Part shown: positions 1-64,000 of the stretch, one piece after another
How positions within the stretch are numbered: the first letter of the stretch is position 1
Layout: every line of letters begins with the position of its first letter
Source of the DNA: Pseudidiomarina gelatinasegens
GTDB taxonomy: Bacteria; Pseudomonadota; Gammaproteobacteria; Enterobacterales; Alteromonadaceae
Length of the DNA stretch: 64,000 bases
Assembly (NCBI RefSeq): GCF_004025325.1
Contig: NZ_RSFE01000003.1
Coordinates: 310,001 to 374,000, forward strand
Direction of reading: 5' to 3'
Position numbers and translations under genes: made by a program
The notes under the pieces: generated by a model
Told to the model about the DNA's origin: nothing
Seen by the model: only the letters and a program-made list of their open reading frames with translations
Database searches by the model: none

Positions 1-894
1 CGTTGAGCGTAACGGCCCGAAAATAAATGACAGCGCAACCAACAGCATCACCGCCACAGTCACTGGGGCGAGCAATTTGCGCCATAAAGCCAGTTCATAA
101 CGTTCTGCAGCTTGCTTATTTGTCTTCAAGTATTCCAAATAATCAACCAACCCGCGAATTGACAAAGATTCAGGTTTAACTGTCACAACCCCCAACTTGT
201 CAGGGGTTAATGATGATTCCCACATAAATGAATCTTGCGTGTTCTGGATAATACGATCGATGGTGTACTCGGTCTGAGTAACCTTCGACAGGCGCCATTT
301 GCCTGCCGTAAACGATGCTGATTCACCCTGCGTTATCGACTCAAGTTCATTTTGATCATCAAAGTTGTAAATCGTTACGTCACGTAAACGACCGGTATTT
401 TCAACTTCACCAATATTCACAAAGCTCAGCCCATCGCGGGCCCAAATACCTTGTTGGGCAGATATTAAGCTGCCTCCCGAAATAGCGCGGGCACGAAGTT
501 CACGCCCATGCGATTCTAATTCCGGCGCAACCCATTCGCCCATAGCCATAACAGCTAGCATCATGATAACCGCCGCTTTCATAACCGACGCAACGATATT
601 TAAACGCGAACGGCCAGCGGCCAACATCACCACCAGCTCTGAATTACTAGCTAGCATGCCCATGCCAATCAAGCCGCCGAGTAATGCCGCCATCGGAAAG
701 AAAACCTCAATGTCGCGAGGTAAGCTGTACAGTACGAAAAGTCCCGCATCCGCAACCGAATATGTCCCCTTGCCGACCGACTTTAGTTGTTCGACAAAAC
801 GGATCAGACTCGAGAGCCCACTTAAAACCGCCAAGCTCAATAGCGAGGTGACCAATACAGAGCGCGCGATGTAGCGATCAAGAATGGAAAACAT
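1..894 (-). CDS. lptG: LPS export permease LptG (partial, C-terminus beyond left edge)
   Basis: Inner-membrane subunit of the LptB2FG ABC transporter, which extracts lipopolysaccharide from the inner membrane and passes it to the LptC-LptA bridge. The reading frame starts with ATG at 894-892 (MFSILDRYIARS) and stays open for 298 codons to the window edge. It shows the family's N-terminal membrane segments, a periplasmic jellyroll-like middle and a second membrane block beginning 'VTVAVMLLVALSF' then FGPLRS. About 60 residues appear to be missing compared with the usual ~356. The start overlaps the lptF stop as TGATG, so the two subunits are probably translationally coupled. Strong family resemblance to E. 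coli LptG. Confidence 0.93.
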   Translation of the reverse strand, partial: MFSILDRYIARSVLVTSLLSLAVLSGLSSLIRFVEQLKSVGKGTYSVADAGLFVLYSLPRDIEVFFPMAALLGGLIGMGMLASNSELVVMLAAGRSRLNIVASVMKAAVIMMLAVMAMGEWVAPELESHGRELRARAISGGSLISAQQGIWARDGLSFVNIGEVENTGRLRDVTIYNFDDQNELESITQGESASFTAGKWRLSKVTQTEYTIDRIIQNTQDSFMWESSLTPDKLGVVTVKPESLSIRGLVDYLEYLKTNKQAAERYELALWRKLLAPVTVAVMLLVALSFIFGPLRST

Positions 895-2000
895 CAGTTT
901 GACCTCTTCAGTTTAGCCATTATTCTCAACCCCCACGGGCGCCCCTTTCCAATTAATAGAATGCCACATACCAATAGTAAAACGTGTATCCACCATAGGC
1001 CTATGGTGGGGTTAATCGCCCCGTCAGCAACGGCTGAGCGCGCGGCCATTAGAATTAAGAAATATCCTAAATAAATGAGCAAAGCAGGCGCCATTCGCCC
1101 AAATTTACCTTGCCGCGGATTCACCCGGCTTAACGGTACGGCAATAAGGGTAAGTAATGGCATCGCCAGCGGGATTGCGATACGCCATTGCAACTCAGCC
1201 TGCGCTTCAGGGTTGGTCTCGTTCATCAACTCGAGCGTGCTGTAGGCTTCAAGTTTACGAATGTACTCAGAGCCTTCTTGTTCTTTAATCTGCAATTGAT
1301 AGTCATCAAATTGCATGATTTGAAATTCACCTTCAACAAAGCTTTGGGCATAACGCATGCCATTGGAAAGTACTAAGGTTTGCGCCCCAGTTTCAGCAGC
1401 GATAACGCTACCTCGGTCGGCCATGACTACGCTGCCGCCAATAACTTTGTTATCTTCGTCACGTAGCGACTGGGCCACAAATACTTCATCAAGATCGCCG
1501 TTATCGTTCAAGCCTTGCACATAAATAACAGCTTTTTGGTTACTCGCTTGCTGGAAACGTCCAGGCATGATCACACTCAACCCAGTTTCGCTGCGTGCTT
1601 TTTCCTCAACCACGCGTTCTTGTTCAAGCGACCATGGCACCAAATACAAAGTTAGCGCAGCAGTGCCCACGGCAAGAACCAAAGACAATACCAACGTAAC
1701 GCGGGTTACATACCACTCACTGACACCGCAGGCATGCAATACCGTCATTTCGTTATCCGCATATATACGACCATGAGCCAGCAAAATACCGAGGAATAGA
1801 CTCAAAGGGAGAATAAGTGCAGCTAATGCAGGAAGATTTAACCCAAGTAACTGAATTACAATGTTACTAGGTATTTCGCCCGCAGAAGCGTCCGCTAGAA
1901 CCCGAACGAACTTCTGGCTCACGAAAATGGTCATGAGCACCGTTAATACGGCGATCTGAGACTTAAATGTTTCACGTATTAAATAGCGAAATATACGCAC
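894..2000 (-). CDS. lptF: LPS export permease LptF
   Basis: Partner of LptG in the LptB2FG lipopolysaccharide extractor. It has 368 residues, the normal family length. An N-terminal helix block (MRIFRYLIRETFKSQ, then several hydrophobic spans to about residue 120) is followed by a soluble periplasmic domain and a C-terminal membrane block beginning near 'WRIAIPLAMPLLTLIAVPL'. Translation starts at a GTG (2000-1998). The gene is divergent from pepA across about 120 bp, the same lptFG//pepA arrangement as in E. coli and Vibrio. Confidence 0.95.
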   Translation of the reverse strand: MRIFRYLIRETFKSQIAVLTVLMTIFVSQKFVRVLADASAGEIPSNIVIQLLGLNLPALAALILPLSLFLGILLAHGRIYADNEMTVLHACGVSEWYVTRVTLVLSLVLAVGTAALTLYLVPWSLEQERVVEEKARSETGLSVIMPGRFQQASNQKAVIYVQGLNDNGDLDEVFVAQSLRDEDNKVIGGSVVMADRGSVIAAETGAQTLVLSNGMRYAQSFVEGEFQIMQFDDYQLQIKEQEGSEYIRKLEAYSTLELMNETNPEAQAELQWRIAIPLAMPLLTLIAVPLSRVNPRQGKFGRMAPALLIYLGYFLILMAARSAVADGAINPTIGLWWIHVLLLVCGILLIGKGRPWGLRIMAKLKRSN

Positions 2001-2123
2001 TGAGACCCACTCTTAACATTGCTTTTTACTGGAAATGCTGCGAATTTTAAGTAAACTTGTCGTTTTCACAAGAATTATTCTATGACAGCTATCTACTGTC
2101 AACCGCAGCAAACGGGAGCACAT

Positions 2124-3629
2124 ATGGAGTTCAGCGTAAAAAGCGGCAGTCCTGAGAAACAAAGATCTGCCTGTGTCGTGGTCGGTGTATACGAACCACG
2201 TCGCCTATCCGGTGTAGCAGAACAACTTGATAAAGTTAGCGGCGGATACCTAAGTAACCTACTGCGCCGCGGTGACCTTGAAGGTAAATCCGGGCAAATG
2301 CTGCTGCTACACAACGTTCCTAATATTTTTAGCGAGCGTGTTCTTCTCGTTGGTTGCGGCAAAGAACGCGAACTCGATGAACGTCAGTATAAACAAATTA
2401 TTGAAAAAACCATCCATACTTTAAACGAAACCGGTTCAATGGAAGCGGTTTGCTTTCTGAGTGAACTGCACGTTAAGGGTCGTGACACCTATTGGAAGGT
2501 GCGTCAAGCCGTTGAAGCAGCTCAAAGTGGCCTCTACACCTTTAACCAGTTAAAGACCCGCAAAGAAGAACCACGACGCCCGTTAAGAAAATTAGTGTTT
2601 AACGTGCCAACGCGCCGCGAGTTACCGCTTAGCGAAAAAGCTATCGCGCATGGTTTGGCGATAGCGAAAGGAATGTCACTGTGTCGTGACGTCGCGAATA
2701 TGCCACCGAATATTTGCACCCCGCGCTATTTAGCTGAACGCTCAGAAGAGCTCGCAAGTAATTACGAGAAGCTGTCTTTCACTGCGGTTACCGAACAGGA
2801 AATGGCTGAATTAGGTATGAATGCCTATTTGGCTGTAGGCCGCGGGTCTGAAAATGAGTCGGTATTAAGCTTACTGCATTATCAAGGAGCCAGCAGCGAA
2901 CAGGCTCCTATTGTGATCGTTGGCAAAGGGTTAACCTTCGACGCTGGTGGCATCTCAATCAAGCCAGCCGCCAATATGGATGAAATGAAATATGATATGG
3001 GCGGTGCAGCAGCGGTTTTGGGTGCAATGCAATCCATTGCTGAGCTGCAGCTTCCTATTAACGTTATCGGCGCCATCGCAGGCTGTGAAAATATGCCTGA
3101 TGGTCGCGCCTATCGTCCGGGTGACGTGTTAACCACTATGAGTGGTCAAACCGTTGAGGTGCTGAACACAGACGCCGAAGGTCGTTTAGTTTTATGCGAC
3201 ACGTTAAGCTATGTTGAGCGCTTTGAGCCCGAAGCGGTCGTTGATATCGCAACCTTGACAGGTGCTTGTATTATAGCTCTGGGTCATCATGCAAGCGGCC
3301 TGATGAGCACTCATAACCCACTTGCTCATGAATTGCTATCAGCATCTGAACAAAGTGGTGACAGAGCTTGGCGCCTGCCATTATGGGACGAGTATCAAGA
3401 CGCGCTGGATAGCCCCTTTGCTGATATGGCGAACTTGGGTGGACGCGATGCAGGTACAATTACTGCAGCCTGCTTCTTGTCGCGATTCACCAAAAAATAT
3501 CATTGGGCACACCTAGATATAGCTGGAACTGCGTGGCGTAGTGGCGCTAAAAAAGGCGCTACAGGACGCCCCGTACCGCTATTAACGCAGTTTATTATAA
3601 ATCGCACCGCATCTGGTGATCAGGACTAA
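2124..3629 (+). CDS. pepA: Cytosol aminopeptidase PepA (leucyl aminopeptidase)
   Basis: M17 family di-metal leucyl aminopeptidase, hexameric in known members; in E. coli it also acts as a DNA-binding accessory factor in Xer recombination and in carAB control. I place the start at ATG 2124 ([15 protein letters not shown]), preceded by GGGAG and identical to the E. coli N-terminus. An in-frame ATG at 2082 would add 14 unconserved residues. Family signatures are intact: [16 protein letters not shown] (metal and catalytic Lys), the DEMKYDM block, and the M17 signature NTDAEGRL. At 501 residues it matches the usual ~503. holC follows after 12 bp and valS after that. Confidence 0.97.
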
Positions 3630-3641
3630 TTCGGGCAGCTC

Positions 3642-4097
3642 ATGGCACAAGGTATTTTCTACGTACTCGATGGCTTAGACGACCAGCAACAGCTGCAGTT
3701 TTTTTGCGAACGTATCGCGAGTGCTTGGCGCGAATACCGCAGTGTGCGAGTCTGGTGTGCTGACCAAGCTGCCGCCGAGCAACTGGATGAAGCGCTCTGG
3801 CAGGCTCCTGGAGATGCGTTTGTGCCACACAACTTAGTTGGTGAAGGCCCAGCTCAAGGAGCGCCTGTAGAGCTCTGCTGGCCCCAGGCCAATGTGCCGA
3901 AGCGCCGCACTGCTGCAGTAGTGAACTTAATGTCCGAAATACCCGATTGGCAAGGTGCTCGAATGATTATTGAACGCGTACCAAGCGACGAAAGTGCGCG
4001 GCAACAAGCGCGTGAACGCTACAAAACCTATCGTGGTCAGCATGTAGAACTGCAAACTATCAAAGCATCTGAACAGATGAATTCATCAACCAAATAG
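3642..4097 (+). CDS. holC: DNA polymerase III chi subunit HolC
   Basis: Chi subunit of the DNA polymerase III clamp loader, which in E. coli links the psi subunit to single-stranded-DNA-binding protein. It has 151 residues, a typical length. Recognisable family features are the early FYVLDG strand, the CERIASAWREYRSVRVWC segment and the late 'RMIIERVPSDESARQQARERY' region. It lies between pepA and valS, the conserved gammaproteobacterial context, with 12 bp before it and 18 bp after it. The identification rests on both sequence and position. Confidence 0.93.
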   Translation: MAQGIFYVLDGLDDQQQLQFFCERIASAWREYRSVRVWCADQAAAEQLDEALWQAPGDAFVPHNLVGEGPAQGAPVELCWPQANVPKRRTAAVVNLMSEIPDWQGARMIIERVPSDESARQQARERYKTYRGQHVELQTIKASEQMNSSTK

Positions 4098-4115
4098 AAC
4101 GAAGTGAAGGTTTCT

Positions 4116-6965
4116 ATGGATAAAACGTATTCCCCGCAAGCGATCGAGCAAGCTCTTTATAAAACTTGGGAAGAGCGTGGCTACTTTAAGCCGTCAGGCC
4201 AAGGCGATGCCTATTGCATTATGATCCCGCCACCAAATGTCACTGGCAGCTTGCACATGGGCCATGCGTTCCAGCACACCATCATGGATACGCTCACGCG
4301 CTATAAACGCATGGACGGGTATAACACGCTTTGGCAGGTTGGTAGCGATCATGCTGGCATTGCCACGCAGATGGTCGTTGAGAGACAACTTGCGGCACAA
4401 GGCCAAACGCGCCAAGCACTTGGTCGTGATGCATTTATTGATAAGATTTGGGATTGGAAAGCACAATCAGGTGGAACCATTACTTCGCAAATGCGTCGTT
4501 TAGGCGATTCCGTAGACTGGGATCGTGAACGCTTCACCATGGACGATGGTTTGTCAGAGGCAGTGCAGGAAGTGTTCGTGCGTTTGCATGAAGAAAACCT
4601 AATTTATCGTGGCAAGCGATTGGTGAACTGGGACCCGAAACTGCAAACAGCAATTTCAGATCTTGAAGTTGAGAACAAAGAGCAACAGGGCCACATTTGG
4701 CACTTGCGCTACCCGCTTGCTGACGGTGCCAGCACCGCGGATGGTAAAAACTATTTAGTCGTAGCAACCACGCGACCTGAAACCATGCTGGGTGACGTTT
4801 GCATTGCTGTGCACCCGGATGACGAGCGTTATCAAAGCCTGGTTGGCAAGTTCGTTGAATTGCCACTTGTTGGTCGCAAAGTACCAATCATCGCTGACAG
4901 CTATGTCGATAAAGAATTCGGTACTGGCTGTGTGAAGATTACCCCGGCCCATGATTTCAACGACTATGAAATTGGCAAGCGCAATAACTTGCCCATGATT
5001 GCCGTGCTTGATGATCATGCCCACGTTCGTGCGGTAGCTGGTCTTTACACGCCTACTGGTGAAAGCCTTGATAATATCGACGCGTTTGATGGCACACTCC
5101 CAGAAGCGTATCAAGGGCTGGACCGGTTTGACGCGCGTAAAAAAATTGTCGCGGATTTCGATGCCTTAGGGTTACTGGACAAAACCGAACAACACACCAA
5201 TAAAGTGCCTTACGGCGATCGCGGTGGTGTGCCTATTGAACCCCATTTGACCGACCAGTGGTACGTGCGCGTTGCCCCCATGGCTGAAGTTGCCACGAAA
5301 GCTGTTGAAGATGGCGAGATTCAATTTGTACCAAAACAATATGAGAACATGTACTTCTCTTGGATGCGTGACATTCAGGACTGGTGTATCTCACGTCAGC
5401 TGTGGTGGGGGCATCGCATTCCAGCATGGTACGACGCTGATGGAAACGTGTATGTAGGGCGCGATGAACAAGAAGTGCGTACCAAACATAACCTCGGCGA
5501 CATCAAGCTAAGTCAAGATGAAGACGTGCTCGATACCTGGTTCTCGTCTGCGCTTTGGACTTTCTCAACTCTTGGTTGGCCTAAGCAAACCGACGACTTA
5601 AAAACTTTTCACCCAACCGACGTTTTAGTAACTGGATTCGATATTATTTTCTTCTGGGTTGCACGCATGATTATGATGACCATGCACTTCTTAAAAGATG
5701 AAAATGGTAAACCTCAAGTTCCGTTTAAAACCGTTTACGTAACCGGCCTTATTCGCGATGAAGAAGGCCAAAAAATGTCGAAATCAAAAGGTAATGTGCT
5801 CGACCCGTTAGACATGATTGACGGTATCGACCTTGACACCTTAGTGACCAAACGTACGGCAAATATGATGCAACCTCAGTTAGAGGCAAAAATCAAAAAA
5901 CGTACGCAAAAACAATTCCCTGAAGGCATATCTGCGCATGGTACTGATGCACTGCGCTTTACGCTGGCAGCATTGGCTTCAACGGGGCGCGATATTAACT
6001 GGGACATGAAGCGACTCGAAGGCTATCGTAATTTCTGTAATAAATTATGGAATGCGAGCCGTTATGTGTTGATGAACACGGAAGAGCAAGACTGTGGCCA
6101 AGCTGGCGGTGAAATGGAATTATCATTGGCTGACCAGTGGATCATTGAGCAGTTTAACGACACCGTGAAGCAATTCCGTAGCGCCTTAGACAACTACCGT
6201 TTTGATCAGGCCGCCGGTATCGCCTATGAGTTCACATGGAACCAGTTCTGTGACTGGTACTTGGAACTGACTAAGCCAATTCTGTTCAATGGCTCTGAGG
6301 CTCAACTACGTGGCACCCGTCATACACTTATTACCGTGCTTGAACAGCTATTGCGGCTACTGCACCCATTATTGCCATTTATCACTGAAGAGATTTGGCA
6401 ACGGGTTGCACCACTTGCTGGCGTAACCGGCGAAACCATCATGTTGCAAGCCTATCCGCAAGTGCAGGCGGAACGCTTTGCAACCGCCCGCGATGACATG
6501 GAATGGTTAAAACAAGTTATTGTCGCGGTACGTAATATTCGTGGCGAAATGAATTTATCGCCTAGCAAACCACTGCCGGTGCTTTTCAAAAATGCGGATG
6601 CAACGGCACAGCAACGTCTTGAGAGCAATGCCAGCTTCTTAAGCGCATTAGCAAAACTTGAATCAGTGACCTTCTTAACGGCCAGCGAAGAAGCGCCTGC
6701 CAGCGCAACAGCGCTCGTTGGACGTATGGAGATTCACATTCCTATTGCAGGTTTGATCGATACTGCTGCCGAGTTGGCGCGGTTAGATAAAGCTATTGAA
6801 AAAGCGCAGAAGGAAGTCGATTTATTTAGCCGTAAGCTAAGCAATGAGAATTTTGTTAGCAAAGCTCCGGCTGAAGTCATTGATAAAGAGCGCGCTAAAC
6901 AGGCTGAAGCCATAGAAACTCTGCAACAATTGCAGCAGCAACGCAGCAAAATCGCCGCGCTTTAA
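4116..6965 (+). CDS. valS: Valyl-tRNA synthetase
   Basis: Class I aminoacyl-tRNA synthetase that charges tRNA-Val. The HIGH-like motif appears as [15 protein letters not shown] and the KMSKS loop as [11 protein letters not shown]. Between them lies the CP1 editing domain, with the [10 protein letters not shown] hallmark that hydrolyses mischarged Thr-tRNA. The C-terminus ends in the ValS coiled-coil arm (about residues 880-949, rich in Lys, Glu and Gln). I prefer ATG 4116 ([12 protein letters not shown]), which has GAAGG five bases upstream, over the in-frame GTG at 4104. The resulting 949 residues match E. coli (951). Confidence 0.97.
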
Positions 6966-7029
6966 TCGCGGCGAGCCTGCTCTTAGGTACTTACCGCACG
7001 CATACTCTAAACGAGGATGAGTGCGGTAA
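6953..7029. terminator. Two inverted repeats between convergent valS and the GntP-type gene
   Basis: The first is a perfect 7-bp repeat, CGCCGCG (6953-6959) with CGCGGCG (6967-6973); its 7-nt loop holds the valS stop codon. The second is a perfect 9-bp repeat, TTACCGCAC (6991-6999) with GTGCGGTAA (7021-7029), spanning the stop codon of the opposite gene. Neither has a clear T-tract, so they may be weak terminators or mRNA 3'-end stabilisers rather than classic intrinsic terminators. Confidence 0.45.
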
Positions 7030-8368
7030 TAACCGCCAACAGAGCAGCAATCATAGGAATCAACACCGTAACCACAAAGATATCTCGGTAGGCTTCTTTA
7101 TGGGTCAACCCCATCAACGTCAATAACGCGATAACGGCACCAGAGTGCGGCAGCGAATCTAATCCACCAGCTGCTAAATTAGCGATACGGTGTAAAAGTT
7201 CAGGTGCAATGCCAGACTCTAAATAAGCCGGCGCTAAGCTCGACATAAATATCTGCAACCCACCTGAAGCTGATGCCGTTACGCCAGAAATTAAATTAGC
7301 AGAAACAAACACTGACATTAACGTAGGTATCTCTAGCGCGAGTAACCATGCGGCAAAAGCATGGAAACCTTCTGTTTGAATCACAACACCACCGAAACCA
7401 ATAACCGCAGCAGTGTTTATAAGTGGCAGCAACGCATCATCAACGCCCTTTCCTGCTGCCGTCACAAATTGCTTTCTGACCGGCCGAAATAGAATAAAGC
7501 AAAGCAAACTGCCAACTATCAGCGCAAAGCTTGCCCAAAGTACCGGTTGTTGGTTTGCAAAGTCTTGCCACACTGACTGTACACCTGACATTTCCAATAC
7601 TCGCGGCAGTACGATAGTACCCAGCACTACGAAAATTGGCAGTAATGACATCCATAAACTTGGCATGCTTTGATCAGGGCGAGGCGCTAATGCTGCCATT
7701 TGGTGGTCTTTTTCATTCGCAACATAGTTTTCACCACGTTGTCGGGCGCGTTGCCATTGCCACTGCAAATACCACATACCTAACACCGCCATCACCGCGC
7801 CTGCGAATACACCGTACCAGCCACCAGCAAATAAATCGGTCGACAGACTACGTGCAGCAATAACGTTATGAATTGACGGTGTGCCAGGAAGTGCCGTCAT
7901 CGTAAATGTTCCTGCGCCCAGCGCTATTGCAGCTGCATATAAGCGTCTCGGTATGTTGGCTGTGCGCATCAAGGTCACGCCTATTGGATACATGGTAAAC
8001 ATCACGACAAATACCACTACACCGCCATAAGTAAGCAGCGCGCATACTAACATCGCAATCAGCAAAGCACGTTTTTGCCCAAGCCGTTCGATAATTCCCA
8101 CGGCAACACCTTGAGCTGCATGGCTCGTTGCCATAATGCGCCCAAATAGACCACCGCATAAAAACAATAGAAGAAAATTCCCGGCGAAACTGAATGCGCC
8201 AGAGGGGCCAAAAGGAAAATGCTTTAAGAAAATATCTTGAATGGGAATGTTATTGGCAACACCAATAACAAGAACAGAGACCAGAACGGCCAATAAAATA
8301 TTTACACCACGCAAGGCTAGTACTATGAGTAAAACCAGCCCCACCACAAGCCCTAAATCTGCAATCAT
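7007..8368 (-). CDS. GntP-family permease (gluconate/organic-acid:H+ symporter type)
   Basis: 453-residue polytopic membrane protein with about 12-14 hydrophobic spans. It opens with MIADLGLVVGLVLLIVLALR and has typical GntP-family glycine-rich loops (ALPGTPSIHNVIAA, GASASGGLQIF-like 'TASASGGLQIFMSSL', and a late 'LDSLPHSGAVIALL'). Family members import gluconate or related small organic acids with protons. No sugar-acid kinase or catabolic gene is adjacent, so the substrate cannot be assigned from context. It is convergent with valS and follows rraB on the same strand. Its likely Shine-Dalgarno sequence lies inside a hairpin (8378-8402). Confidence 0.85.
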   Translation of the reverse strand: MIADLGLVVGLVLLIVLALRGVNILLAVLVSVLVIGVANNIPIQDIFLKHFPFGPSGAFSFAGNFLLLFLCGGLFGRIMATSHAAQGVAVGIIERLGQKRALLIAMLVCALLTYGGVVVFVVMFTMYPIGVTLMRTANIPRRLYAAAIALGAGTFTMTALPGTPSIHNVIAARSLSTDLFAGGWYGVFAGAVMAVLGMWYLQWQWQRARQRGENYVANEKDHQMAALAPRPDQSMPSLWMSLLPIFVVLGTIVLPRVLEMSGVQSVWQDFANQQPVLWASFALIVGSLLCFILFRPVRKQFVTAAGKGVDDALLPLINTAAVIGFGGVVIQTEGFHAFAAWLLALEIPTLMSVFVSANLISGVTASASGGLQIFMSSLAPAYLESGIAPELLHRIANLAAGGLDSLPHSGAVIALLTLMGLTHKEAYRDIFVVTVLIPMIAALLAVITALILV

Positions 8369-8377
8369 GAGTTTTGT

Positions 8378-8402
8378 GCCCCTATTATTGTTATTAGGGG
8401 GC
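8378..8402 (-). promoter_or_regulatory. Hairpin covering the likely RBS of the GntP-type gene
   Basis: Read on the plus strand, GCCCCTA (8378-8384) pairs with TAGGGG(G)C (8395-8402), with a one-base bulge. On the minus strand the TAGGGGC arm is the only Shine-Dalgarno-like sequence upstream of the permease ATG (8368), about 10 nt from it. The same hairpin sits just downstream of rraB, so it could instead be a weak terminator; no T-tract follows. Confidence 0.35.
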
Positions 8403-8409
8403 TCGGTGA

Positions 8410-8769
8410 CTACTCTTCTTCGTCGTCACCGAAATACGTGCCCCAACCGTCGTAATCAACGCCGGCAAGATCTGCTATTTTTGCGACTTCTTTGGTTTGT
8501 AATTCTAAAATTTGAGGGTCAAGCTTTACTTCACTAACCGCAACAAACGCGAACTGCCGCGACCCATCATCGAGTTCAAACTCATCTGCGTCGTCGACAT
8601 GGTAGCCAACTTTCACCAACTCAACAGCCGCTTTCTCTAGCTTAGTGAAGTCGGAACTAACCAAGTGATGTTCAATGGTAAACATTTCAGACGTGTCTGC
8701 ACCATCATCGATTAAGGCTGCCACGGTTTCGTTGCTTTGCGCGATTAATTCACTTAAGTCATTCGCCAT
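8410..8769 (-). CDS. rraB: Regulator of RNase E activity RraB
   Basis: Small acidic protein that in E. coli binds the C-terminal scaffold of RNase E and changes which RNAs the degradosome cleaves. The family core is plain: FTIEHHL, LEKAAVELVKVGYHVDD, and near the end VDYDGWGTYF followed by an acidic tail (DDEEE). I choose ATG 8769 (MANDLSELIAQS), preceded by AAGGAT that overlaps the plsC stop, giving 119 residues. An in-frame upstream start at 8811 would lie within plsC. It is 7 bp downstream of plsC and probably co-transcribed with it. Confidence 0.93.
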   Translation of the reverse strand: MANDLSELIAQSNETVAALIDDGADTSEMFTIEHHLVSSDFTKLEKAAVELVKVGYHVDDADEFELDDGSRQFAFVAVSEVKLDPQILELQTKEVAKIADLAGVDYDGWGTYFGDDEEE

Positions 8770-8776
8770 GCCTGAG

Positions 8777-9496
8777 TTATCCTTGTGCAAGTTCGTGATC
8801 AAGTTCACCAATTTTTGACTGCATCAACTGATGACAATGCGCAGTTAAAGCTCGAATAGAATCAGAACTATAATCCGAAATCTTAACCGGCTTTAACATT
8901 TCAATAATTACGGTGCCATTATTCCAACGGTTTAACTTAATGCGGCCGTGTAAATTAGATACGCAGATAGGCACAATATCAACACCAGCTTGCATTGCCG
9001 TGCGAAACGCACCAGTTTTGAATGGCAACAAACCACGGCCGTAACTGCGCGTACCTTCTGGAAATAACAAGATAGAAAGTTTTCGTTTTCGAATTGCCGA
9101 TGCAGCCTGCTCAATGGTACCGTGCGCTCGACCCTTGTTCTTACGATCAATCAAAATATTACCAGCTAGCCAGTACATTTGACCAAAGAAAGGTATCCAT
9201 TTTAGACTTTTTTTGCCAACGCTTACGGTGCTTTGCGGCATAGCGCGGCTCAACGTAAAAATGTCATAGCTGTTCTGATGGTTCGCTATGTAGACGAACG
9301 GCCCACCCTGTTTAACTTCATCCGGAACCCGTATTTCCAGCTTCACCCCAAGCAGGCGGTGCATGCTGCCGTAACAATGCGCCGCAAAGGCTGTATTGTT
9401 ACGGTGAAATGGCCGAAAAATACAGAATAAAAGTAACAGTGTGCTACCAACAACGATGAAAGCGCCTAATAGGGCCATACGTAAAACAGCGAGCAT
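8777..9496 (-). CDS. plsC: 1-acyl-sn-glycerol-3-phosphate acyltransferase PlsC
   Basis: Membrane acyltransferase that converts lysophosphatidic acid to phosphatidic acid. An N-terminal hydrophobic anchor (about residues 5-28) is followed by the catalytic HX4D motif, NHQNSYD, with His73 and Asp78. The substrate-binding FPEGTRS motif comes further on. It has 239 residues, the normal length. The ATG is preceded by AAGGAG at ideal spacing. A TATACT hexamer lies about 25-30 bp upstream in the 61-bp gap after parC, so the gene may have its own promoter, but the -35 is weak. rraB follows directly. Confidence 0.94.
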   Translation of the reverse strand: MLAVLRMALLGAFIVVGSTLLLLFCIFRPFHRNNTAFAAHCYGSMHRLLGVKLEIRVPDEVKQGGPFVYIANHQNSYDIFTLSRAMPQSTVSVGKKSLKWIPFFGQMYWLAGNILIDRKNKGRAHGTIEQAASAIRKRKLSILLFPEGTRSYGRGLLPFKTGAFRTAMQAGVDIVPICVSNLHGRIKLNRWNNGTVIIEMLKPVKISDYSSDSIRALTAHCHQLMQSKIGELDHELAQG

Positions 9497-9557
9497 GAAT
9501 TCTCCTTAATCACTAGTGCCCGCTAGTATAACCTGTTAGGCGCTGAAAAACGTCCGA

Positions 9558-11798
9558 TCAGTCTTGATTTTCGGCAGTAATTGCGTCAACGCGCTGCAAT
9601 CCACGCGGTAATTTATTGCCGCGACGCCCACGTTCACCGCGGTAATGCTCGAGATCAGACGGTTTTAACGTCAATTTACGTTTGCCTGCCAATAAAGTAA
9701 TCGGCATATCAGCTGGAACTACAGCTGCGGCAACAACATATTCCTCACGTGATTGGGCACGTAATGTCGGAATACTTATCATCTTATTCCCTTTACCTTT
9801 AGATAATTCAGGTAAATCTTTAACTGGGAACAGCAACATTCTGCCTTCGTTAGAAACCACTGCAAGCAGATCAGATTCAACATCATTCACCGTGCTAGGC
9901 GGCAATATTTTTGCGCCTGTTGGTAAATTCAATACGGCCTTACCGTTTTTATTGCGACTGACTAAATCACCAAATTTACAAATAAAGCCGTAGCCAGCAT
10001 CGGATGCTAATAGGTAACGTTGCTCGTCTTTAGCCATCAACACTTGATCGACGGTTTCACCCGCAACCATGCTAAAACGCCCCGTTAATGGCTCACCTTG
10101 GGTTCTGGCTGATGGTAATAAATGCGCTTCACAAGAGAAACTTCGCCCAGAACTGTCAATGAAGACAACCTGTTGGTTGCTCTTGCCTTGCGCGTGCGCC
10201 AAAAAGCTATCGCCCGATTTATACGCTAAGTTGGTTCCGTCAACATCATGGCCCTTGGCCGCGCGTACCCAGCCTTTTTTCGACAACACAACAGTAACTT
10301 GCTCGGCTGGAGTAAGGTCGCGCTCACTTAACGCCTTGGCTTCTTGACGCTCAACCAATGGCGAACGGCGATCGTCGCCATACTTTTCTGCATCCGCTAA
10401 AATCTCTTTGCGAATCAGCGTCTTCATACGGCGATCAGAGCCCAGCAACAATTCAAGTTGCTGACGTTCCTTTTCAAGCTCATCTTGCTCACCCTTTAGC
10501 TTGAACTCTTCAAGTTTCGCTAAATGGCGTAATTTCAATTCAAGAATGGCTTCAGCTTGCGTATCGGTAAGCCCAAAGCGGCTCATCAACTCTTGTTTAG
10601 GTTCATCTTCATGACGAATAATTGCGATTACTTCATCAATATTAAGATAGGCAATCAACAAACCTTCTAAGATATGCAGGCGCGCTAATATCTTATCTAG
10701 CCGATGTTGAAGCCTGCGCGTTACCGTATGCTGGCGGAACTGCAGCCATTCTTTAAGTACCGTTAAAATCGATTTAACTTGCGGCCGGCCATCAAGGCCA
10801 AGCATATTCAGATTAACGCGGTAACTTTTTTCTAAATCGGTGGTCGCAAACAAATGTTGCATCATCTGTTCAATATCCACGCGATTAGAACGCGGAATAA
10901 TAACTAAGCGGGTCGGATTCTCATGGTCTGACTCATCACGTAAATCGGTTACCATCGGTAACTTTTTCGCTTGCATCTGTCCGGCAATTTGCTCAAGTAC
11001 TTTGGCGCCTGAAGCTTGATGAGGCAGCGCGGTTATCACCACTTCACCATCTTCCATGTGATACTTCGCCCGCATGCGAATCGTACCGCGGCCGGATTCA
11101 TAGATTTTTACGATTTCGTGGTGTGGCGTAATCACTTCAGCGTCAGTTGGATAATCCGGCCCGTGCATGTGTTCCATAACATCAGCAAGATCAGCCGTCG
11201 GCTTTTCCAACAACATTGCACAGGCTTGCGCAACTTCGCGCGCGTTGTGGGGTGGAATATCTGTCGCCATACCAACCGCAATACCGGTTACACCATTCAA
11301 CAAAATATGAGGTAAGCGCGCCGGCAACATTCGCGGCTCTTTCATCGTGCCGTCGAAGTTAGGTGTCCAGTCAACGGTTCCCTGGCCGAGTTCGCTCAGC
11401 AATACTTCGCTAAAGCGAGACAACCGCGCTTCGGTATATCGCATCGCAGCAAATGATTTCGGGTCATCCGGTGAACCCCAGTTCCCCTGTCCGTCAACCA
11501 ACGGATAGCGGTATGAAAACGGCTGGGCCATCAATACCATGGCTTCATAACAGGCGCTGTCGCCGTGCGGGTGGAATTTACCTAACACATCACCCACGGT
11601 ACGCGCTGACTTTTTGTATTTCGCTAAAGCGGAAAGTCCAAGCTCTGACATCGCATAGATTATGCGGCGTTGCACCGGCTTGAGGCCGTCACCAATATGT
11701 GGAAGCGCACGGTCCATGATCACGTACATGGAGTAATTTAAATAAGCGTCTTCGGTAAATCGGCGCAGTGGTATTTGTTCTAAAGCATCCATAGACAT
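9558..11798 (-). CDS. parC: DNA topoisomerase IV subunit A (ParC)
   Basis: Breakage-reunion subunit of topoisomerase IV, which decatenates daughter chromosomes. The active-site tyrosine is Tyr121 in the RYTEARL motif. The quinolone-resistance-determining region reads [12 protein letters not shown] with Ser81 and Glu85, equivalent to the susceptible Ser80/Glu84 of E. coli. The C-terminal beta-pinwheel contains the GYGF, KGKGNK and GERGRRG blades. At 746 residues it matches the family. It is 14 bp downstream of parE; the start is preceded by AAGGAG overlapping the parE stop region. Confidence 0.97.
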
Positions 11799-11812
11799 GC
11801 GTGTGCTTCTCC

Positions 11813-13705
11813 TTATAGCTCAGCCAAGTCGACTAAGTTACCTTTACTTTCTAGCCATTCTCGACGGTCGCCCGAACGCTTTTTAGCCAATAACATATCC
11901 ATTAACTCTTCAGTCGCTTCGGGTTCATCAACGGTCAGTTGCACCAAACGACGCGTATTCGGGTCCATTGTGGTTTCACGTAACTGCAGTGGGTTCATTT
12001 CACCCAAACCTTTGAAGCGCTGTACGTTAACTTTGCCCTTTTTCTTCTCAGCTTCGATACGGTCCAAAATGCCCTGTTTTTCACCTTCATCTAGCGCGTA
12101 AAAAACCTCTTTGCCCACGTCAACGCGGTACAATGGCGGCATCGCCACATAGATATGGCCATGATCCACAAGCGGTCTGAAATGCTTAACGAATAATGCA
12201 CACAATAAGGTGGCGATATGCAAGCCATCGGAGTCGGCGTCAGCAAGAATGCATATTTTGCCATAGCGCAGCTGTTCTAAATCGTCAGAGTCTGGGTCTA
12301 CGCCTAACGCGACGGAGATATCGTGAATTTCCTGCGAGCCTAAAATTTGATCGGATTCAACTTCCCAAGTGTTCAGTATCTTTCCGCGCAGCGGCATTAC
12401 CGCCTGAAAATCGCGGTCGCGTGCTTGTTTGGCTGATCCGCCAGCAGAGTCACCCTCAACCAAAAATAATTCGCCACGAGCCGGGTCCTGCGTTGCACAA
12501 TCGGTTAATTTTCCCGGTAACGCTGGCCCTTGGGTAACTTTTTTACGCACCACTTTTTTGCTCGCGCGCATCCGGCGCTGCGCGTTGTTGATACATAAAT
12601 CAGCGAGCAGTTCAGCTTGCTCGGTATGTTCATTCAACCATAAGCTAAACGCGTCTTTCACCACACCAGAAACGAACGCAGCACATTGTCGTGACGATAA
12701 ACGTTCTTTGGTTTGCCCCGCAAATTGTGGGTCTTGCATCTTCACCGACAAGATATATGCACAGCGATCCCAGATATCTTCTGGGGTTAAGCGTACGCCG
12801 CGCGGTAATAAATTACGAAACTCACAAAAGTCACGCATCGCGTCTAACAATCCCTGGCGTAAACCATTGGCGTGCGTGCCACCTTGTGGCGTTGGAATAA
12901 GGTTCACATAACTCTCAGTGACGCTTTCGCCACCCTCAGGCAACCAAGTCACCGCCCAGTCAACTGCCTCTTCATTGCCAGCGAAAGCGCCAATGAACGG
13001 CTCTTCGGGTAATGTAGGTAACTCTTGAACAGACTCAACCAAATAGTCACGCAGACCATCTTCGTACAGCCAAGTTTGTTCTTCGTCGTCAACTAAATTA
13101 CGGAAGGTAATTTTCAAACCTGGGCACAGTACCGCTTTGGCGCGTAAAAGATGCGTAAGTTTAAGTACTGAAAATTTCGATGAATCAAAATACTTCGGGT
13201 CTGGCCAAAAATGTAGGCTGGTTCCTGTATTGCGTTTACCAACGGTACCGGTCACCGTTAAATCGGTAACTTTGTCGCCGTTTTCGAAAGCCATCTCATA
13301 AACTTGGCCATCGCGCTTCACCGTCACATCAACACGCGTTGATAACGCGTTAACCACTGAAATACCTACCCCGTGCAAACCACCAGAGAATTTATAGCTT
13401 TTGTTTGAAAATTTCCCCCCGGCATGCAGTTTGGTCATGATCAACTCTACCCCGGGAACACCTTCCTCGGGGTGAATATCAACTGGCATACCACGGCCGT
13501 CATCCTGAACTTCTAAGGACTGATCGGGGTACAAGATCACAATCATCTCACGTGCATGCCCAGCAAGAGCTTCATCGACACTGTTATCGATAACTTCTTG
13601 ACCAAGATGGTTGGGGCGCGTGGTATCGGTGTACATTCCCGGCCTGCGACGGACCGGTTCGAGGCCGTTGAGGACCTCTATCGCATCGGCTTTGTAATCT
13701 GACAT
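11813..13705 (-). CDS. parE: DNA topoisomerase IV subunit B (ParE)
   Basis: ATPase subunit of topoisomerase IV. The N-terminal GHKL fold has [13 protein letters not shown] (catalytic Glu and Mg-binding Asn), DDGRGMPVD and [16 protein letters not shown] transducer domain follows, then the TOPRIM domain with [17 protein letters not shown] and the ILADADSDG acidic triad. I choose ATG 13705 ([17 protein letters not shown]), which fits E. coli ParE. The longer reading from GTG 13729 adds eight unconserved residues and has no ribosome-binding site. It has 630 residues. nudF, yqiB and yqiA lie upstream on the same strand. Confidence 0.97.
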
Positions 13706-13761
13706 GCGCTTATTTATCTCGTGTTGCACGGAATCGTTATTATAGGAATGCCCATATACTG

Positions 13762-14343
13762 TTACAGGACGTTTAGAAACTCAAGCGCCGCGGGTAGGTA
13801 GCGAGGAAAATCAACAAAACTATGATCCCCACTTTGCTCCACGATCATGCGTTGATTCTGATAGTAATCACGGGCTTGACGATAATCGAGACGTTCATCA
13901 CCTGCTTGCAATAAAACCAATAAATCAGCCTGTTCATCAAATTGACGCTCGGCATCCATCAATACCTCACGGTCACTCATATCAAGGTGATAGATTTCTT
14001 GTGTATAAGGATGCTGCCGTTCGATGGCCTCTTCAGGCATCCAGTTGTATGGCCTTACCGCTGGGTTGATAAGCACACCCCGAACTTTCTGTTGCTGAAC
14101 GCGCCAAATTTGGCTCACAACGTAATGCGTCCAAAAACCACCTAAGGAGCTTCCCATGACCGCAGTTAATGGCTGGTGAGCAATCACCTGATCAAGATAG
14201 TCACGTATTGCCGCCATCTTCACCGGCTGTTGCGGCGCAACAAGTATTCGCTCATCCACGCCTCGTGCAGCTAAATACTGTTGTGTTTGAATGATTTTTA
14301 AACTTTGTGGTGAACTCTCAAATCCATATAAGTAAAGCAGCAA
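13762..14343 (-). CDS. yqiA: YqiA-family esterase
   Basis: Small alpha/beta-hydrolase esterase, 193 residues. It starts LYLYGFESSPQS (the family's HG-like oxyanion region), carries the nucleophile elbow GSSLGG, a later Asp in the AGDERLDYRQA segment, and the catalytic His near GDHSF. The E. coli homologue cleaves palmitoyl-CoA and nitrophenyl esters in vitro. The start is a TTG (14343) with AGGAG nine bases upstream, inside the yqiB 3' end. The gap to yqiB is 3 bp. In E. coli cpdA lies between yqiB and yqiA; here nothing does. Confidence 0.9.
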   Translation of the reverse strand: MLLYLYGFESSPQSLKIIQTQQYLAARGVDERILVAPQQPVKMAAIRDYLDQVIAHQPLTAVMGSSLGGFWTHYVVSQIWRVQQQKVRGVLINPAVRPYNWMPEEAIERQHPYTQEIYHLDMSDREVLMDAERQFDEQADLLVLLQAGDERLDYRQARDYYQNQRMIVEQSGDHSFVDFPRYLPAALEFLNVL

Positions 14344-14346
14344 CGG

Positions 14347-14787
14347 TTAAATCTCCTGCAGGTGGCCACGCTCTCGAATCAGCTGTATCCACTCCTGTAA
14401 AAAATAGTTCACTTGGTGTTTTTCGTCGGCATGATGCATTTTCGGGTTAGGCACATCGTAGCTGGCCTGGAGTCGCGCCACGCCCTGACTGCGGATAACC
14501 TCCGCCAATTGCGCATCATGGTATAACCGAACATCCAATTGCGTTTCTTTTAATCCTGGCAGTTGTTGCACTAAAGCTTGCTGTTCAATGCGAACTTCCG
14601 TGGTATAAGGCGCCGCCTCTAACACAGTTAATGCAAAGCGCAGCTGATGCCCCACTTTGATTACCAGGGAACCCGACTGTCGGACACTTTCAACAAGTGG
14701 CCTCAAAGCAGCATAATTCATTGCCGCTAAGCGTTGCAAAGCGGCCAAATCAAACTTGTAGCGTCGGAGCTTAACGTCTGTAGTCAT
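14347..14787 (-). CDS. yqiB: DUF1249 protein YqiB
   Basis: 146-residue protein of the DUF1249 family, of unknown function. It has no signal peptide or membrane segment. Diagnostic features shared with E. coli YqiB are DVRLYHDAQLAEV, the YDVPNPKMHHADEKHQVN block and the C-terminal LQEWI. Its ATG overlaps the nudF stop as ATGA, which indicates translational coupling. The nudF-yqiB-yqiA-parE order is strongly conserved in gammaproteobacteria, apart from the absent cpdA. Confidence 0.9.
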   Translation of the reverse strand: MTTDVKLRRYKFDLAALQRLAAMNYAALRPLVESVRQSGSLVIKVGHQLRFALTVLEAAPYTTEVRIEQQALVQQLPGLKETQLDVRLYHDAQLAEVIRSQGVARLQASYDVPNPKMHHADEKHQVNYFLQEWIQLIRERGHLQEI

Positions 14788-15389
14788 ACATCCTCAAACT
14801 GACGTTTGTGTAGTTGCAACCATTGTAGCCCAATCACACTCGCAGCATTGTTAATTTTTCCTTGCTCTAACAACTGCACAACGTCAGAAAATGGCAGTAC
14901 GTGAACTCTGATGTCTTCGTTTTCGGTCTCCAAACCAGCGTGTCGTAATGCTTTGCTACTATCGACTAACGCAATATAAATTGAAATTTGTTCGGTACAT
15001 CCGCCCGGTGTTGAAAGGTAGGTCAGCGCATAATGCAAACTTTCGGTAGTTAACCCCGATTCTTCTGCTAACTCCCTATGAGCAACCTGTTCTGGCGACT
15101 CATCATCGCTGTCAAACATCCCGGCCACAAATTCAAGCAACCAAGGCGATTGGTCTGTATCAAGTGCACCTACGCGAAATTGCTCGAGTACCACCAAGGC
15201 ATCGCGTTTCGGGTCGTAAGGCAATACCACTACAGCGTGCCCGCGGTCCATTACTTCGCGCTCAAATACAGCAGACCAATCACCGTCAAACAGCCGGTGC
15301 TGCAAGGTTAACTTGAACACGTTAAGAAACCCTTCACGAAGCGGTTGCTTCTTTATAATTTTCACATCACTTTGATTATATTTTTGCAC
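14784..15389 (-). CDS. nudF: ADP-ribose pyrophosphatase NudF
   Basis: Nudix hydrolase that splits ADP-ribose to AMP and ribose-5-phosphate. The Nudix box is recognisable, with Gly90, Glu97, Arg105-Glu106, Glu109-Glu110 and Gly112, but there are six residues instead of five between the Gly and the first Glu (GX6E). Other NudF marks are RGHAVVVLPYDPKRD, LASPGGC-like 'LSTPGGCTEQ' and ENEDIRVHV. I prefer GTG 15389, which has AAAGG at 6-nt spacing; the upstream in-frame TTG (15395) abuts that same AGG. It is the first gene of the nudF-yqiB-yqiA-parE-parC run and is divergent from tolC. Confidence 0.93.
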   Translation of the reverse strand: MQKYNQSDVKIIKKQPLREGFLNVFKLTLQHRLFDGDWSAVFEREVMDRGHAVVVLPYDPKRDALVVLEQFRVGALDTDQSPWLLEFVAGMFDSDDESPEQVAHRELAEESGLTTESLHYALTYLSTPGGCTEQISIYIALVDSSKALRHAGLETENEDIRVHVLPFSDVVQLLEQGKINNAASVIGLQWLQLHKRQFEDV

Positions 15390-15455
15390 ATTCAACCTTT
15401 TGCTGTTGTTTAACGTCTTATGTACTCGACTTAGCGCTAATTTGATTCATAACAA

Positions 15456-15485
15456 TTGTAAAAAAAGCCCGCTTTGGCACATAAT
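15456..15485 (+). promoter_or_regulatory. Candidate sigma-70 promoter for tolC
   Basis: In the 256-bp nudF//tolC intergenic region, TTGTAA (15456-15461) and CATAAT (15480-15485) are spaced by 18 bp. Each has at least four matches to the consensus hexamers. It would give a leader of about 150 nt before the tolC ATG at 15646. I see no convincing MarA/Rob box, but did not align one systematically. Confidence 0.4.
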
Positions 15486-15645
15486 TAGTTACACTTGAAC
15501 CCATTCTGTTGCAACTGGCGCAATGCAATTAAGCGTGATTAAAAGTAAACTAGTAAACATTCACGTGTGTATGTAAAATAGCAGCCAGTTTTTGGCCAAG
15601 TTTTTGACAAGACAATGCTTTCAGATAATTAGGACACCCTAGCCC

Positions 15646-17007
15646 ATGAAAAAGCACGTATTATCAGTTTTAGTTGGCTTAACCATCAGCGCAACATCAA
15701 GTGTTGCCTATGCCGACGACCTTGCACAAGTTTTCCAACTCGCCCTGCAAAACGATCCAACCTTACAACAAGTTGATGCGCAACGTCGCGCTGCGCAAAA
15801 AGGCATCGATATCAGTAAGTCAGCCTTTTGGCCGCAAGTGAGTTTTGCTGCGGGTTACTCACGTTCTGAATCTAAACGTCCGCAGTTTGACCCAACCTCA
15901 CAACAATTTGTTACTGTCGACTCAGAAAGTCGCGGCTGGAATGCCGGTGTGAATTTATCGCAAACAGTTTTTGACATGAATGTTTGGGACCGTGCAGCGC
16001 TGAGTGAGAAACAAGCGTATCAAGCCGAAGTGAATTATTTAAGCGTACGCCAAGAGTTAATGATTCGTGTAGTGAACTCATACTTTACCGTATTGGAACG
16101 TTTAGATGACCTCGAATTTGCAACTGCCGAGAAAAAAGCAATTGAGCGCCAGCTAGAACAAACCAAACAACGTTTTTCAGTTGGTTTAACGGCCATCACT
16201 GACGTGCATGAAGCGCAAGCTCAATATGACACCTCAGTCGCTTCCGAAATCCAGGCAAAAAATGCGGTAGAAATTGCGCAAGAATCACTGCGTGAAATTA
16301 CCGGGCGTTATCATCAAGATTTAGCTGAGTTGAATACTGACTCTTTCTCGCCAGAATCTCCAATGCCACAAGATGCGCAGCAGTGGGTAAAAATTGCAGA
16401 AGATAAAAACTTGCAGCTGTTAGTTCAGCGTGTCGCTGTCGAAATCAGCGAACAGCAAATCGACCTAGCCCGCAACGGCCACCTGCCAACCGTTTCATTG
16501 TCTGCCGACTATTCGACCAATGACACCACGACAACTGCTGGTGGCATGGAAACTGATATGCCACGCATGGATTCGAACTCGATTGGGTTGTCACTGAACG
16601 TGCCATTATTCAGCGGCTTCCGCACTTCATCAGAAGTGGATCAGGCGCGTGAGAACTTTGTTGCTTCAAGCCAAGAACTTGAAGGTGTGCGTCGTAATGT
16701 TGAGCGTCAAGTTCGTAGCGCTTACTACGATGTTGTTGCCTCAATGGCGACAATTCGCGCTTTTGAACAAGCAGTGGTTTCTGCAGAAAGTGCGTTAAAA
16801 GCAACACAAACAGGCTTTGAAGTGGGTACACGTACTATTGTTGACGTACTGAACAGCACGCGCAACTTGTACAATGCACGTCGCAACCTATCAAGCGCAC
16901 GTTATGGTTACATTCGCCAGTCGTTAACCCTGAAACAAGCTTCAGGCCAGATTAGTGAACAAGATTTAGTTGCCATCAACGCAAGCTTACTTAATGAAAA
17001 TAATTGA
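15646..17007 (+). CDS. tolC: Outer-membrane efflux channel TolC
   Basis: Outer-membrane channel-tunnel of RND, ABC and MFS tripartite exporters. A Sec signal peptide (MKKHVLSVLVGLTISATSS, cleavage after AYA near residue 23) precedes two OEP repeats with the usual beta-strand and long alpha-helical pattern. Hallmarks are QTVFDMNVWDRA, the KQRFSVGLTAITDVHEAQAQYD helix of repeat 1 and TGFEVGTRTIVDVLNSTRNLYNA of repeat 2. At 453 residues it is a little shorter than E. coli TolC because the variable C-terminal tail is reduced. lpxL begins inside its last codons. Confidence 0.96.
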   Translation: MKKHVLSVLVGLTISATSSVAYADDLAQVFQLALQNDPTLQQVDAQRRAAQKGIDISKSAFWPQVSFAAGYSRSESKRPQFDPTSQQFVTVDSESRGWNAGVNLSQTVFDMNVWDRAALSEKQAYQAEVNYLSVRQELMIRVVNSYFTVLERLDDLEFATAEKKAIERQLEQTKQRFSVGLTAITDVHEAQAQYDTSVASEIQAKNAVEIAQESLREITGRYHQDLAELNTDSFSPESPMPQDAQQWVKIAEDKNLQLLVQRVAVEISEQQIDLARNGHLPTVSLSADYSTNDTTTTAGGMETDMPRMDSNSIGLSLNVPLFSGFRTSSEVDQARENFVASSQELEGVRRNVERQVRSAYYDVVASMATIRAFEQAVVSAESALKATQTGFEVGTRTIVDVLNSTRNLYNARRNLSSARYGYIRQSLTLKQASGQISEQDLVAINASLLNENN

Positions 17008-17929
17008 GAAACCCAGCTTTGAGCCACGTTTTCTTTTACCTAAATATTGGTTAACGTGGCTTAGCGTCGGCTTACTCTACACCATCTCGTGGTTGCCCTA
17101 TCGCTGGCAACTCGGGATGGGCAGAGGTTTAGGGCGGTTGCTCTATCGTTTTCTCCCACGCCGCGCAAAAATAGCACGCAGAAATCTTGAATTGTGTTTC
17201 CCGCACATGTCAGCTGCTGACATTGAGCAACTTGTACGCAAAAACATGCAGAATACAGGCATCGCTTTTTTTGAAACCGGTATGGCATGGTGGTGGCCTG
17301 ATTGGCGTATTCGCCGTAAGTTGCATGTGCACGGTGTTGAACATCTTCAGGCAGCCCAAAAAGATGGTAAAGGCGTACTGCTGCTACTCTTCCACTTTCT
17401 AAGTTTAGAAGTTCATGCACGGCTGCATGGTTTCGTGAAGCCAGCGGTAGGTCTGTATCGCCCGCATAACAATGCCGTTATGGAGTACTTACAAACATTA
17501 GGCCGTGGGCGGTCAAACAAGTACATGATTCCACGAACCGATGTCAAAAGTATGCTACAAGCGCTCAATCAAGGCGAAATTGCCGGATACCTGCCTGATC
17601 AGGATTACGGCCGTAAGCGCACTGTATTTGCACCATTATTTGAGGTTAAACAAGCGAGCACCACAACGGGCACGTTGCTATTTGCCGCTAACGCCAATTG
17701 CGCAGTGTTGCCTGTCACATGTTTCCGTCGCGACGATGGAACCGGCTATGACATGACCTATTATCCTGAGTTTGAAAACTTTCCAACTGGCGACAACGTA
17801 GCCGATGTAACCCGTGTCAATCGTATGATTGAATTTGCTATTCAGCAACGTCCGGAACAATACATGTGGATACATCGTCGTTTCAAAACACGTCCGAACG
17901 CCGACGACCCCAGTCTTTACGACGGCTAA
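16994..17929 (+). CDS. lpxL: Lipid A late acyltransferase (LpxL/HtrB family)
   Basis: Inner-membrane acyltransferase that adds a secondary acyl chain to Kdo2-lipid A from acyl-ACP. I choose ATG 16994 (MKIIEKPSFEPRFL), giving 311 residues; the earlier in-frame codon at 16970 lies deeper in tolC. One N-terminal hydrophobic span is followed by the catalytic HX4E, HFLSLE (His134, Glu139), and the family blocks VGLYRPHNN, LPDQDYG and MWIHRRFKTRP. It overlaps tolC by 14 bp, so translation may be coupled. LpxL, LpxM and LpxP paralogues are hard to separate by eye; LpxL is the closest match. Confidence 0.85.
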   Translation: MKIIEKPSFEPRFLLPKYWLTWLSVGLLYTISWLPYRWQLGMGRGLGRLLYRFLPRRAKIARRNLELCFPHMSAADIEQLVRKNMQNTGIAFFETGMAWWWPDWRIRRKLHVHGVEHLQAAQKDGKGVLLLLFHFLSLEVHARLHGFVKPAVGLYRPHNNAVMEYLQTLGRGRSNKYMIPRTDVKSMLQALNQGEIAGYLPDQDYGRKRTVFAPLFEVKQASTTTGTLLFAANANCAVLPVTCFRRDDGTGYDMTYYPEFENFPTGDNVADVTRVNRMIEFAIQQRPEQYMWIHRRFKTRPNADDPSLYDG

Positions 17930-20670
17930 TCACCAAGCCACGCCTGCCACGCTGAGATAACTGCGTGGCGGTGCTTGGCTAGATTTTGCCGGGTCACATT
18001 CCCCCTGTCATCAAGTGCCAGCTGATGAATAACCTGTCGCTCAGCGATATATGCTGATATGAGCTGTTCGGTTTGTAAATCGGTGAGCAAACCTAAGTGA
18101 CCAGCCTGTTCAATAATTCGAATGTTATCCGTATAAACTGTTAAGTCCGGATATTCTGGCGCAAATCTAAGCACTAAATATTGAACCAGAAACTCCAAAT
18201 CCGTTATACCACCAGCGCCCTGCTTGACATCAAACTCTTGCGCTTCAACTCGAGCCTCGAGGTGATCGCGCATTTTTTCACGCATCTCAATCACCTGCTG
18301 TTTCAACACATCGCTATCGCGGCGAGCCCCCAGCCGTTGACGACGAAGATCCACCAACTTTTGGCATAGTTCTGGTGATCCAAAAACGGGGCGTGCCCGC
18401 ACCAAAGCTTGCAGTTCCCAGGTCCATGCGTCTTCCGCTAAATAACTGGCAAACGTATCGAATCGCGTAACCAACAAACCGGCTTTACCCGAAGGGCGCA
18501 AACGCATATCAACCTCATACAAAGTACCAACAACTGTGCGTGTGGTGAATAAATGCAAAATGCGTTGGGCTAAGCGCAGATAAAACTGCTGTACCTCAAT
18601 CGGTTTGCGGCCACTCGTTTCGCCTTCATAATCTGAATCGGCAATAAACACTAAATCAAGATCCGAACCATAACCAAGCTCCAGTCCACCGAGCTTACCG
18701 TATGCGAATACAGCAAACCCCATATCGTCGGCATCGCGCTGCGGCGGAGCACCATGCTTCTCAACCAATTGGAACCATGCAAGACGCACTACTTTGGCGA
18801 TGATGGCCTCCGCCAGGTAACTTAAATGGTCGCTGACTTTCATTAGCGGCAACGCGCCGCTAATATCAGCAGCAGCTACCTTTAGCTGAAGTACTTGTCG
18901 CGCTTGGCGCAGAGCATCCATCTGCGCTTCGAGATCAATTTCCTGCTCAGGTAAGCGCAACATAAACTCATCGAGTAATTGGGGGTATTCGGTGAGTTGG
19001 GGTAATTGATAAAGGTGCTGCGGATCAATCAACTCATCCAACAACAATGGATACAGTGCAATTTGCTGGGTTAACCATGAACTTGCTCGGCACAGTTTAA
19101 TTAATTGTTCACGGGCGCCGCTGTTCTCAACCAAGAGTTCGACATAGGCCGTGCGGGTCATAATTTTGCGTAGAACGTGCAATACCCGTTCAAGTACTGA
19201 ATCAGAATCAGCAAATTGAACAATGCGCTCGAGCAATAGTGGCACCAACCTCGCCATTGCTTTGCGCCCACGCGGTCCAGAGCCACGTTTGCGGACATCT
19301 TTGCGCAGCTGGTTTACTTGTTGCCACACAAGCTGCGCTGTGGCTTTACCCAACCCCACATCGATCAACACGTCAACGGCGGTATCGTCATCAATCATGT
19401 CCTGCCACAATAATTGCAGCTCTCCTGCTTCTTCGTCTTCGGCGTCGGGGTCTCCAATAACTTGCTTGAAGTGGCCATGCACAAGGTTCATGGTAGTTCG
19501 AATCATGTTCTCGATATCTGACCAGGGTTGCTGATACGCAAGGCTGATGCGCTGTTGGCGCTGTTCATCGTCCGGTAAAGTTTGAGTTTGTTCATCATTG
19601 AGCTGCTGCAAGACATGTTCCATACGGCGCAACTTCGCATAACAATCAAGTAATTCATCAACGGTTTGTTGCGTGAGAATGCCGAGCTCTGCTATTGCTG
19701 CGTACGCACCGTAAATGGACTGGGTCTGCAGTTGGCGCTGTTGGCCACCACGAATCAGCTGAAATGCTTGCGCGATGAACTCGATTTCCCGAATACCGCC
19801 AGCGCCGAGCTTAATATTTCGTTCAACGCCCTTTCGGCGCGCTTCCTGAGTAATCAAGCTTTTCATTTTACGCAGCGCGTCGATAGCAGAAAAATCGATG
19901 TAACGGCGGTAAACAAAGGGCCTTAATAAGGCTGATAATTGCTGTTGGTAATCGTCACCGGCACCAATAATACGCGCTTTAACCATGGCATAGCGCTCCC
20001 AATCACGCCCTTGCTCTTGGTAGTAATATTCAAGTGCTGACAAACTCGCAACGACAGGCCCAGATTGACCAAATGGGCGCAAACGAAGATCAACCCGAAA
20101 CACGCGCCCCTCACTGGTTGTTTGGTCCAGCATTGTAACTAACGCCTGTGCCAACCGCGTGAAAAACACACTATTTTCAATTGGCTTGCGGGCGTGGTCC
20201 GTTTCACCTTGTTCTGGGTAGCAAAAAATAAGGTCTATGTCGGATGAAAAATTAAGTTCACCACCGCCCAACTTGCCCATGCCAATGACCAGCAAGGGCA
20301 GTGCGTTATGTTCCGAGTCACGCGGCGTACCGAAGCGCTCACAAAATCGCGGATATAGCCAAGCCAATGACTGTTCTATAAACGCATCAGCTGTCGCACT
20401 GATGTGCGCCAACATATCTTTTAATTCAATTTGTTCCAGTAAATCAGCGGCAGCTAAGCTGGCATACCATTGCTGTCTTAAACGCCTTACCAAACGGTGC
20501 GCTTCTGCTTCATCGTGACACTCACGAAGCCCTTGAATAAGGGTTTCACGGTAGTCGGACAGCTTAAGTAGCTGAACCTGATCACCCTGCCAGTTAATTG
20601 CATCTGGCTGCTGATCGACGGTCCGTGCAATAAACTCACTTATTGCTGTAACGCGCGCCGCAGCTTCCAT
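17926..20670 (-). CDS. glnE: Glutamine synthetase adenylyltransferase/deadenylase GlnE
   Basis: Bifunctional regulator of glutamine synthetase under PII control. Both nucleotidyltransferase domains are intact. The N-terminal deadenylylase has LGGGELNFSSDIDLIFCY and the C-terminal adenylylase has LGGLELGYGSDLDLVFI, each with the paired Asp metal ligands. I prefer ATG 20670 (MEAAARVTAIS), just after the ygiF stop, giving 914 residues; a TTG at 20685 is an alternative. E. coli GlnE has 946. The 3' end overlaps the convergent lpxL stop codon. The ygiF-glnE pair is conserved with E. coli, but hldE does not follow. Confidence 0.95.
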   Translation of the reverse strand: MEAAARVTAISEFIARTVDQQPDAINWQGDQVQLLKLSDYRETLIQGLRECHDEAEAHRLVRRLRQQWYASLAAADLLEQIELKDMLAHISATADAFIEQSLAWLYPRFCERFGTPRDSEHNALPLLVIGMGKLGGGELNFSSDIDLIFCYPEQGETDHARKPIENSVFFTRLAQALVTMLDQTTSEGRVFRVDLRLRPFGQSGPVVASLSALEYYYQEQGRDWERYAMVKARIIGAGDDYQQQLSALLRPFVYRRYIDFSAIDALRKMKSLITQEARRKGVERNIKLGAGGIREIEFIAQAFQLIRGGQQRQLQTQSIYGAYAAIAELGILTQQTVDELLDCYAKLRRMEHVLQQLNDEQTQTLPDDEQRQQRISLAYQQPWSDIENMIRTTMNLVHGHFKQVIGDPDAEDEEAGELQLLWQDMIDDDTAVDVLIDVGLGKATAQLVWQQVNQLRKDVRKRGSGPRGRKAMARLVPLLLERIVQFADSDSVLERVLHVLRKIMTRTAYVELLVENSGAREQLIKLCRASSWLTQQIALYPLLLDELIDPQHLYQLPQLTEYPQLLDEFMLRLPEQEIDLEAQMDALRQARQVLQLKVAAADISGALPLMKVSDHLSYLAEAIIAKVVRLAWFQLVEKHGAPPQRDADDMGFAVFAYGKLGGLELGYGSDLDLVFIADSDYEGETSGRKPIEVQQFYLRLAQRILHLFTTRTVVGTLYEVDMRLRPSGKAGLLVTRFDTFASYLAEDAWTWELQALVRARPVFGSPELCQKLVDLRRQRLGARRDSDVLKQQVIEMREKMRDHLEARVEAQEFDVKQGAGGITDLEFLVQYLVLRFAPEYPDLTVYTDNIRIIEQAGHLGLLTDLQTEQLISAYIAERQVIHQLALDDRGNVTRQNLAKHRHAVISAWQAWLGD

Positions 20671-20672
20671 GA

Positions 20673-22163
20673 TTAAAGCATCCAATACGGTTCTTGTTTT
20701 AATGCGGAGCGCCGCGAACGCTCAAGCGCGTATAGCAATGTCTCGAGTTGTATCTCTTGCCAACTTAGTAGCTTCTCGGTATTGATATCATCAGTATCTT
20801 TGATTGCTTCACGTAATAGTTTTAGCGCCATGATTTCCCGAATACCACGCATCATGTCTTGCCATGGAGCTCGGAAGCTTTCCCGATCATCCGCATCAAA
20901 TAAATACCCTACACAATAACCAAGTTGCAAAGAGCTCTGCAGCTGCGGGAGTAATTTCAAATATTGATCAGCGCGTAACTCGTCATTCTTAGTAAATGCT
21001 TCAACCACCTGCTGCCAATCATCACGAAGGCGCTGTGATGCCCATTGCTTGAGTGGTATCTGCATCAGCTGCTCATGTCGCGGTTGTTCCGCACACAATT
21101 CACCGAGCTCAAACAGTGTCAGCTGGTAGTCATCACGCTTGCTCAAATTAATCACTAACTCAAGCTGCACCGCATGCTCTTGCTGCTCCACGATGAAATC
21201 AAATAACTTTTGATTCTGTTTTAAAGCGCGATGATACGCACCATCATCTGCGGTCAACTCATTTAAGCCGTCATACCGGCTTAACCAGCCCAAATGCCCA
21301 AGCATTTGTTCCAATCGAGCAATATGATCGGTCACATCCAACTCAAATAACGCCAATTGCTGCAGAACAACTTTGCAAAGACGAATACCGTCAGTAATTC
21401 CGGCAACAGCCCGCACACTAGGCTGCTCAGTAAGGCAAGCGTCATTATGCTGCCAATATTGCAATGCGTAAGAGAGTGCCCGATACAAACCAGTACCGAC
21501 ATCGTCGGTTGGTTGTTGATGCACGAAATGCGCATGCGTAAATGGCTCAAGTACTGATTTTTGCGCCAGCAAATAGCCGCGCGCAGCTTTGCTTAAACTA
21601 CCTACCCGGGCATTTACTCGAGTAATAAAACGACGTGCTAATTTATAGGCGTCTGACGTGTTGCCGCCCTGCACTTCAAGCTCTATTTCGCACAATGGCC
21701 GTGACTGCTCATCAGCGACAATCTGGCCTTCATCAAATACCAATTCGATAACACCCTCGCCGCTTGGTATATGCCAACGATGACGTGTGAAGTCTGTACG
21801 AAACAATTGAGTGAGTTCACGTTGAATGTCAAACAACGGAAATTCATCTGGCCAGATGTCTTCTTCAAACAATGTTAAATCAGGCGAATCTTGAGTAATT
21901 ATCGCGTTGTATTCAGGCCTTGAGTGTAATCCGCCCAAAACATTACCGGCTAATTTAATTGTTTGCTCACGCTCATCACCACGGCGCCGAATACGCAACC
22001 CCATGTCATGCTGTCGCAATTGCAGATCAGGGGTATCAAAATAGGTGTTAGTTAACTCCAAGGTAGAACGCTCGGCGTCTTTTGCCAATTGTTGGCATAA
22101 TGCCAAGACTGCTTCTCGTTGTGCTGGTTCTACCAGTAATTTTATTTCTGTTTCCTGGCTCAC
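20673..22163 (-). CDS. ygiF: Inorganic triphosphatase YgiF (CYTH-CHAD protein)
   Basis: Two-domain protein. An N-terminal CYTH triphosphate tunnel domain begins with the ExExK-type motif ETEIKLLV and includes NTYFDTPDLQLRQHDMGLRIRRRG, with further basic and acidic tunnel residues (LCEIELEV). A C-terminal CHAD domain follows from about residue 220, rich in histidine and in Arg/Lys helices. The E. coli homologue hydrolyses inorganic tripolyphosphate. I prefer GTG 22163 (VSQETEIKL), which has AAGAGAG five bases upstream; the ATG at 22199 adds 12 residues and lacks a clear RBS. glnE follows directly. Confidence 0.88.
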   Translation of the reverse strand: MSQETEIKLLVEPAQREAVLALCQQLAKDAERSTLELTNTYFDTPDLQLRQHDMGLRIRRRGDEREQTIKLAGNVLGGLHSRPEYNAIITQDSPDLTLFEEDIWPDEFPLFDIQRELTQLFRTDFTRHRWHIPSGEGVIELVFDEGQIVADEQSRPLCEIELEVQGGNTSDAYKLARRFITRVNARVGSLSKAARGYLLAQKSVLEPFTHAHFVHQQPTDDVGTGLYRALSYALQYWQHNDACLTEQPSVRAVAGITDGIRLCKVVLQQLALFELDVTDHIARLEQMLGHLGWLSRYDGLNELTADDGAYHRALKQNQKLFDFIVEQQEHAVQLELVINLSKRDDYQLTLFELGELCAEQPRHEQLMQIPLKQWASQRLRDDWQQVVEAFTKNDELRADQYLKLLPQLQSSLQLGYCVGYLFDADDRESFRAPWQDMMRGIREIMALKLLREAIKDTDDINTEKLLSWQEIQLETLLYALERSRRSALKQEPYWML

Positions 22164-22295
22164 AAGTACTCTCTTACGCGTTGATTTTGCTTCGTTCATA
22201 CGGTACTCGCAGTATCTTTACGGGTCAACTGAAATGGGCTTGACAGCACTGCCTAAAAATTGCACCGTGGGCGCGATTCTGTCGATTAAAAAAAA

Positions 22296-22338
22296 TCTGA
22301 TCAGACTAGCTTTACCTGCGCCAAAAAAGTCATATACT
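22296..22338 (+). promoter_or_regulatory. Candidate putA promoter with adjacent palindrome
   Basis: TTTACC (22311-22316) and TATACT (22333-22338) are spaced by 16 bp and would start transcription near 22345, leaving a leader of about 47 nt. Six bases upstream of the -35 is a perfect 10-bp palindrome, TCTGATCAGA (22296-22305), a candidate operator. A TTGACA further upstream (about 22233) has no partner -10. Confidence 0.42.
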
Positions 22339-22391
22339 GGCGCCCAAAATATGTCACCGCCAGCCTTGGGCTGAGTCTAACAGGAGATGCT

Positions 22392-25300
22392 ATGTTCAAA
22401 GCAAGTGAAGTACTTGCGGCTCAGTATACCGGCGCCGACCTTGGTCGACTCCAACAAGCGATCACCGACAATTATATTGTCGATGAAGATGCTTACTTGC
22501 GTGAGCTGTTGCCCCTTTTACCTCAGGATGAGAACAATCTTGATACGGTTACTCAGGCGGCTGCCGATTTAGTGAATAAAGTACGCGACCGTGCCGACGG
22601 TGGCGGTGTCGATGCCTTTCTTCAAGAATACAGTTTAGATACCAAAGAAGGCATCATTCTCATGTGCCTTGCAGAGGCTCTTCTGCGTATTCCTGATGCG
22701 ACAACAGCTGACGCGTTAATACAAGACCGGTTATCGGGTGGTGACTGGCACCAGCACATGGGGCAAAGTGCGTCGTGGTTGGTGAACAGCGGCACCTGGG
22801 GCTTGGCGTTAACCAATAACATCATCAATCCAACCGGGCAGCCCATGGAAACGCCTCGTGGCGTATTTCGCCGCATGGTTCGCCGCCTTAGTTCACCTAT
22901 CGTTCGTAAAGCCACTTATGCGGCAATGCGAATTATGGGGACTCAATTTGTGTTGGGCCGCACCATTCAAGAAGCCTTGAAGAACAGCAGAAATAACCGC
23001 GATAAAGGCTACACGCATTCCTATGACATGTTGGGCGAAGCAGCATTAACCACCGCAGACGCGCGTCGCTATCATGCTGACTACGTGAACTCGATTAAGG
23101 TGGTTGGTAAAGAAAATTTCAATAACCCCAATGCGCCGCGCCCGACTATTTCGATAAAACTGTCAGCGCTGCACCCACGCTATGAAGCAGCTAATCATGA
23201 GCGGGTACTGACCGAACTTGCAGCGAGCCTTACCGAGCTGGTTAAGCTAGCAAAAGAAGCAGATGTCGGCGTTACGATTGATGCCGAAGAGGCTGATCGA
23301 TTGGAGTTGTCGCTCGAATTGTTCGAGAAGGTCTACCGCAGCGGTGTTTGTAAAGGCTGGCCGCGTTTTGGTCTGGTGGTACAAGCTTATTCTAAGCGTG
23401 CATTACCTACCCTATGCTGGGTTACTGCATTAGCACGCGAATGCGGTGATGAAATTCCAGTACGCCTGGTAAAAGGTGCATATTGGGATACTGAAATCAA
23501 ACTTTGCCAGGTCAACGGCCTGCGGGGCTATCCCGTATTTACGCGCAAGGCCAACACCGACGTATCTTATTTGGCATGTGCGCATTACTTGCTCAGTGAA
23601 GCCACTGATGGCGCAATTTATCCTCAGTTTGCGACGCACAACGCACAGACTGTGGTTGCCATTAACGACCTTAACAAAGCCTACCAGCGCCGTATTGAGT
23701 TTCAGCGCTTGCATGGTATGGGTGATGACTTATACGACACGTTACTGGAACAAGACTCCAATATCACGGTCCGAATTTATGCACCTGTTGGCGCCCATAA
23801 AGATCTCCTACCCTACTTGGTACGCAGACTGTTAGAAAACGGCGCTAATACTTCGTTCGTGCATAAATTGGTCGACCCACAAACGCCTGTGGCAGAGCTT
23901 ACTGAGCACCCGCTACGCATCATGTTAAAACATGAACATTTTGCAAATAACAAAATTCCATTACCGACGCAGATATTCAGTGATCGGAAAAACTCGTTAG
24001 GATTGAATATGAACATTCACTCACAAGCTGATGACTTTATTAACGCGGTTCACCAATACAGTGACAAACAATGGCAAGGTGGTCCAATTGTAAATGGCGA
24101 TGTGGTTGATGCACATCACCGCGTGGCGATTCACAGCCCGCAAAAAACTGATCACCAAGTTGGTACCATCTGCTGGGGCGACAAAGCGTTAGCGGAACAA
24201 GCCTTAACAAGTGCTAATGCCGCTTACCGCCGCTGGCGTGACACTGACGTGGAGGTTCGTGCTAAGTCCCTTGAGAAACTCGCTGACTTGATGGAAGCCA
24301 ACCGTAACGAACTGATCGCCTTGTGTAGCGTAGAAGCAGGTAAAAGCTTGCAAGATGGCATTGACGAAGTCCGCGAAGCTGTGGACTTCTGTCGCTATTA
24401 CGCGCAGCAAGCGCGCGAGCTTATGGGTGAAGACACCACGCTGCCAGGCCCAACCGGCGAAACCAACGAACTATTGCTACAAGGCCGCGGTACATTCATT
24501 TGTATTAGCCCTTGGAACTTCCCGTTGGCAATATTTATCGGTCAAGTTGCGGCAGCATTGGTTGCTGGTAACTGCGTTATTGCCAAACCTGCGGAACAAA
24601 CCGGTCTGATTGCATTCCGGGCAGTTCAGTTAGCACTTGAAGCTGGTATTCCTGGCGACGTATTGCACTTTATGCCCGGTAGCGGCGCAGAAGTCGGTAA
24701 CTTTTTGGTGTCGCAAGAAGACATCGGCGGGGTTTGCTTCACCGGCTCAACCTACACAGCACAAGCGATAAACCGCGCTTTAGCAGCTCGTACTGGTGCC
24801 ATCGTGCCGTTTATTGCTGAAACCGGTGGCCAGAACACCATGCTGATCGACTCAACCGCATTACCTGAGCAAGCAGTAACTGACATTGTTGCCAGTGCAT
24901 TTAAGAGTGCTGGCCAACGTTGTTCTGCACTGCGCGTATTGTTTGTGCAAGATGACATTGCCGACCGCATTATTGACCTGCTCAAAGGTGCCATGGCCGA
25001 ATTGAAAGTTGGTGACCCAATTTTCCATGAAACCGATGTCGGCCCAGTTATTGATGGTGTTGCGAAAAGTAACCTGGAACAACACATCAATGATATATCT
25101 CAAGCTGGACGTCTTATCGCCCGCGCGCCAATGCCAGAATATACCGACGGCGGCACTTTCGTGGCCCCGACAGCGATTGAAATCGATAGCATCAATCAGT
25201 TAGTCAAAGAGAACTTTGGCCCTATCCTGCACGTGATTCGCTGGAAGACCAACGAGCTTGATGATGTGATTAACAGCATCAACGGCACCGGCTTCGGTTT

Positions 25301-25559
25301 AACCTTCGGCATTCACAGCCGCAACGAGACCTTCGCTGCAGACGTAGCCCGCCGCATGGACGTCGGTAACGTTTACATTAACCGTAATCAGATTGGTGCC
25401 GTTGTAGGTGTGCAGCCATTTGGAGGCCGTGGTATGTCTGGTACTGGCCCGAAAGCTGGTGGTCCGCACTACTTAGCACGTTTTGTGACGGAAAAAACGC
25501 GCACCAATAACATCACTGCTGTTGGTGGTAACGCAACGCTGTTGTCGTTAGGTGACTAA
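22392..25559 (+). CDS. putA: Bifunctional proline dehydrogenase / P5C dehydrogenase PutA
   Basis: Oxidises proline to glutamate in two channelled steps: an FAD proline dehydrogenase, then an NAD-dependent aldehyde dehydrogenase. The PRODH barrel (about residues 190-480) shows TISIKLSALHPRYE, VTIDAEEADRLELSLE and VRLVKGAYWDTEIK. The ALDH half (about 560-1050) shows CISPWNFPLAIF, ETGGQNTMLIDS and the nucleophile Cys844 in SAGQRCSALR. The protein is 1055 residues and starts directly with the alpha-domain, so it lacks the N-terminal ribbon-helix-helix of the 1320-residue E. coli protein and should not autoregulate. RBS CAGGAG is five bases before ATG. Confidence 0.96.
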   Translation: MFKASEVLAAQYTGADLGRLQQAITDNYIVDEDAYLRELLPLLPQDENNLDTVTQAAADLVNKVRDRADGGGVDAFLQEYSLDTKEGIILMCLAEALLRIPDATTADALIQDRLSGGDWHQHMGQSASWLVNSGTWGLALTNNIINPTGQPMETPRGVFRRMVRRLSSPIVRKATYAAMRIMGTQFVLGRTIQEALKNSRNNRDKGYTHSYDMLGEAALTTADARRYHADYVNSIKVVGKENFNNPNAPRPTISIKLSALHPRYEAANHERVLTELAASLTELVKLAKEADVGVTIDAEEADRLELSLELFEKVYRSGVCKGWPRFGLVVQAYSKRALPTLCWVTALARECGDEIPVRLVKGAYWDTEIKLCQVNGLRGYPVFTRKANTDVSYLACAHYLLSEATDGAIYPQFATHNAQTVVAINDLNKAYQRRIEFQRLHGMGDDLYDTLLEQDSNITVRIYAPVGAHKDLLPYLVRRLLENGANTSFVHKLVDPQTPVAELTEHPLRIMLKHEHFANNKIPLPTQIFSDRKNSLGLNMNIHSQADDFINAVHQYSDKQWQGGPIVNGDVVDAHHRVAIHSPQKTDHQVGTICWGDKALAEQALTSANAAYRRWRDTDVEVRAKSLEKLADLMEANRNELIALCSVEAGKSLQDGIDEVREAVDFCRYYAQQARELMGEDTTLPGPTGETNELLLQGRGTFICISPWNFPLAIFIGQVAAALVAGNCVIAKPAEQTGLIAFRAVQLALEAGIPGDVLHFMPGSGAEVGNFLVSQEDIGGVCFTGSTYTAQAINRALAARTGAIVPFIAETGGQNTMLIDSTALPEQAVTDIVASAFKSAGQRCSALRVLFVQDDIADRIIDLLKGAMAELKVGDPIFHETDVGPVIDGVAKSNLEQHINDISQAGRLIARAPMPEYTDGGTFVAPTAIEIDSINQLVKENFGPILHVIRWKTNELDDVINSINGTGFGLTFGIHSRNETFAADVARRMDVGNVYINRNQIGAVVGVQPFGGRGMSGTGPKAGGPHYLARFVTEKTRTNNITAVGGNATLLSLGD

Positions 25560-25592
25560 CGCCAACAGCATTGTTCTGTCTTAGCTATTGCA

Positions 25593-25619
25593 AAGTGGGC
25601 GATTAAAACTCGCCCACTT
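25593..25619. terminator. Hairpin between convergent putA and acyl-CoA dehydrogenase gene
   Basis: Perfect 9-bp inverted repeat, AAGTGGGCG (25593-25601) with CGCCCACTT (25611-25619), and a 9-nt loop that contains the stop codon of the minus-strand gene. It lies 33 bp past the putA stop. It could serve both directions, but neither side has a long T-tract. Confidence 0.55.
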
Positions 25620-27378
25620 CATGCCGATACAAACTTTCACTGCCGTCTCGAATAGCCCCAACTAAACCATGAATCCGCGGTAAAATGCGGGCCATGTAGA
25701 ACTTCGCTGTTTTCACCTTACTTGCCAAATAAGGACGTTCAGCCACCAACGGGTCGGCGACAACGGCCATGCGCAACCAAATATAGGCAAATGCGACATA
25801 TCCCACCAAATAGAGGTATTCAACGGCAACACTGTTGATAATGTTTTCATCATCACCAACGCGGTTAAGCACTTCACCCGTGATAGTGCGCAACAGTTCT
25901 GTTGCTTCAGCAAGCTGCTTAAACTCAACCTCTAAACCAGCAAGTGGCTGATCGAGCAAATCTTGAATGTCTTGCAGCAGGGGTTGCAGTAACTCACCAC
26001 GCGAACCTGCAATTTTACGTCCAAGTAAATCAAGTGCTTGAATGCCGTTGGTGCCTTCATAAATCTGTGCAATACGCGCGTCACGAACAAGCTGTTCTTG
26101 TCCCCACTCGCGAATAAAGCCATGACCGCCGAATACTTGCTGACCAATTACAGTTACTTCAAAACCCGTGTCCGTAAGAAATGCCTTGGCAACCGGCGTT
26201 AACAGCTGAACCAATGCTTCTGCGCGTGCCTTTTGCTGCGGATCTTGTGCATATTTTGCAATATCAAGTTGTTGGCCAACGTAGGTAGAAAACCCTCGCC
26301 CACCTTCAACAAAGGCTTTCATGGTCAACAGCATGCGACGCACATCACCGTGCACAATCAGTGGGTCAGCTTCTTTTTCCATCTCACTGGTTGCTTTAGC
26401 GCCACGACCTTGCAGTCGGTCTTGTGCATAGTCCAAAGCATTCTGATATGAACGCGCGGCGGCACCAAGGCCCTGAATACCAACGCCTAAACGCTCATAA
26501 TTCATCATAGTGAACATTGCTGGCAAACCACGATGAGGCTCACCAACTAGCCAGCCCTTGGCACCGTCAAAGTTCAAGACGCACGTTGCTGAGGCATGAA
26601 TACCCATCTTATGTTCAATAGAGCCGCAATGAACGCCATTACGTTCGCCCAACGAGCCGTCTTGTTGCACTAAGAATTTCGGTACGAGGAACAAGCTAAT
26701 GCCTTTGCTACCCGCCGGTGCATCAGGTAGTTTTGCAAGTACCAAATGCACAATATTGTCGACTAAATCGTGTTCACCACCGGTAATGAATATTTTTGTA
26801 CCAGTAATTGCAAAACTGCCGTCTTCGTTAGGCTCAGCCTTGGATCGGATAATACCGAGGTCCGTTCCAGCATGCGGTTCAGTGAGACACATTGAGCCGG
26901 TCCACTGGCCACTGATCATTTTTTCAAGGTAGGTTGCTTTCAAATTGTCGTCAGCGTGCTGATCAATGGTCATGATCGCGCCAGCTGTTAAGCCCGAATA
27001 GAGTGAGAAGGAAATATCGGCGGCACATAACATTTCTTCGTATTGAGCAGAAATACTTTTCGGAAGACCCATGCCTCCGAATTCCGGATTGGCGGTAACG
27101 CCAACCCAACCGCCCTCAGCAAGCTGTTTAAAGTTCTCTTTGTAACCTTTTGGCGTTGTCACGGTGCCGTTTTCGAACTTCACACCCTCTTCGTCAGCGG
27201 CACGAGCATTCGGTGCAATAAGAGTTTCAGCTAATTTGGCACCTTCATCAATAATCGCGACAGCGGTGTCCATATCTAACTCAGACAACTCCGCGAATTG
27301 TGCCCAATCTTGCTCAACTTTAAAAACATCTTGCAGCACAAACTGCATATCTTCACGAGGAACGCGATAGTCCGCCAT
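25603..27378 (-). CDS. Acyl-CoA dehydrogenase (long, DmdC-like subfamily)
   Basis: FAD flavoenzyme of the acyl-CoA dehydrogenase superfamily, 591 residues, longer than the ~380-residue classical enzymes. It belongs by layout to the subgroup that includes 3-methylmercaptopropionyl-CoA dehydrogenase, with an extra C-terminal helical region after about residue 470. The substrate- and flavin-binding signature GSMCLTEPHAGTDLG (162-175), GTKIFITGGEHD and the catalytic Glu441 in YEGTNGIQALDLLGRK are present. I cannot assign the acyl-CoA substrate; fatty-acid beta-oxidation is the default guess. No other beta-oxidation gene is adjacent. RBS AAGAGG precedes the ATG. Confidence 0.88.
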   Translation of the reverse strand: MADYRVPREDMQFVLQDVFKVEQDWAQFAELSELDMDTAVAIIDEGAKLAETLIAPNARAADEEGVKFENGTVTTPKGYKENFKQLAEGGWVGVTANPEFGGMGLPKSISAQYEEMLCAADISFSLYSGLTAGAIMTIDQHADDNLKATYLEKMISGQWTGSMCLTEPHAGTDLGIIRSKAEPNEDGSFAITGTKIFITGGEHDLVDNIVHLVLAKLPDAPAGSKGISLFLVPKFLVQQDGSLGERNGVHCGSIEHKMGIHASATCVLNFDGAKGWLVGEPHRGLPAMFTMMNYERLGVGIQGLGAAARSYQNALDYAQDRLQGRGAKATSEMEKEADPLIVHGDVRRMLLTMKAFVEGGRGFSTYVGQQLDIAKYAQDPQQKARAEALVQLLTPVAKAFLTDTGFEVTVIGQQVFGGHGFIREWGQEQLVRDARIAQIYEGTNGIQALDLLGRKIAGSRGELLQPLLQDIQDLLDQPLAGLEVEFKQLAEATELLRTITGEVLNRVGDDENIINSVAVEYLYLVGYVAFAYIWLRMAVVADPLVAERPYLASKVKTAKFYMARILPRIHGLVGAIRDGSESLYRHEVGEF

Positions 27379-27457
27379 GACAACACCTCTTAAATAACGC
27401 TGACTTCACTACGAAATCAAACAGTGGATTTAAACAGGTGTTTTAATAACAGATTAA

Positions 27458-28159
27458 CTAGGGCTTTGTCCAGTCTTCCAAAGCGGGTTGTTGAAATGCT
27501 TGATTATTTCGTGACAGCACAACATGGGCCGGAGCTATTGTTAGTACAGTTAACCCCTGCCAACGCTCTCCCTCAAATAATCTGACACCAGCTAACTCAA
27601 CCCAGCGCGCTTGCGCACGGGATGAGTATTGATGCCCGTCATAGCTAAACGAAGGTACGGTACGCTGGAAGTCCTGACTCAAGTTAGCCAAGGTAGGCAC
27701 AACGCTTCGCCCTTCACCACTCTCATTAAGAGCACTCTCAAAAGCGCTCAATAATTCGGGGGAAACTTGATTTAAGTCAATGGTTTGATCGTCATCAATA
27801 ACCGAATTTTCAGCCTGACGCTGCGCCGAGCTAGTTATAGTGTCACTGGGCTCCATGGCAATAATTTGCTCTGCCGTTGCTGGCTCTGATTCTGGCCACT
27901 GCGGCTCGATTACAGCTGCGATTGTTCCCAGTTGATACGATGCCTGCGGTATTGGCTCTGCAACCTCTACGGCGTTGTTTGACAGCCAATATTGAACGCC
28001 TAGCCAGCCAATGCCAGCAGCAACAACGAGGCTAACTAACAGGGTAACGATAAGCCCTATCGCCGAGGCAGGCTTACCCGCCGATTCCAACGCCACTTGA
28101 GAATGAGCCTTTAACAGCGGCGACTGTTGATTTCTGAGTGCTTTAAGTACCGACGACAT
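27458..28159 (-). CDS. gspB: Type II secretion accessory protein GspB (ExeB-like)
   Basis: 233-residue bitopic inner-membrane protein. A short cytoplasmic N-terminus (MSSVLKALRNQQ) is followed by one membrane span (about 33-58), a Pro/Glu/Ser-rich periplasmic linker, and a C-terminal GspB domain from about residue 165 (SFSYDGHQYSSRAQARWVELAGVRLFEGE region). In Aeromonas, ExeA and ExeB form a complex that helps the secretin assemble through peptidoglycan. Its ATG overlaps the gspA stop as TGATG. The rest of the gsp operon is not here. Confidence 0.82.
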   Translation of the reverse strand: MSSVLKALRNQQSPLLKAHSQVALESAGKPASAIGLIVTLLVSLVVAAGIGWLGVQYWLSNNAVEVAEPIPQASYQLGTIAAVIEPQWPESEPATAEQIIAMEPSDTITSSAQRQAENSVIDDDQTIDLNQVSPELLSAFESALNESGEGRSVVPTLANLSQDFQRTVPSFSYDGHQYSSRAQARWVELAGVRLFEGERWQGLTVLTIAPAHVVLSRNNQAFQQPALEDWTKP

Positions 28160-29619
28160 CAGTTATTCTCCTGCTGAACACTGCCTTGCAACCTTGGTCC
28201 ACTCGGCGTGCTTTGAGCGGTCAACCACGACAAGGTTAATGCATCAAGGTGCCCAGTTACTCGCAACCCTGCCTGTTGCTGCAGCTGTTGTAATTGCTCC
28301 GAGAAGGTCGCCTCCGGTGAGCTGCCTGAAGCCGTAAGCTGCTGTGCTAACCAGCGTTGATAAACCGATTCTGCAGTTTGCGCGTCGGCCGCAGAGTAAC
28401 CCGGTGGTTGTGGCAATAACGCAATAAACTCCCCAGTCCAGTTTGATTTTGGTTGCGTGTCCACACTGTCAACAAATTGCAACTCGCCACCACCTAAATC
28501 AAGTAAGACCGGTAATTGAGGGATTAATATTTGATCAAACCGTGCGCTACCACGCACACATAACAACTCAAAGGTGCGTACCCAATCACAGAATTCAGAC
28601 TCCTGTGGAGGCTTTGGTAATTGCCAGGCAGCAGCTAATGATGCAATTGGTGATTCGCCAGAACCTACTTGCTCCGCACCATTCGCTGGTGTGCTCTTCT
28701 TTTCAAGATGCCCAACATACCAAGCGGTTGTTGCACTCAACACCGCCACCAATGCGCTGGCGGCAAGTATGCGAGTAAATCGGAAACCATTTGAATGCTG
28801 ACTCTTTGTTACGCCACCATCAAGCTCACGCACTGCAAGTTGAATGTGCTTAACCGACACAACAGATTGCTGATCATTGTACGCCGCCAGCAGAGCTCTA
28901 TCACAAAGCAGATTCAAGCGCCGTGGTATCCCCTCACTGGCAATATGCACTTTCTTGATCGCTGCCCTGTCAAATAGGCCACGTTGCGCGCCAGCAACCT
29001 GCAATCGGTAATTAATATAGCGTTCTGAGTCAGCTAACTGCAGAGGTAACAAGTGATAGCGGGCCGTGATGCGCTGTGCAAGCTGTCGCAATTCGCGCCG
29101 ACGCAACAGATCTTGCAGCTCAGGCTGGCCGATAAGAATCACCCGCAGCAGTTTTTGCTGGTTGGTTTCCAGGTTGGTTAATAATCGCAGTTGTTCAAGA
29201 ACTTGTGGCTGCAAGTGCTGAGCTTCATCAATAAGAACAACACACTGTGCGTTATTAGCATGCGCTTGCAATAGAAAATGGCTGAGCTTGTCAGTGAGTT
29301 GTTTGGATGTAACTTGTCGTTTGTTGTAACGGATACCGAATTCATCACACAACGTTGCCAGTAACTCATCAGAGTTAAGCATCGGATTCAGGATGAATGC
29401 GGTTTGAGTTTGCTCGGGTAGCTGTTCTAAGAGCGCACGAGAAACCGTTGTCTTACCCGTACCAACCTCGCCGGTTAGCAAGATAAAACCGCCACTGCCT
29501 TGTAACCCATAACTCAAATGCGCCAGCGCTTCCTGATGCCGTTCACTAAGGTAAAGAAACTGCGGGTCAGGCGCTATCGAAAACGGCTCGGTGTGCAATC
29601 CAAAATAATTGAGATACAT
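28159..29619 (-). CDS. gspA: Type II secretion ATPase GspA (ExeA-like)
   Basis: 486-residue AAA+ protein. It opens with MYLNYFGLHTEPFSIAPDP, typical of ExeA/MshM-type ATPases. Walker A is GEVGTGKTT (about 50-58) and Walker B is VVLIDEAQHL (about 127-136). A single membrane span (about 283-303) leads to a periplasmic part ending in a peptidoglycan_binding_1-like domain (QQLQQQAGLRVTGHLDALTLSWL region, about 445-468). ExeA binds peptidoglycan and promotes secretin multimerisation. It forms a two-gene unit with gspB and is divergent from cca. MSHA-pilus MshM is a similar ATPase, but the C-terminal domain and GspB partner favour GspA. Confidence 0.85.
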   Translation of the reverse strand: MYLNYFGLHTEPFSIAPDPQFLYLSERHQEALAHLSYGLQGSGGFILLTGEVGTGKTTVSRALLEQLPEQTQTAFILNPMLNSDELLATLCDEFGIRYNKRQVTSKQLTDKLSHFLLQAHANNAQCVVLIDEAQHLQPQVLEQLRLLTNLETNQQKLLRVILIGQPELQDLLRRRELRQLAQRITARYHLLPLQLADSERYINYRLQVAGAQRGLFDRAAIKKVHIASEGIPRRLNLLCDRALLAAYNDQQSVVSVKHIQLAVRELDGGVTKSQHSNGFRFTRILAASALVAVLSATTAWYVGHLEKKSTPANGAEQVGSGESPIASLAAAWQLPKPPQESEFCDWVRTFELLCVRGSARFDQILIPQLPVLLDLGGGELQFVDSVDTQPKSNWTGEFIALLPQPPGYSAADAQTAESVYQRWLAQQLTASGSSPEATFSEQLQQLQQQAGLRVTGHLDALTLSWLTAQSTPSGPRLQGSVQQENN

Positions 29620-29723
29620 AGTAACTTCACTGAGATAGTAGCTATTTTAGCCATCAGTGTAACGACTCGCTTGCAACAGAGCCAGTGATTCGCGATCATC
29701 TTATGAAATGACAAGGAGTGAGC

Positions 29724-30833
29724 GTGAAAATATATTTAGTTGGCGGTGCTGTTCGTGACCAATTGCTGGGTAAACCAGTGCATGAGCGTGACTACGTGGT
29801 GGTCGGTGCTAGCGCTGAAGACATGCTGGCGCGCGGTTTTCGTCAAGTAGGTAAGGATTTCCCAGTGTTCCTGCATCCCAAAACGGGCGAAGAATACGCG
29901 CTCGCTCGCACTGAACGTAAAGATGGACAAGGCTATACTGGCTTTGCCGTGAGTGCAGATAAGACAGTGACGCTAGAAGACGACCTTTTGCGACGCGACC
30001 TCACCATCAATGCGATTGCACAAGATGATGCCGGTCAGCTCATCGACCCCTACCATGGCTTAGACGATATTAAGCAAAAAAGTTTACGCCATGTCTCGCC
30101 CGCCTTTGCTGAAGATCCATTACGGGTATTACGCGTAGCGCGTTTTGCCGCGCGTTTTGCTGAAGATGGATTTACCGTTGCCCCCGAAACGCTTGCATTA
30201 ATGCAGGCTATGAGCGCTCAAGGTGAACTGAGTACGCTTGCCGCAGAACGTGTGTGGCGGGAAACCGAAAAGGCACTGACCAGTTCATCGCCACATGTCT
30301 ATTGGCAAGTTTTAATTGCAGCAAACGCACTGACACCGTGGTTTGCGGAACTCACAGACACACTCAATACAAGTGATATGGCAAGCCAACTTGAACGTAT
30401 TAAGAGCGAGGCGGACACCACGATTGCCTGGGCATTAACATGCCAGCGGCTTAACCATATGCAACTAACCAGCTTGCAACAGCGCTTACGGGTGCCCAAT
30501 GACTACCAAGACTTAACCGGGGCAGCATTAAAAATAAACTATCAACCCCATCACGCTATTGATGCAGACTGGGCCTTTCAGGCTATTTGCCAGGCTGATG
30601 GATGGCGTCGCCCTGAAAAGCTTGCGCGTTTAGTGACATTATGGAAAGCGCTTGGCCTGCCAGCGAAAGAAGCACAACAACTACGCTTGGCATTTGAACA
30701 AGCACAGTCGGTGAAAGCCAAAGACGTTATCGCCATAGCGGCCCAAAACGGTGAGCCATTAAATGGCCCTGAAATTGGGGTGGCGGTAAGAGAAGCGCAG
30801 CGCACTGCCATGCTGAATGCATGGCAGCCATGA
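29724..30833 (+). CDS. cca: CCA-adding tRNA nucleotidyltransferase, HD-less type
   Basis: Adds or repairs the 3' CCA of tRNAs. The class II signature [11 protein letters not shown] is followed by HERDYVVVG, where Glu21 replaces the first metal Asp of E. coli (DRD) and Asp23 is kept. Then come [23 protein letters not shown] and [23 protein letters not shown]. After about residue 190 the sequence departs from E. coli and has no HD phosphohydrolase motif, so the 2',3'-phosphodiesterase activity should be absent. It has 369 residues against 412. I choose GTG 29724 (AAGGAG five bases upstream) over GTG 29718, which abuts that site. Confidence 0.92.
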
Positions 30834-30835
30834 AA

Positions 30836-31630
30836 CTAGATAAATAAGATAAATAAAAATGTACCGAGCGCGAGCCGATAAATGACAAACGGCAGCATAC
30901 CCATACGGCTGATAACCTGCAGAAATACGTGAATACACACATAAGCGGCAACAAAGGATGTGAGCACGCCAATGATTACCGGCAACCAAGCCACAGGTTC
31001 AGCTTGCTGCACTAATTTGAGCCCTTGATAGCCACCGGCCATAATAATTATCGGTATCGATAGTAAAAAGCTGAACCGCGCCGCATCCGTTTTAGTCAGC
31101 CCAAGTAACATGCCTGCAGTCATTGTTATTCCTGAACGCGATGTGCCAGGAATCAGGGCTAATGCTTGCATTGCGCCAATTATCATCACTTGTTTAAATG
31201 TTAATTGTTCTAGCTGTTGTTGCTGAGATGCCCGAGCATCCGCAAACCAGAGCAATAAGCCAAAAACAATGGTACTGGTTGCGATGACCAACGCTGAGCG
31301 CCCAAAATTTTCGACTAAATCACTGCCGAGTAGCCCTGCTAAACCGGCCGGAATAGTGCCCCAAATAATTAGCCACGCCAAGCGGCTGTGCGCATTGTGC
31401 CGACCGCGTAAGCTAGCGACCCAGTTCACCAGTAGCTCGCCGACTTCCTGTCGAAAATATAAAACGACAGCCAACAAGGTGCCAACGTGAACTGCGACAT
31501 CAAATGCTAAACCTTGATCTTCCCACCCAAACAACTGCGACGGTAAAATTAAATGGGCCGAACTCGATATCGGCAGAAACTCAGTAAAACCTTGAATTAA
31601 CGCGAGAATTATAGCTTCCAATGTGCTCAC
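30836..31630 (-). CDS. uppP: Undecaprenyl-diphosphatase UppP (BacA)
   Basis: Integral membrane enzyme that dephosphorylates undecaprenyl diphosphate to recycle the cell-wall lipid carrier; overexpression gives bacitracin resistance in E. coli. It has 264 residues and about eight membrane spans. The active-site segments are intact: [17 protein letters not shown] near the N-terminus and [16 protein letters not shown] in the middle. Its ATG overlaps the folK stop (ATGA). It is convergent with cca, with only 2 bp between the stop codons. Confidence 0.95.
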
Positions 31631-32175
31631 GATAATGACTTCCTTGTAGATGGTTGAATAAGTTTAAGGTGTGGTAGTGCATCAAACTCGAAAGATAACG
31701 GCTCCAGCACTTGTTCGCCACGATAGTTTTGCCAGTGTTCTGCAAAGCTTTTACCTGTTTGCGGATGCCGGTTATTGGGACTAATTTCTGCTAATGGCCA
31801 TAACACAAAAGCGTTGGTCAATATTTCGGCGCGTGGCAGTTGCACCGGACTCTCACTGATCAGGTCGTCATAAAGCAGAATATCGATATCTAAAGTTCTC
31901 GGACTAAATCGCGTTGCGCCATCGACATGCCCGTGTTGGCGCTCGATGTCCTTACAAATAGCACTGACCGACTCAACGCCTAAATCAGTTGTAACACTGG
32001 CAACGAGATTAAAGAAACGGTTCCCGGAAAAGCCAACGGCGTCACTTTCAAATACTCGTGACACGTACATTGGTTGGTCTGATGTCGCAAACGCATCATG
32101 TAATGCACTGATACCAGCACGGACGAAACGCTCACGATCTCGGTTACTGCCAATGCCAAACCAAACCGTGCTCAC
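31627..32175 (-). CDS. folK: Hydroxymethyl-dihydropterin pyrophosphokinase FolK
   Basis: Transfers pyrophosphate from ATP to 6-hydroxymethyl-dihydropterin in folate synthesis. It has 182 residues. The N-terminal [10 protein letters not shown], the [16 protein letters not shown] pterin-site segment and the HPPK signature [16 protein letters not shown] are all present. The catalysed step directly follows that of FolB, whose gene overlaps its start by 4 bp. The two form a small folate module ahead of uppP. E. coli keeps its main folK elsewhere (next to pcnB), so this may be an extra copy. Confidence 0.92.
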
Positions 32176-32525
32176 ACAGCAGCCCTCACAATCTCAACCG
32201 CGGTTTGGCGCGCGTTCGCTACCGCTTGCGGCTTACCGACTTTAACTCGCACGCGTGGGCATTTGAATTCAGTTAACACCAGCGCAGCAACTTCTTCGGC
32301 TACAGTTTCGATTAAAGCACGAGGCCGTGACTGGATGAGCGCGGTCACAGCCTTACTCAATGCATCATAATCAAGCGCATCGCTTAATTTCTCGGAGCGT
32401 GCTGCTGCCTGGTTATCCCAATCCATTTCGAGATCAAGCACCAATGGCTGAGTTTGCTCATGTTCCCAGTCGTACACACCAATGTAGGCGTCAACAACCA
32501 AGCTTTCGATAAAAACTTTATCCAT
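32172..32525 (-). CDS. folB: Dihydroneopterin aldolase FolB
   Basis: 117-residue aldolase/epimerase that converts dihydroneopterin to 6-hydroxymethyl-dihydropterin and glycolaldehyde. Family features are the start MDKVFIESLVVDAYIGVYDWE, the LDYDALSKAV segment, LIETVAEEVA with the conserved Glu, and the late VRVKVGKPQAV. No strong Shine-Dalgarno is visible before the ATG. It is divergent from plsY, as in E. coli, and heads the folB-folK-uppP run. Confidence 0.94.
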   Translation of the reverse strand: MDKVFIESLVVDAYIGVYDWEHEQTQPLVLDLEMDWDNQAAARSEKLSDALDYDALSKAVTALIQSRPRALIETVAEEVAALVLTEFKCPRVRVKVGKPQAVANARQTAVEIVRAAV

Positions 32526-32638
32526 GCGTCGTACCGTATTAATAGAATTTCGGCGCTAAAGCGCTTATGCTATGGGTTTTGAATAGTAACGGAAAGTGGA
32601 CCAGAAGCAAACGGCTTGTATGCCGGTTTAAGTGACCT

Positions 32639-33232
32639 ATGGGTGCATTAATTTTACTTGCGATTATTTCAGCCTATCTATTCGGCTCTATTAGCAGCGC
32701 TGTGCTAATTTGCCGCTTATTCGGGCTGCCCGATCCCCGCACCTCCGGCTCAAATAATCCTGGAGCCACCAATGTCTACCGCTTAGGCGGCAAAATTCCA
32801 GCGTTGTTAACACTCTGGTTCGATGTACTCAAAGGGATGGTTCCGGTTTGGATATCGTACTTCCTTGGCATTGAACCATTTTACCTTGGCCTAATTGCCG
32901 TAGCAGCCTGCTTGGGCCATATATTTCCACTTTATTTCCATTTCCGCGGGGGCAAGGCCGTTGCGACCGCGCTCGGTGCTATGTTCCCCGTGGCATGGGA
33001 AATGGCTCTATTGCTGATTGCTACCTGGCTACTGGTATTTCGAATTAGCCGTGTATCGTCATTGGCAGCAATTGTTACGGTGAGTCTGGCACCTTTCTTT
33101 GCCTACTGGATCAAACCCCAATACACCGTGCCCGTTATTATGATTTCGGTACTGATTATGTGGCGCCATCAATCTAATATTGTGCGCTTACGTACTGGGC
33201 AAGAAAAGCGTACGACGCGACGCGAAGACTAA
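32639..33232 (+). CDS. plsY: Acyl-phosphate:glycerol-3-phosphate acyltransferase PlsY
   Basis: Membrane acyltransferase for the first step of phospholipid synthesis, using acyl-phosphate from PlsX. It has 197 residues and about five membrane spans. The three PlsY motifs are present: [14 protein letters not shown], then [17 protein letters not shown], and [21 protein letters not shown]. The window also carries plsC, the second acylation step. It is convergent with tsaD across 6 bp. Confidence 0.95.
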
Positions 33233-33238
33233 AGCCAT

Positions 33239-34255
33239 TTAACCTGGCGCAGTAAGCTGCTCAAGTGGCCAACGCGGATAGGTTTTAATGTGAATGTCTG
33301 AGCGTTCACCAGCAACCAAGCGCTGCGCACCAGCATATGCAATCATGGCACCATTGTCGGTACAAAATTCAGTTCTTGGAAAGTAAACCTTGCCACCGAT
33401 ACTTTGGGTAAAGTCATGCAATTGCTGGCGTAAATGTTGGTTTGCACTCACTCCACCCGCTACTACCAAACGCTTTAAACCAGTTTGCTCTAATGCCCGT
33501 CGGCATTTAATCACTAAGGTATCCACTACGGCATCCTGAAATGCCCGTGCAACATTGGCGAGCGCTTGTTCGGAGCCATCCGTACTGGCTATAGTATTGG
33601 CAGCAAAGGTTTTAAGCCCACTAAAGGAAAAGTCCAAACCGGGACGGTCGGTCATTGGTCGAGGAAAACGATAAACGCCATTCTCACCATGTTCCGCCAT
33701 GGCTGCCAAGCGCGGCCCTCCTGGGTAGTCCAGCCCCATGAGTTTCGCGGTTTTATCAAATGCCTCACCGGCAGCATCATCGACCGACTCACCCAACAAG
33801 GTGTATTGACCGATTCCGTCAACTTGCACCAGTTGAGTATGCCCACCAGACACTAACAACGCCACAAACGGGAATTGCGGTGGTTGGTCTTCCAGCATTG
33901 GTGCCAATAAATGACCTTCCATATGATGCACCGCTATGGCTGGAACATTCCAACCCAAGGCTAAACTGCGGCCAATGCAAGAACCAACCAGCAAAGCACC
34001 AACGAGTCCTGGCCCAGCGGTATAGGCAACGCCGTCTATATCGGAGGATTTCAGATTGGCCTGAGTCAGTGCTGCTTGAATTAAAGGCAAGGTTTTACGA
34101 ACGTGATCACGTGACGCCAATTCTGGGACAACACCGCCGTAATCAGCGTGCAACTTCACTTGGGAGTATAGCTGGTGTGCCAGCAATCCGTGCTCGGTAT
34201 CGTAAATAGCGATGCCCGTTTCATCACAGGATGTTTCTATTCCTAGCACACGCAT
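33239..34255 (-). CDS. tsaD: tRNA t6A37 threonylcarbamoyltransferase TsaD
   Basis: Catalytic subunit (with TsaB and TsaE) that transfers threonylcarbamoyl from TC-AMP to A37 of ANN-decoding tRNAs. It starts [14 protein letters not shown]. The Fe/Zn-binding HMEGH motif (His111, His115), [13 protein letters not shown]-like '[17 protein letters not shown]', and [13 protein letters not shown] are intact. It has 338 residues, the normal length. RBS GAGGG is well placed. In E. coli tsaD faces rpsU-dnaG-rpoD; here pilU and pilT lie upstream instead. Confidence 0.96.
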
Positions 34256-34316
34256 GAAAGCCCTCGAAATTCAGGTTAAAAAACGGCGCACAGTTTAACC
34301 CAAATTTCCTGCGAAG

Positions 34317-35432
34317 TCAGTCAAGATCGACTGTTGCACCCTGTAACGCGCTGTCATCGTCACTGGCGTTACTGTCGCCACTAAGTTTAATCCGCAAGCG
34401 CAGGTCATTCGGCGCATCGGCATGACGTAACGTTTCTTCGTAACTGATACGCCCAGCTTTGTACAAATCAAATAGGGCTTGGTCAAAAGTTTGCATACCA
34501 AGCTCGCGCGATTTAGCCATAATTTCCTTTATTTCACCCATGTCATTGGTTGCTATTTTTTCCGCAACAATTGGGCTATTTAGTAGAATCTCAATGGCTG
34601 CCACGCGCCCACCATCAATGGTCGGAACTAACTGTTGTGCGACAATTCCACGAAGGTTTAATGACAAATCAAACATTAATTTGCCAATTTTTTCCTTCGG
34701 CACCATATGCATGATCCGTTCGATGGCTTGGTTCGCGTTATTGGCGTGTAAGGTTGCAACACACAAGTGACCCGTTTCAGCAAAAGTAAGTGCATACTCC
34801 ATGGTTTCCTGTGAGCGAATTTCACCGACCAAAATTACATCTGGAGCCTGACGCAGTGAACTCTTCAGCGCAGCCTCAAATGATTCAGTATCAGCGCCCA
34901 CTTCGCGCTGCGTGACCATTGACTTGCCGTGGTCATGAACGAATTCTACCGGGTCTTCAATGGTTAGAATGTGTCCTTTCGAGTGGTGGTTACGGTAGCC
35001 GATTAAAGCCGCGAGCGTTGTTGACTTACCCGTGCCCGTTCCACCAACAACCAACATCAAACCACGTTTATTCATGATTAACTTGGTCAGTACTTCCGGT
35101 AATTTTAATTCTTCAACGGTCGGAATGTCGGTAACAATACGGCGAACAACCATACCTGCACGCTGGCGCTGCCAAAATGCACTCACCCGAAAGCGACCGA
35201 TGCCTTCACGAAAGATAGCGAAGTTAGATTCTTTATCTTCCATAAATTCTTTAAGATGTTTTTCGCCAAGCGCTTCTTTTACAATGCCTAAAGCTGCATT
35301 ATCGCTAAGCTTTTGCTCACTAAGCGGTAGCAATTCACCATTTATTTTGGCGCTTGGTGGTAAGCCCGCTGAGATAAACAAGTCAGAGCTGTTACGCTCG
35401 ACCATTATTTTCAACAGTTTGTCTAAAACCAT
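34317..35432 (-). CDS. pilU: Type IV pilus retraction ATPase PilU
   Basis: Hexameric secretion-type ATPase that supports PilT in pilus retraction. It has 371 residues. The N-terminal PAS-like domain starts MVLDKLLKIMVERNSSDLF. Walker A is GGTGTGKST (about 130-138). The Asp box DPVEFVHDHG, Walker B PDVILVGEIRSQ and His box TGHLCVATLHANN follow. It differs from PilT in its longer C-terminus, which ends LRHADAPNDLRLRIKLSG plus an acidic tail. It sits 2 bp downstream of pilT, the usual pilTU tandem. Confidence 0.94.
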   Translation of the reverse strand: MVLDKLLKIMVERNSSDLFISAGLPPSAKINGELLPLSEQKLSDNAALGIVKEALGEKHLKEFMEDKESNFAIFREGIGRFRVSAFWQRQRAGMVVRRIVTDIPTVEELKLPEVLTKLIMNKRGLMLVVGGTGTGKSTTLAALIGYRNHHSKGHILTIEDPVEFVHDHGKSMVTQREVGADTESFEAALKSSLRQAPDVILVGEIRSQETMEYALTFAETGHLCVATLHANNANQAIERIMHMVPKEKIGKLMFDLSLNLRGIVAQQLVPTIDGGRVAAIEILLNSPIVAEKIATNDMGEIKEIMAKSRELGMQTFDQALFDLYKAGRISYEETLRHADAPNDLRLRIKLSGDSNASDDDSALQGATVDLD

Positions 35433-35434
35433 AA

Positions 35435-36469
35435 TTAGAAACTATCCTTATTGGCCGATTTCGCCTTAGCATCAGCGCGTGACACCAGCCCTTGATTCAA
35501 CAAGTTCTGCAAGCACTGATCAAGTGTTTGCATACCGTGCGCTGCGCCGGTTTGTATTGAAGAATACATCTGCGCGATTTTATCTTCGCGAATCAGGTTC
35601 TTGATTGCCGACGTTGCAATCATGATTTCATGCGCTGCGACACGGCCACCACCCACCTTCTTCAAGAGTGTTTGTGAAATAACAGCACGTAGAGATTCAG
35701 ACAACATAGAACGAATCATCGGCTTTTCATCGCCAGGGAACACATCAACAATACGGTCGATGGTTTTCGGTGCCGAGGTTGTGTGCAACGTACCAAATAC
35801 TAAATGGCCAGTTTCCGCGGCCGTCATTGCAAGGCGGATGGTTTCTAAGTCACGCATCTCACCTACCAGAATAACATCAGGGTCTTCACGTAACGCCGAA
35901 CGTAACGCATTACTAAAACTATGCGTGTCGCGATGAACCTCACGTTGGTTAATCAGGCTGCGTTTGTTTTTGTGCACGAATTCTATTGGGTCTTCAATGG
36001 TGAGAATGTGGTGATACTTATTTTCATTCACATAATCAATCATTGCCGCCAAGGTGGTCGATTTACCAGAACCTGTCGGGCCGGTTACCAAAACGAGCCC
36101 ACGGGGATTATCAGAAATATTTTTGAATATCTCAGGGGCACCTAACTGTTCAAGTGTCAAAACATCGCTAGGAATGGTACGAAAAACCGCACCAGCACCT
36201 CGGTTTTGCACAAATGCGTTAACACGAAAGCGTGCTAAATCAGGAACTTCAAATGAAAAATCGCACTCAAGGTTTTGTTCATATTCCTTGCGCTGGCGGT
36301 CATTCATAATGTCATAGACCAGTTCCTGCACCTCTTTGTGACTCAGTGCTGGGATATTTATTTTACGAACGTCACCGTCTACCCGTATCATAGGAGGCGA
36401 ATCTGCGGATAAATGTAAGTCGGACGATTTATGTTTAACAGAGAAACTGAGTAGCTCAGTGATATCCAT
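35435..36469 (-). CDS. pilT: Type IV pilus retraction ATPase PilT
   Basis: Motor that depolymerises type IV pili, driving twitching motility and DNA uptake. It has 344 residues. Features in order: MDITELLSFSVKHKSSDLHL, Walker A GPTGSGKST (130-138), Asp box IEDPIEFVH, Walker B PDVILVGEMRD, His box TGHLVFGTLHTTS, and a variant of the retraction-specific AIRNLIRE motif (SAIKNLIREDK). RBS AAGAGG precedes ATG 36469. It is divergent from yggS over 34 bp, the widely conserved pilT//yggS arrangement. Confidence 0.96.
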   Translation of the reverse strand: MDITELLSFSVKHKSSDLHLSADSPPMIRVDGDVRKINIPALSHKEVQELVYDIMNDRQRKEYEQNLECDFSFEVPDLARFRVNAFVQNRGAGAVFRTIPSDVLTLEQLGAPEIFKNISDNPRGLVLVTGPTGSGKSTTLAAMIDYVNENKYHHILTIEDPIEFVHKNKRSLINQREVHRDTHSFSNALRSALREDPDVILVGEMRDLETIRLAMTAAETGHLVFGTLHTTSAPKTIDRIVDVFPGDEKPMIRSMLSESLRAVISQTLLKKVGGGRVAAHEIMIATSAIKNLIREDKIAQMYSSIQTGAAHGMQTLDQCLQNLLNQGLVSRADAKAKSANKDSF

Positions 36470-36503
36470 ATAACAGCCTCTTGTAAGTGAGTTTTAGCCA
36501 TTG

Positions 36504-37217
36504 ATGAATAGCATAGCTGAACGCATAAAAGAAGTCCGTAATGAAATTGCTCAGGTGTGTAGCGCCCATAAGCGCAGTGCTCATAGCGTGCAATTAATCG
36601 CGGTGAGCAAAACAAAACCCGCGGCAGACATTGTCGCAGCCTACAATGCTGGACAACGAGACTTCGGCGAAAACTATGTCCAAGAAGCTATTGCAAAAAT
36701 TGTGCAATTGTCTGATTACCCCATTACGTGGCACTTTATTGGTCCCATTCAATCGAACAAGACCCGTGATATCGCACAACATTTTGATTGGGTGCACAGC
36801 ATCGATCGAGAAAAAATAGCACGCCGACTGGCGCAGCAACGTTCCGATGAACTTGCCCCGCTTAACGTATTAATTCAAATTAATATCGACGATGAAACGT
36901 CAAAAGCGGGCGTAGCGCCAGCACAAATGCTTGAGCTCGCGGCTGTTATCTCAGAATTACCGCAGCTGCGTTTACGTGGGCTGATGACGATACCTACTGC
37001 TCAAACTGATCCGTCTGCCACTTCTGAAAGTTTTGCCGCCATGCAGCGGTTGTTTTCTGAGTTAAAAGCCCAATATCAACAAGTAGATACATTATCAATG
37101 GGGATGAGTGCCGACTGGCCGTACGCTGTTGCGCAAGGCGCGACCATGATTCGTATTGGCACGTCGTTATTCGGCGCTCGGCTGCCCAAAAATGAACAAA
37201 CAGGAGACCTTACATGA
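36504..37217 (+). CDS. yggS: PLP homeostasis protein YggS (PLPBP family)
   Basis: Pyridoxal-phosphate-binding TIM-barrel protein with no known catalysis, which keeps PLP and amino-acid pools balanced in E. coli. The PLP lysine lies in LIAVSKTKPA. Other family blocks are RDFGENYVQEA, WHFIGPIQSNK, LIQINIDDETSKAG and LSMGMSADWPYAVAQGATMIRIG. I choose ATG 36504, aligned with E. coli, over the TTG at 36501. It overlaps proC by ATGA, so the pair is translationally coupled; this pairing recurs in many bacteria. Confidence 0.94.
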   Translation: MNSIAERIKEVRNEIAQVCSAHKRSAHSVQLIAVSKTKPAADIVAAYNAGQRDFGENYVQEAIAKIVQLSDYPITWHFIGPIQSNKTRDIAQHFDWVHSIDREKIARRLAQQRSDELAPLNVLIQINIDDETSKAGVAPAQMLELAAVISELPQLRLRGLMTIPTAQTDPSATSESFAAMQRLFSELKAQYQQVDTLSMGMSADWPYAVAQGATMIRIGTSLFGARLPKNEQTGDLT

Positions 37218-38041
37218 CGACATCGCCTCGTAAAATAGCATTTATCGGTGCGGGAAATATGACGCAAAGCATTGTTGGCGGCATGGTCAAAAGTGGCTAC
37301 CCCAGCGATCTCATTTACGTGAGCAACCCAAGCCCAGCAAAATTAGAGAAGATGCGCGATACGTTGCATGTACACACCAGCCAAGATAATGCTGAAGTAG
37401 CTAACGCTGCTGACGTTATTGTGCTTTCCGTAAAACCACAGTTAATGGCCGATGTTTGCGCTGCCCTAACCGAGCAGGTTGCCAACTTAAGTGAAAAACT
37501 CATTGTGACTATCGCTGCAGGTATTCGCATTGAAAAGTACCGTCAATATCTTGGCAATTCAATTCGTATGATTCGCGTTATGCCAAATACACCGTCACTT
37601 GTCGGTAAAGGAATGTCTGGATTAGTCGCTGATGACAGGGTTAATGACGATGACAAAGCCTATATTACTGAAGCATTTGATGGCGTTGGCGCAACTTTAT
37701 GGGTCGCAAATGAAGATGAGCTTGATATTCTAGGTGCCGTAGCGGGCAGTGGTCCTGCATATTTCTTTGAATTTATGGCCAGCTTGCAAAAAGCTGCTAC
37801 CGCGCTAGGCTTTGACCGAGAGAAAGCCCGTCTTATGGTACAACAAACTGCGTTGGGCGCAGCTGAAATGGCTATAGCAAGCGAATTGGAGCTGGAAGAC
37901 TTACGTAAACAAGTGACCAGTAAAGGCGGATCAACGGCCAAAGGTGTTGAAGTCTATCAAGGCGCAGACATTGACGATATCTCTGCGAGAGCAGTGAAAG
38001 CTGCCGTGAAACGCAATCAAGAAATGGCGGAACTGTTTTAA
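37214..38041 (+). CDS. proC: Pyrroline-5-carboxylate reductase ProC
   Basis: Last step of proline synthesis: NAD(P)H reduction of P5C. It has 275 residues. The Rossmann start KIAFIGAGNMTQSIVGG is followed by VLSVKPQ, RVMPNTPSLVGKGMSG, AVAGSGPAYFFEFM and the C-terminal signature LRKQVTSKGGSTAKGVEVYQ. Together with proB and proA at 46-48.6 kb the window encodes the whole glutamate-to-proline route. It overlaps yggS by 4 bp and is followed by yggT. Confidence 0.97.
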   Translation: MTTSPRKIAFIGAGNMTQSIVGGMVKSGYPSDLIYVSNPSPAKLEKMRDTLHVHTSQDNAEVANAADVIVLSVKPQLMADVCAALTEQVANLSEKLIVTIAAGIRIEKYRQYLGNSIRMIRVMPNTPSLVGKGMSGLVADDRVNDDDKAYITEAFDGVGATLWVANEDELDILGAVAGSGPAYFFEFMASLQKAATALGFDREKARLMVQQTALGAAEMAIASELELEDLRKQVTSKGGSTAKGVEVYQGADIDDISARAVKAAVKRNQEMAELF

Positions 38042-38076
38042 CTGACTGTTTTTAATTAACTATTTAGAGAGCCACT

Positions 38077-38628
38077 ATGGATGCTTTTCGGTTTTTGGTT
38101 GAAATTGTATTCGACCTGTTTTTAATCGTTGTCTTGTTGCGTGTGTGGATGCAAGCAGCGCGTGCTGACTTTTTTAATCCAATGAGCCAGTTTGTGGTTA
38201 AAATGACCAACCCTTTAGTGCAACCAATGCGGCGCCTATTGCCGATGGTAGGCAACTGGGACATCGCAACGCTCTTACTCGCTTACCTTGTCGGCATCGG
38301 CAAAATACTCGTGCTATCCAGCATGAGTGCTGGCATGACGCCGATGGTCACAGATACCCTGATGATGGGCTTGGCCGTGGTGTTATTTCAGTTTTTGTCG
38401 CTGCTGTTCTGGCTGACCATTATTATGGCCATCATGAGCTGGTTTAATCGCGGGTATCATCCGATGATGGCTATTTTAGGCCAGTTAACCGAACCCTTTT
38501 TAGCGCCAATAAGGCGAATTATTCCGCCGATTGGTGGGCTTGACCTTTCTGTGCTAGTTCTTATTGTAGCGATTCAATTCGCTCGGATTTTACTCAATAA
38601 TCTACTTAGTTTAGGTATGGGGCTATGA
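38077..38628 (+). CDS. yggT: YggT family membrane protein
   Basis: 183-residue inner-membrane protein made of two similar YggT repeats. Each has membrane spans followed by a conserved loop: FFNPMSQFVVKMTNPLVQPMRRLLP in the first half, and the matching GQLTEPFLAPIRRIIPPIGG in the second. Its role is not established; homologues have been linked to osmotic tolerance and cell-division or photosystem assembly contexts. RBS AGAGAG is five bases before ATG. The next gene starts inside its stop codon (ATGA). Confidence 0.9.
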   Translation: MDAFRFLVEIVFDLFLIVVLLRVWMQAARADFFNPMSQFVVKMTNPLVQPMRRLLPMVGNWDIATLLLAYLVGIGKILVLSSMSAGMTPMVTDTLMMGLAVVLFQFLSLLFWLTIIMAIMSWFNRGYHPMMAILGQLTEPFLAPIRRIIPPIGGLDLSVLVLIVAIQFARILLNNLLSLGMGL

Positions 38629-39062
38629 AACACGCACTTGTTGGGGCTTTAACCATTATCAGCATGCTTCTTATGCCGGGCACTGCGTTAGCCGAGCAAA
38701 GTAAGCGCCTCGGCCCGTGGGAAGTGCACTACAATGCCTTCAACTCAACCTTGTTGCGGCCAGAAATGGCTCAGCAATACCAGTTGTCGCGCAGCGAAAC
38801 TTTAGCCACCGTCAATATTTCAGTGCTGGATGCAGCAACCGCTGGCAAGCCAGCTCAGCAAGTTACCTTAAGTGGCTATGTAATGAATCCACTAAGCCAA
38901 CAGCAGCGGCTCGAGTTTCGTGAGGTAATTGAAGGTGACGCCGTTTATTATTTAGCGCAGACGCGCTTTTCCAATTTAGAAACCTTGCGTTTTTTCATTA
39001 CAATTAAGCAAGGCGATGAAACGCACGAATTGCGTTTTCATAAGGAGTTTTGGGTCAACTAA
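38625..39062 (+). CDS. DUF4426 family periplasmic protein
   Basis: 145-residue protein with a clear Sec signal peptide (MKHALVGALTIISMLLMPGTALA, then EQSKRLGPWEVHYN). The mature part is predicted beta-rich and contains the DUF4426 core (VHYNAFNSTLLRPEMAQQY, then a late FFITI strand and FHKEFWVN at the C-terminus). Function unknown. It overlaps yggT by ATGA, as DUF4426 genes commonly do next to yggT and rdgB in marine gammaproteobacteria. Its stop codon overlaps that of the convergent cvrA by two bases. Confidence 0.85.
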   Translation: MKHALVGALTIISMLLMPGTALAEQSKRLGPWEVHYNAFNSTLLRPEMAQQYQLSRSETLATVNISVLDAATAGKPAQQVTLSGYVMNPLSQQQRLEFREVIEGDAVYYLAQTRFSNLETLRFFITIKQGDETHELRFHKEFWVN

Positions 39063-40807
39063 CGGCTGCTCTTTTCTTCGAGCAGCTTTACACCCACTTG
39101 ACGGATGTACCCTTCATCGGTCACTTCGCGCACTGTGAGCCGCACCGAGCCCAATTGAAGATGATCACCGACCACCACGCGTCGGTGAAACTTCTGGGTG
39201 AAATAAGCGTGCAAGGACATATTCATAATCCCCGAATCCAATTCTCCAACGGGATAGAAACCTGCCACCTCTTGTATTAGCAAATCACCACGTAGACTAA
39301 AGTCACCAAAGAACTGACTGGTTTGCAGTTCGGTTTGCTTACCGCCGGCTGCCAGGACTCGGCTAATAGCGTCAACATGCTCCAGCTTGGCGACAACCAA
39401 TACCGTGTCACCTTCACAGAGGCGCGGCTTGCTCATCGGTAACAGCCACTCGCCCCGGCGAATTACACCAACAAATTCAACTGCAACGTCCCAACGTAAT
39501 TCATTCCAGTAATGATCGCAGGCCGGCGAGCGTTCTGTAACCTGATAAGCCCAAAGCTCCATAGGATCGTTACTGCCAACCCTATCTAATGGCATACGCC
39601 TGTCAGGTTCAGCTGGTGCCGGCACTTCCAGGCCTAACCAACGCGCCATCGGGGCTAAAGACCATCCTTGTACAATAAGGGACACCATAACCACCATAAA
39701 CGCGATATCAAAATACAATTCTTCGTTCGGAACACCCGTTAGCCAAGGGTACAGAGCTAAGATAATAGGCACAGCACCGCGCAACCCTACCCAGCTAATA
39801 AATACTTGCTCACGCCACGGAAAGGAAAAAGGAATCAAACTGGTAATAACCGCCAGCGGCCGCGCAACGAAAATCATCAGTACGGCAACCGAGAGTGACA
39901 ATGCCCAGTGTTCAACTAAGTGCGATGGGGTAACCAGCAATCCGAGTATCAGGAACATCATAATCTGGCTTAGCCACGCTAAACCATCTTGTACCTGCAA
40001 AATGTGGGGTAACTGCGGCAAGCGAGAATTACCGATTTTATACCCCATCAAATACACCGCGAGATAGCCACTTCCACCTATTCCACTGGTGATAGAGAAA
40101 ATAACGACCGCCGTCGCAGCGGCCAATAATGGAAAGAACGAAAATTGCACCGATATTTTTTGTGCCATCCAGACAAAAAAGCGGCCGCCAACCCAACCAG
40201 CAAGATAGCCCAGCGCAAGTTGCTGGAGAATATCAACCGTCATCCAGCCCCAAGAAAAACTCTCAGTAGCCGCAATCATCGAGGTTAGCGTCATGGTGAG
40301 AATAATGGCCATGGGGTCGTTGGTGCCTGACTCAATTTCTAATGTTGAGGCTACCCGTTGTTTTATTTTTAAATTTTGAGATTGGAAGATACTGAAAACC
40401 GCGGCCGCATCGGTTGAACTCAGAATTGCGCCAATTAATAACGCCGTTGGCCACGGCAAATCGAACAACCACACAACACCTGCTGCAGTTATTGCGCAGG
40501 TAAGCGCGACCCCAACGGTTGCTAAGCTAATTGCGGGCAATAGTGCAACGCGAAAGCGCTCTTTGTGCGTGCGCATACCGCCATCAAAAAGAATAATAAC
40601 GAGTGCTAATGAGCCAATGAAAAATGCCAATTCTGGATTACTAAACTCAATGCCAAGCAAGCCCTCTTCGCCCGCTAACATACCGACGATCAAGAAGGTT
40701 AGTAGCAGCGGTGCGCCAAGTCGATTCGACACAACAGCGGCTAAAATGCTGATAAGCAACAGCGAGCCCATTAAAAGCATGATTCCAGTAATGCTGGTCA
40801 AAAACAT
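39059..40807 (-). CDS. cvrA: K+/H+ antiporter CvrA (NhaP2-type, CPA1)
   Basis: Cation:proton antiporter with about 12 membrane spans, then a cytoplasmic regulatory tail. Family motifs are [24 protein letters not shown], the ion-site [15 protein letters not shown] and [16 protein letters not shown]. After about residue 400 come an RCK_C (TrkA-C) domain and a CorC/HlyC-like domain ([10 protein letters not shown] to VREVTDEG). I choose ATG 40807 ([15 protein letters not shown]); the longer frame from 40858 adds a non-membrane stretch. AAGGAG lies very close (2 nt) to that ATG, so a TTG two codons on is also possible. E. coli CvrA has 578 residues. Confidence 0.92.
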
Positions 40808-40875
40808 CTCTCCTTGGTGACATAGCCAATGCCCCGTATAATAACAGGCAAATATCAAAAACGGGTGAAAACTTC

Positions 40876-41475
40876 ATGCACGAATTAGTCTTAGCGACCG
40901 GCAACAAAGGTAAAGTTTCTGAGTTAGAAGGGTTACTTACCCCGCTGGGGTGGCATGTGCGTCCACAGTCTGAGTGGTCGTTTGAAGAAGCAGAAGAAAC
41001 GGGGTTAACCTTCGTTGAGAATGCGATTCTAAAAGCTCGTCACGCTGCCGCACACACCGGCTTACCCGCTTTGGCTGATGACTCTGGCCTTGCTGTTAAT
41101 GCTTTGAACGGCGCACCTGGAATTTACTCAGCGCGCTATGCCGGCTCCGGCTGCAGTGATGCGGATAACGTCGAAAAACTGCTTACTGCCATGGCCGGAA
41201 TTCCCGATGCGCAGCGCCAGGCAAGTTTTCATTGTGTTCTGGCCTACCTGCGTGAGCCGAATGACCCAACCCCTATTATCTGCCATGGTCGCTGGGACGG
41301 CTATATTGCGCAAGCGCCACAGGGGAATCAGGGCTTCGGCTACGACCCAGTTTTCTGGGTTCCAAGCGAGCATTGCAGTGCCGCGCAGTTGTCGCGTGAA
41401 CAAAAACAAGCGTTAAGTCACCGTGGACAGGCGCTCAAGCAGTTGGTGGAAATGCTTCAACAGGCTAGCCAATGA
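40876..41475 (+). CDS. rdgB: XTP/dITP pyrophosphatase RdgB
   Basis: House-cleaning nucleotidase that hydrolyses ITP, dITP and XTP to monophosphates, keeping deaminated purines out of DNA and RNA. It has 199 residues. Motifs: the N-terminal [12 protein letters not shown] substrate loop, [16 protein letters not shown] with metal-binding Asp, [12 protein letters not shown], and the late [14 protein letters not shown] and ALSHRGQAL. It overlaps hemW by ATGA. cvrA separates it from the yggS-yggT block it usually follows. Confidence 0.96.
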
Positions 41476-42617
41476 GTCAATTACAACTTCCACCACTTTC
41501 CTTATACGTTCATGTGCCTTGGTGTATTCAAAAATGCCCATACTGCGATTTTAATTCGCATGCTCTCAAGCACGACATTCCTGAAACGGAATATGTCGGC
41601 CGTTTGCTCGATGATCTTCGCGCCGACTTGAGCTGGGTTCAAAACCGAAAATTAACGAGTATATTTATCGGCGGCGGTACTCCGAGCCTATTTTCAGCCG
41701 CAAGCATTGCCAAACTGCTGGATGGTATAGGCAAACTTATCCCGCTTAGTCCTAATTGTGAAATCACGCTTGAGGCCAATCCGGGCGCCTTTGAAACCGA
41801 GCGCTTTTCTGGGTTTGTTGATGCTGGTGTGACACGTCTTTCCATTGGCGTACAAAGCCTGCAAAACGAGCAGCTGAAGGCTTTGGGGCGTATACATGGC
41901 CCCGAGCAAGCTCAGCAAGCTGCTGCACACGCAGCCAAACTGCCATTGAAAAGCTTTAACCTTGATTTAATGCACGGATTACCCGGGCAAACAATTGAGC
42001 AAGCTATGGCTGATTTAGACGGGATTATAGCTCTGGCCCCACCCCATATTTCTTGGTATCAATTAACCATTGAGCCGAATACGGCTTTCGCTAGTCGGCC
42101 CCCGAAGTTACCCGAAGATGATATTTTGTGGGACATTCAAGAACTCGGCCACGCGAAATTAGCTGCAGCTGGCTACCAGCAATACGAAGTGAGTGCTTAC
42201 GCAAAACCTCAGCATCAAAGTCAGCACAACCGAAATTATTGGACCTTTGGCGACTATTTAGGAATAGGCTGTGGGGCTCACAGTAAAATCACCCTGCCCG
42301 CAGAAAATAAAATCATTCGATGTGAGAAGATAAAGCATCCTCAAGGCTATTTAGATCTGACTAAACCACTTCGCTATCGGCAGTGGGATGTGGCTACGGA
42401 AGAGTTAACCTTTGAGTTCTTTATGAACTATTTTAGGCTTTATGAACCTGTTTCTAAATTGGAATTTGAAGCTCGAACCGGCCTGCCCAAATCTGAGGCT
42501 GACCGCCTGCTGCAACAAGCAATTGAAAAGAACTTAGTTCTCGATAACGGCGATGCCTGGGAAACCACAAGCCTAGGTCGCCGTTACCTGAACTCCGTAT
42601 TGGATATGCTTATCTAG
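41472..42617 (+). CDS. hemW: Heme chaperone HemW (radical SAM)
   Basis: Radical-SAM protein of the HemN-like family that carries heme rather than acting as coproporphyrinogen oxidase. The [4Fe-4S] motif is CIQKCPYC (Cys18, Cys22, Cys25), preceded by [27 protein letters not shown] and [13 protein letters not shown] follow. The extra N-terminal cysteine of true HemN is absent, which supports HemW. It has 381 residues and begins in the rdgB stop codon. It is convergent with trmB across 6 bp. Confidence 0.95.
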
Positions 42618-42623
42618 CACCAG

Positions 42624-43340
42624 TTAGGCGATACGCTCGAACTTCAGGTCCCATACGCCATGTCCAAGCCGCTCGCCTCGTTGTTCGAATTTGGTTAGCG
42701 GGCGTTCTTCTGGACGAGGCACGTAGGTATTGTCCGCTGCGAGGTTGCGCCATTTTGGTGCAGCCTGCATCACCTCAAGCATATGCTCGGCATAATTTTG
42801 CCAGTCTGTTGCTAAGTGCAACACACCACCGATAGCCAGTTTTTTTCGCAATAAGTCAACGAACTCGGGCTGTATCAAGCGGCGCTTATGATGACGTTTT
42901 TTATGCCATGGATCTGGGAAAAACACTTGCACCGTGGCCAAGCTTCCGTCCGCAATACAGTCTGCCAGAACCTCAACGGCATCATGCTCGTAAACCCGTA
43001 AGTTGCTGACCTCTGCCTCTTCGGCTTCTAGCAAACAAGCACCGACACCCGGCCGATGAACCTCAATACCGATAAAGTTTTTCTCGGGTGCGGCCTTAGC
43101 CATGGCAACCAACGAACGCCCCATACCGAAGCCGATTTCCAATACGGTGGGTGCCTCACGACCAAATACCTCGGTCAAGTTCAGTAAACCTTGACTGTGG
43201 GTCAGCCCCATCGTTGGCCAGCTTCGTTCTAGCGCTGCAGCTTGGCCCTTGGTTAACCGCCCTTCGCGCTTAACAAAGCTACGCACTTTGCGTATGTATT
43301 TACCCTCAGCTTGGGCTTTTTCAAGATTATCGGAGCTCAT
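42624..43340 (-). CDS. trmB: tRNA (guanine-N7-)-methyltransferase TrmB
   Basis: SAM-dependent enzyme that makes m7G46 in tRNA variable loops. It has 238 residues. The AdoMet motif [16 protein letters not shown], the [16 protein letters not shown] block, [24 protein letters not shown] and the late [17 protein letters not shown] are typical. The start is ATG 43340, with GAGG closely upstream. In E. coli trmB lies next to mutY; here an ompA-type gene is placed between them. Confidence 0.95.
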
Positions 43341-43408
43341 GCGGCCTCTATTTGGTTACGCGACTTAGGTTAGTTATACAATTTAAATTTTTGCCGCGCT
43401 CATTATGC

Positions 43409-43445
43409 AAAAAGGCGCACCAAACGCAAGTTTGGCACGCCTTTT
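43409..43445 (-). terminator. Intrinsic terminator downstream of the OmpA-family gene
   Basis: Long two-part stem: AAAAGGCG (43410-43417) with CGCCTTTT (43438-43445), and inside it CCAAAC (43420-43425) with GTTTGG (43430-43435), separated by CA/CA mismatches and closed by a GCAA tetraloop. Read on the minus strand it ends GCCTTTTTGC, a T-run fitting termination of ompA 20 bp after its stop. Confidence 0.85.
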
Positions 43446-43465
43446 ATATTCTAGCTACTGGCAGG

Positions 43466-44542
43466 TTAGTCTTGAACTGGAACCTGTTTAGTAACTGACA
43501 TAACAGCTTCGATCCGACGGTTCTTCGCACGGTTTTCAGCTGAGTCATTCGGGTACTTCGGACGGCTTTCGCCGTAACCAACGGTGGTTACACGAGCAGC
43601 TGCAATACCGAAATCGTTGATTAAGCTGTCGCCGACAGCATTAGCACGACGATCGGACAATTGCTGGTTATAGGTTGCCGCACCGCTATCATCGGTGTGC
43701 CCTTCAATAACCACGTCAAGTTGCGGATATTCTTTTAAGAATTCTGCAGTATCACGAATGTCTGACGTTTGTGCAGAAGAAATCTCGGCTGAGTTCAATG
43801 CAAAGGTAACTGTTAATTCACGGGTTACCGTTTCATTTTCATACATAACACAACCATCTGCATCAACCTTGAAGCCGGCCTGAGTGTTTGGACACTTGTC
43901 TTTATCGTCCATCACACCATCGCCGTCAGAGTCTTTCGCTACTGGGGCTGCAGGTTGTGGCTCTGGAGCAGGTGCTGGCTCAGGCTTGGTGTAAGTCGGT
44001 TCTTGGCTACCACCAAAATAATAGCGCAGCCCGGTCATGAACATAAATTCAGTCAAATCACCATCATTCTGCTGCACAGCACCTTCTAAGGTAAGCGCCC
44101 AATTATCGTTTATATACTGCTTATAACCAGCACCTACACGCACAAATTGGTTGCTGGTATCACTAAATTCTGTTGAGTTGATACCAATCGAGCCAAATAC
44201 ATTGGGTGAAAAGTTGTAAATGATATCCATACCAAAGGCAGCGCCACTTGAACTATCGTTCGAGGTTTCTAAGTCACCACGTAAATAATCGTAGTAAACT
44301 CGGTAACCCCATTCAGGAGTGAACTGGTAACCACCTTCAATGCCGCCAAAGAAACTGTCAAAGCCACCACCAAACGATTGAACTTGGTTGTTTTCAATGA
44401 CGCGACGGTCTGAGTCTGTTCCGAATAAGCCAATTCTTGGCCCAATATAGATGCTACCTGCCTCATCACCCGAGAAAGCCATTGCTGGCGCCGCAACAAT
44501 CGCCGAAAGTACTGCTGCAGATACTATTGATAACCGTTTCAT
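43466..44542 (-). CDS. ompA: OmpA-family outer-membrane porin
   Basis: 358-residue outer-membrane protein. Signal peptide MKRLSIVSAAVLSAIVAAPAMA; then an eight-stranded beta-barrel (about 23-185) with alternating aromatic strands (GYRVYYDYLRG, WALTLEGAVQQN). A Pro/Ala/Glu hinge (about 188-205) and a calcium-binding TSP3-like repeat DSDGDGVMDDKDKCPNT follow. The C-terminal OmpA peptidoglycan-binding domain has VVIEGHTDDSG, LSDRRANAV and the conserved Asp and Arg near RAKNRRIE. It has AAGGAG before ATG 44542, its own promoter and terminator, and so is probably monocistronic and strongly expressed. Orthology to E. coli OmpA itself is not certain. Confidence 0.9.
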   Translation of the reverse strand: MKRLSIVSAAVLSAIVAAPAMAFSGDEAGSIYIGPRIGLFGTDSDRRVIENNQVQSFGGGFDSFFGGIEGGYQFTPEWGYRVYYDYLRGDLETSNDSSSGAAFGMDIIYNFSPNVFGSIGINSTEFSDTSNQFVRVGAGYKQYINDNWALTLEGAVQQNDGDLTEFMFMTGLRYYFGGSQEPTYTKPEPAPAPEPQPAAPVAKDSDGDGVMDDKDKCPNTQAGFKVDADGCVMYENETVTRELTVTFALNSAEISSAQTSDIRDTAEFLKEYPQLDVVIEGHTDDSGAATYNQQLSDRRANAVGDSLINDFGIAAARVTTVGYGESRPKYPNDSAENRAKNRRIEAVMSVTKQVPVQD

Positions 44543-44591
44543 GAGATGCTCCTTTTATGTTCTCATAGGTCAATTTCAAATTGTTGGGTTT

Positions 44592-44597
44592 ATTATA
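44592..44597 (-). promoter_or_regulatory. -10 element of the OmpA-family gene
   Basis: A perfect TATAAT on the minus strand lies about 50 bp upstream of the ATG and would give a leader of roughly 42 nt with AAGGAG. The expected -35 position reads AGGCAT, a poor match, preceded by an A/T-rich tract (44605-44625). An activator or UP-type A/T contribution is possible. Confidence 0.5.
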
Positions 44598-44681
44598 GGG
44601 TAAAATGGAAAAAAATGCCTGTAATGACACAACTTTACGATTTATTTTCTATTTTTTTAACATGGCGTTTACGTAAATTTC

Positions 44682-45701
44682 ATGATTAATAAGACTTCCC
44701 AAGACGCGATCACTCCGCTACTGCCAAAGGAATTTGCACACACCATTATTACTTGGCAACACCAGCATGGTCGCAATACCTTGCCATGGCAGCGAGAGGC
44801 TTCGCCCTACCATGTGTTAGTAAGCGAGCTGATGTTACAACAAACGCAAGTAAGCACAGTCATTCCGTATTTTGAACGCTGGATTAAGGTTTTTCCCGAT
44901 CTGGCCACGCTGGCACAAGCTTCCGAAGATCAAGTTTTGGCTCAGTGGCAAGGGCTAGGTTATTACTCGCGAGCAAGAAACCTGCACAAGGCAGCCGGTT
45001 ACGTCATGACAGAACTCAACGGACAGTTACCTGCCACGCCGGAGTCTTTGCGCGAAGTTCCCGGGGTTGGGCCCTATACGGCGGGTGCAATAACCGCATT
45101 TGCTTTTGATAAGCCTGCAGCCATTGTCGATGGCAATGTAAAACGCCTCTTTTGTCGCTATTTTGGCATCAATGGCGACCCTAACAGCAGTGCGATAAAC
45201 CGCCAGATATGGACAAAAGCTGAAGAATACAAACCGCACAGCAACAGCCGACAATACGCGCAAGCGCTGTTGGACCTCGGCGCAACCATTTGTACTCCGC
45301 GCAACCCGAAGTGTGAACTGTGTCCACTACAACAATCCTGTAATGCCCTAGCAACCGATCGAGTCAACCTGCTACCGCAAAAACGAGCTAAGCGTACCTT
45401 ACCTACAAAAGATGGCTACTTTGCCCTGGACGTCAATGCCAACGGTGTCATTTTAGTGCAGCGTTCTGCGAACGGAATATGGCCGCGGCTATGGTGCCTT
45501 CCTGAGCTTTCTGAGCTGCCGCCACGCGCGCAAGTGCATGGAAGTTTTAAACATGTGTTTTCTCACTACCGCTTAAACGCTACAGTAATCAATTGCACCC
45601 CTTCGCATGCTACAACACGTATCCCTCTTGAAGCTTTAGCGCAATATGGACTGCCAGCGCCAATCCGCAAATATATCCATACACATGTTTTAGAAAATTA
45701 A
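44682..45701 (+). CDS. mutY: A/G-specific adenine DNA glycosylase MutY
   Basis: Removes adenine mispaired with 8-oxoguanine. It has 339 residues. Catalytic Glu49 (SELMLQQTQV), the helix-hairpin-helix VPGVGPYTAGAI with the later Asp150 (IVDGNVKR), and the iron-sulfur loop with Cys204, Cys211, Cys214 and Cys220 are all intact. The C-terminal MutT-like 8-oxoG recognition domain follows (LVQRSANGIWPRLWCLPE, FKHVFSHYRL). yggX follows after 81 bp, as in E. coli. Confidence 0.96.
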   Translation: MINKTSQDAITPLLPKEFAHTIITWQHQHGRNTLPWQREASPYHVLVSELMLQQTQVSTVIPYFERWIKVFPDLATLAQASEDQVLAQWQGLGYYSRARNLHKAAGYVMTELNGQLPATPESLREVPGVGPYTAGAITAFAFDKPAAIVDGNVKRLFCRYFGINGDPNSSAINRQIWTKAEEYKPHSNSRQYAQALLDLGATICTPRNPKCELCPLQQSCNALATDRVNLLPQKRAKRTLPTKDGYFALDVNANGVILVQRSANGIWPRLWCLPELSELPPRAQVHGSFKHVFSHYRLNATVINCTPSHATTRIPLEALAQYGLPAPIRKYIHTHVLEN

Positions 45702-45782
45702 ACTCGTGGATACTGAGAAGGTTTGCAATGGCGTGTTTATGCAACGTAAAATGACGACAACTTAAACCGACATGAGGTTGTC

Positions 45783-46055
45783 ATGAGCCGTACTGTATAT
45801 TGCGAATACCTAAAAAAAGAAGCTGAAGGCCTGGATTTTCAGCTTTACCCGGGTGAACTTGGCGAAAAGATTTTTCAGAGCATATCAAAGCAAGCATGGG
45901 CTGAGTGGCAGAAGAAACAAACCATGCTCATCAACGAAAAGCGGTTAAATTTAATGGACCCAAATGCACGCAGCTTTTTAGAAGAGCAAATGCAAGCCTT
46001 CTTGTTTGAAGGCAAAGACGTTGACATTGAAGGCTATACCCCACCAAGCCAATAA
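45783..46055 (+). CDS. yggX: Fe(2+)-trafficking / oxidative-damage protection protein YggX
   Basis: 90-residue soluble protein. The family signature begins [19 protein letters not shown] with the conserved Cys7, followed by [28 protein letters not shown] and [12 protein letters not shown]. coli and Salmonella YggX protects iron-sulfur clusters from oxidation. Partnering with mutY, itself an iron-sulfur enzyme, is conserved. A 6-bp stem GACAAC/GTTGTC (45756-45761, 45777-45782) abuts its ATG and overlaps the GAGG Shine-Dalgarno. A strong terminator follows the gene. Confidence 0.95.
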
Positions 46056-46064
46056 ATCCCCTAG

Positions 46065-46089
46065 AAAGCCCCGCAAATCGGGGCTTTTT
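46065..46089 (+). terminator. Intrinsic terminator after yggX
   Basis: Perfect 9-bp stem, AAAGCCCCG (46065-46073) with CGGGGCTTT (46079-46087), a CAAAT loop and a T-run (46085-46089), 10 bp past the yggX stop. It separates mutY-yggX from proBA. Confidence 0.92.
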
Positions 46090-46193
46090 GCTATTCAAAA
46101 CTCGTAAAGTTTAAGCCTTGTTCTAGCCTCATTCTCTCGTTTTATGAGCTTTATAGCGGGCATAGTTGTGGTTTATCGCCTCAAGCTAGAGAA

Positions 46194-46243
46194 ACTCCCT
46201 CAAATCTGTTAGACTACATATGAATTTTTTCAAGAGGGAGTAG
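46194..46243 (+). promoter_or_regulatory. proB leader: RBS-sequestering stem and 7-codon ORF
   Basis: ACTCCCTC (46194-46201) is the exact complement of GAGGGAGT (46234-46241), and that second arm contains the proB Shine-Dalgarno GAGGGAG, five bases before the ATG at 46246. The loop is 32 nt. Inside it, ATG at 46220 opens a 7-codon frame (MNFFKRE) that ends with TAG at 46241-46243, two bases before proB. No clear sigma-70 promoter was found in 46091-46193, so whether the first arm is transcribed is unknown. Confidence 0.45.
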
Positions 46244-46245
46244 TT

Positions 46246-47358
46246 ATGGAGATGCCTTCCTGGCGACGCGCTGTACTTAAAGTAGGCAGTGCATTAATCG
46301 CGCCAGACGACGCAGGAACGAGTAGTAAATATTTATTAGCCATAGCTCGATTTATTATCGAGTGTCATGAACGTGGTCAAGAGATAGTTCTTGTCTCATC
46401 AGGCAGTGCTGCTGCAGGCCGGAAGCATATCAGCTATGACGGTGATAAGCTGCCAGTTACCATAAAAAAGGCAATGGCCGCTGTCGGACAAACCGACATG
46501 ATGGCAAATTGGTCGCGGTTTTTTGACTTCTCATGTGCTCAAGTGTTGTTAACACACGGCGACCTGCGTGACCGCGCTCGCTACGTAAGTGTTCGAAACA
46601 CATTACGCACATTGTTAGAACACAATGTATTACCTATCGTAAATGAAAATGACGCACTTGCCACCGACGAAATGAAAGTTGGTGATAACGATAATTTGGC
46701 AGCCATGGTCGCAACCCTAGTTGATGCTGACGCGCTAATTATCTGCTCCGATATTGACGGTCTTTTCGATGCCGACCCTCGGGTTAAACCTGACGCTAAA
46801 AAAATACCGGTCGTCGATGAGATTACTGAAGAAATTTTCGCACTCGCTGGTGGAACAACAAATAAAATAGCAACCGGCGGCATGCGCACCAAGATTGAGG
46901 CAGCCGAGAAAGCAACCTCTCATGGTATCGACACCTATATAGTGAATGGTCGCAAGGGTGCCACGTTTGAGCATTTGCTACGCGGCAACAACCCAGGCAC
47001 ATTATTTAAGCGTCAGCAAGATCCAATGAGTAATAAGAAACATTGGCTTCGTCACACATTAATTTCTCAAGGTGAGTTAGTCATCGATGATGTTTCAGCC
47101 GAGGCACTGAATCGCGGCGAGTCGCTAACAATTAGCGGCATTATAGATGTTCAAGGCGACTTTAACCGTGGCGATGCAGTTGTAATTCGCAGTGCAAGTA
47201 ACGCTGAGGCTATTGGTAAAGGCATTTGCCAATACAGTTCACACGAGTTGATGCATATAAAAGGGCAAGAAGTCAGCGACATCGCTGAAGCTTATGGCTA
47301 CAGCCCTATCTCGGAAGTGATTGAGAGCAACGATTTAATGATTCTGGAGGACGAATGA
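46246..47358 (+). CDS. proB: Glutamate 5-kinase ProB
   Basis: First step of proline synthesis, phosphorylating the gamma-carboxylate of glutamate; the usual point of proline feedback inhibition. It has 370 residues with an amino-acid-kinase domain (RRAVLKVGSALI, VSSGSAAAGR, NENDALATDEMKVGDNDNLAA, ATGGMRTKIEAA) and a C-terminal PUA domain from about residue 275. The VSSGSAAAGR turn is slightly changed from the usual VSSGAIAAG. It overlaps proA by ATGA. A possible translational control element lies just upstream. Confidence 0.95.
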   Translation: MEMPSWRRAVLKVGSALIAPDDAGTSSKYLLAIARFIIECHERGQEIVLVSSGSAAAGRKHISYDGDKLPVTIKKAMAAVGQTDMMANWSRFFDFSCAQVLLTHGDLRDRARYVSVRNTLRTLLEHNVLPIVNENDALATDEMKVGDNDNLAAMVATLVDADALIICSDIDGLFDADPRVKPDAKKIPVVDEITEEIFALAGGTTNKIATGGMRTKIEAAEKATSHGIDTYIVNGRKGATFEHLLRGNNPGTLFKRQQDPMSNKKHWLRHTLISQGELVIDDVSAEALNRGESLTISGIIDVQGDFNRGDAVVIRSASNAEAIGKGICQYSSHELMHIKGQEVSDIAEAYGYSPISEVIESNDLMILEDE

Positions 47359-48608
47359 GTAACCAGTTAGCAGAACAAATTTCACAACGCGCCGCCGTTG
47401 CGGCACGCGCAGTCGCCAATTTATCTGAAGCAAAAAAGAATCAGGTACTACAACGCATGGCTGATGCCATCCGCGACATGCAAAGTGACATATTAGAAGT
47501 TAACGAAAAAGACATGGCTGCAGGCCGTGAGAAAGGCCTCTCTGATGCAATGCTCGACCGCCTGCAACTAAATGCTGAACGCATTGAAGGCATGGCGACA
47601 GCGATTGAAGAAATTATCGAACTGGCCGACCCGGTTGGCGAACGTACGCCATTTGTGACACGCCCAAATGGTATTCAAGTGGACAAAATGAGAATTCCAC
47701 TTGGTGTAATTTGTATGATTTACGAAGCGCGCCCAAATGTAACAGCCGATGCCGGTGCGTTATGTTTCAAATCAGGCAACGCAGTTATCCTGCGTTGTGG
47801 TCGTGAAGCGATTGAAACCAGCAAAGCTATTGCCAAAGCATTACATAAGGCGCTACGTGATAGTGAATTGCCGGAAGATGTTATCACTGTCGTGCCAAGC
47901 CCAGATCGTGAACTTATGACCGAACTGCTAAAACAAGACAAATACATTGATTTGGTCATTCCACGCGGCGGTGAAGGCCTTATCCACTTTGTCAGCGATA
48001 ACAGCAAGATTCCTGTCATTCAGCATTACAAGGGCGTATGCCACTTGTACGTCGACAAAGATGCCGACCAAGAGAAGGCTCTGAACATTTTGCTGAACGG
48101 TAAAACACAACGCACTGGCGTCTGCAACGCTTTGGAAGGATTGGTCGTACATCAAGAAATTGCGACAAGCTTTCTACCCAAAGCCGCTGCGGCATTAGCT
48201 GAAAAGAATGTAATTATTCACGCTGACGCAGCTTCAGCTGAATATTTTGAAGATGCCGATGTGATCGCCGACGACGCGTACGGTGAAGAGTATCTCGCGC
48301 TGGAAATCGCTGTTCGTACAGTTCCTGATTTTGATGCAGCACTGGATCACATCCACACCTTCGGCAGTGGTCACACGGAAGTAATTGTGACTGAGAATCA
48401 AGCCGCTGCAGATCGTTTCATCCGTGAAATTGATTCGGCTGTAACCATGGCAAACACCTCTTCACGATTCAGTGATGGTGGCCAACTTGGTTTAGGTGCA
48501 GAAATAGGTATTTCAACCAGCAAGTTGCACGCTTATGGCCCGATGGGTTTACAAGCGTTAACAACTGAAAAATTCGTGGTTACCGGTGACGGTCAAATTC
48601 GCGAATAG
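47355..48608 (+). CDS. proA: Glutamate-5-semialdehyde dehydrogenase ProA
   Basis: NADPH-dependent reduction of gamma-glutamyl phosphate to the semialdehyde, which cyclises to P5C for ProC. It has 417 residues. Family blocks include RIPLGVICMIYEARPNVTAD, LCFKSGNAVILRCG, IPRGGEGLIHFV and the catalytic Cys in KTQRTGVCNALEGL, then the late SSRFSDGGQLGLGAEIGIST. It is coupled to proB by a 4-bp overlap. Its last 16 bases overlap the 3' end of the convergent waaA-kdkA gene. Confidence 0.96.
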   Translation: MSNQLAEQISQRAAVAARAVANLSEAKKNQVLQRMADAIRDMQSDILEVNEKDMAAGREKGLSDAMLDRLQLNAERIEGMATAIEEIIELADPVGERTPFVTRPNGIQVDKMRIPLGVICMIYEARPNVTADAGALCFKSGNAVILRCGREAIETSKAIAKALHKALRDSELPEDVITVVPSPDRELMTELLKQDKYIDLVIPRGGEGLIHFVSDNSKIPVIQHYKGVCHLYVDKDADQEKALNILLNGKTQRTGVCNALEGLVVHQEIATSFLPKAAAALAEKNVIIHADAASAEYFEDADVIADDAYGEEYLALEIAVRTVPDFDAALDHIHTFGSGHTEVIVTENQAAADRFIREIDSAVTMANTSSRFSDGGQLGLGAEIGISTSKLHAYGPMGLQALTTEKFVVTGDGQIRE

Positions 48609-50617
48609 CCGGCAATAAGTTTGGGCCAATCACGTGTTTCATCCCAATGAAATACTTGATTGGCCTCTGTCGCTTTTGTTAATTCTTTTCTGAACGAACG
48701 CAGCAAACGCTGTATATTTTTCTCGCGCCAATCGCCTTCTGCTCTTATTTCACATTTATCAAAATCAACTATCCAAGCCTTACCTGCGTTATCAAGCATC
48801 AAGTTATGACAATTTAAATCAGAATGATAAACCTGATGGTTGTGTAATTGCTTTATCACCTGCCCAAGACTTTCCCATTCATGGCTTTCTAACTGCCGTT
48901 GTTGGAGCAGTTTAAAAGTGTCCTGAGCATTCGGTATAACTTCGACCAAAATGTCTGCGCGATACCCCCATATTGGGGCCTTAACGTACCGAGCTGCTAC
49001 TGGGCGAGGCACCGGCAGTCCAGCTTCTCGTAGTTTAAGCAGCAATGAAAACTCAGCCATTGCTCGGCTACTGGCAACAGGCTCGCGTTTGAAACGGTCC
49101 GTATTCACTTTGCCCACTAATCCGCCCCGATAATAATGACGGAGCAATAAACCGTGCTCTGCAGCATCAATGAACCACGCAGTGCTGCGTCCGGTAGCAG
49201 AGCCTTTAATTTGGTTGTGAGCACGCCAATATTCCGGATCAAAATAGTCGTTTGTACAATCGCTTAGAACCTCAGGATCGAACCACAAGGTCGTATCGCG
49301 AGTTGGTTTTACCGTTTGCATCATAAACACTGTCCTAGAAGTCGCTGCACCTGTAAACACAGATAGTGTCGCACGAATGTCCGAAAACACTGCGTTGGTA
49401 GCGCCTTGGTCATTGGCAAATTCCTGCGCTGCGTTGTCGGCTAACTGCTTGCAAAGTGCGGGTTGCTCAAGTAATTGATGCCAACTATTGGCGAGTTGAT
49501 CGGCGTTTGAAACCATCATAACGCCATTGGCTTGCTGCAAGCGATCGTAAATGTCCTGAAAGTTAAATATGTGACAGCCAGAAATTACTGGGGTGTGGGT
49601 TGCAACCGGCTCGAGCGGATTGTGCCCGCCGCGCTCGATTAAGCTTCCGCCAACAAAAGCAACATCGGCGAGAGCGTACCACAACAATAGCTCGCCCATG
49701 CTGTCCCCTAAAAACACCTGACTTTGGCTAGCTATGTCCTCGCCACTGCTGCGTCGAACATAAGTAAAACCTGCTTTAGCAATAGCTTCAGCCCCAGCTT
49801 CGAAACGTTCTGGATGGCGTGGCACCAGTATAAGTAATGCGGAGGGGTGATGTTTTTGCAGTTTTCGAAACGCGCTTAGAACTTGTTCATCCTCGCCGTC
49901 GTGTGTGCTTGCCGCTAGTAAAATTAGCCTATTTAGCTGTTCCCGCAAGCGTTCAGCTTCAGCTTTTATCTCATGTGAAACTTGAAAATCGTGCTTTAAG
50001 TTCCCTCTCACCACAACCCGTTCGCTCGACATTCCCAACTCGATAAAACGCGTTCGAGTAGCTTGGGTTTGTGCCGCAATTGCCGTCACTGCAGGCCAGA
50101 TTGGCCCAACGAGCCAACTGTACTTGCGATAGCTTTTAGCCGAGCGCTCCGACAACCGAGCATTAACCACCATCACCGGAACAGCGCGTTGCTGCGCTTG
50201 CTGTAACATACAAGGCCATAATTCAGTTTCTAAGATCACCACCAAGCGTGGCGCAAACTTATCGAAAAAACGACGCATCGAGCCCGGTGTGTCAATCGGT
50301 AAGTAAGCATGGAATACGCGATCGCCAAATAGCTTAACAGCCAGTTCAGCCGCTGTAGGAGTCATCGAGGTTAGTGTAACCCCAAGGTGAGGATAGTCAT
50401 TTAAGATCTGTTCAATTAAGCCTTTAGCCGCGACAGTTTCACCAACTGAAACGCAGTGGATAATAATGCCATCGCGCGCCTGCACCGGAACATCTTGCAG
50501 CGCCAGCCGCTCAGGCCAACGCTGCCGATATGCTGGAGCCTTTCTACTACGCACCCACAAATATATAAATACCAATGGGGTTATGCAGCGAATCAGCAGC
50601 CGATAAGCAAATGTCAT
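48593..50617 (-). CDS. waaA-kdkA: Fused Kdo transferase (WaaA) - Kdo kinase (KdkA)
   Basis: One uninterrupted 674-codon frame joins two LPS-core enzymes. Residues 1-421 are WaaA (KdtA): an N-terminal membrane anchor (RLLIRCITPLVFIYLWV), catalytic Glu60 in SVGETVAAKGL, ETELWPCM, VVNARLSERS, and GGSLIERGGHNPLEP of the GT-B C-domain. Residues about 433-674 are KdkA: IKGSATGRSTAWF, RHYYRGGL, the kinase catalytic loop YHSDLNCHN (Asp600, Asn605) and the metal site VDFDKCE (Asp618). Normally these are two proteins, of about 425 and 240 residues. The junction has Met432-Met433 preceded by AGGA at 8 nt (49333-49336), so internal initiation of a free kinase is conceivable. It follows a glycosyltransferase-like gene by 6 bp. 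Confidence 0.93.
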   Translation of the reverse strand: MTFAYRLLIRCITPLVFIYLWVRSRKAPAYRQRWPERLALQDVPVQARDGIIIHCVSVGETVAAKGLIEQILNDYPHLGVTLTSMTPTAAELAVKLFGDRVFHAYLPIDTPGSMRRFFDKFAPRLVVILETELWPCMLQQAQQRAVPVMVVNARLSERSAKSYRKYSWLVGPIWPAVTAIAAQTQATRTRFIELGMSSERVVVRGNLKHDFQVSHEIKAEAERLREQLNRLILLAASTHDGEDEQVLSAFRKLQKHHPSALLILVPRHPERFEAGAEAIAKAGFTYVRRSSGEDIASQSQVFLGDSMGELLLWYALADVAFVGGSLIERGGHNPLEPVATHTPVISGCHIFNFQDIYDRLQQANGVMMVSNADQLANSWHQLLEQPALCKQLADNAAQEFANDQGATNAVFSDIRATLSVFTGAATSRTVFMMQTVKPTRDTTLWFDPEVLSDCTNDYFDPEYWRAHNQIKGSATGRSTAWFIDAAEHGLLLRHYYRGGLVGKVNTDRFKREPVASSRAMAEFSLLLKLREAGLPVPRPVAARYVKAPIWGYRADILVEVIPNAQDTFKLLQQRQLESHEWESLGQVIKQLHNHQVYHSDLNCHNLMLDNAGKAWIVDFDKCEIRAEGDWREKNIQRLLRSFRKELTKATEANQVFHWDETRDWPKLIAGYSRI

Positions 50618-50623
50618 CTTCGC

Positions 50624-51364
50624 TTAACGCCAGTATTCTTTAATCCAAGTGGTTGGCAAAACCTTTCTATACCACTTCCCACTACGCCCTGCCACTGCGT
50701 CATCAGGGTGTGGACGCCCGTGAAATATAATCACTTTAGCGCCGGCAGGAATGCGCGGTTGTTGAAAAAAGCTAAGCGGGAATGGCCGCAAACAGTGGCG
50801 CTTAAAGCTACGACACCACTCAGCTGGCCAGTACTTCAACTTGCCTTGGCGTGCTACAAACTGCGTAATGAACTCTTGTTCATTACGAACGTCTTTACGT
50901 GAACCTACCGGATCATTCTTCAGATGTTCGAGAGCATCCACATGGGCGCCAATATTAAATCGAAATACCGACGTATTGCCGGTCGCATCAGATTTATCCC
51001 ATTCTTTGATAACCAAGAAGTCGCCTTCAGGCTCAAAGAACTCGTCTAAACTGCCAACAATTACTATATCAAGGTCGAGAAAAAGGGTTGGCCCTTGCAA
51101 GTCATACAGCGGGTCGGCAAAACAAGTGAGCTTTAACCAACCATGCGCGAACGTCCATGGTTTACGTTGATCAAAGTCTTCAAAACCAATTTCCGGTATC
51201 GGCTTCACCTCAACTTCGTCGCGAATGCCTTCAGCATCGTCAGTCAAGCACACGAATCGAAACGGCAATGAAATATTGCGACTAACCATCGAATACAATG
51301 TATTGACGTAATCCGACCCGTATTTCTTACCCCACTTTATACAAATGATGTTAACTGGCTGCAT
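50624..51364 (-). CDS. Glycosyltransferase-like protein (DxD motif), probable LPS core enzyme
   Basis: 246-residue protein with no signal peptide or membrane span. It opens MQPVNIICIKWGKKYGSDYV with a likely nucleotide-sugar-binding strand, has VCLTDDAEG, and carries a DxD metal motif in LFLDLDIVIVGSLDEFF, the arrangement seen in GT-A-fold transferases related to GT8-like and capsule or core enzymes. Late FNIGAH and VIIFHGRPHPDD resemble the distal active-site histidine of such enzymes. I do not recognise an exact orthologue. Its position directly upstream of waaA-kdkA suggests core oligosaccharide assembly; this is inference. RBS AGGA precedes the ATG. Confidence 0.65.
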   Translation of the reverse strand: MQPVNIICIKWGKKYGSDYVNTLYSMVSRNISLPFRFVCLTDDAEGIRDEVEVKPIPEIGFEDFDQRKPWTFAHGWLKLTCFADPLYDLQGPTLFLDLDIVIVGSLDEFFEPEGDFLVIKEWDKSDATGNTSVFRFNIGAHVDALEHLKNDPVGSRKDVRNEQEFITQFVARQGKLKYWPAEWCRSFKRHCLRPFPLSFFQQPRIPAGAKVIIFHGRPHPDDAVAGRSGKWYRKVLPTTWIKEYWR

Positions 51365-51394
51365 GATTTTCCTGCCTGACGTTTGCCTTGTTTA

Positions 51395-51448
51395 ATAGCG
51401 AGTATAATGCCAAATTTTCAGTGATCTCGCTATGCTAAAACACGTAAT
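51395..51448 (+). promoter_or_regulatory. Photolyase upstream region: ECF-like promoter, TATAAT and inverted repeat
   Basis: TGATCT (51422-51427) and CGTAAT (51443-51448) are spaced by 15 bp, with the start expected near 51455, 33 bp before the ATG. This resembles, from memory, the TGATC...CGTA promoters of ECF11 (RpoE-ChrR) sigma factors. A separate perfect TATAAT (51403-51408) lacks a good -35. The inverted repeat ATAGCGAG (51395-51402) / CTCGCTAT (51426-51433) brackets the TATAAT and touches the TGATCT. Confidence 0.42.
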
Positions 51449-51487
51449 ATCTAATGATATCCTTATAACTTAGCGCAGTTTTAACAT

Positions 51488-53089
51488 ATGACTAGTTTAT
51501 CTTCAGAACTTGATGGCTGCCTGCTCGACCCAAGCGTGCTTACCTCAAGTTCGTTCGAGCGCATCGCATTGGTTTTAGGCGACCAGCTCAACGCGTCACA
51601 CAGCTGGTATCGTGAAGTTGATCCACAACGGCTGTTTGTCATTATGGAAGTGCGCCAGGAAACAGACTACGCCACTCACCACATTCAAAAAGTTGTCGGC
51701 TTTTTTGCGGCAATGCGCAAATTTGCGGCCGCATTAACAAAAGCGGGTCATGAGGTCCTTTATCTCACTTTAGATGCCTCAGTAAATCAGCAAAACGTAT
51801 GTAATAACCTAACCCATTTAACTTCCCTCGCGCCGAAGTTAACACACATAGATCTCCAACAGCCTGATGAATATCGCGTTGACGCCTACTTACAAGCTTG
51901 GGCCGAGCATCAATCGCTTACCGTAACCTGGCATGATACCGAGCACTTTCTGTGCGAAAGAAATGTTCTAAGCGAATGGTTTCCAGCTAAGCATAATTTT
52001 CTGATGGAAAGCTTTTATCGCCGAGTACGGAAGCTTACGGGATACCTGATGGAAAACGGCAAGCCGATTGGGGGAAAATGGAATTTTGATAAAGAAAATC
52101 GCAACAAGCTGCCAGCTAAGCATGAAGTTAGCAACACGTTATGTTTTGCGCATGATGTGAGTGCTCTGGTGGATATGATTAAGAAGTCAGGTGTTAAGAC
52201 CATTGGTGAGATCAATCCGCGCCAATTCATCTGGCCAATAACTCGGGCCGAATCACGTCAACTCTTAGAGCACTTTGCACAGAATCTACTACCAGAATTT
52301 GGTCGCTATCAAGATGCCATGCACACAGACCATTGGTCGCTCTATCACGCCAGACTATCATTTGCGCTCAATACAAAAATGATTAGCCCCCGCGAGGTTG
52401 TAGAGCGTGCAATACGCCAATGGCAACAGCACCCAGACACCATTAACATTGCCCAAGTTGAAGGCTTTGTTAGGCAAATTATTGGCTGGCGAGAGTTTAT
52501 TCGCGCAATATACTGGCATCACATGCCTGGCTACCAGAAGCTCAACTTTTTTGACAACAAACAGCCGCTACCAGACTTTTACTGGACGGGCGACACGCGC
52601 ATGCAGTGCCTTGCAAGTAGTATCAAACAGTCGCTTAAATATGCATACGCCCATCACATTCAAAGGCTTATGATAACTGGTAACTTCGCGTTATTGATTG
52701 GCGCCGCCCCAGATGTGGTGGATGATTGGTATCTTGGAATATACATCGATGCTATTGAGTGGGTCGAGCTACCCAACACACGTGGCATGAGTCAATTCGC
52801 CGACGCCGGTATTTTAGCGACTAAACCCTATGTATCCAGCGGCTCGTACATTAACAAAATGTCGAACTATTGTGCCAACTGTCATTACGATGTGAACCAA
52901 CGTACTGGAGATAACGCATGCCCGTTCAATAGCCTATACTGGAATTTCATACATCAACATCAACACCAACTTAGCAACAATCCACGTATGGCTTTGATTT
53001 TGAATCAATGGCAAAAACGTACTGCAGAACAACAGCAGGAATTAGTGCAACAAGCGAAACTTTACTTGGGCTCTATCAATAATCTATAG
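51488..53089 (+). CDS. Iron-sulfur photolyase/cryptochrome (FeS-BCP, PhrB/CryB type)
   Basis: 533-residue flavoprotein of the 'deoxyribodipyrimidine photolyase-related' family, whose studied members include the (6-4) photolyase PhrB of Agrobacterium and CryB of Rhodobacter. An N-terminal Rossmann domain (RIALVLGDQLNASHSWY) leads to a C-terminal FAD domain (VEGFVRQIIGWREFIRAIYW, LMITGNFALL, WVELPNTRGMSQFAD). Four cysteines, Cys374, Cys462, Cys465 and Cys478, have spacings 88-3-13, the same as I recall for the PhrB [4Fe-4S] ligands. Repair of (6-4) photoproducts or blue-light signalling are both possible. A lipocalin gene follows after 9 bp. Confidence 0.9.
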   Translation: MTSLSSELDGCLLDPSVLTSSSFERIALVLGDQLNASHSWYREVDPQRLFVIMEVRQETDYATHHIQKVVGFFAAMRKFAAALTKAGHEVLYLTLDASVNQQNVCNNLTHLTSLAPKLTHIDLQQPDEYRVDAYLQAWAEHQSLTVTWHDTEHFLCERNVLSEWFPAKHNFLMESFYRRVRKLTGYLMENGKPIGGKWNFDKENRNKLPAKHEVSNTLCFAHDVSALVDMIKKSGVKTIGEINPRQFIWPITRAESRQLLEHFAQNLLPEFGRYQDAMHTDHWSLYHARLSFALNTKMISPREVVERAIRQWQQHPDTINIAQVEGFVRQIIGWREFIRAIYWHHMPGYQKLNFFDNKQPLPDFYWTGDTRMQCLASSIKQSLKYAYAHHIQRLMITGNFALLIGAAPDVVDDWYLGIYIDAIEWVELPNTRGMSQFADAGILATKPYVSSGSYINKMSNYCANCHYDVNQRTGDNACPFNSLYWNFIHQHQHQLSNNPRMALILNQWQKRTAEQQQELVQQAKLYLGSINNL

Positions 53090-53098
53090 GGACTTTAT

Positions 53099-53632
53099 AT
53101 GAAACATTTTCTATCAGCAGTTTTGGCTGGTGTGGTACTGATGGGTTGCAGCAGTGCACCAACACCCGTGGCACCGATCATCAAGGACTTTGAAGCCAAA
53201 CGTTACCTGGGTAAATGGTATGAAATAATACGACTACCGCACAGCTTTGAAGAAGGGTTAGAACAGGTTACTGCTGAATATCGCCTCAATGCAGACAACA
53301 CCATTGAAGTCACAAACCGGGGTTATAATGTCGCCGAAGGTCAATGGGAAACAGCGATTGGACATGCGGAACCTATTGGCTTAGCAATGTACCGTGTTAC
53401 GTTTTTTTGGCCATTTGACGGCGGCTATTATATTAGCCAACTGCACGAAGACGACGGCGGAAACTATCAGGTTTCTGTGGTAACGAGTGACAACCATGAT
53501 TATTTCTGGGTACTTTCTCGCTCACCAGATGTGTCAGAAGAAGTTATTGAAGGCGTACTAAAACAAGCAGAGAGTTGGGGATATGATACCAGCCAGATGA
53601 TTCGGGTGAATCATCCGACCGGTAGTCATTAA
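53099..53632 (+). CDS. blc: Outer-membrane lipocalin Blc
   Basis: 177-residue lipoprotein. Signal peptide MKHFLSAVLAGVVLMGCSS has a lipobox with Cys17; Ser18-Ser19 after the cysteine favour outer-membrane sorting. The lipocalin fold shows YLGKWYEIIRLPHSFE (the G-x-W motif), VTNRGYN, FFWPFDGGYYI and DYFWVLSRSPDVSEE. Bacterial lipocalins bind lysophospholipids or fatty acids and are linked to membrane stress. AGGGA is close upstream; the gene is probably co-transcribed with the photolyase. The stop codons of blc and the convergent deaD are 3 bp apart. Confidence 0.93.
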   Translation: MKHFLSAVLAGVVLMGCSSAPTPVAPIIKDFEAKRYLGKWYEIIRLPHSFEEGLEQVTAEYRLNADNTIEVTNRGYNVAEGQWETAIGHAEPIGLAMYRVTFFWPFDGGYYISQLHEDDGGNYQVSVVTSDNHDYFWVLSRSPDVSEEVIEGVLKQAESWGYDTSQMIRVNHPTGSH

Positions 53633-53635
53633 TAC

Positions 53636-55441
53636 TTACTGCGGACGGCGGCTACGACGCTCGCCTTGGCTACGGCCTGGGCGATCGTTACGACGTTGAG
53701 CGCCTTTAAATGCTGGGCGTTCACCACCTGGAGGACGCGGACGACGCGTGATTTGCTCAGTTGGAGCAAGCTCTAAGCCCATCTGTTGCTGACGCACACG
53801 AGCGCGTTGCAATACACGAACTACAGCCACCGGCATGCCTTTTGGTAATTCGACAAGGCTATGCGCGTCAAACAACTGGATTTGACCAATAAAGCGACTA
53901 TCGATATCACCTTCGTTTGCAATTGCACCAACGATATCTTGTGGACGCGCACCGTGTTCACGGCCTACTTGAATGCGATAGGTATCAAATTCAATATTGG
54001 CATCGCGACCACGCGGGCTGCGTTTTTCACGACCGTCACGGCTATCGCCACGCGCATCGCGTTTGTCACGTGAACGCTCTTCGAATTTACGTGGTGGTGG
54101 ATCTTCAGAAACAATCAATGGACGCTGAAGGTTCTGTTGCGCAAGCAATGCAGCTGCGATTTGGTCTGAATTCAAACCAGTTTCTTCCTGCATTTTTGCG
54201 ATGATCTCGCTCAATACAGTGAAATTACCACCCGCTACAGTATCAACAATTTGCTGCTGCAATTTCTGCTGACGATGCGCGCTGAGCTCTTTCGCATTCG
54301 GTACTTCGAAGTTTTCGATGGTGCCGTTGGTTAAACGCTCATAGGTACGTAGTAAATGTTTTTCTTTACCACGATAAAATAAGATTGCTTCACCACTGCG
54401 ACCAGCACGGCCAGTACGACCGATGCGATGCACATAGGATTCACTGTCACCCGGCAAATCATAGTTCACCACGTGGGTAATTTCTGGTACGTCAAGACCA
54501 CGTGCAACAACGTCAGTTGCAACCAAAATCTCAATACGACCGCTGCGCAATTGCGCTACTGTTTGCTCGCGTTGAGATTGGTTCAAATCGCCACTCAATG
54601 GTGATGCCTTGAAACCTGAGGCTTGTAGCTGCTCAGTAACATCCATGGTGTCTGAACGTGTACGTACGAAAATCAGTACACGTTGATACTCAAGGGTTTC
54701 TAGCAAACGGGTTAATGCCTGCATCTTACTTAAACCGCGAACCAACCATGCGCGCTGGCGAATTGTCGCCTGTGCTTTGGTTTGAGCCGCGATTTGAATA
54801 TTCAATGGTTGCTCACCCGCTTCGTTAACCAAGAAAGTTTTAGCGAGCTTACGAATAACCGGAGGCATGGTTGCTGAAAACAATGCACGTTGAGCAGTTT
54901 TTGGAACAGCTTTCATGATTGTTTCAATATCGTCAATAAAGCCCATATTCAACATTTCATCGGCTTCATCAAGCACAGCAAAACGCAGCGCGCTTAAGTT
55001 CAATACACCCTTTTTAAGCAAGTCGAGCAAACGACCAGGGGTACCAACAACCACTTGAGCGCCACCGCGTAATGCTTTGATTTGTGGACCAAATGCAGCG
55101 CCGCCATATACTGTGGTGACTTCGAGGCCACGTATTTGATTAGCAAATTCGTTGATAGCTTCCGCAACCTGCATCGCAAGTTCACGCGTTGGCGCAACAA
55201 CCAATAATTGGGTGCTACGCTCGTTAGCATCAAGCATGCTCAAGCCAGGCAAACCAAAAGCAGCGGTTTTACCGGTACCGGTTTGCGCTTCGCCGAGCAC
55301 GTTTTTGCCTTCCATAAGTGCAGGAATGGCCTGCAATTGGATTGGCGTTGGTTGGGTGAAATTCATTTTTTCTAGCTGTTTAAGCACAACAGCGGGCAGG
55401 CCCAAATCGGCGAACGATTGGCCAGTCATTACTTCAGACAT
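53636..55441 (-). CDS. deaD: DEAD-box RNA helicase DeaD (CsdA)
   Basis: ATP-dependent RNA helicase of ribosome assembly and cold adaptation. The Q motif (MNFTQPTPIQLQAIP), AQTGTGKTA, PTRELAMQV, DEADEMLN, SATMP and HRIGRTGRAGR motifs are complete. A C-terminal DbpA-like RNA-binding domain (about 470-550, FDTYRIQVGREHGARPQDIVGAIANEG) and an Arg-rich tail follow. I choose ATG 55441 (MSEVMTGQSFADLGL), giving 601 residues. An in-frame GTG at 55516 would add 25 unconserved residues across a leader hairpin and lacks an RBS. The leader is about 155 nt and structured. Confidence 0.96.
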   Translation of the reverse strand: MSEVMTGQSFADLGLPAVVLKQLEKMNFTQPTPIQLQAIPALMEGKNVLGEAQTGTGKTAAFGLPGLSMLDANERSTQLLVVAPTRELAMQVAEAINEFANQIRGLEVTTVYGGAAFGPQIKALRGGAQVVVGTPGRLLDLLKKGVLNLSALRFAVLDEADEMLNMGFIDDIETIMKAVPKTAQRALFSATMPPVIRKLAKTFLVNEAGEQPLNIQIAAQTKAQATIRQRAWLVRGLSKMQALTRLLETLEYQRVLIFVRTRSDTMDVTEQLQASGFKASPLSGDLNQSQREQTVAQLRSGRIEILVATDVVARGLDVPEITHVVNYDLPGDSESYVHRIGRTGRAGRSGEAILFYRGKEKHLLRTYERLTNGTIENFEVPNAKELSAHRQQKLQQQIVDTVAGGNFTVLSEIIAKMQEETGLNSDQIAAALLAQQNLQRPLIVSEDPPPRKFEERSRDKRDARGDSRDGREKRSPRGRDANIEFDTYRIQVGREHGARPQDIVGAIANEGDIDSRFIGQIQLFDAHSLVELPKGMPVAVVRVLQRARVRQQQMGLELAPTEQITRRPRPPGGERPAFKGAQRRNDRPGRSQGERRSRRPQ

Positions 55442-55465
55442 ATTTTTCTCACATGTTTCTGTATT

Positions 55466-55582
55466 GCGTATATAAAGGGGGTTGATATACGCCACGCTAC
55501 AGAACACGATGAACACTCTGGCAGGAAATAGGCGCTGTTACCCCAGCAAATTCAGGGGTAAGTCCGCTCCCATCAATAGCGG
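55466..55582 (-). promoter_or_regulatory. Structured 5' leader of deaD (three hairpins)
   Basis: Between the predicted start (about 55596) and ATG 55441 are three inverted repeats: CCGCT/AGCGG (55564-55568, 55578-55582); TTACCCC/GGGGTAA (55538-55544, 55555-55561); and a perfect 8-bp GCGTATAT/ATATACGC (55466-55473, 55485-55492) with a C-rich loop on the transcript. Long structured leaders are typical of cold-shock mRNAs such as E. coli deaD and cspA. Confidence 0.5.
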
Positions 55583-55602
55583 TAATGACCCTGAGGCCGC
55601 GA

Positions 55603-55631
55603 ACTATACGCTAAATGTTAGGGGAACACAA
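55603..55631 (-). promoter_or_regulatory. Candidate deaD promoter
   Basis: On the minus strand TTGTGT (55631-55626) and TATAGT (55608-55603) are separated by exactly 17 bp. Transcription would begin near 55596. It lies back to back with the gabD promoter, 12 bp from that promoter's -35. Confidence 0.55.
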
Positions 55632-55643
55632 GTTAAACTAGCA

Positions 55644-55672
55644 TTGAACTTATGACGTATAAGCCTAATACT
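55644..55672 (+). promoter_or_regulatory. Candidate gabD promoter with dyad
   Basis: TTGAAC (55644-55649) and AATACT (55667-55672) have a 17-bp spacer. The dyad CTTAT(55649-55653)-N5-ATAAG(55659-55663) fills the spacer and could be an operator. Start expected near 55679, about 26 nt before ATG 55705. Confidence 0.5.
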
Positions 55673-55704
55673 CTGTTATACAATCAAATAAATTAGGAAT
55701 GCTT

Positions 55705-57162
55705 ATGCCAACCCACACTATGCGATCACTGATTCAAACGAACGCGTTTATTGATGGACATTGGATACCTACAGATGACCGCTTTCCCGTTACCAACCCG
55801 GCGAACGGCGATACCTTGGCTGACGTTGCGAATGGCGATGCGGCGTTAGCTGAGCGCGCGGTTGAGGCCGCTCATAAAGCACTTCCGTTATGGCGCGCGA
55901 AAACCGCTAAACAACGTGCTGATCTCCTTCGCCGTTGGTATCAAAGCATGATGGACAATAAACAAGCCCTTGGCGAACTGATGAGTGCCGAGCAAGGTAA
56001 ACCAATTGCAGAGGCTATTGGTGAAGTGGAGTACGGTGCGAGTTTTGTCGATTGGTTCGCGGGCGAAGCTGAGCGCAATTATGGCGACATATTGCCAGTA
56101 AGCTCAGCAGATAAGCGCAGCTGGATTATCAAGCAACCGGTTGGTGTTTGTGCGGCTATTACGCCGTGGAACTTTCCTAACGCAATGATTACCCGCAAAG
56201 TAGCGCCTGCGCTTGCCGCAGGTTGCACAATCGTGGTTAAGCCACCACAGCTAACGCCATTATCAGCTTTGGCTCTGGCTCAATTGGCAAGTGAGGTTGG
56301 TATTCCGGATGGGGTTATTAATTTCGTGCCCACCACCCACTCGCGCGAAGTGGGTGAAGTGTTTACACAGCACCCGCGGGTACGCAAGTTTACCTTTACT
56401 GGCTCTACCGCTGTCGGTAAAAAACTTATGGAACAATGCGCTGGCACGATGAAAAAAGTATCGTTGGAATTGGGCGGCAATGCCCCCTTTATAGTGTTTG
56501 ACGACGCTGATATAGATGTCGCTGTTAAAGAGCTTATTGCATGTAAATTCCGCAATGCCGGCCAAACCTGCATCAGTGCGAATCGTGTGCTGGTGCAAGA
56601 AAGTATTCACGATGCCTTTATTGAAAAGTTAGAAAGTGCATTAAATGGCATAAAAGTGGCGCCCGGTGACGCTGAAGATGTTGACTACGGTCCGTTGATA
56701 GATGCAGACGCCATTAGCAAGGTCACAGAATTAATTGAAGACGCAACGGCAGCAGGTGCACAAATTAAAACTGGCGGGCGGGTATTAAGTGAGTTGGGTG
56801 AGCTTTTTTATTCCCCCACGTTAGTCACAAAGGTGAAACACACCATGCGCATCGCTCAAGAAGAAATTTTTGGTCCTGTCATTGCCGTGCAAACCTTTAC
56901 CGATGAAGCGCAGGGTGTGCAGCTTGCGAATGATACACCGTTTGGTTTAGCTGGCTATTTTTGTGCGCAAGACTACGCGCGTATTCAACGCGTAAGCGAA
57001 CAACTTGAATGCGGTATGTTAGGTATCAATACCGGTTCTATCTCGCATGCTTACAATGCATTTGGCGGGGTCAAAGAGTCAGGCATTGGTCGCGAAGGTT
57101 CGCGCTATGGTTTAGCGGAATATCAAGAAACTAAAAACATCACATTAGGCGGTCTTGCATGA
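55705..57162 (+). CDS. gabD: Succinate-semialdehyde dehydrogenase GabD
   Basis: Oxidises succinate semialdehyde to succinate, the last step of GABA degradation. It has 485 residues from ATG 55705 (TAGGA six bases upstream; the ATG at 55699 overlaps that site). Catalytic Cys289 lies in FRNAGQTCISANR and the general base Glu in LELGGNAPFIVFDDAD. The cofactor segment reads VVKPPQLTPLSALAL, with Gln where NAD-preferring ALDHs have Glu; E. coli GabD also has Gln here, which suggests NADP use. No GABA aminotransferase gene is in the window. The next ALDH gene overlaps by ATGA. Confidence 0.92.
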   Translation: MPTHTMRSLIQTNAFIDGHWIPTDDRFPVTNPANGDTLADVANGDAALAERAVEAAHKALPLWRAKTAKQRADLLRRWYQSMMDNKQALGELMSAEQGKPIAEAIGEVEYGASFVDWFAGEAERNYGDILPVSSADKRSWIIKQPVGVCAAITPWNFPNAMITRKVAPALAAGCTIVVKPPQLTPLSALALAQLASEVGIPDGVINFVPTTHSREVGEVFTQHPRVRKFTFTGSTAVGKKLMEQCAGTMKKVSLELGGNAPFIVFDDADIDVAVKELIACKFRNAGQTCISANRVLVQESIHDAFIEKLESALNGIKVAPGDAEDVDYGPLIDADAISKVTELIEDATAAGAQIKTGGRVLSELGELFYSPTLVTKVKHTMRIAQEEIFGPVIAVQTFTDEAQGVQLANDTPFGLAGYFCAQDYARIQRVSEQLECGMLGINTGSISHAYNAFGGVKESGIGREGSRYGLAEYQETKNITLGGLA

Positions 57163-58532
57163 GCTCCTCAATAACAACGCAGTTACAGCGGTTACGCGCC
57201 AGCTATGATAGCGGATTAACGCGACCACTTGCATGGCGCTTACAACAACTGAAACAGTTAGAAAGTATGTTCGAAACACACGAACGCGAGCTGTTGCAGG
57301 CGCTGAATGCAGATTTAGGCAAGTCCAATGCCGAGGGCTGGCTCACTGAGTTGGGTTATTTGCGCAGCGACATTCGGCACACCGCGAAGCATTTAAAAAA
57401 ATGGATGCGCCCCACTCGCGTTTCACAACCACTTTTAGCTTGGCCGGGCCGTAGCCATTTATACCCGGAGCCGCTCGGTGTGGTGCTAATTATCGGAGCA
57501 TGGAATTATCCATTACAGTTATTGCTTAGCCCGCTGGTTGCAGCTCTTGCAGCCGGAAATTGCGCTATTGTGAAACCCTCCGAACTCGCCCCACGCACGG
57601 CAGACCTTATCGAGCGTTTGCTACCCGATTACCTGGCACCAGAAGCCGTGCACGTGGTAACTGGTGGCGCGGACGTAGCGACCGAACTACTAGCCCATAA
57701 ATTTGACCACATTATGTACACCGGCGGCGGACGGGTTGGTCGTATTGTGATGAAAGCAGCAGCTGAGTTTCTGACGCCAGTCACACTAGAACTTGGTGGG
57801 AAAAGTCCTGCCGTGGTACTCGCTGATGCGGATATTAAAGTTACCGCCCGCCGCTTAGCGTGGGGAAAGTGGCTTAACGCTGGGCAAACCTGCATTGCTC
57901 CTGATTATGTTTTGGTTGATGAAACCGTTCATGATGACTTAATCACTGAGTTAAAACGGGCGACGGAAGAGTTTTTTAGCAACGAGCCGGAACTGGCTGA
58001 TGACTATGGTCGTATTGTAAACAAGGCACACTTTGAACGCTTACGTGCCTACCTCAGTGATGGTCAAGTGGCTTTTGGTGGCGATTCCGATGCCCAAGAG
58101 CGGTACTTGCAGCCAACCGTATTAACCAATGTGTCGCCTTCAAGTAACGTTATGCAAGAGGAAATCTTCGGCCCTATTTTGCCCGTTGTTAAAATCAAGA
58201 ACCTCGCTGAAGCCATTGAGTTTATTCGTGAACGTGACAAACCCTTAGCCCTATATGGATTCAGCCGTTCACAGCGTCAACTGACGCACTTAACTGAGCA
58301 CACCCATGCGGGCAACCAGTGCAATAACGACACACTGATGTTTATGTTAAACCCCAAATTGCCTTTTGGCGGCGTTGGTGCAAGCGGTATGGGCCGTTAT
58401 CACGGTAAGTTTGGCTTTGATACCTTTAGCCACTTAAAATCAGTGATGACAAGACCCTTTAAAATCGATCCGAGTTTTCGGTATCCTCCTTACACGTCCT
58501 TTAAGCAAAAATTAATGCGCTGGTTTTCTTAG
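57159..58532 (+). CDS. Class-3-type aldehyde dehydrogenase
   Basis: 457-residue NAD(P)-dependent aldehyde dehydrogenase of the ALDH3 (fatty or aromatic aldehyde) type, lacking the ~30 N-terminal residues of ALDH1/2 enzymes. Marks are EPLGVVLIIGAWNYPLQL, AIVKPSELAPRTA, the base Glu211 in TLELGGKSPAVV, and nucleophile Cys245 in NAGQTCIAPDYVLV. The C-terminus ends in a basic, aromatic stretch (SFRYPPYTSFKQKLMRWF), as in membrane-associating ALDH3 relatives. Substrate unknown; long-chain or coniferyl-like aldehydes are likely. It starts within the gabD stop codon and is followed 13 bp later by cnoX. Confidence 0.88.
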   Translation: MSSSITTQLQRLRASYDSGLTRPLAWRLQQLKQLESMFETHERELLQALNADLGKSNAEGWLTELGYLRSDIRHTAKHLKKWMRPTRVSQPLLAWPGRSHLYPEPLGVVLIIGAWNYPLQLLLSPLVAALAAGNCAIVKPSELAPRTADLIERLLPDYLAPEAVHVVTGGADVATELLAHKFDHIMYTGGGRVGRIVMKAAAEFLTPVTLELGGKSPAVVLADADIKVTARRLAWGKWLNAGQTCIAPDYVLVDETVHDDLITELKRATEEFFSNEPELADDYGRIVNKAHFERLRAYLSDGQVAFGGDSDAQERYLQPTVLTNVSPSSNVMQEEIFGPILPVVKIKNLAEAIEFIRERDKPLALYGFSRSQRQLTHLTEHTHAGNQCNNDTLMFMLNPKLPFGGVGASGMGRYHGKFGFDTFSHLKSVMTRPFKIDPSFRYPPYTSFKQKLMRWFS

Positions 58533-58545
58533 ATAAGAGGTTTCT

Positions 58546-59397
58546 GTGACTCAAGCTGTGGTAATTGATATAAATTTAGAAAACGCTCAACGCGTTATTA
58601 TTGAAGGCTCGCAAGATAAGTTAGTCATTATCGACTTTTGGGCGGACTGGTGTGAATCCTGCAAGCAACTGATGCCGACATTGGAAAAGTTGGCAGCCGC
58701 ATTTCCCACTCAAGTGGTTCTGGCTAAAGTTAACTGTGATGAACAGCAGCAATTGGCGACTCAATTTAATATTCGTAGCCTACCAACGGTTATCTTCTTT
58801 AAAGACGGACAACCAGTTGACGGCTTCGCCGGTGTTGAGCGAGAGTCTACTATTCGTGCTCGTATCGAAAAATATTTACCCACGGTAGACGATGAACTCG
58901 TCACACAAGCATTAAAGTGTGTAGAAACTGGCGAGTACGAACAAGGTTATACCTTGGCCAAGCAGGCCGTCGATATTAATCCTGATAGCAGTCAAGCTCA
59001 GATAGTGCTTGCTGACGCGGCTTGCGAACTAGGTCGCTTGGAACAAGCCGAACAGTTACTCTCGTCAATTCGCATGGTTGACCAAGATCAATATTTTCAG
59101 CACGTGATGAGTAAGTTGAATGTAGCCAAGCAAGCTGCCGACTCACCAGAACTACGGCAGCTTGCAGAGCAGCTTACCAGCGCACCTGACAATCACGAAC
59201 TGCGACTGGAGTTAGCAGCCAAACTCTATGCTGCCCATCGCGCTGAAGAAGCACTGGAACATATTTTTGCTGTGTTGCGACAAGACCTGAACTTTGGTCA
59301 GGCCAAACAGCAGGCATTGGATATGTTAAATGCTTTACCAAAAGGTGACCCATTGGCAGCAAGCTACCGACGCAAGCTCTACAGCATGTTGTACTAG
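58546..59397 (+). CDS. cnoX: Thioredoxin-TPR co-chaperone CnoX (YbbN)
   Basis: 283-residue cytoplasmic protein. An N-terminal thioredoxin domain (about 1-110) carries an intact CESC redox motif (Cys36, Cys39) and cis-Pro loop SLPTVIFF; a TPR region follows and the end, SYRRKLYSMLY, matches the E. coli C-terminus that contacts GroEL. E. coli CnoX has lost the first cysteine, so this copy is more likely to be redox-active. Translation starts at GTG with AAGAGG five bases upstream. It follows two aldehyde dehydrogenases at 13 bp and probably shares their transcript. Confidence 0.92.
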   Translation: MTQAVVIDINLENAQRVIIEGSQDKLVIIDFWADWCESCKQLMPTLEKLAAAFPTQVVLAKVNCDEQQQLATQFNIRSLPTVIFFKDGQPVDGFAGVERESTIRARIEKYLPTVDDELVTQALKCVETGEYEQGYTLAKQAVDINPDSSQAQIVLADAACELGRLEQAEQLLSSIRMVDQDQYFQHVMSKLNVAKQAADSPELRQLAEQLTSAPDNHELRLELAAKLYAAHRAEEALEHIFAVLRQDLNFGQAKQQALDMLNALPKGDPLAASYRRKLYSMLY

Positions 59398-59526
59398 CTG
59401 GCCAGTTCAGCTGTTCAGGCGCAAATTTCCTGCTATTGGTCTGGTCTGCTTGCCGGAGCACCCTGCATGCGCTAGGATTGGCCAGTTTGCAATCCATTAT
59501 AATAACGATGAACAAGGGTTCTCTCT

Positions 59527-60945
59527 ATGAGCGCAGCGCGTGAGCATTTCAGCTCAAAAATCGGATTTATACTAGCCGCAGCAGGTTCAGCCGTAGGTAT
59601 CGGCAACTTGGTCGGCTTTCCTGTAGCCGCCACCAAAAACGGTGGGGGTGCTTTTCTACTTATTTATGCATTGTTTGTCGCTTTCATTTGCTTGCCGGTC
59701 ATGTTGGCAGAAATGGGTCTTGGACGCCGCTCACAGCATAGTCCTTACCGCGCCTATTCAGAGCTTGGCCAAGGTTTAAAGCGCTGGCGAATTGCTGGCC
59801 TACTCGCCACCATCACGCCGTTTATGATTGCGGTGTTTTACATGGTGATTACGGTATGGATATTCGGTTATTTGGTTCAATCATTGACGGGTAACCTCGA
59901 TGCGCTCGCGTCCGAGGGGTATTTTGGGAAGTTCGTTAATGATTATGACTTCATTTGGTATTTAGCAGCTGTAACTATCATCATTAACTTCATTTTGGTT
60001 GGTGGTGTTCGTAAGGGTATTGAGCGTGCATCAAAAATTCTGATGCCGACATTATTCCTGATGCTGATACTTTTAGTGGCGTTTGTGCTTACTCTCGATA
60101 ACGCATGGGCCGGTGTTCAATTTTACTTGGTGCCTGATTTTAGCCAAATTGATGGCTCCGTAATTAATGGCGCACTTGCCCAAGCCTTCTTCTCGCTTTC
60201 ATTGGGGATGGGTATCCTTATAACCTACGGCTCATATTTCCGCCGCAGTGATGACATTGTTACCTCCGGTAAGTTGGTTGCGCTAACAGATACAGCGGTA
60301 GCCTTTATTGCAGGCTTAATGACCTTACCGGCTATTTTCGCTATCTATCCAGAAACGAATCCAGAAACTTTGAGTGATTCATCGGTAAGCATGATTTTCT
60401 CATTCTTTCCGAACATCTTCTTAGCCCTGTCGGATTCAGTGGGTTATTTAGCCGCCAGCGTTGCAGCAACAGTGTTCTTCTTGTTGGCTTTCGTGGCCGC
60501 GATAACGTCGCTCGTTTCGATTATTGAGGTACCTACATCATCATTAATGGAGAAGCGTGATATTTCGCGTAAACGCGCATTGTTGATGATGGGTATTGCC
60601 ACAACGATTCTGACACTGGTTGCCGCTACTTCATTTGGCTTGGTACCGTGGTTCACCACATTTACCAGCTATGCCGGTGCCGATAAATCGGTGTTTGATG
60701 TTATTTACGATGTTTTTTATGACACAATTTTACCGTTGAACGGTTTATTGATCTGCTTATTCGTTCGTTTCCGTTGGAAGCGCGCTCAACTCACTGCTGA
60801 GTTAAGCGAAGGCAACCAAGCGTATGCGACGTCGTGGCTGGAAAAATACGTAAGCTTCTCAATCGGCACCTTTATTCCAGTTATCTTAGCGGTGATTTTC
60901 TTAAATACAGTACTGACTAAGTTCTTTGGGTACTCGTTCCTGTAA
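59527..60945 (+). CDS. Sodium-dependent transporter of the NSS/SNF family
   Basis: 472-residue membrane protein with 11 or 12 predicted spans, related to LeuT, TnaT and the bacterial YocR type. The N-terminal sodium/substrate segment AAAGSAVGIGNLVGFPVAATKNGGGAFLL (unwound TM1, GNLVGFP) and NLDAL plus late TM6-type SLSLGMGILITYGSYF are diagnostic. Family members import amino acids or amines with Na+, which suits a marine organism. Substrate not assignable. It has AAGGG before the ATG. Its apparent terminator lies inside the next gene, tmcA. Confidence 0.88.
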   Translation: MSAAREHFSSKIGFILAAAGSAVGIGNLVGFPVAATKNGGGAFLLIYALFVAFICLPVMLAEMGLGRRSQHSPYRAYSELGQGLKRWRIAGLLATITPFMIAVFYMVITVWIFGYLVQSLTGNLDALASEGYFGKFVNDYDFIWYLAAVTIIINFILVGGVRKGIERASKILMPTLFLMLILLVAFVLTLDNAWAGVQFYLVPDFSQIDGSVINGALAQAFFSLSLGMGILITYGSYFRRSDDIVTSGKLVALTDTAVAFIAGLMTLPAIFAIYPETNPETLSDSSVSMIFSFFPNIFLALSDSVGYLAASVAATVFFLLAFVAAITSLVSIIEVPTSSLMEKRDISRKRALLMMGIATTILTLVAATSFGLVPWFTTFTSYAGADKSVFDVIYDVFYDTILPLNGLLICLFVRFRWKRAQLTAELSEGNQAYATSWLEKYVSFSIGTFIPVILAVIFLNTVLTKFFGYSFL

Positions 60946-60948
60946 ATT

Positions 60949-62862
60949 ATGAGTCTTCAACGTATCGCCAAACATTTAAAGACTGCTCGGGTTCGAGCAG
61001 TCTTTTTATTTGACGGTCCGCCCGACTGGCTTACGTTCCATAAACAAGCCATTTTTAGGCAGCATGATGCTGTTTTGCACTTATCTGATAGCGACACCTC
61101 AGAAGTCGCAGTGCATCGATACCGCGATTATCTTGGCACCAATAACAACGCCGTTTTATTAGAGTTTAATCAGGTCATTCATGCCGATGCGCTTGCTGCG
61201 CTGGCCGGAACTGTCAACGGTGGCGGCATACTTTATGTCTTCTTACCTGCTACTGACTCCCCTTTCAAAAAACGATTGATACAAAGTGCTGAGCGCTTCG
61301 AACGTATCGAGCTCATTCGCCCCAATGCAGATCTGAAGCTACTTACTGAAAAGCTTTGTACTGAACAGCTACCTGAGGTCGACGAGCCGACGCTGCCAAA
61401 CGCTGATCAAAAACAAATCGTCGACTGCATGATCGATTTACCAGGAACCTGCCATATTCTGATGGCTGACCGCGGACGCGGAAAAAGTACAACACTAGGG
61501 TTGGCATGTCAGGCATGGATACGTAATTATCGCGGCCGTGAATTGGTCGTAACTGGCCCTCGTCCCTCAGCGGTATCAACTTTACTGGAACATGCCGCAC
61601 AATCAGTGCGTTTTGTTGCTTGGGATAAGCTGCTATCCGACTATCCTGCACAAAGCGTTCGTTTGATTATTGATGAGGCTGCTGCCATCCCTATGCATGT
61701 GTTACAGCAACTCGCGCAACGATTCACAGTATGGGCCATCGCAACCACCGTCGATGGCTATGAAGGCTGCGGCAGAGGCTTTGCGGTGCGCTTTTTAGAA
61801 TGGATTCAACAGCAGCGGGTCTGTAAGGTTCATGCACTTGAACGACCGATTCGTTGGTCTGAATTTGACACCTGTGAGCCATGGCTCAACCAGGCTCTGC
61901 TCATGCAAGTGCAGCACACGCAAATGACAACTGAGGCGCTTGCTTCAAAAGCTCCGCTAGAGTTTCAGGATACTCACGCTAGCGAATTGAGTGAAGCTGA
62001 CTTAACCGAAGTGATTATATTGCTGCTGGAAGCGCACTATCAGAGTAGCCCGAATGATTTACGTCTATTGCTCGACGATAATGAACAGCGATTAGTACTA
62101 GCCCGCCGTAACCGACTGCTTATAGGTGTTATTTGGTACGGCCACGAAGGGCCTCTTCCTGAAGCATTGCACACGCCTATTAAAGAAGGAAAGCGCCGTT
62201 TAAATGGCAATATTTTGCCGCAAGCTATCGCCTTTTATCTACAGCAACAAGACGTTCTGAACTGGCAATGGTGGCGCGTTACGCGAATAGCGGTACATGA
62301 CGATGTGCGGCGTCAAGGCGTTGGGCTGCAATTACTGGCCCATCTTACCAAGCTCGCTGAACGTGCTAACATCGATGCACTTGGCTCAAGCTTCGGTGCC
62401 AGCCCCGACGTCTTAGAATTCTGGACGCAAACGTCTTTCCAGGTAATTCGTATGGGGCGCAAACTAAACATGGCTAGTGGTTACCCCAATGCCATAGTAG
62501 CTAGCGGTCTATCCAGCCGTAGCCAAGAACTGGTTCGTGTTTTGCATGACTATTGCAATGCCGAGCTTGATTGGAAAGCGCATACGCCCGTGAATATCTC
62601 AACAGCCACACATCAAGTTGCCAGACAGGTACTCGGTGGGTTTGCACATGGCAACCTCCCTTTTACTGAAGCGCAGTTCGCATGGACAGTTTGCGACATG
62701 AAGCTGCCTATTAAAGCGACCGGACTCACGCTACCCGGGCAAATTCTTAATACCACCGATGACCTTGCTCGCCTGACGCAACGCTACGGGTACAGCAGCC
62801 AACAAACCATGCAAAATCAATTGCGCCAAATAGCCCGCGAATACCTCGAACTCACTCGGTAA
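60949..62862 (+). CDS. tmcA: tRNA(Met) cytidine acetyltransferase TmcA
   Basis: Makes N4-acetylcytidine at the wobble C34 of elongator tRNA-Met, using acetyl-CoA and ATP or GTP. Its 637 residues show the N-terminal domain, a RecD-like helicase module with Walker A ADRGRGKST (173-181) and Walker B LIIDEAAAIP, and a GNAT acetyltransferase domain (VTRIAVHDDVRRQGVGLQLLAHL region). E. coli TmcA is 671 residues. The ATG is 3 bp past the transporter stop. A terminator-like hairpin occupies codons 10-19. Confidence 0.94.
   Translation: MSLQRIAKHLKTARVRAVFLFDGPPDWLTFHKQAIFRQHDAVLHLSDSDTSEVAVHRYRDYLGTNNNAVLLEFNQVIHADALAALAGTVNGGGILYVFLPATDSPFKKRLIQSAERFERIELIRPNADLKLLTEKLCTEQLPEVDEPTLPNADQKQIVDCMIDLPGTCHILMADRGRGKSTTLGLACQAWIRNYRGRELVVTGPRPSAVSTLLEHAAQSVRFVAWDKLLSDYPAQSVRLIIDEAAAIPMHVLQQLAQRFTVWAIATTVDGYEGCGRGFAVRFLEWIQQQRVCKVHALERPIRWSEFDTCEPWLNQALLMQVQHTQMTTEALASKAPLEFQDTHASELSEADLTEVIILLLEAHYQSSPNDLRLLLDDNEQRLVLARRNRLLIGVIWYGHEGPLPEALHTPIKEGKRRLNGNILPQAIAFYLQQQDVLNWQWWRVTRIAVHDDVRRQGVGLQLLAHLTKLAERANIDALGSSFGASPDVLEFWTQTSFQVIRMGRKLNMASGYPNAIVASGLSSRSQELVRVLHDYCNAELDWKAHTPVNISTATHQVARQVLGGFAHGNLPFTEAQFAWTVCDMKLPIKATGLTLPGQILNTTDDLARLTQRYGYSSQQTMQNQLRQIAREYLELTR
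60978..61007 (+). terminator. Terminator-like hairpin inside the 5' end of tmcA
   Basis: Perfect 12-bp stem, AAAGACTGCTCG (60978-60989) with CGAGCAGTCTTT (60994-61005), a GGTT tetraloop and a T-run to 61007 followed by ATTTG. It lies 33 bp past the transporter stop codon, where its terminator would be expected, but within the tmcA coding sequence. Confidence 0.7.
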
Positions 62863-62956
62863 AGACTGTTAAAATAGTCATCTAAATATGCTGATTTAAT
62901 AAAATTATGCTATCTTTTAGCCTTTGTATTCACCCGCAACAAAAGGGTTATATTTC

Positions 62957-64000
62957 ATGTCTCGAGTATTAATTATTGGTGCTGGCGGAGTAGCCGGCGT
63001 AGTGGTAAAGAAGTGTGCAATGTTGCCAGAATACTTCTCTGAAATTCACCTTGCTAGCCGCACTGTATCCAAGTGCGAAAAGCTTCAAGAAGAAGTGGGT
63101 AAAGACCGTGTTGTCGGTGTGTATACCGTCGATGCTGACAATGCCAGCGAAGTGGCTGATTTAATTCGTAAAGTGCAGCCTAGCCTGGTGATTAATGTTG
63201 CTTTACCTTATCAAGATTTACCAATCATGGATGCTTGTCTCGAGACTGGCGTACATTATTTAGATACCGCCAATTATGAGCCAAAAGACGAAGCTAAGTT
63301 CGAATACTCTTGGCAGTGGGCTTATCAGGATAAGTTCAAAGAAAAAGGTATTATGGCGCTATTGGGAGCTGGTTTTGACCCGGGCGTGACCAATGTGTTC
63401 ACTGCGTATGCAGCCAAGCACTACTTCGATGAAGTACATTATTTAGACATCGTCGACTGTAACGGTGGTGATCATGGTCAAGCTTTTGCGACCAACTTTA
63501 ATCCAGAAATTAATATCCGCGAAATTACTCAACGTGGTAAGTACTGGGAAAATGGCGAGTGGCATGAAACTGATCCAATCAGCGTTCGTGAAGACTTGGA
63601 CTACCCAGGCGTTGGCGTTCGTGCATCGTATTTGCTATTCCATGAAGAATTAGAATCGCTTGTTAAGCATTTCCCGACCATTAAGCGTGCGCGCTTCTGG
63701 ATGACATTTGGCGAGCAATATTTGACCCACCTACGCGTTTTAGAAAACGTAGGCATGACGTCAATTCAACCTGTCGAATTCCAGGGTCAGAAAATCGTAC
63801 CGCTTGAATTCTTAAAGGCCGTGTTACCTAACCCTGGATCATTAGCGGAAGGTTATACTGGCATGACCTGCATTGGTACTTATGTAACGGGTATCAAAGA
63901 CGGTAAAGAGAAGACAATCTTCATTTACAACAACTGTGACCATGCAGTTTGTAATGCAGAAGTCGGTGCTCAGGCTGTTTCGTACACAACTGGTGTTCCT
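62957..64000 (+). CDS. Carboxynorspermidine dehydrogenase (partial, C-terminus beyond right edge)
   Basis: Saccharopine-dehydrogenase-fold enzyme of the CANSDH (LYS1-type) group, which condenses aspartate semialdehyde with a diamine to give carboxynorspermidine or carboxyspermidine. The frame from ATG 62957 (AAAAGGG upstream) runs 348 codons to the edge. Visible marks are the Rossmann loop VLIIGAGGVAGVVVKKC, INVALPYQDLPIMDACLE, HYLDTANYEP, LLGAGFDPGVTNVF and DCNGGDHG. The decarboxylase gene nspC is expected just past the edge. Saccharopine dehydrogenase is the alternative, but overall similarity favours the polyamine enzyme. Confidence 0.87.
   Translation, partial: MSRVLIIGAGGVAGVVVKKCAMLPEYFSEIHLASRTVSKCEKLQEEVGKDRVVGVYTVDADNASEVADLIRKVQPSLVINVALPYQDLPIMDACLETGVHYLDTANYEPKDEAKFEYSWQWAYQDKFKEKGIMALLGAGFDPGVTNVFTAYAAKHYFDEVHYLDIVDCNGGDHGQAFATNFNPEINIREITQRGKYWENGEWHETDPISVREDLDYPGVGVRASYLLFHEELESLVKHFPTIKRARFWMTFGEQYLTHLRVLENVGMTSIQPVEFQGQKIVPLEFLKAVLPNPGSLAEGYTGMTCIGTYVTGIKDGKEKTIFIYNNCDHAVCNAEVGAQAVSYTTGVP

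Follow-up and report, generated by a model that had tools for sequence, protein, structure and literature searches.

A clade-wide fusion of the Kdo transferase WaaA and the Kdo kinase KdkA in Pseudidiomarina, with a probable internal start for a free kinase

The fused gene and its domains

Within a 64,000-nucleotide stretch of Pseudidiomarina gelatinasegens contig NZ_RSFE01000003.1 (hereafter the window), the open reading frame listing identified a single 674-codon frame on the minus strand at positions 48593 to 50617, with an ATG start and zero internal stops, which joins the Kdo transferase WaaA to the Kdo kinase KdkA. The features of this locus, in window coordinates, are as follows.

50624 to 51364, minus strand: conserved gene of 246 amino acids, 6 bases upstream of the fusion; a proposed glucosyltransferase, from gene context
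48593 to 50617, minus strand: waaA-kdkA fusion gene, 674 codons, from the open reading frame and profile matches
49364 to 50611, minus strand: WaaA part, residues 3 to 418, by NF004388, with an N-terminal helix at residues 3 to 26 in the predicted model
49333 to 49336, minus strand: AGGA, a Shine-Dalgarno (SD)-like element at the seam, from the sequence
49319 to 49324, minus strand: Met432-Met433, predicted internal start codon or codons of a free kinase, from seam sequence and conservation
48602 to 49306, minus strand: KdkA part, residues 438 to 672, by NF002475

Both NCBIfam profiles matched above their cut-offs and over nearly their whole length, as expected from the proposal in an earlier note on this DNA that a complete WaaA and a complete KdkA share one frame: NF004388 scored 496 bits against a cut-off of 438 (residues 3-418, profile positions 5-421 of 425), and NF002475 scored 272 bits against 142 (residues 438-672, profile positions 7-236 of 241). 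Pfam searches placed Glycos_transf_N at residues 32-210 (200 bits) and the Kdo kinase family at 462-671 (153 bits). In the numbering of the fusion, the WaaA glutamate is Glu60, the aspartate of the HSDLNCHN motif is residue 600, VDFDKCE begins at 617, and the seam methionine pair occupies 432-433. The glutamate and kinase motifs that the note had described as retained are present, and SVGE Glu60 together with kinase residues D600, N602, D618 and D620, which cover the catalytic aspartate and the DFD metal motif, proved invariant among 17 aligned fusions from several genera. In an alignment with Aquifex WaaA (2xci), the top solved-structure match to the fusion, Glu60 falls on the SIGE motif, and we take the glutamate of this S-(I/V)-G-E motif to be the catalytic residue.

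An AlphaFold model of the fusion had a mean pLDDT of 87.5, with weak stretches at about 421-430, between the domains, and at 498-505; the modelled helix at residues 3-26 is likely a membrane anchor. The fusion has a computed mass of 76.5 kDa and a 243-residue kinase begun at Met432 one of 28.4 kDa, close to the products of ~75 and ~27 kDa foreseen from the sequence. At its 3' end the fusion gene overlaps the 3' end of a gene on the plus strand (47355-48608), presumably proA, by 16 bases (48593-48608).

Distribution and origin of the fusion

The full fusion was identified in 26/26 Pseudidiomarina genomes (genus g1), with the 25 others at 54-67% identity, and in 0/33 other relatives compared beside this set. 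The junction, at which a stop or frameshift had been considered, is read through without a break in each of the 25 other Pseudidiomarina genomes and in 76 fusions overall; since the unbroken frame recurs in 25/25, the fusion is not a sequencing slip or a product of chance. A profile built from 17 fusions and run over 295 sampled genomes of the family recovered the full-length fused frame in 65 of them, belonging to 7 of 52 genera: g1 (15/15), g311 (15/15), g337 (14/15), g320, taken here to be Idiomarina (14/15), g334 (5/6), g340 (1/1) and g304 (1/13). These 65 and 11 further g1 genomes form the set of 76 fusions analysed below, all of which are single frames. The fusion is thus genuine and clade-wide, and is not peculiar to the P. 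gelatinasegens genome.

Outside the family, no fused frame was found among the matches listed for an order-level sample of 394 genomes, nor was a WaaA-KdkA fusion detected by KdkA frame length in a class-level sample of 369 genomes, 95 of which exceeded the KdkA cut-off. Separately, a 951-codon KdkA frame in one genome (G119) was considered as a second fusion type and rejected, because its waaA is convergent on the opposite strand. One g337 genome given as 99% complete (G674) had zero match to the fusion profile, through either an assembly gap or real loss.

Phylogenetic reconstruction revealed a more complex history than a single joining event. On a joint WaaA+KdkA tree built by a quick search from 105 genomes carrying both genes, with KdkA-only and WaaA-only loci set aside, the fused state needs five changes, all five of which are forced by branches with SH-aLRT of at least 95. 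The g340 fusion is placed among unfused genera, and the remaining 75 fusions share a clade of 82 rows with 7 unfused ones, six of g304 and one of g320 (G639). On single-domain trees of 54 chosen rows each, a single fused clade was rejected (AU p 0.0001 for WaaA and 4e-22 for KdkA) and g340 stands apart in both; well-supported branches of the KdkA tree force only four of six changes. Since the domain trees reject one fused clade, the fusion arose at least twice, and inside the main clade there was fusion followed by splitting or re-fusing.

Among unfused relatives, the waaA stop and the kdkA start share an ATGA at two loci (L188 and L189), and at a third (L173) kdkA begins ten bases beyond the stop; an SD-type site precedes all three of these kdkA starts. 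These overlapping or closely spaced genes suggest a tandem waaA-kdkA as the precursor, from which the fused gene would have been born by loss of the intervening stop.

In two unfused g304 genomes, G533 and G608 (L187/L191 and L190/L192), WaaA groups with g304 and KdkA with the fused KdkA of g311 and g334. An upstream-type gene also lies ~1.5 kb from kdkA in both, and it may have been acquired jointly with the kinase.

A start-like signal at the domain seam

An AGGA eight bases upstream of Met432-Met433 had been reported in the earlier note, which tentatively raised the prospect of an internal start for a free kinase. The element does lie 8 bases 5' of the Met432 ATG. In P. gelatinasegens it is a short SD match, and its significance was assessed across the 76 fusions by a tetramer test devised after the seam had first been inspected, in which 51/76 carry a seam ATG with an SD tetramer, versus 5.7 expected from synonymous recoding. 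By genus, observed counts (with recoding expectations in brackets) were 26/26 for g1 (3.3), 14/14 for g320 (1.3), 5/5 for g334 (0.3), 4/15 for g311 (0.1), 1/1 for g304 (0.1), 1/14 for g337 (0.6) and 0/1 for g340 (0). Before other internal ATGs of the fused genes, an SD tetramer occurred in 16/718 cases. A hybridisation-energy version of the recoding test was weaker, with a median p of 0.076 for g1 and 0.15 for g320.

Closer inspection of the Pseudidiomarina seams points to conservation at the nucleotide level, which lends weight to the tentative internal start. The arginine of the RTxxM seam is encoded by AGG in 17/17 g1 genes, whereas AGG accounts for 20/1247 arginine codons elsewhere in g1 genes, and the remaining nine g1 seams, in which the peptide is altered, keep the SD tetramer and ATG at a different spacing. 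Between the P. gelatinasegens fusion gene and 13 other genes, third-base agreement at fourfold sites was 19-33%, with 25-26% expected at saturation; with such sites saturated across the genus, kinship does not explain the conservation of the seam.

These observations bear on an alternative in which the fused protein alone is made, and the seam SD element and methionine are either leftovers of an unfused kdkA or are retained for the sake of the linker peptide. Consistent with it, 25/76 fusions manage without the signal (18 of these 25, including the g340 fusion, lack any seam ATG), so that the fused protein alone can suffice, and unfused relatives have an element of this kind at a genuine start. 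However, a leftover would be expected to decay where fourfold sites are saturated, and selection on the linker would not account for an invariant AGG where five other codons would preserve the peptide, nor for the nine genes that have a changed peptide and still possess the SD element and ATG. We regard this alternative as unlikely.

The literature contains the idea that ribosomes pause at internal SD-like sites, and the location of the element at the domain boundary would suit a role in slowing the ribosome, giving WaaA time to fold ahead of KdkA synthesis, with no start function involved. An in-frame ATG would be needless for such pausing, yet 51/51 counted seams have one at start-like spacing, in a count that required an ATG by design and in which tetramers lacking one cannot appear. 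Only a very small share of our expectation rests on pausing.

The seam is probably a working internal start, given that an SD element and start codon of kdkA's own have been retained there; in addition to the 76-kDa fusion, ribosomes would also initiate at this site to yield a free kinase of 243 residues and ~28 kDa. At three g337 loci (L153-L155) with no seam ATG, an AGGAG-type element (energies -6.6 to -10.3) precedes a TTG that may serve as another internal start. By eye, the fusion's own ATG, 6 bases past the stop of the upstream gene, has no AGGA-like element (50618-50632), unlike the seam start, which has a separate SD element; translation of the fusion may for this reason be coupled to that of the upstream gene.

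Predicted product, gene context and known systems

We consider it likely that the locus encodes a two-domain inner-core enzyme giving Kdo4P-lipid A, plus free KdkA from the seam start. At the inner membrane, the WaaA part would transfer a single Kdo to the precursor of lipid A, and the KdkA part would phosphorylate that Kdo at O-4, yielding Kdo-4-phosphate-lipid A in a heptose-free core. We infer that the fused protein is catalytic in both steps, which its two domains might couple through channelling. A chemical precedent for the lipid A-Kdo-phosphate inner core forecast in the earlier note is provided by the lipooligosaccharide (LOS) of Idiomarina zobellii KMM 231T, which the available account gives as Neu-Glc-Kdo4P-lipid A, with one Kdo, a phosphate on O-4 and no heptose, as established by NMR (PMC9695755). 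Because g1 and g320 sit together on the joint tree, this LOS represents the predicted product in a neighbouring genus.

A further alternative is that the WaaA part adds two Kdo residues or that the kinase part uses another substrate, so that the product is not Kdo-4-phosphate. Mono- and bifunctional WaaA are not distinguishable by sequence alone, which leaves room for it; however, 17 fusions show no variation in the kinase motifs and the domain scores as a Kdo kinase equivalog, and the LOS of the neighbouring genus has a single Kdo whose phosphate occupies O-4, the attachment place for a second Kdo according to the accessible text (PMC9695755, PMC10743493). We find this alternative highly improbable.

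The gene content of Pseudidiomarina agrees with a heptose-free core of the kind predicted for the fused enzyme. Two families of heptose genes are absent from the genus: PF01075 heptosyltransferases were found in 0/26 Pseudidiomarina genomes and in 27/33 other relatives, and HldE (TIGR02198) exceeded its cut-off in 0/26, with weak matches only, and in 27/33 other relatives. Within g320, PF01075 is absent from the 14 fused genomes and present in the single unfused genome, G639, in which it adjoins the waaA-kdkA pair (L173) and the upstream-type gene is absent, as though the cassette had been swapped in its entirety. Absence of heptose genes does not follow from the fusion itself: PF01075 is present in 15 fused genomes from g311 and g337 and missing from the unfused genomes of g304.

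The 246-residue upstream gene adjoins the fusion in 26/26 g1 and 14/14 fused g320 loci, and lies within ~2 kb of it at 5 g334, 4 g311 and 3 g337 loci. Its conservation within the genus (82-97%) is far above that of the fusion. The protein had zero matches to Pfam or NCBIfam families, a profile search of PDB sequences returned a best E of only 0.4, and its predicted structure is poor (mean pLDDT 49). Across 71 genomes, 31 carried this gene only, 17 PF01075 only, 0 both and 23 neither. Gene context and the I. zobellii LOS structure underlie our proposal that the upstream protein is a glucosyltransferase, which may add glucose to Kdo-4-phosphate. More tentatively, and with somewhat less than even confidence, the locus could be viewed as a heptose-free inner-core assembly line, in which the upstream glycosyltransferase would place glucose on O-5 of Kdo4P in place of heptose and act beside a fusion gene with two products. 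Among the 76 fusions, 50 have both the internal start and the upstream gene, 1 the start only, 3 the gene only and 22 neither; at one locus (L174) the upstream-type gene is located elsewhere in the genome. On the tree this link reduces to 4 independent pairs (sign test, median p 0.25), and an association of the internal start with the upstream gene is not established.

These findings concern a gene pair that was fused on at least two occasions and whose kinase start is retained in about two thirds of the fused genes examined. The transferase and kinase genes of Bordetella pertussis both resisted removal, according to the available text (PMC10743493), which makes the balance of Kdo transfer and phosphorylation a real question. 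Related marine bacteria offer natural variants for its study (fused with the start, fused without it, and unfused), for which the published I. zobellii LPS structure is available as a comparison, and the upstream gene at this locus is a candidate for attaching glucose to Kdo where the core lacks heptose.

The WaaA and KdkA families and their joint product are already known; the fused form is apparently undescribed, as no description of a WaaA-KdkA fusion was found in the literature searched, which lay largely outside subscription journals. The fused lpxC/fabZ of Bacteroidetes and others likewise joins adjacent genes of lipid A synthesis; it involves other enzymes, and the accessible part of its description does not mention an internal start (PMC3087551). 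As far as the available account extends, I. zobellii LOS has the same inner core as that predicted for the Pseudidiomarina fusion, the evidence in the former being a chemical structure, with no genes named (PMC9695755). In Haemophilus influenzae and B. pertussis, the accessible accounts describe the transfer of one Kdo that is then phosphorylated at O-4 (PMC3078933, PMC10743493, PMC4702295). WaaA and KdkA are separate proteins in those species, whereas in Pseudidiomarina they form one polypeptide, probably accompanied by a free kinase.
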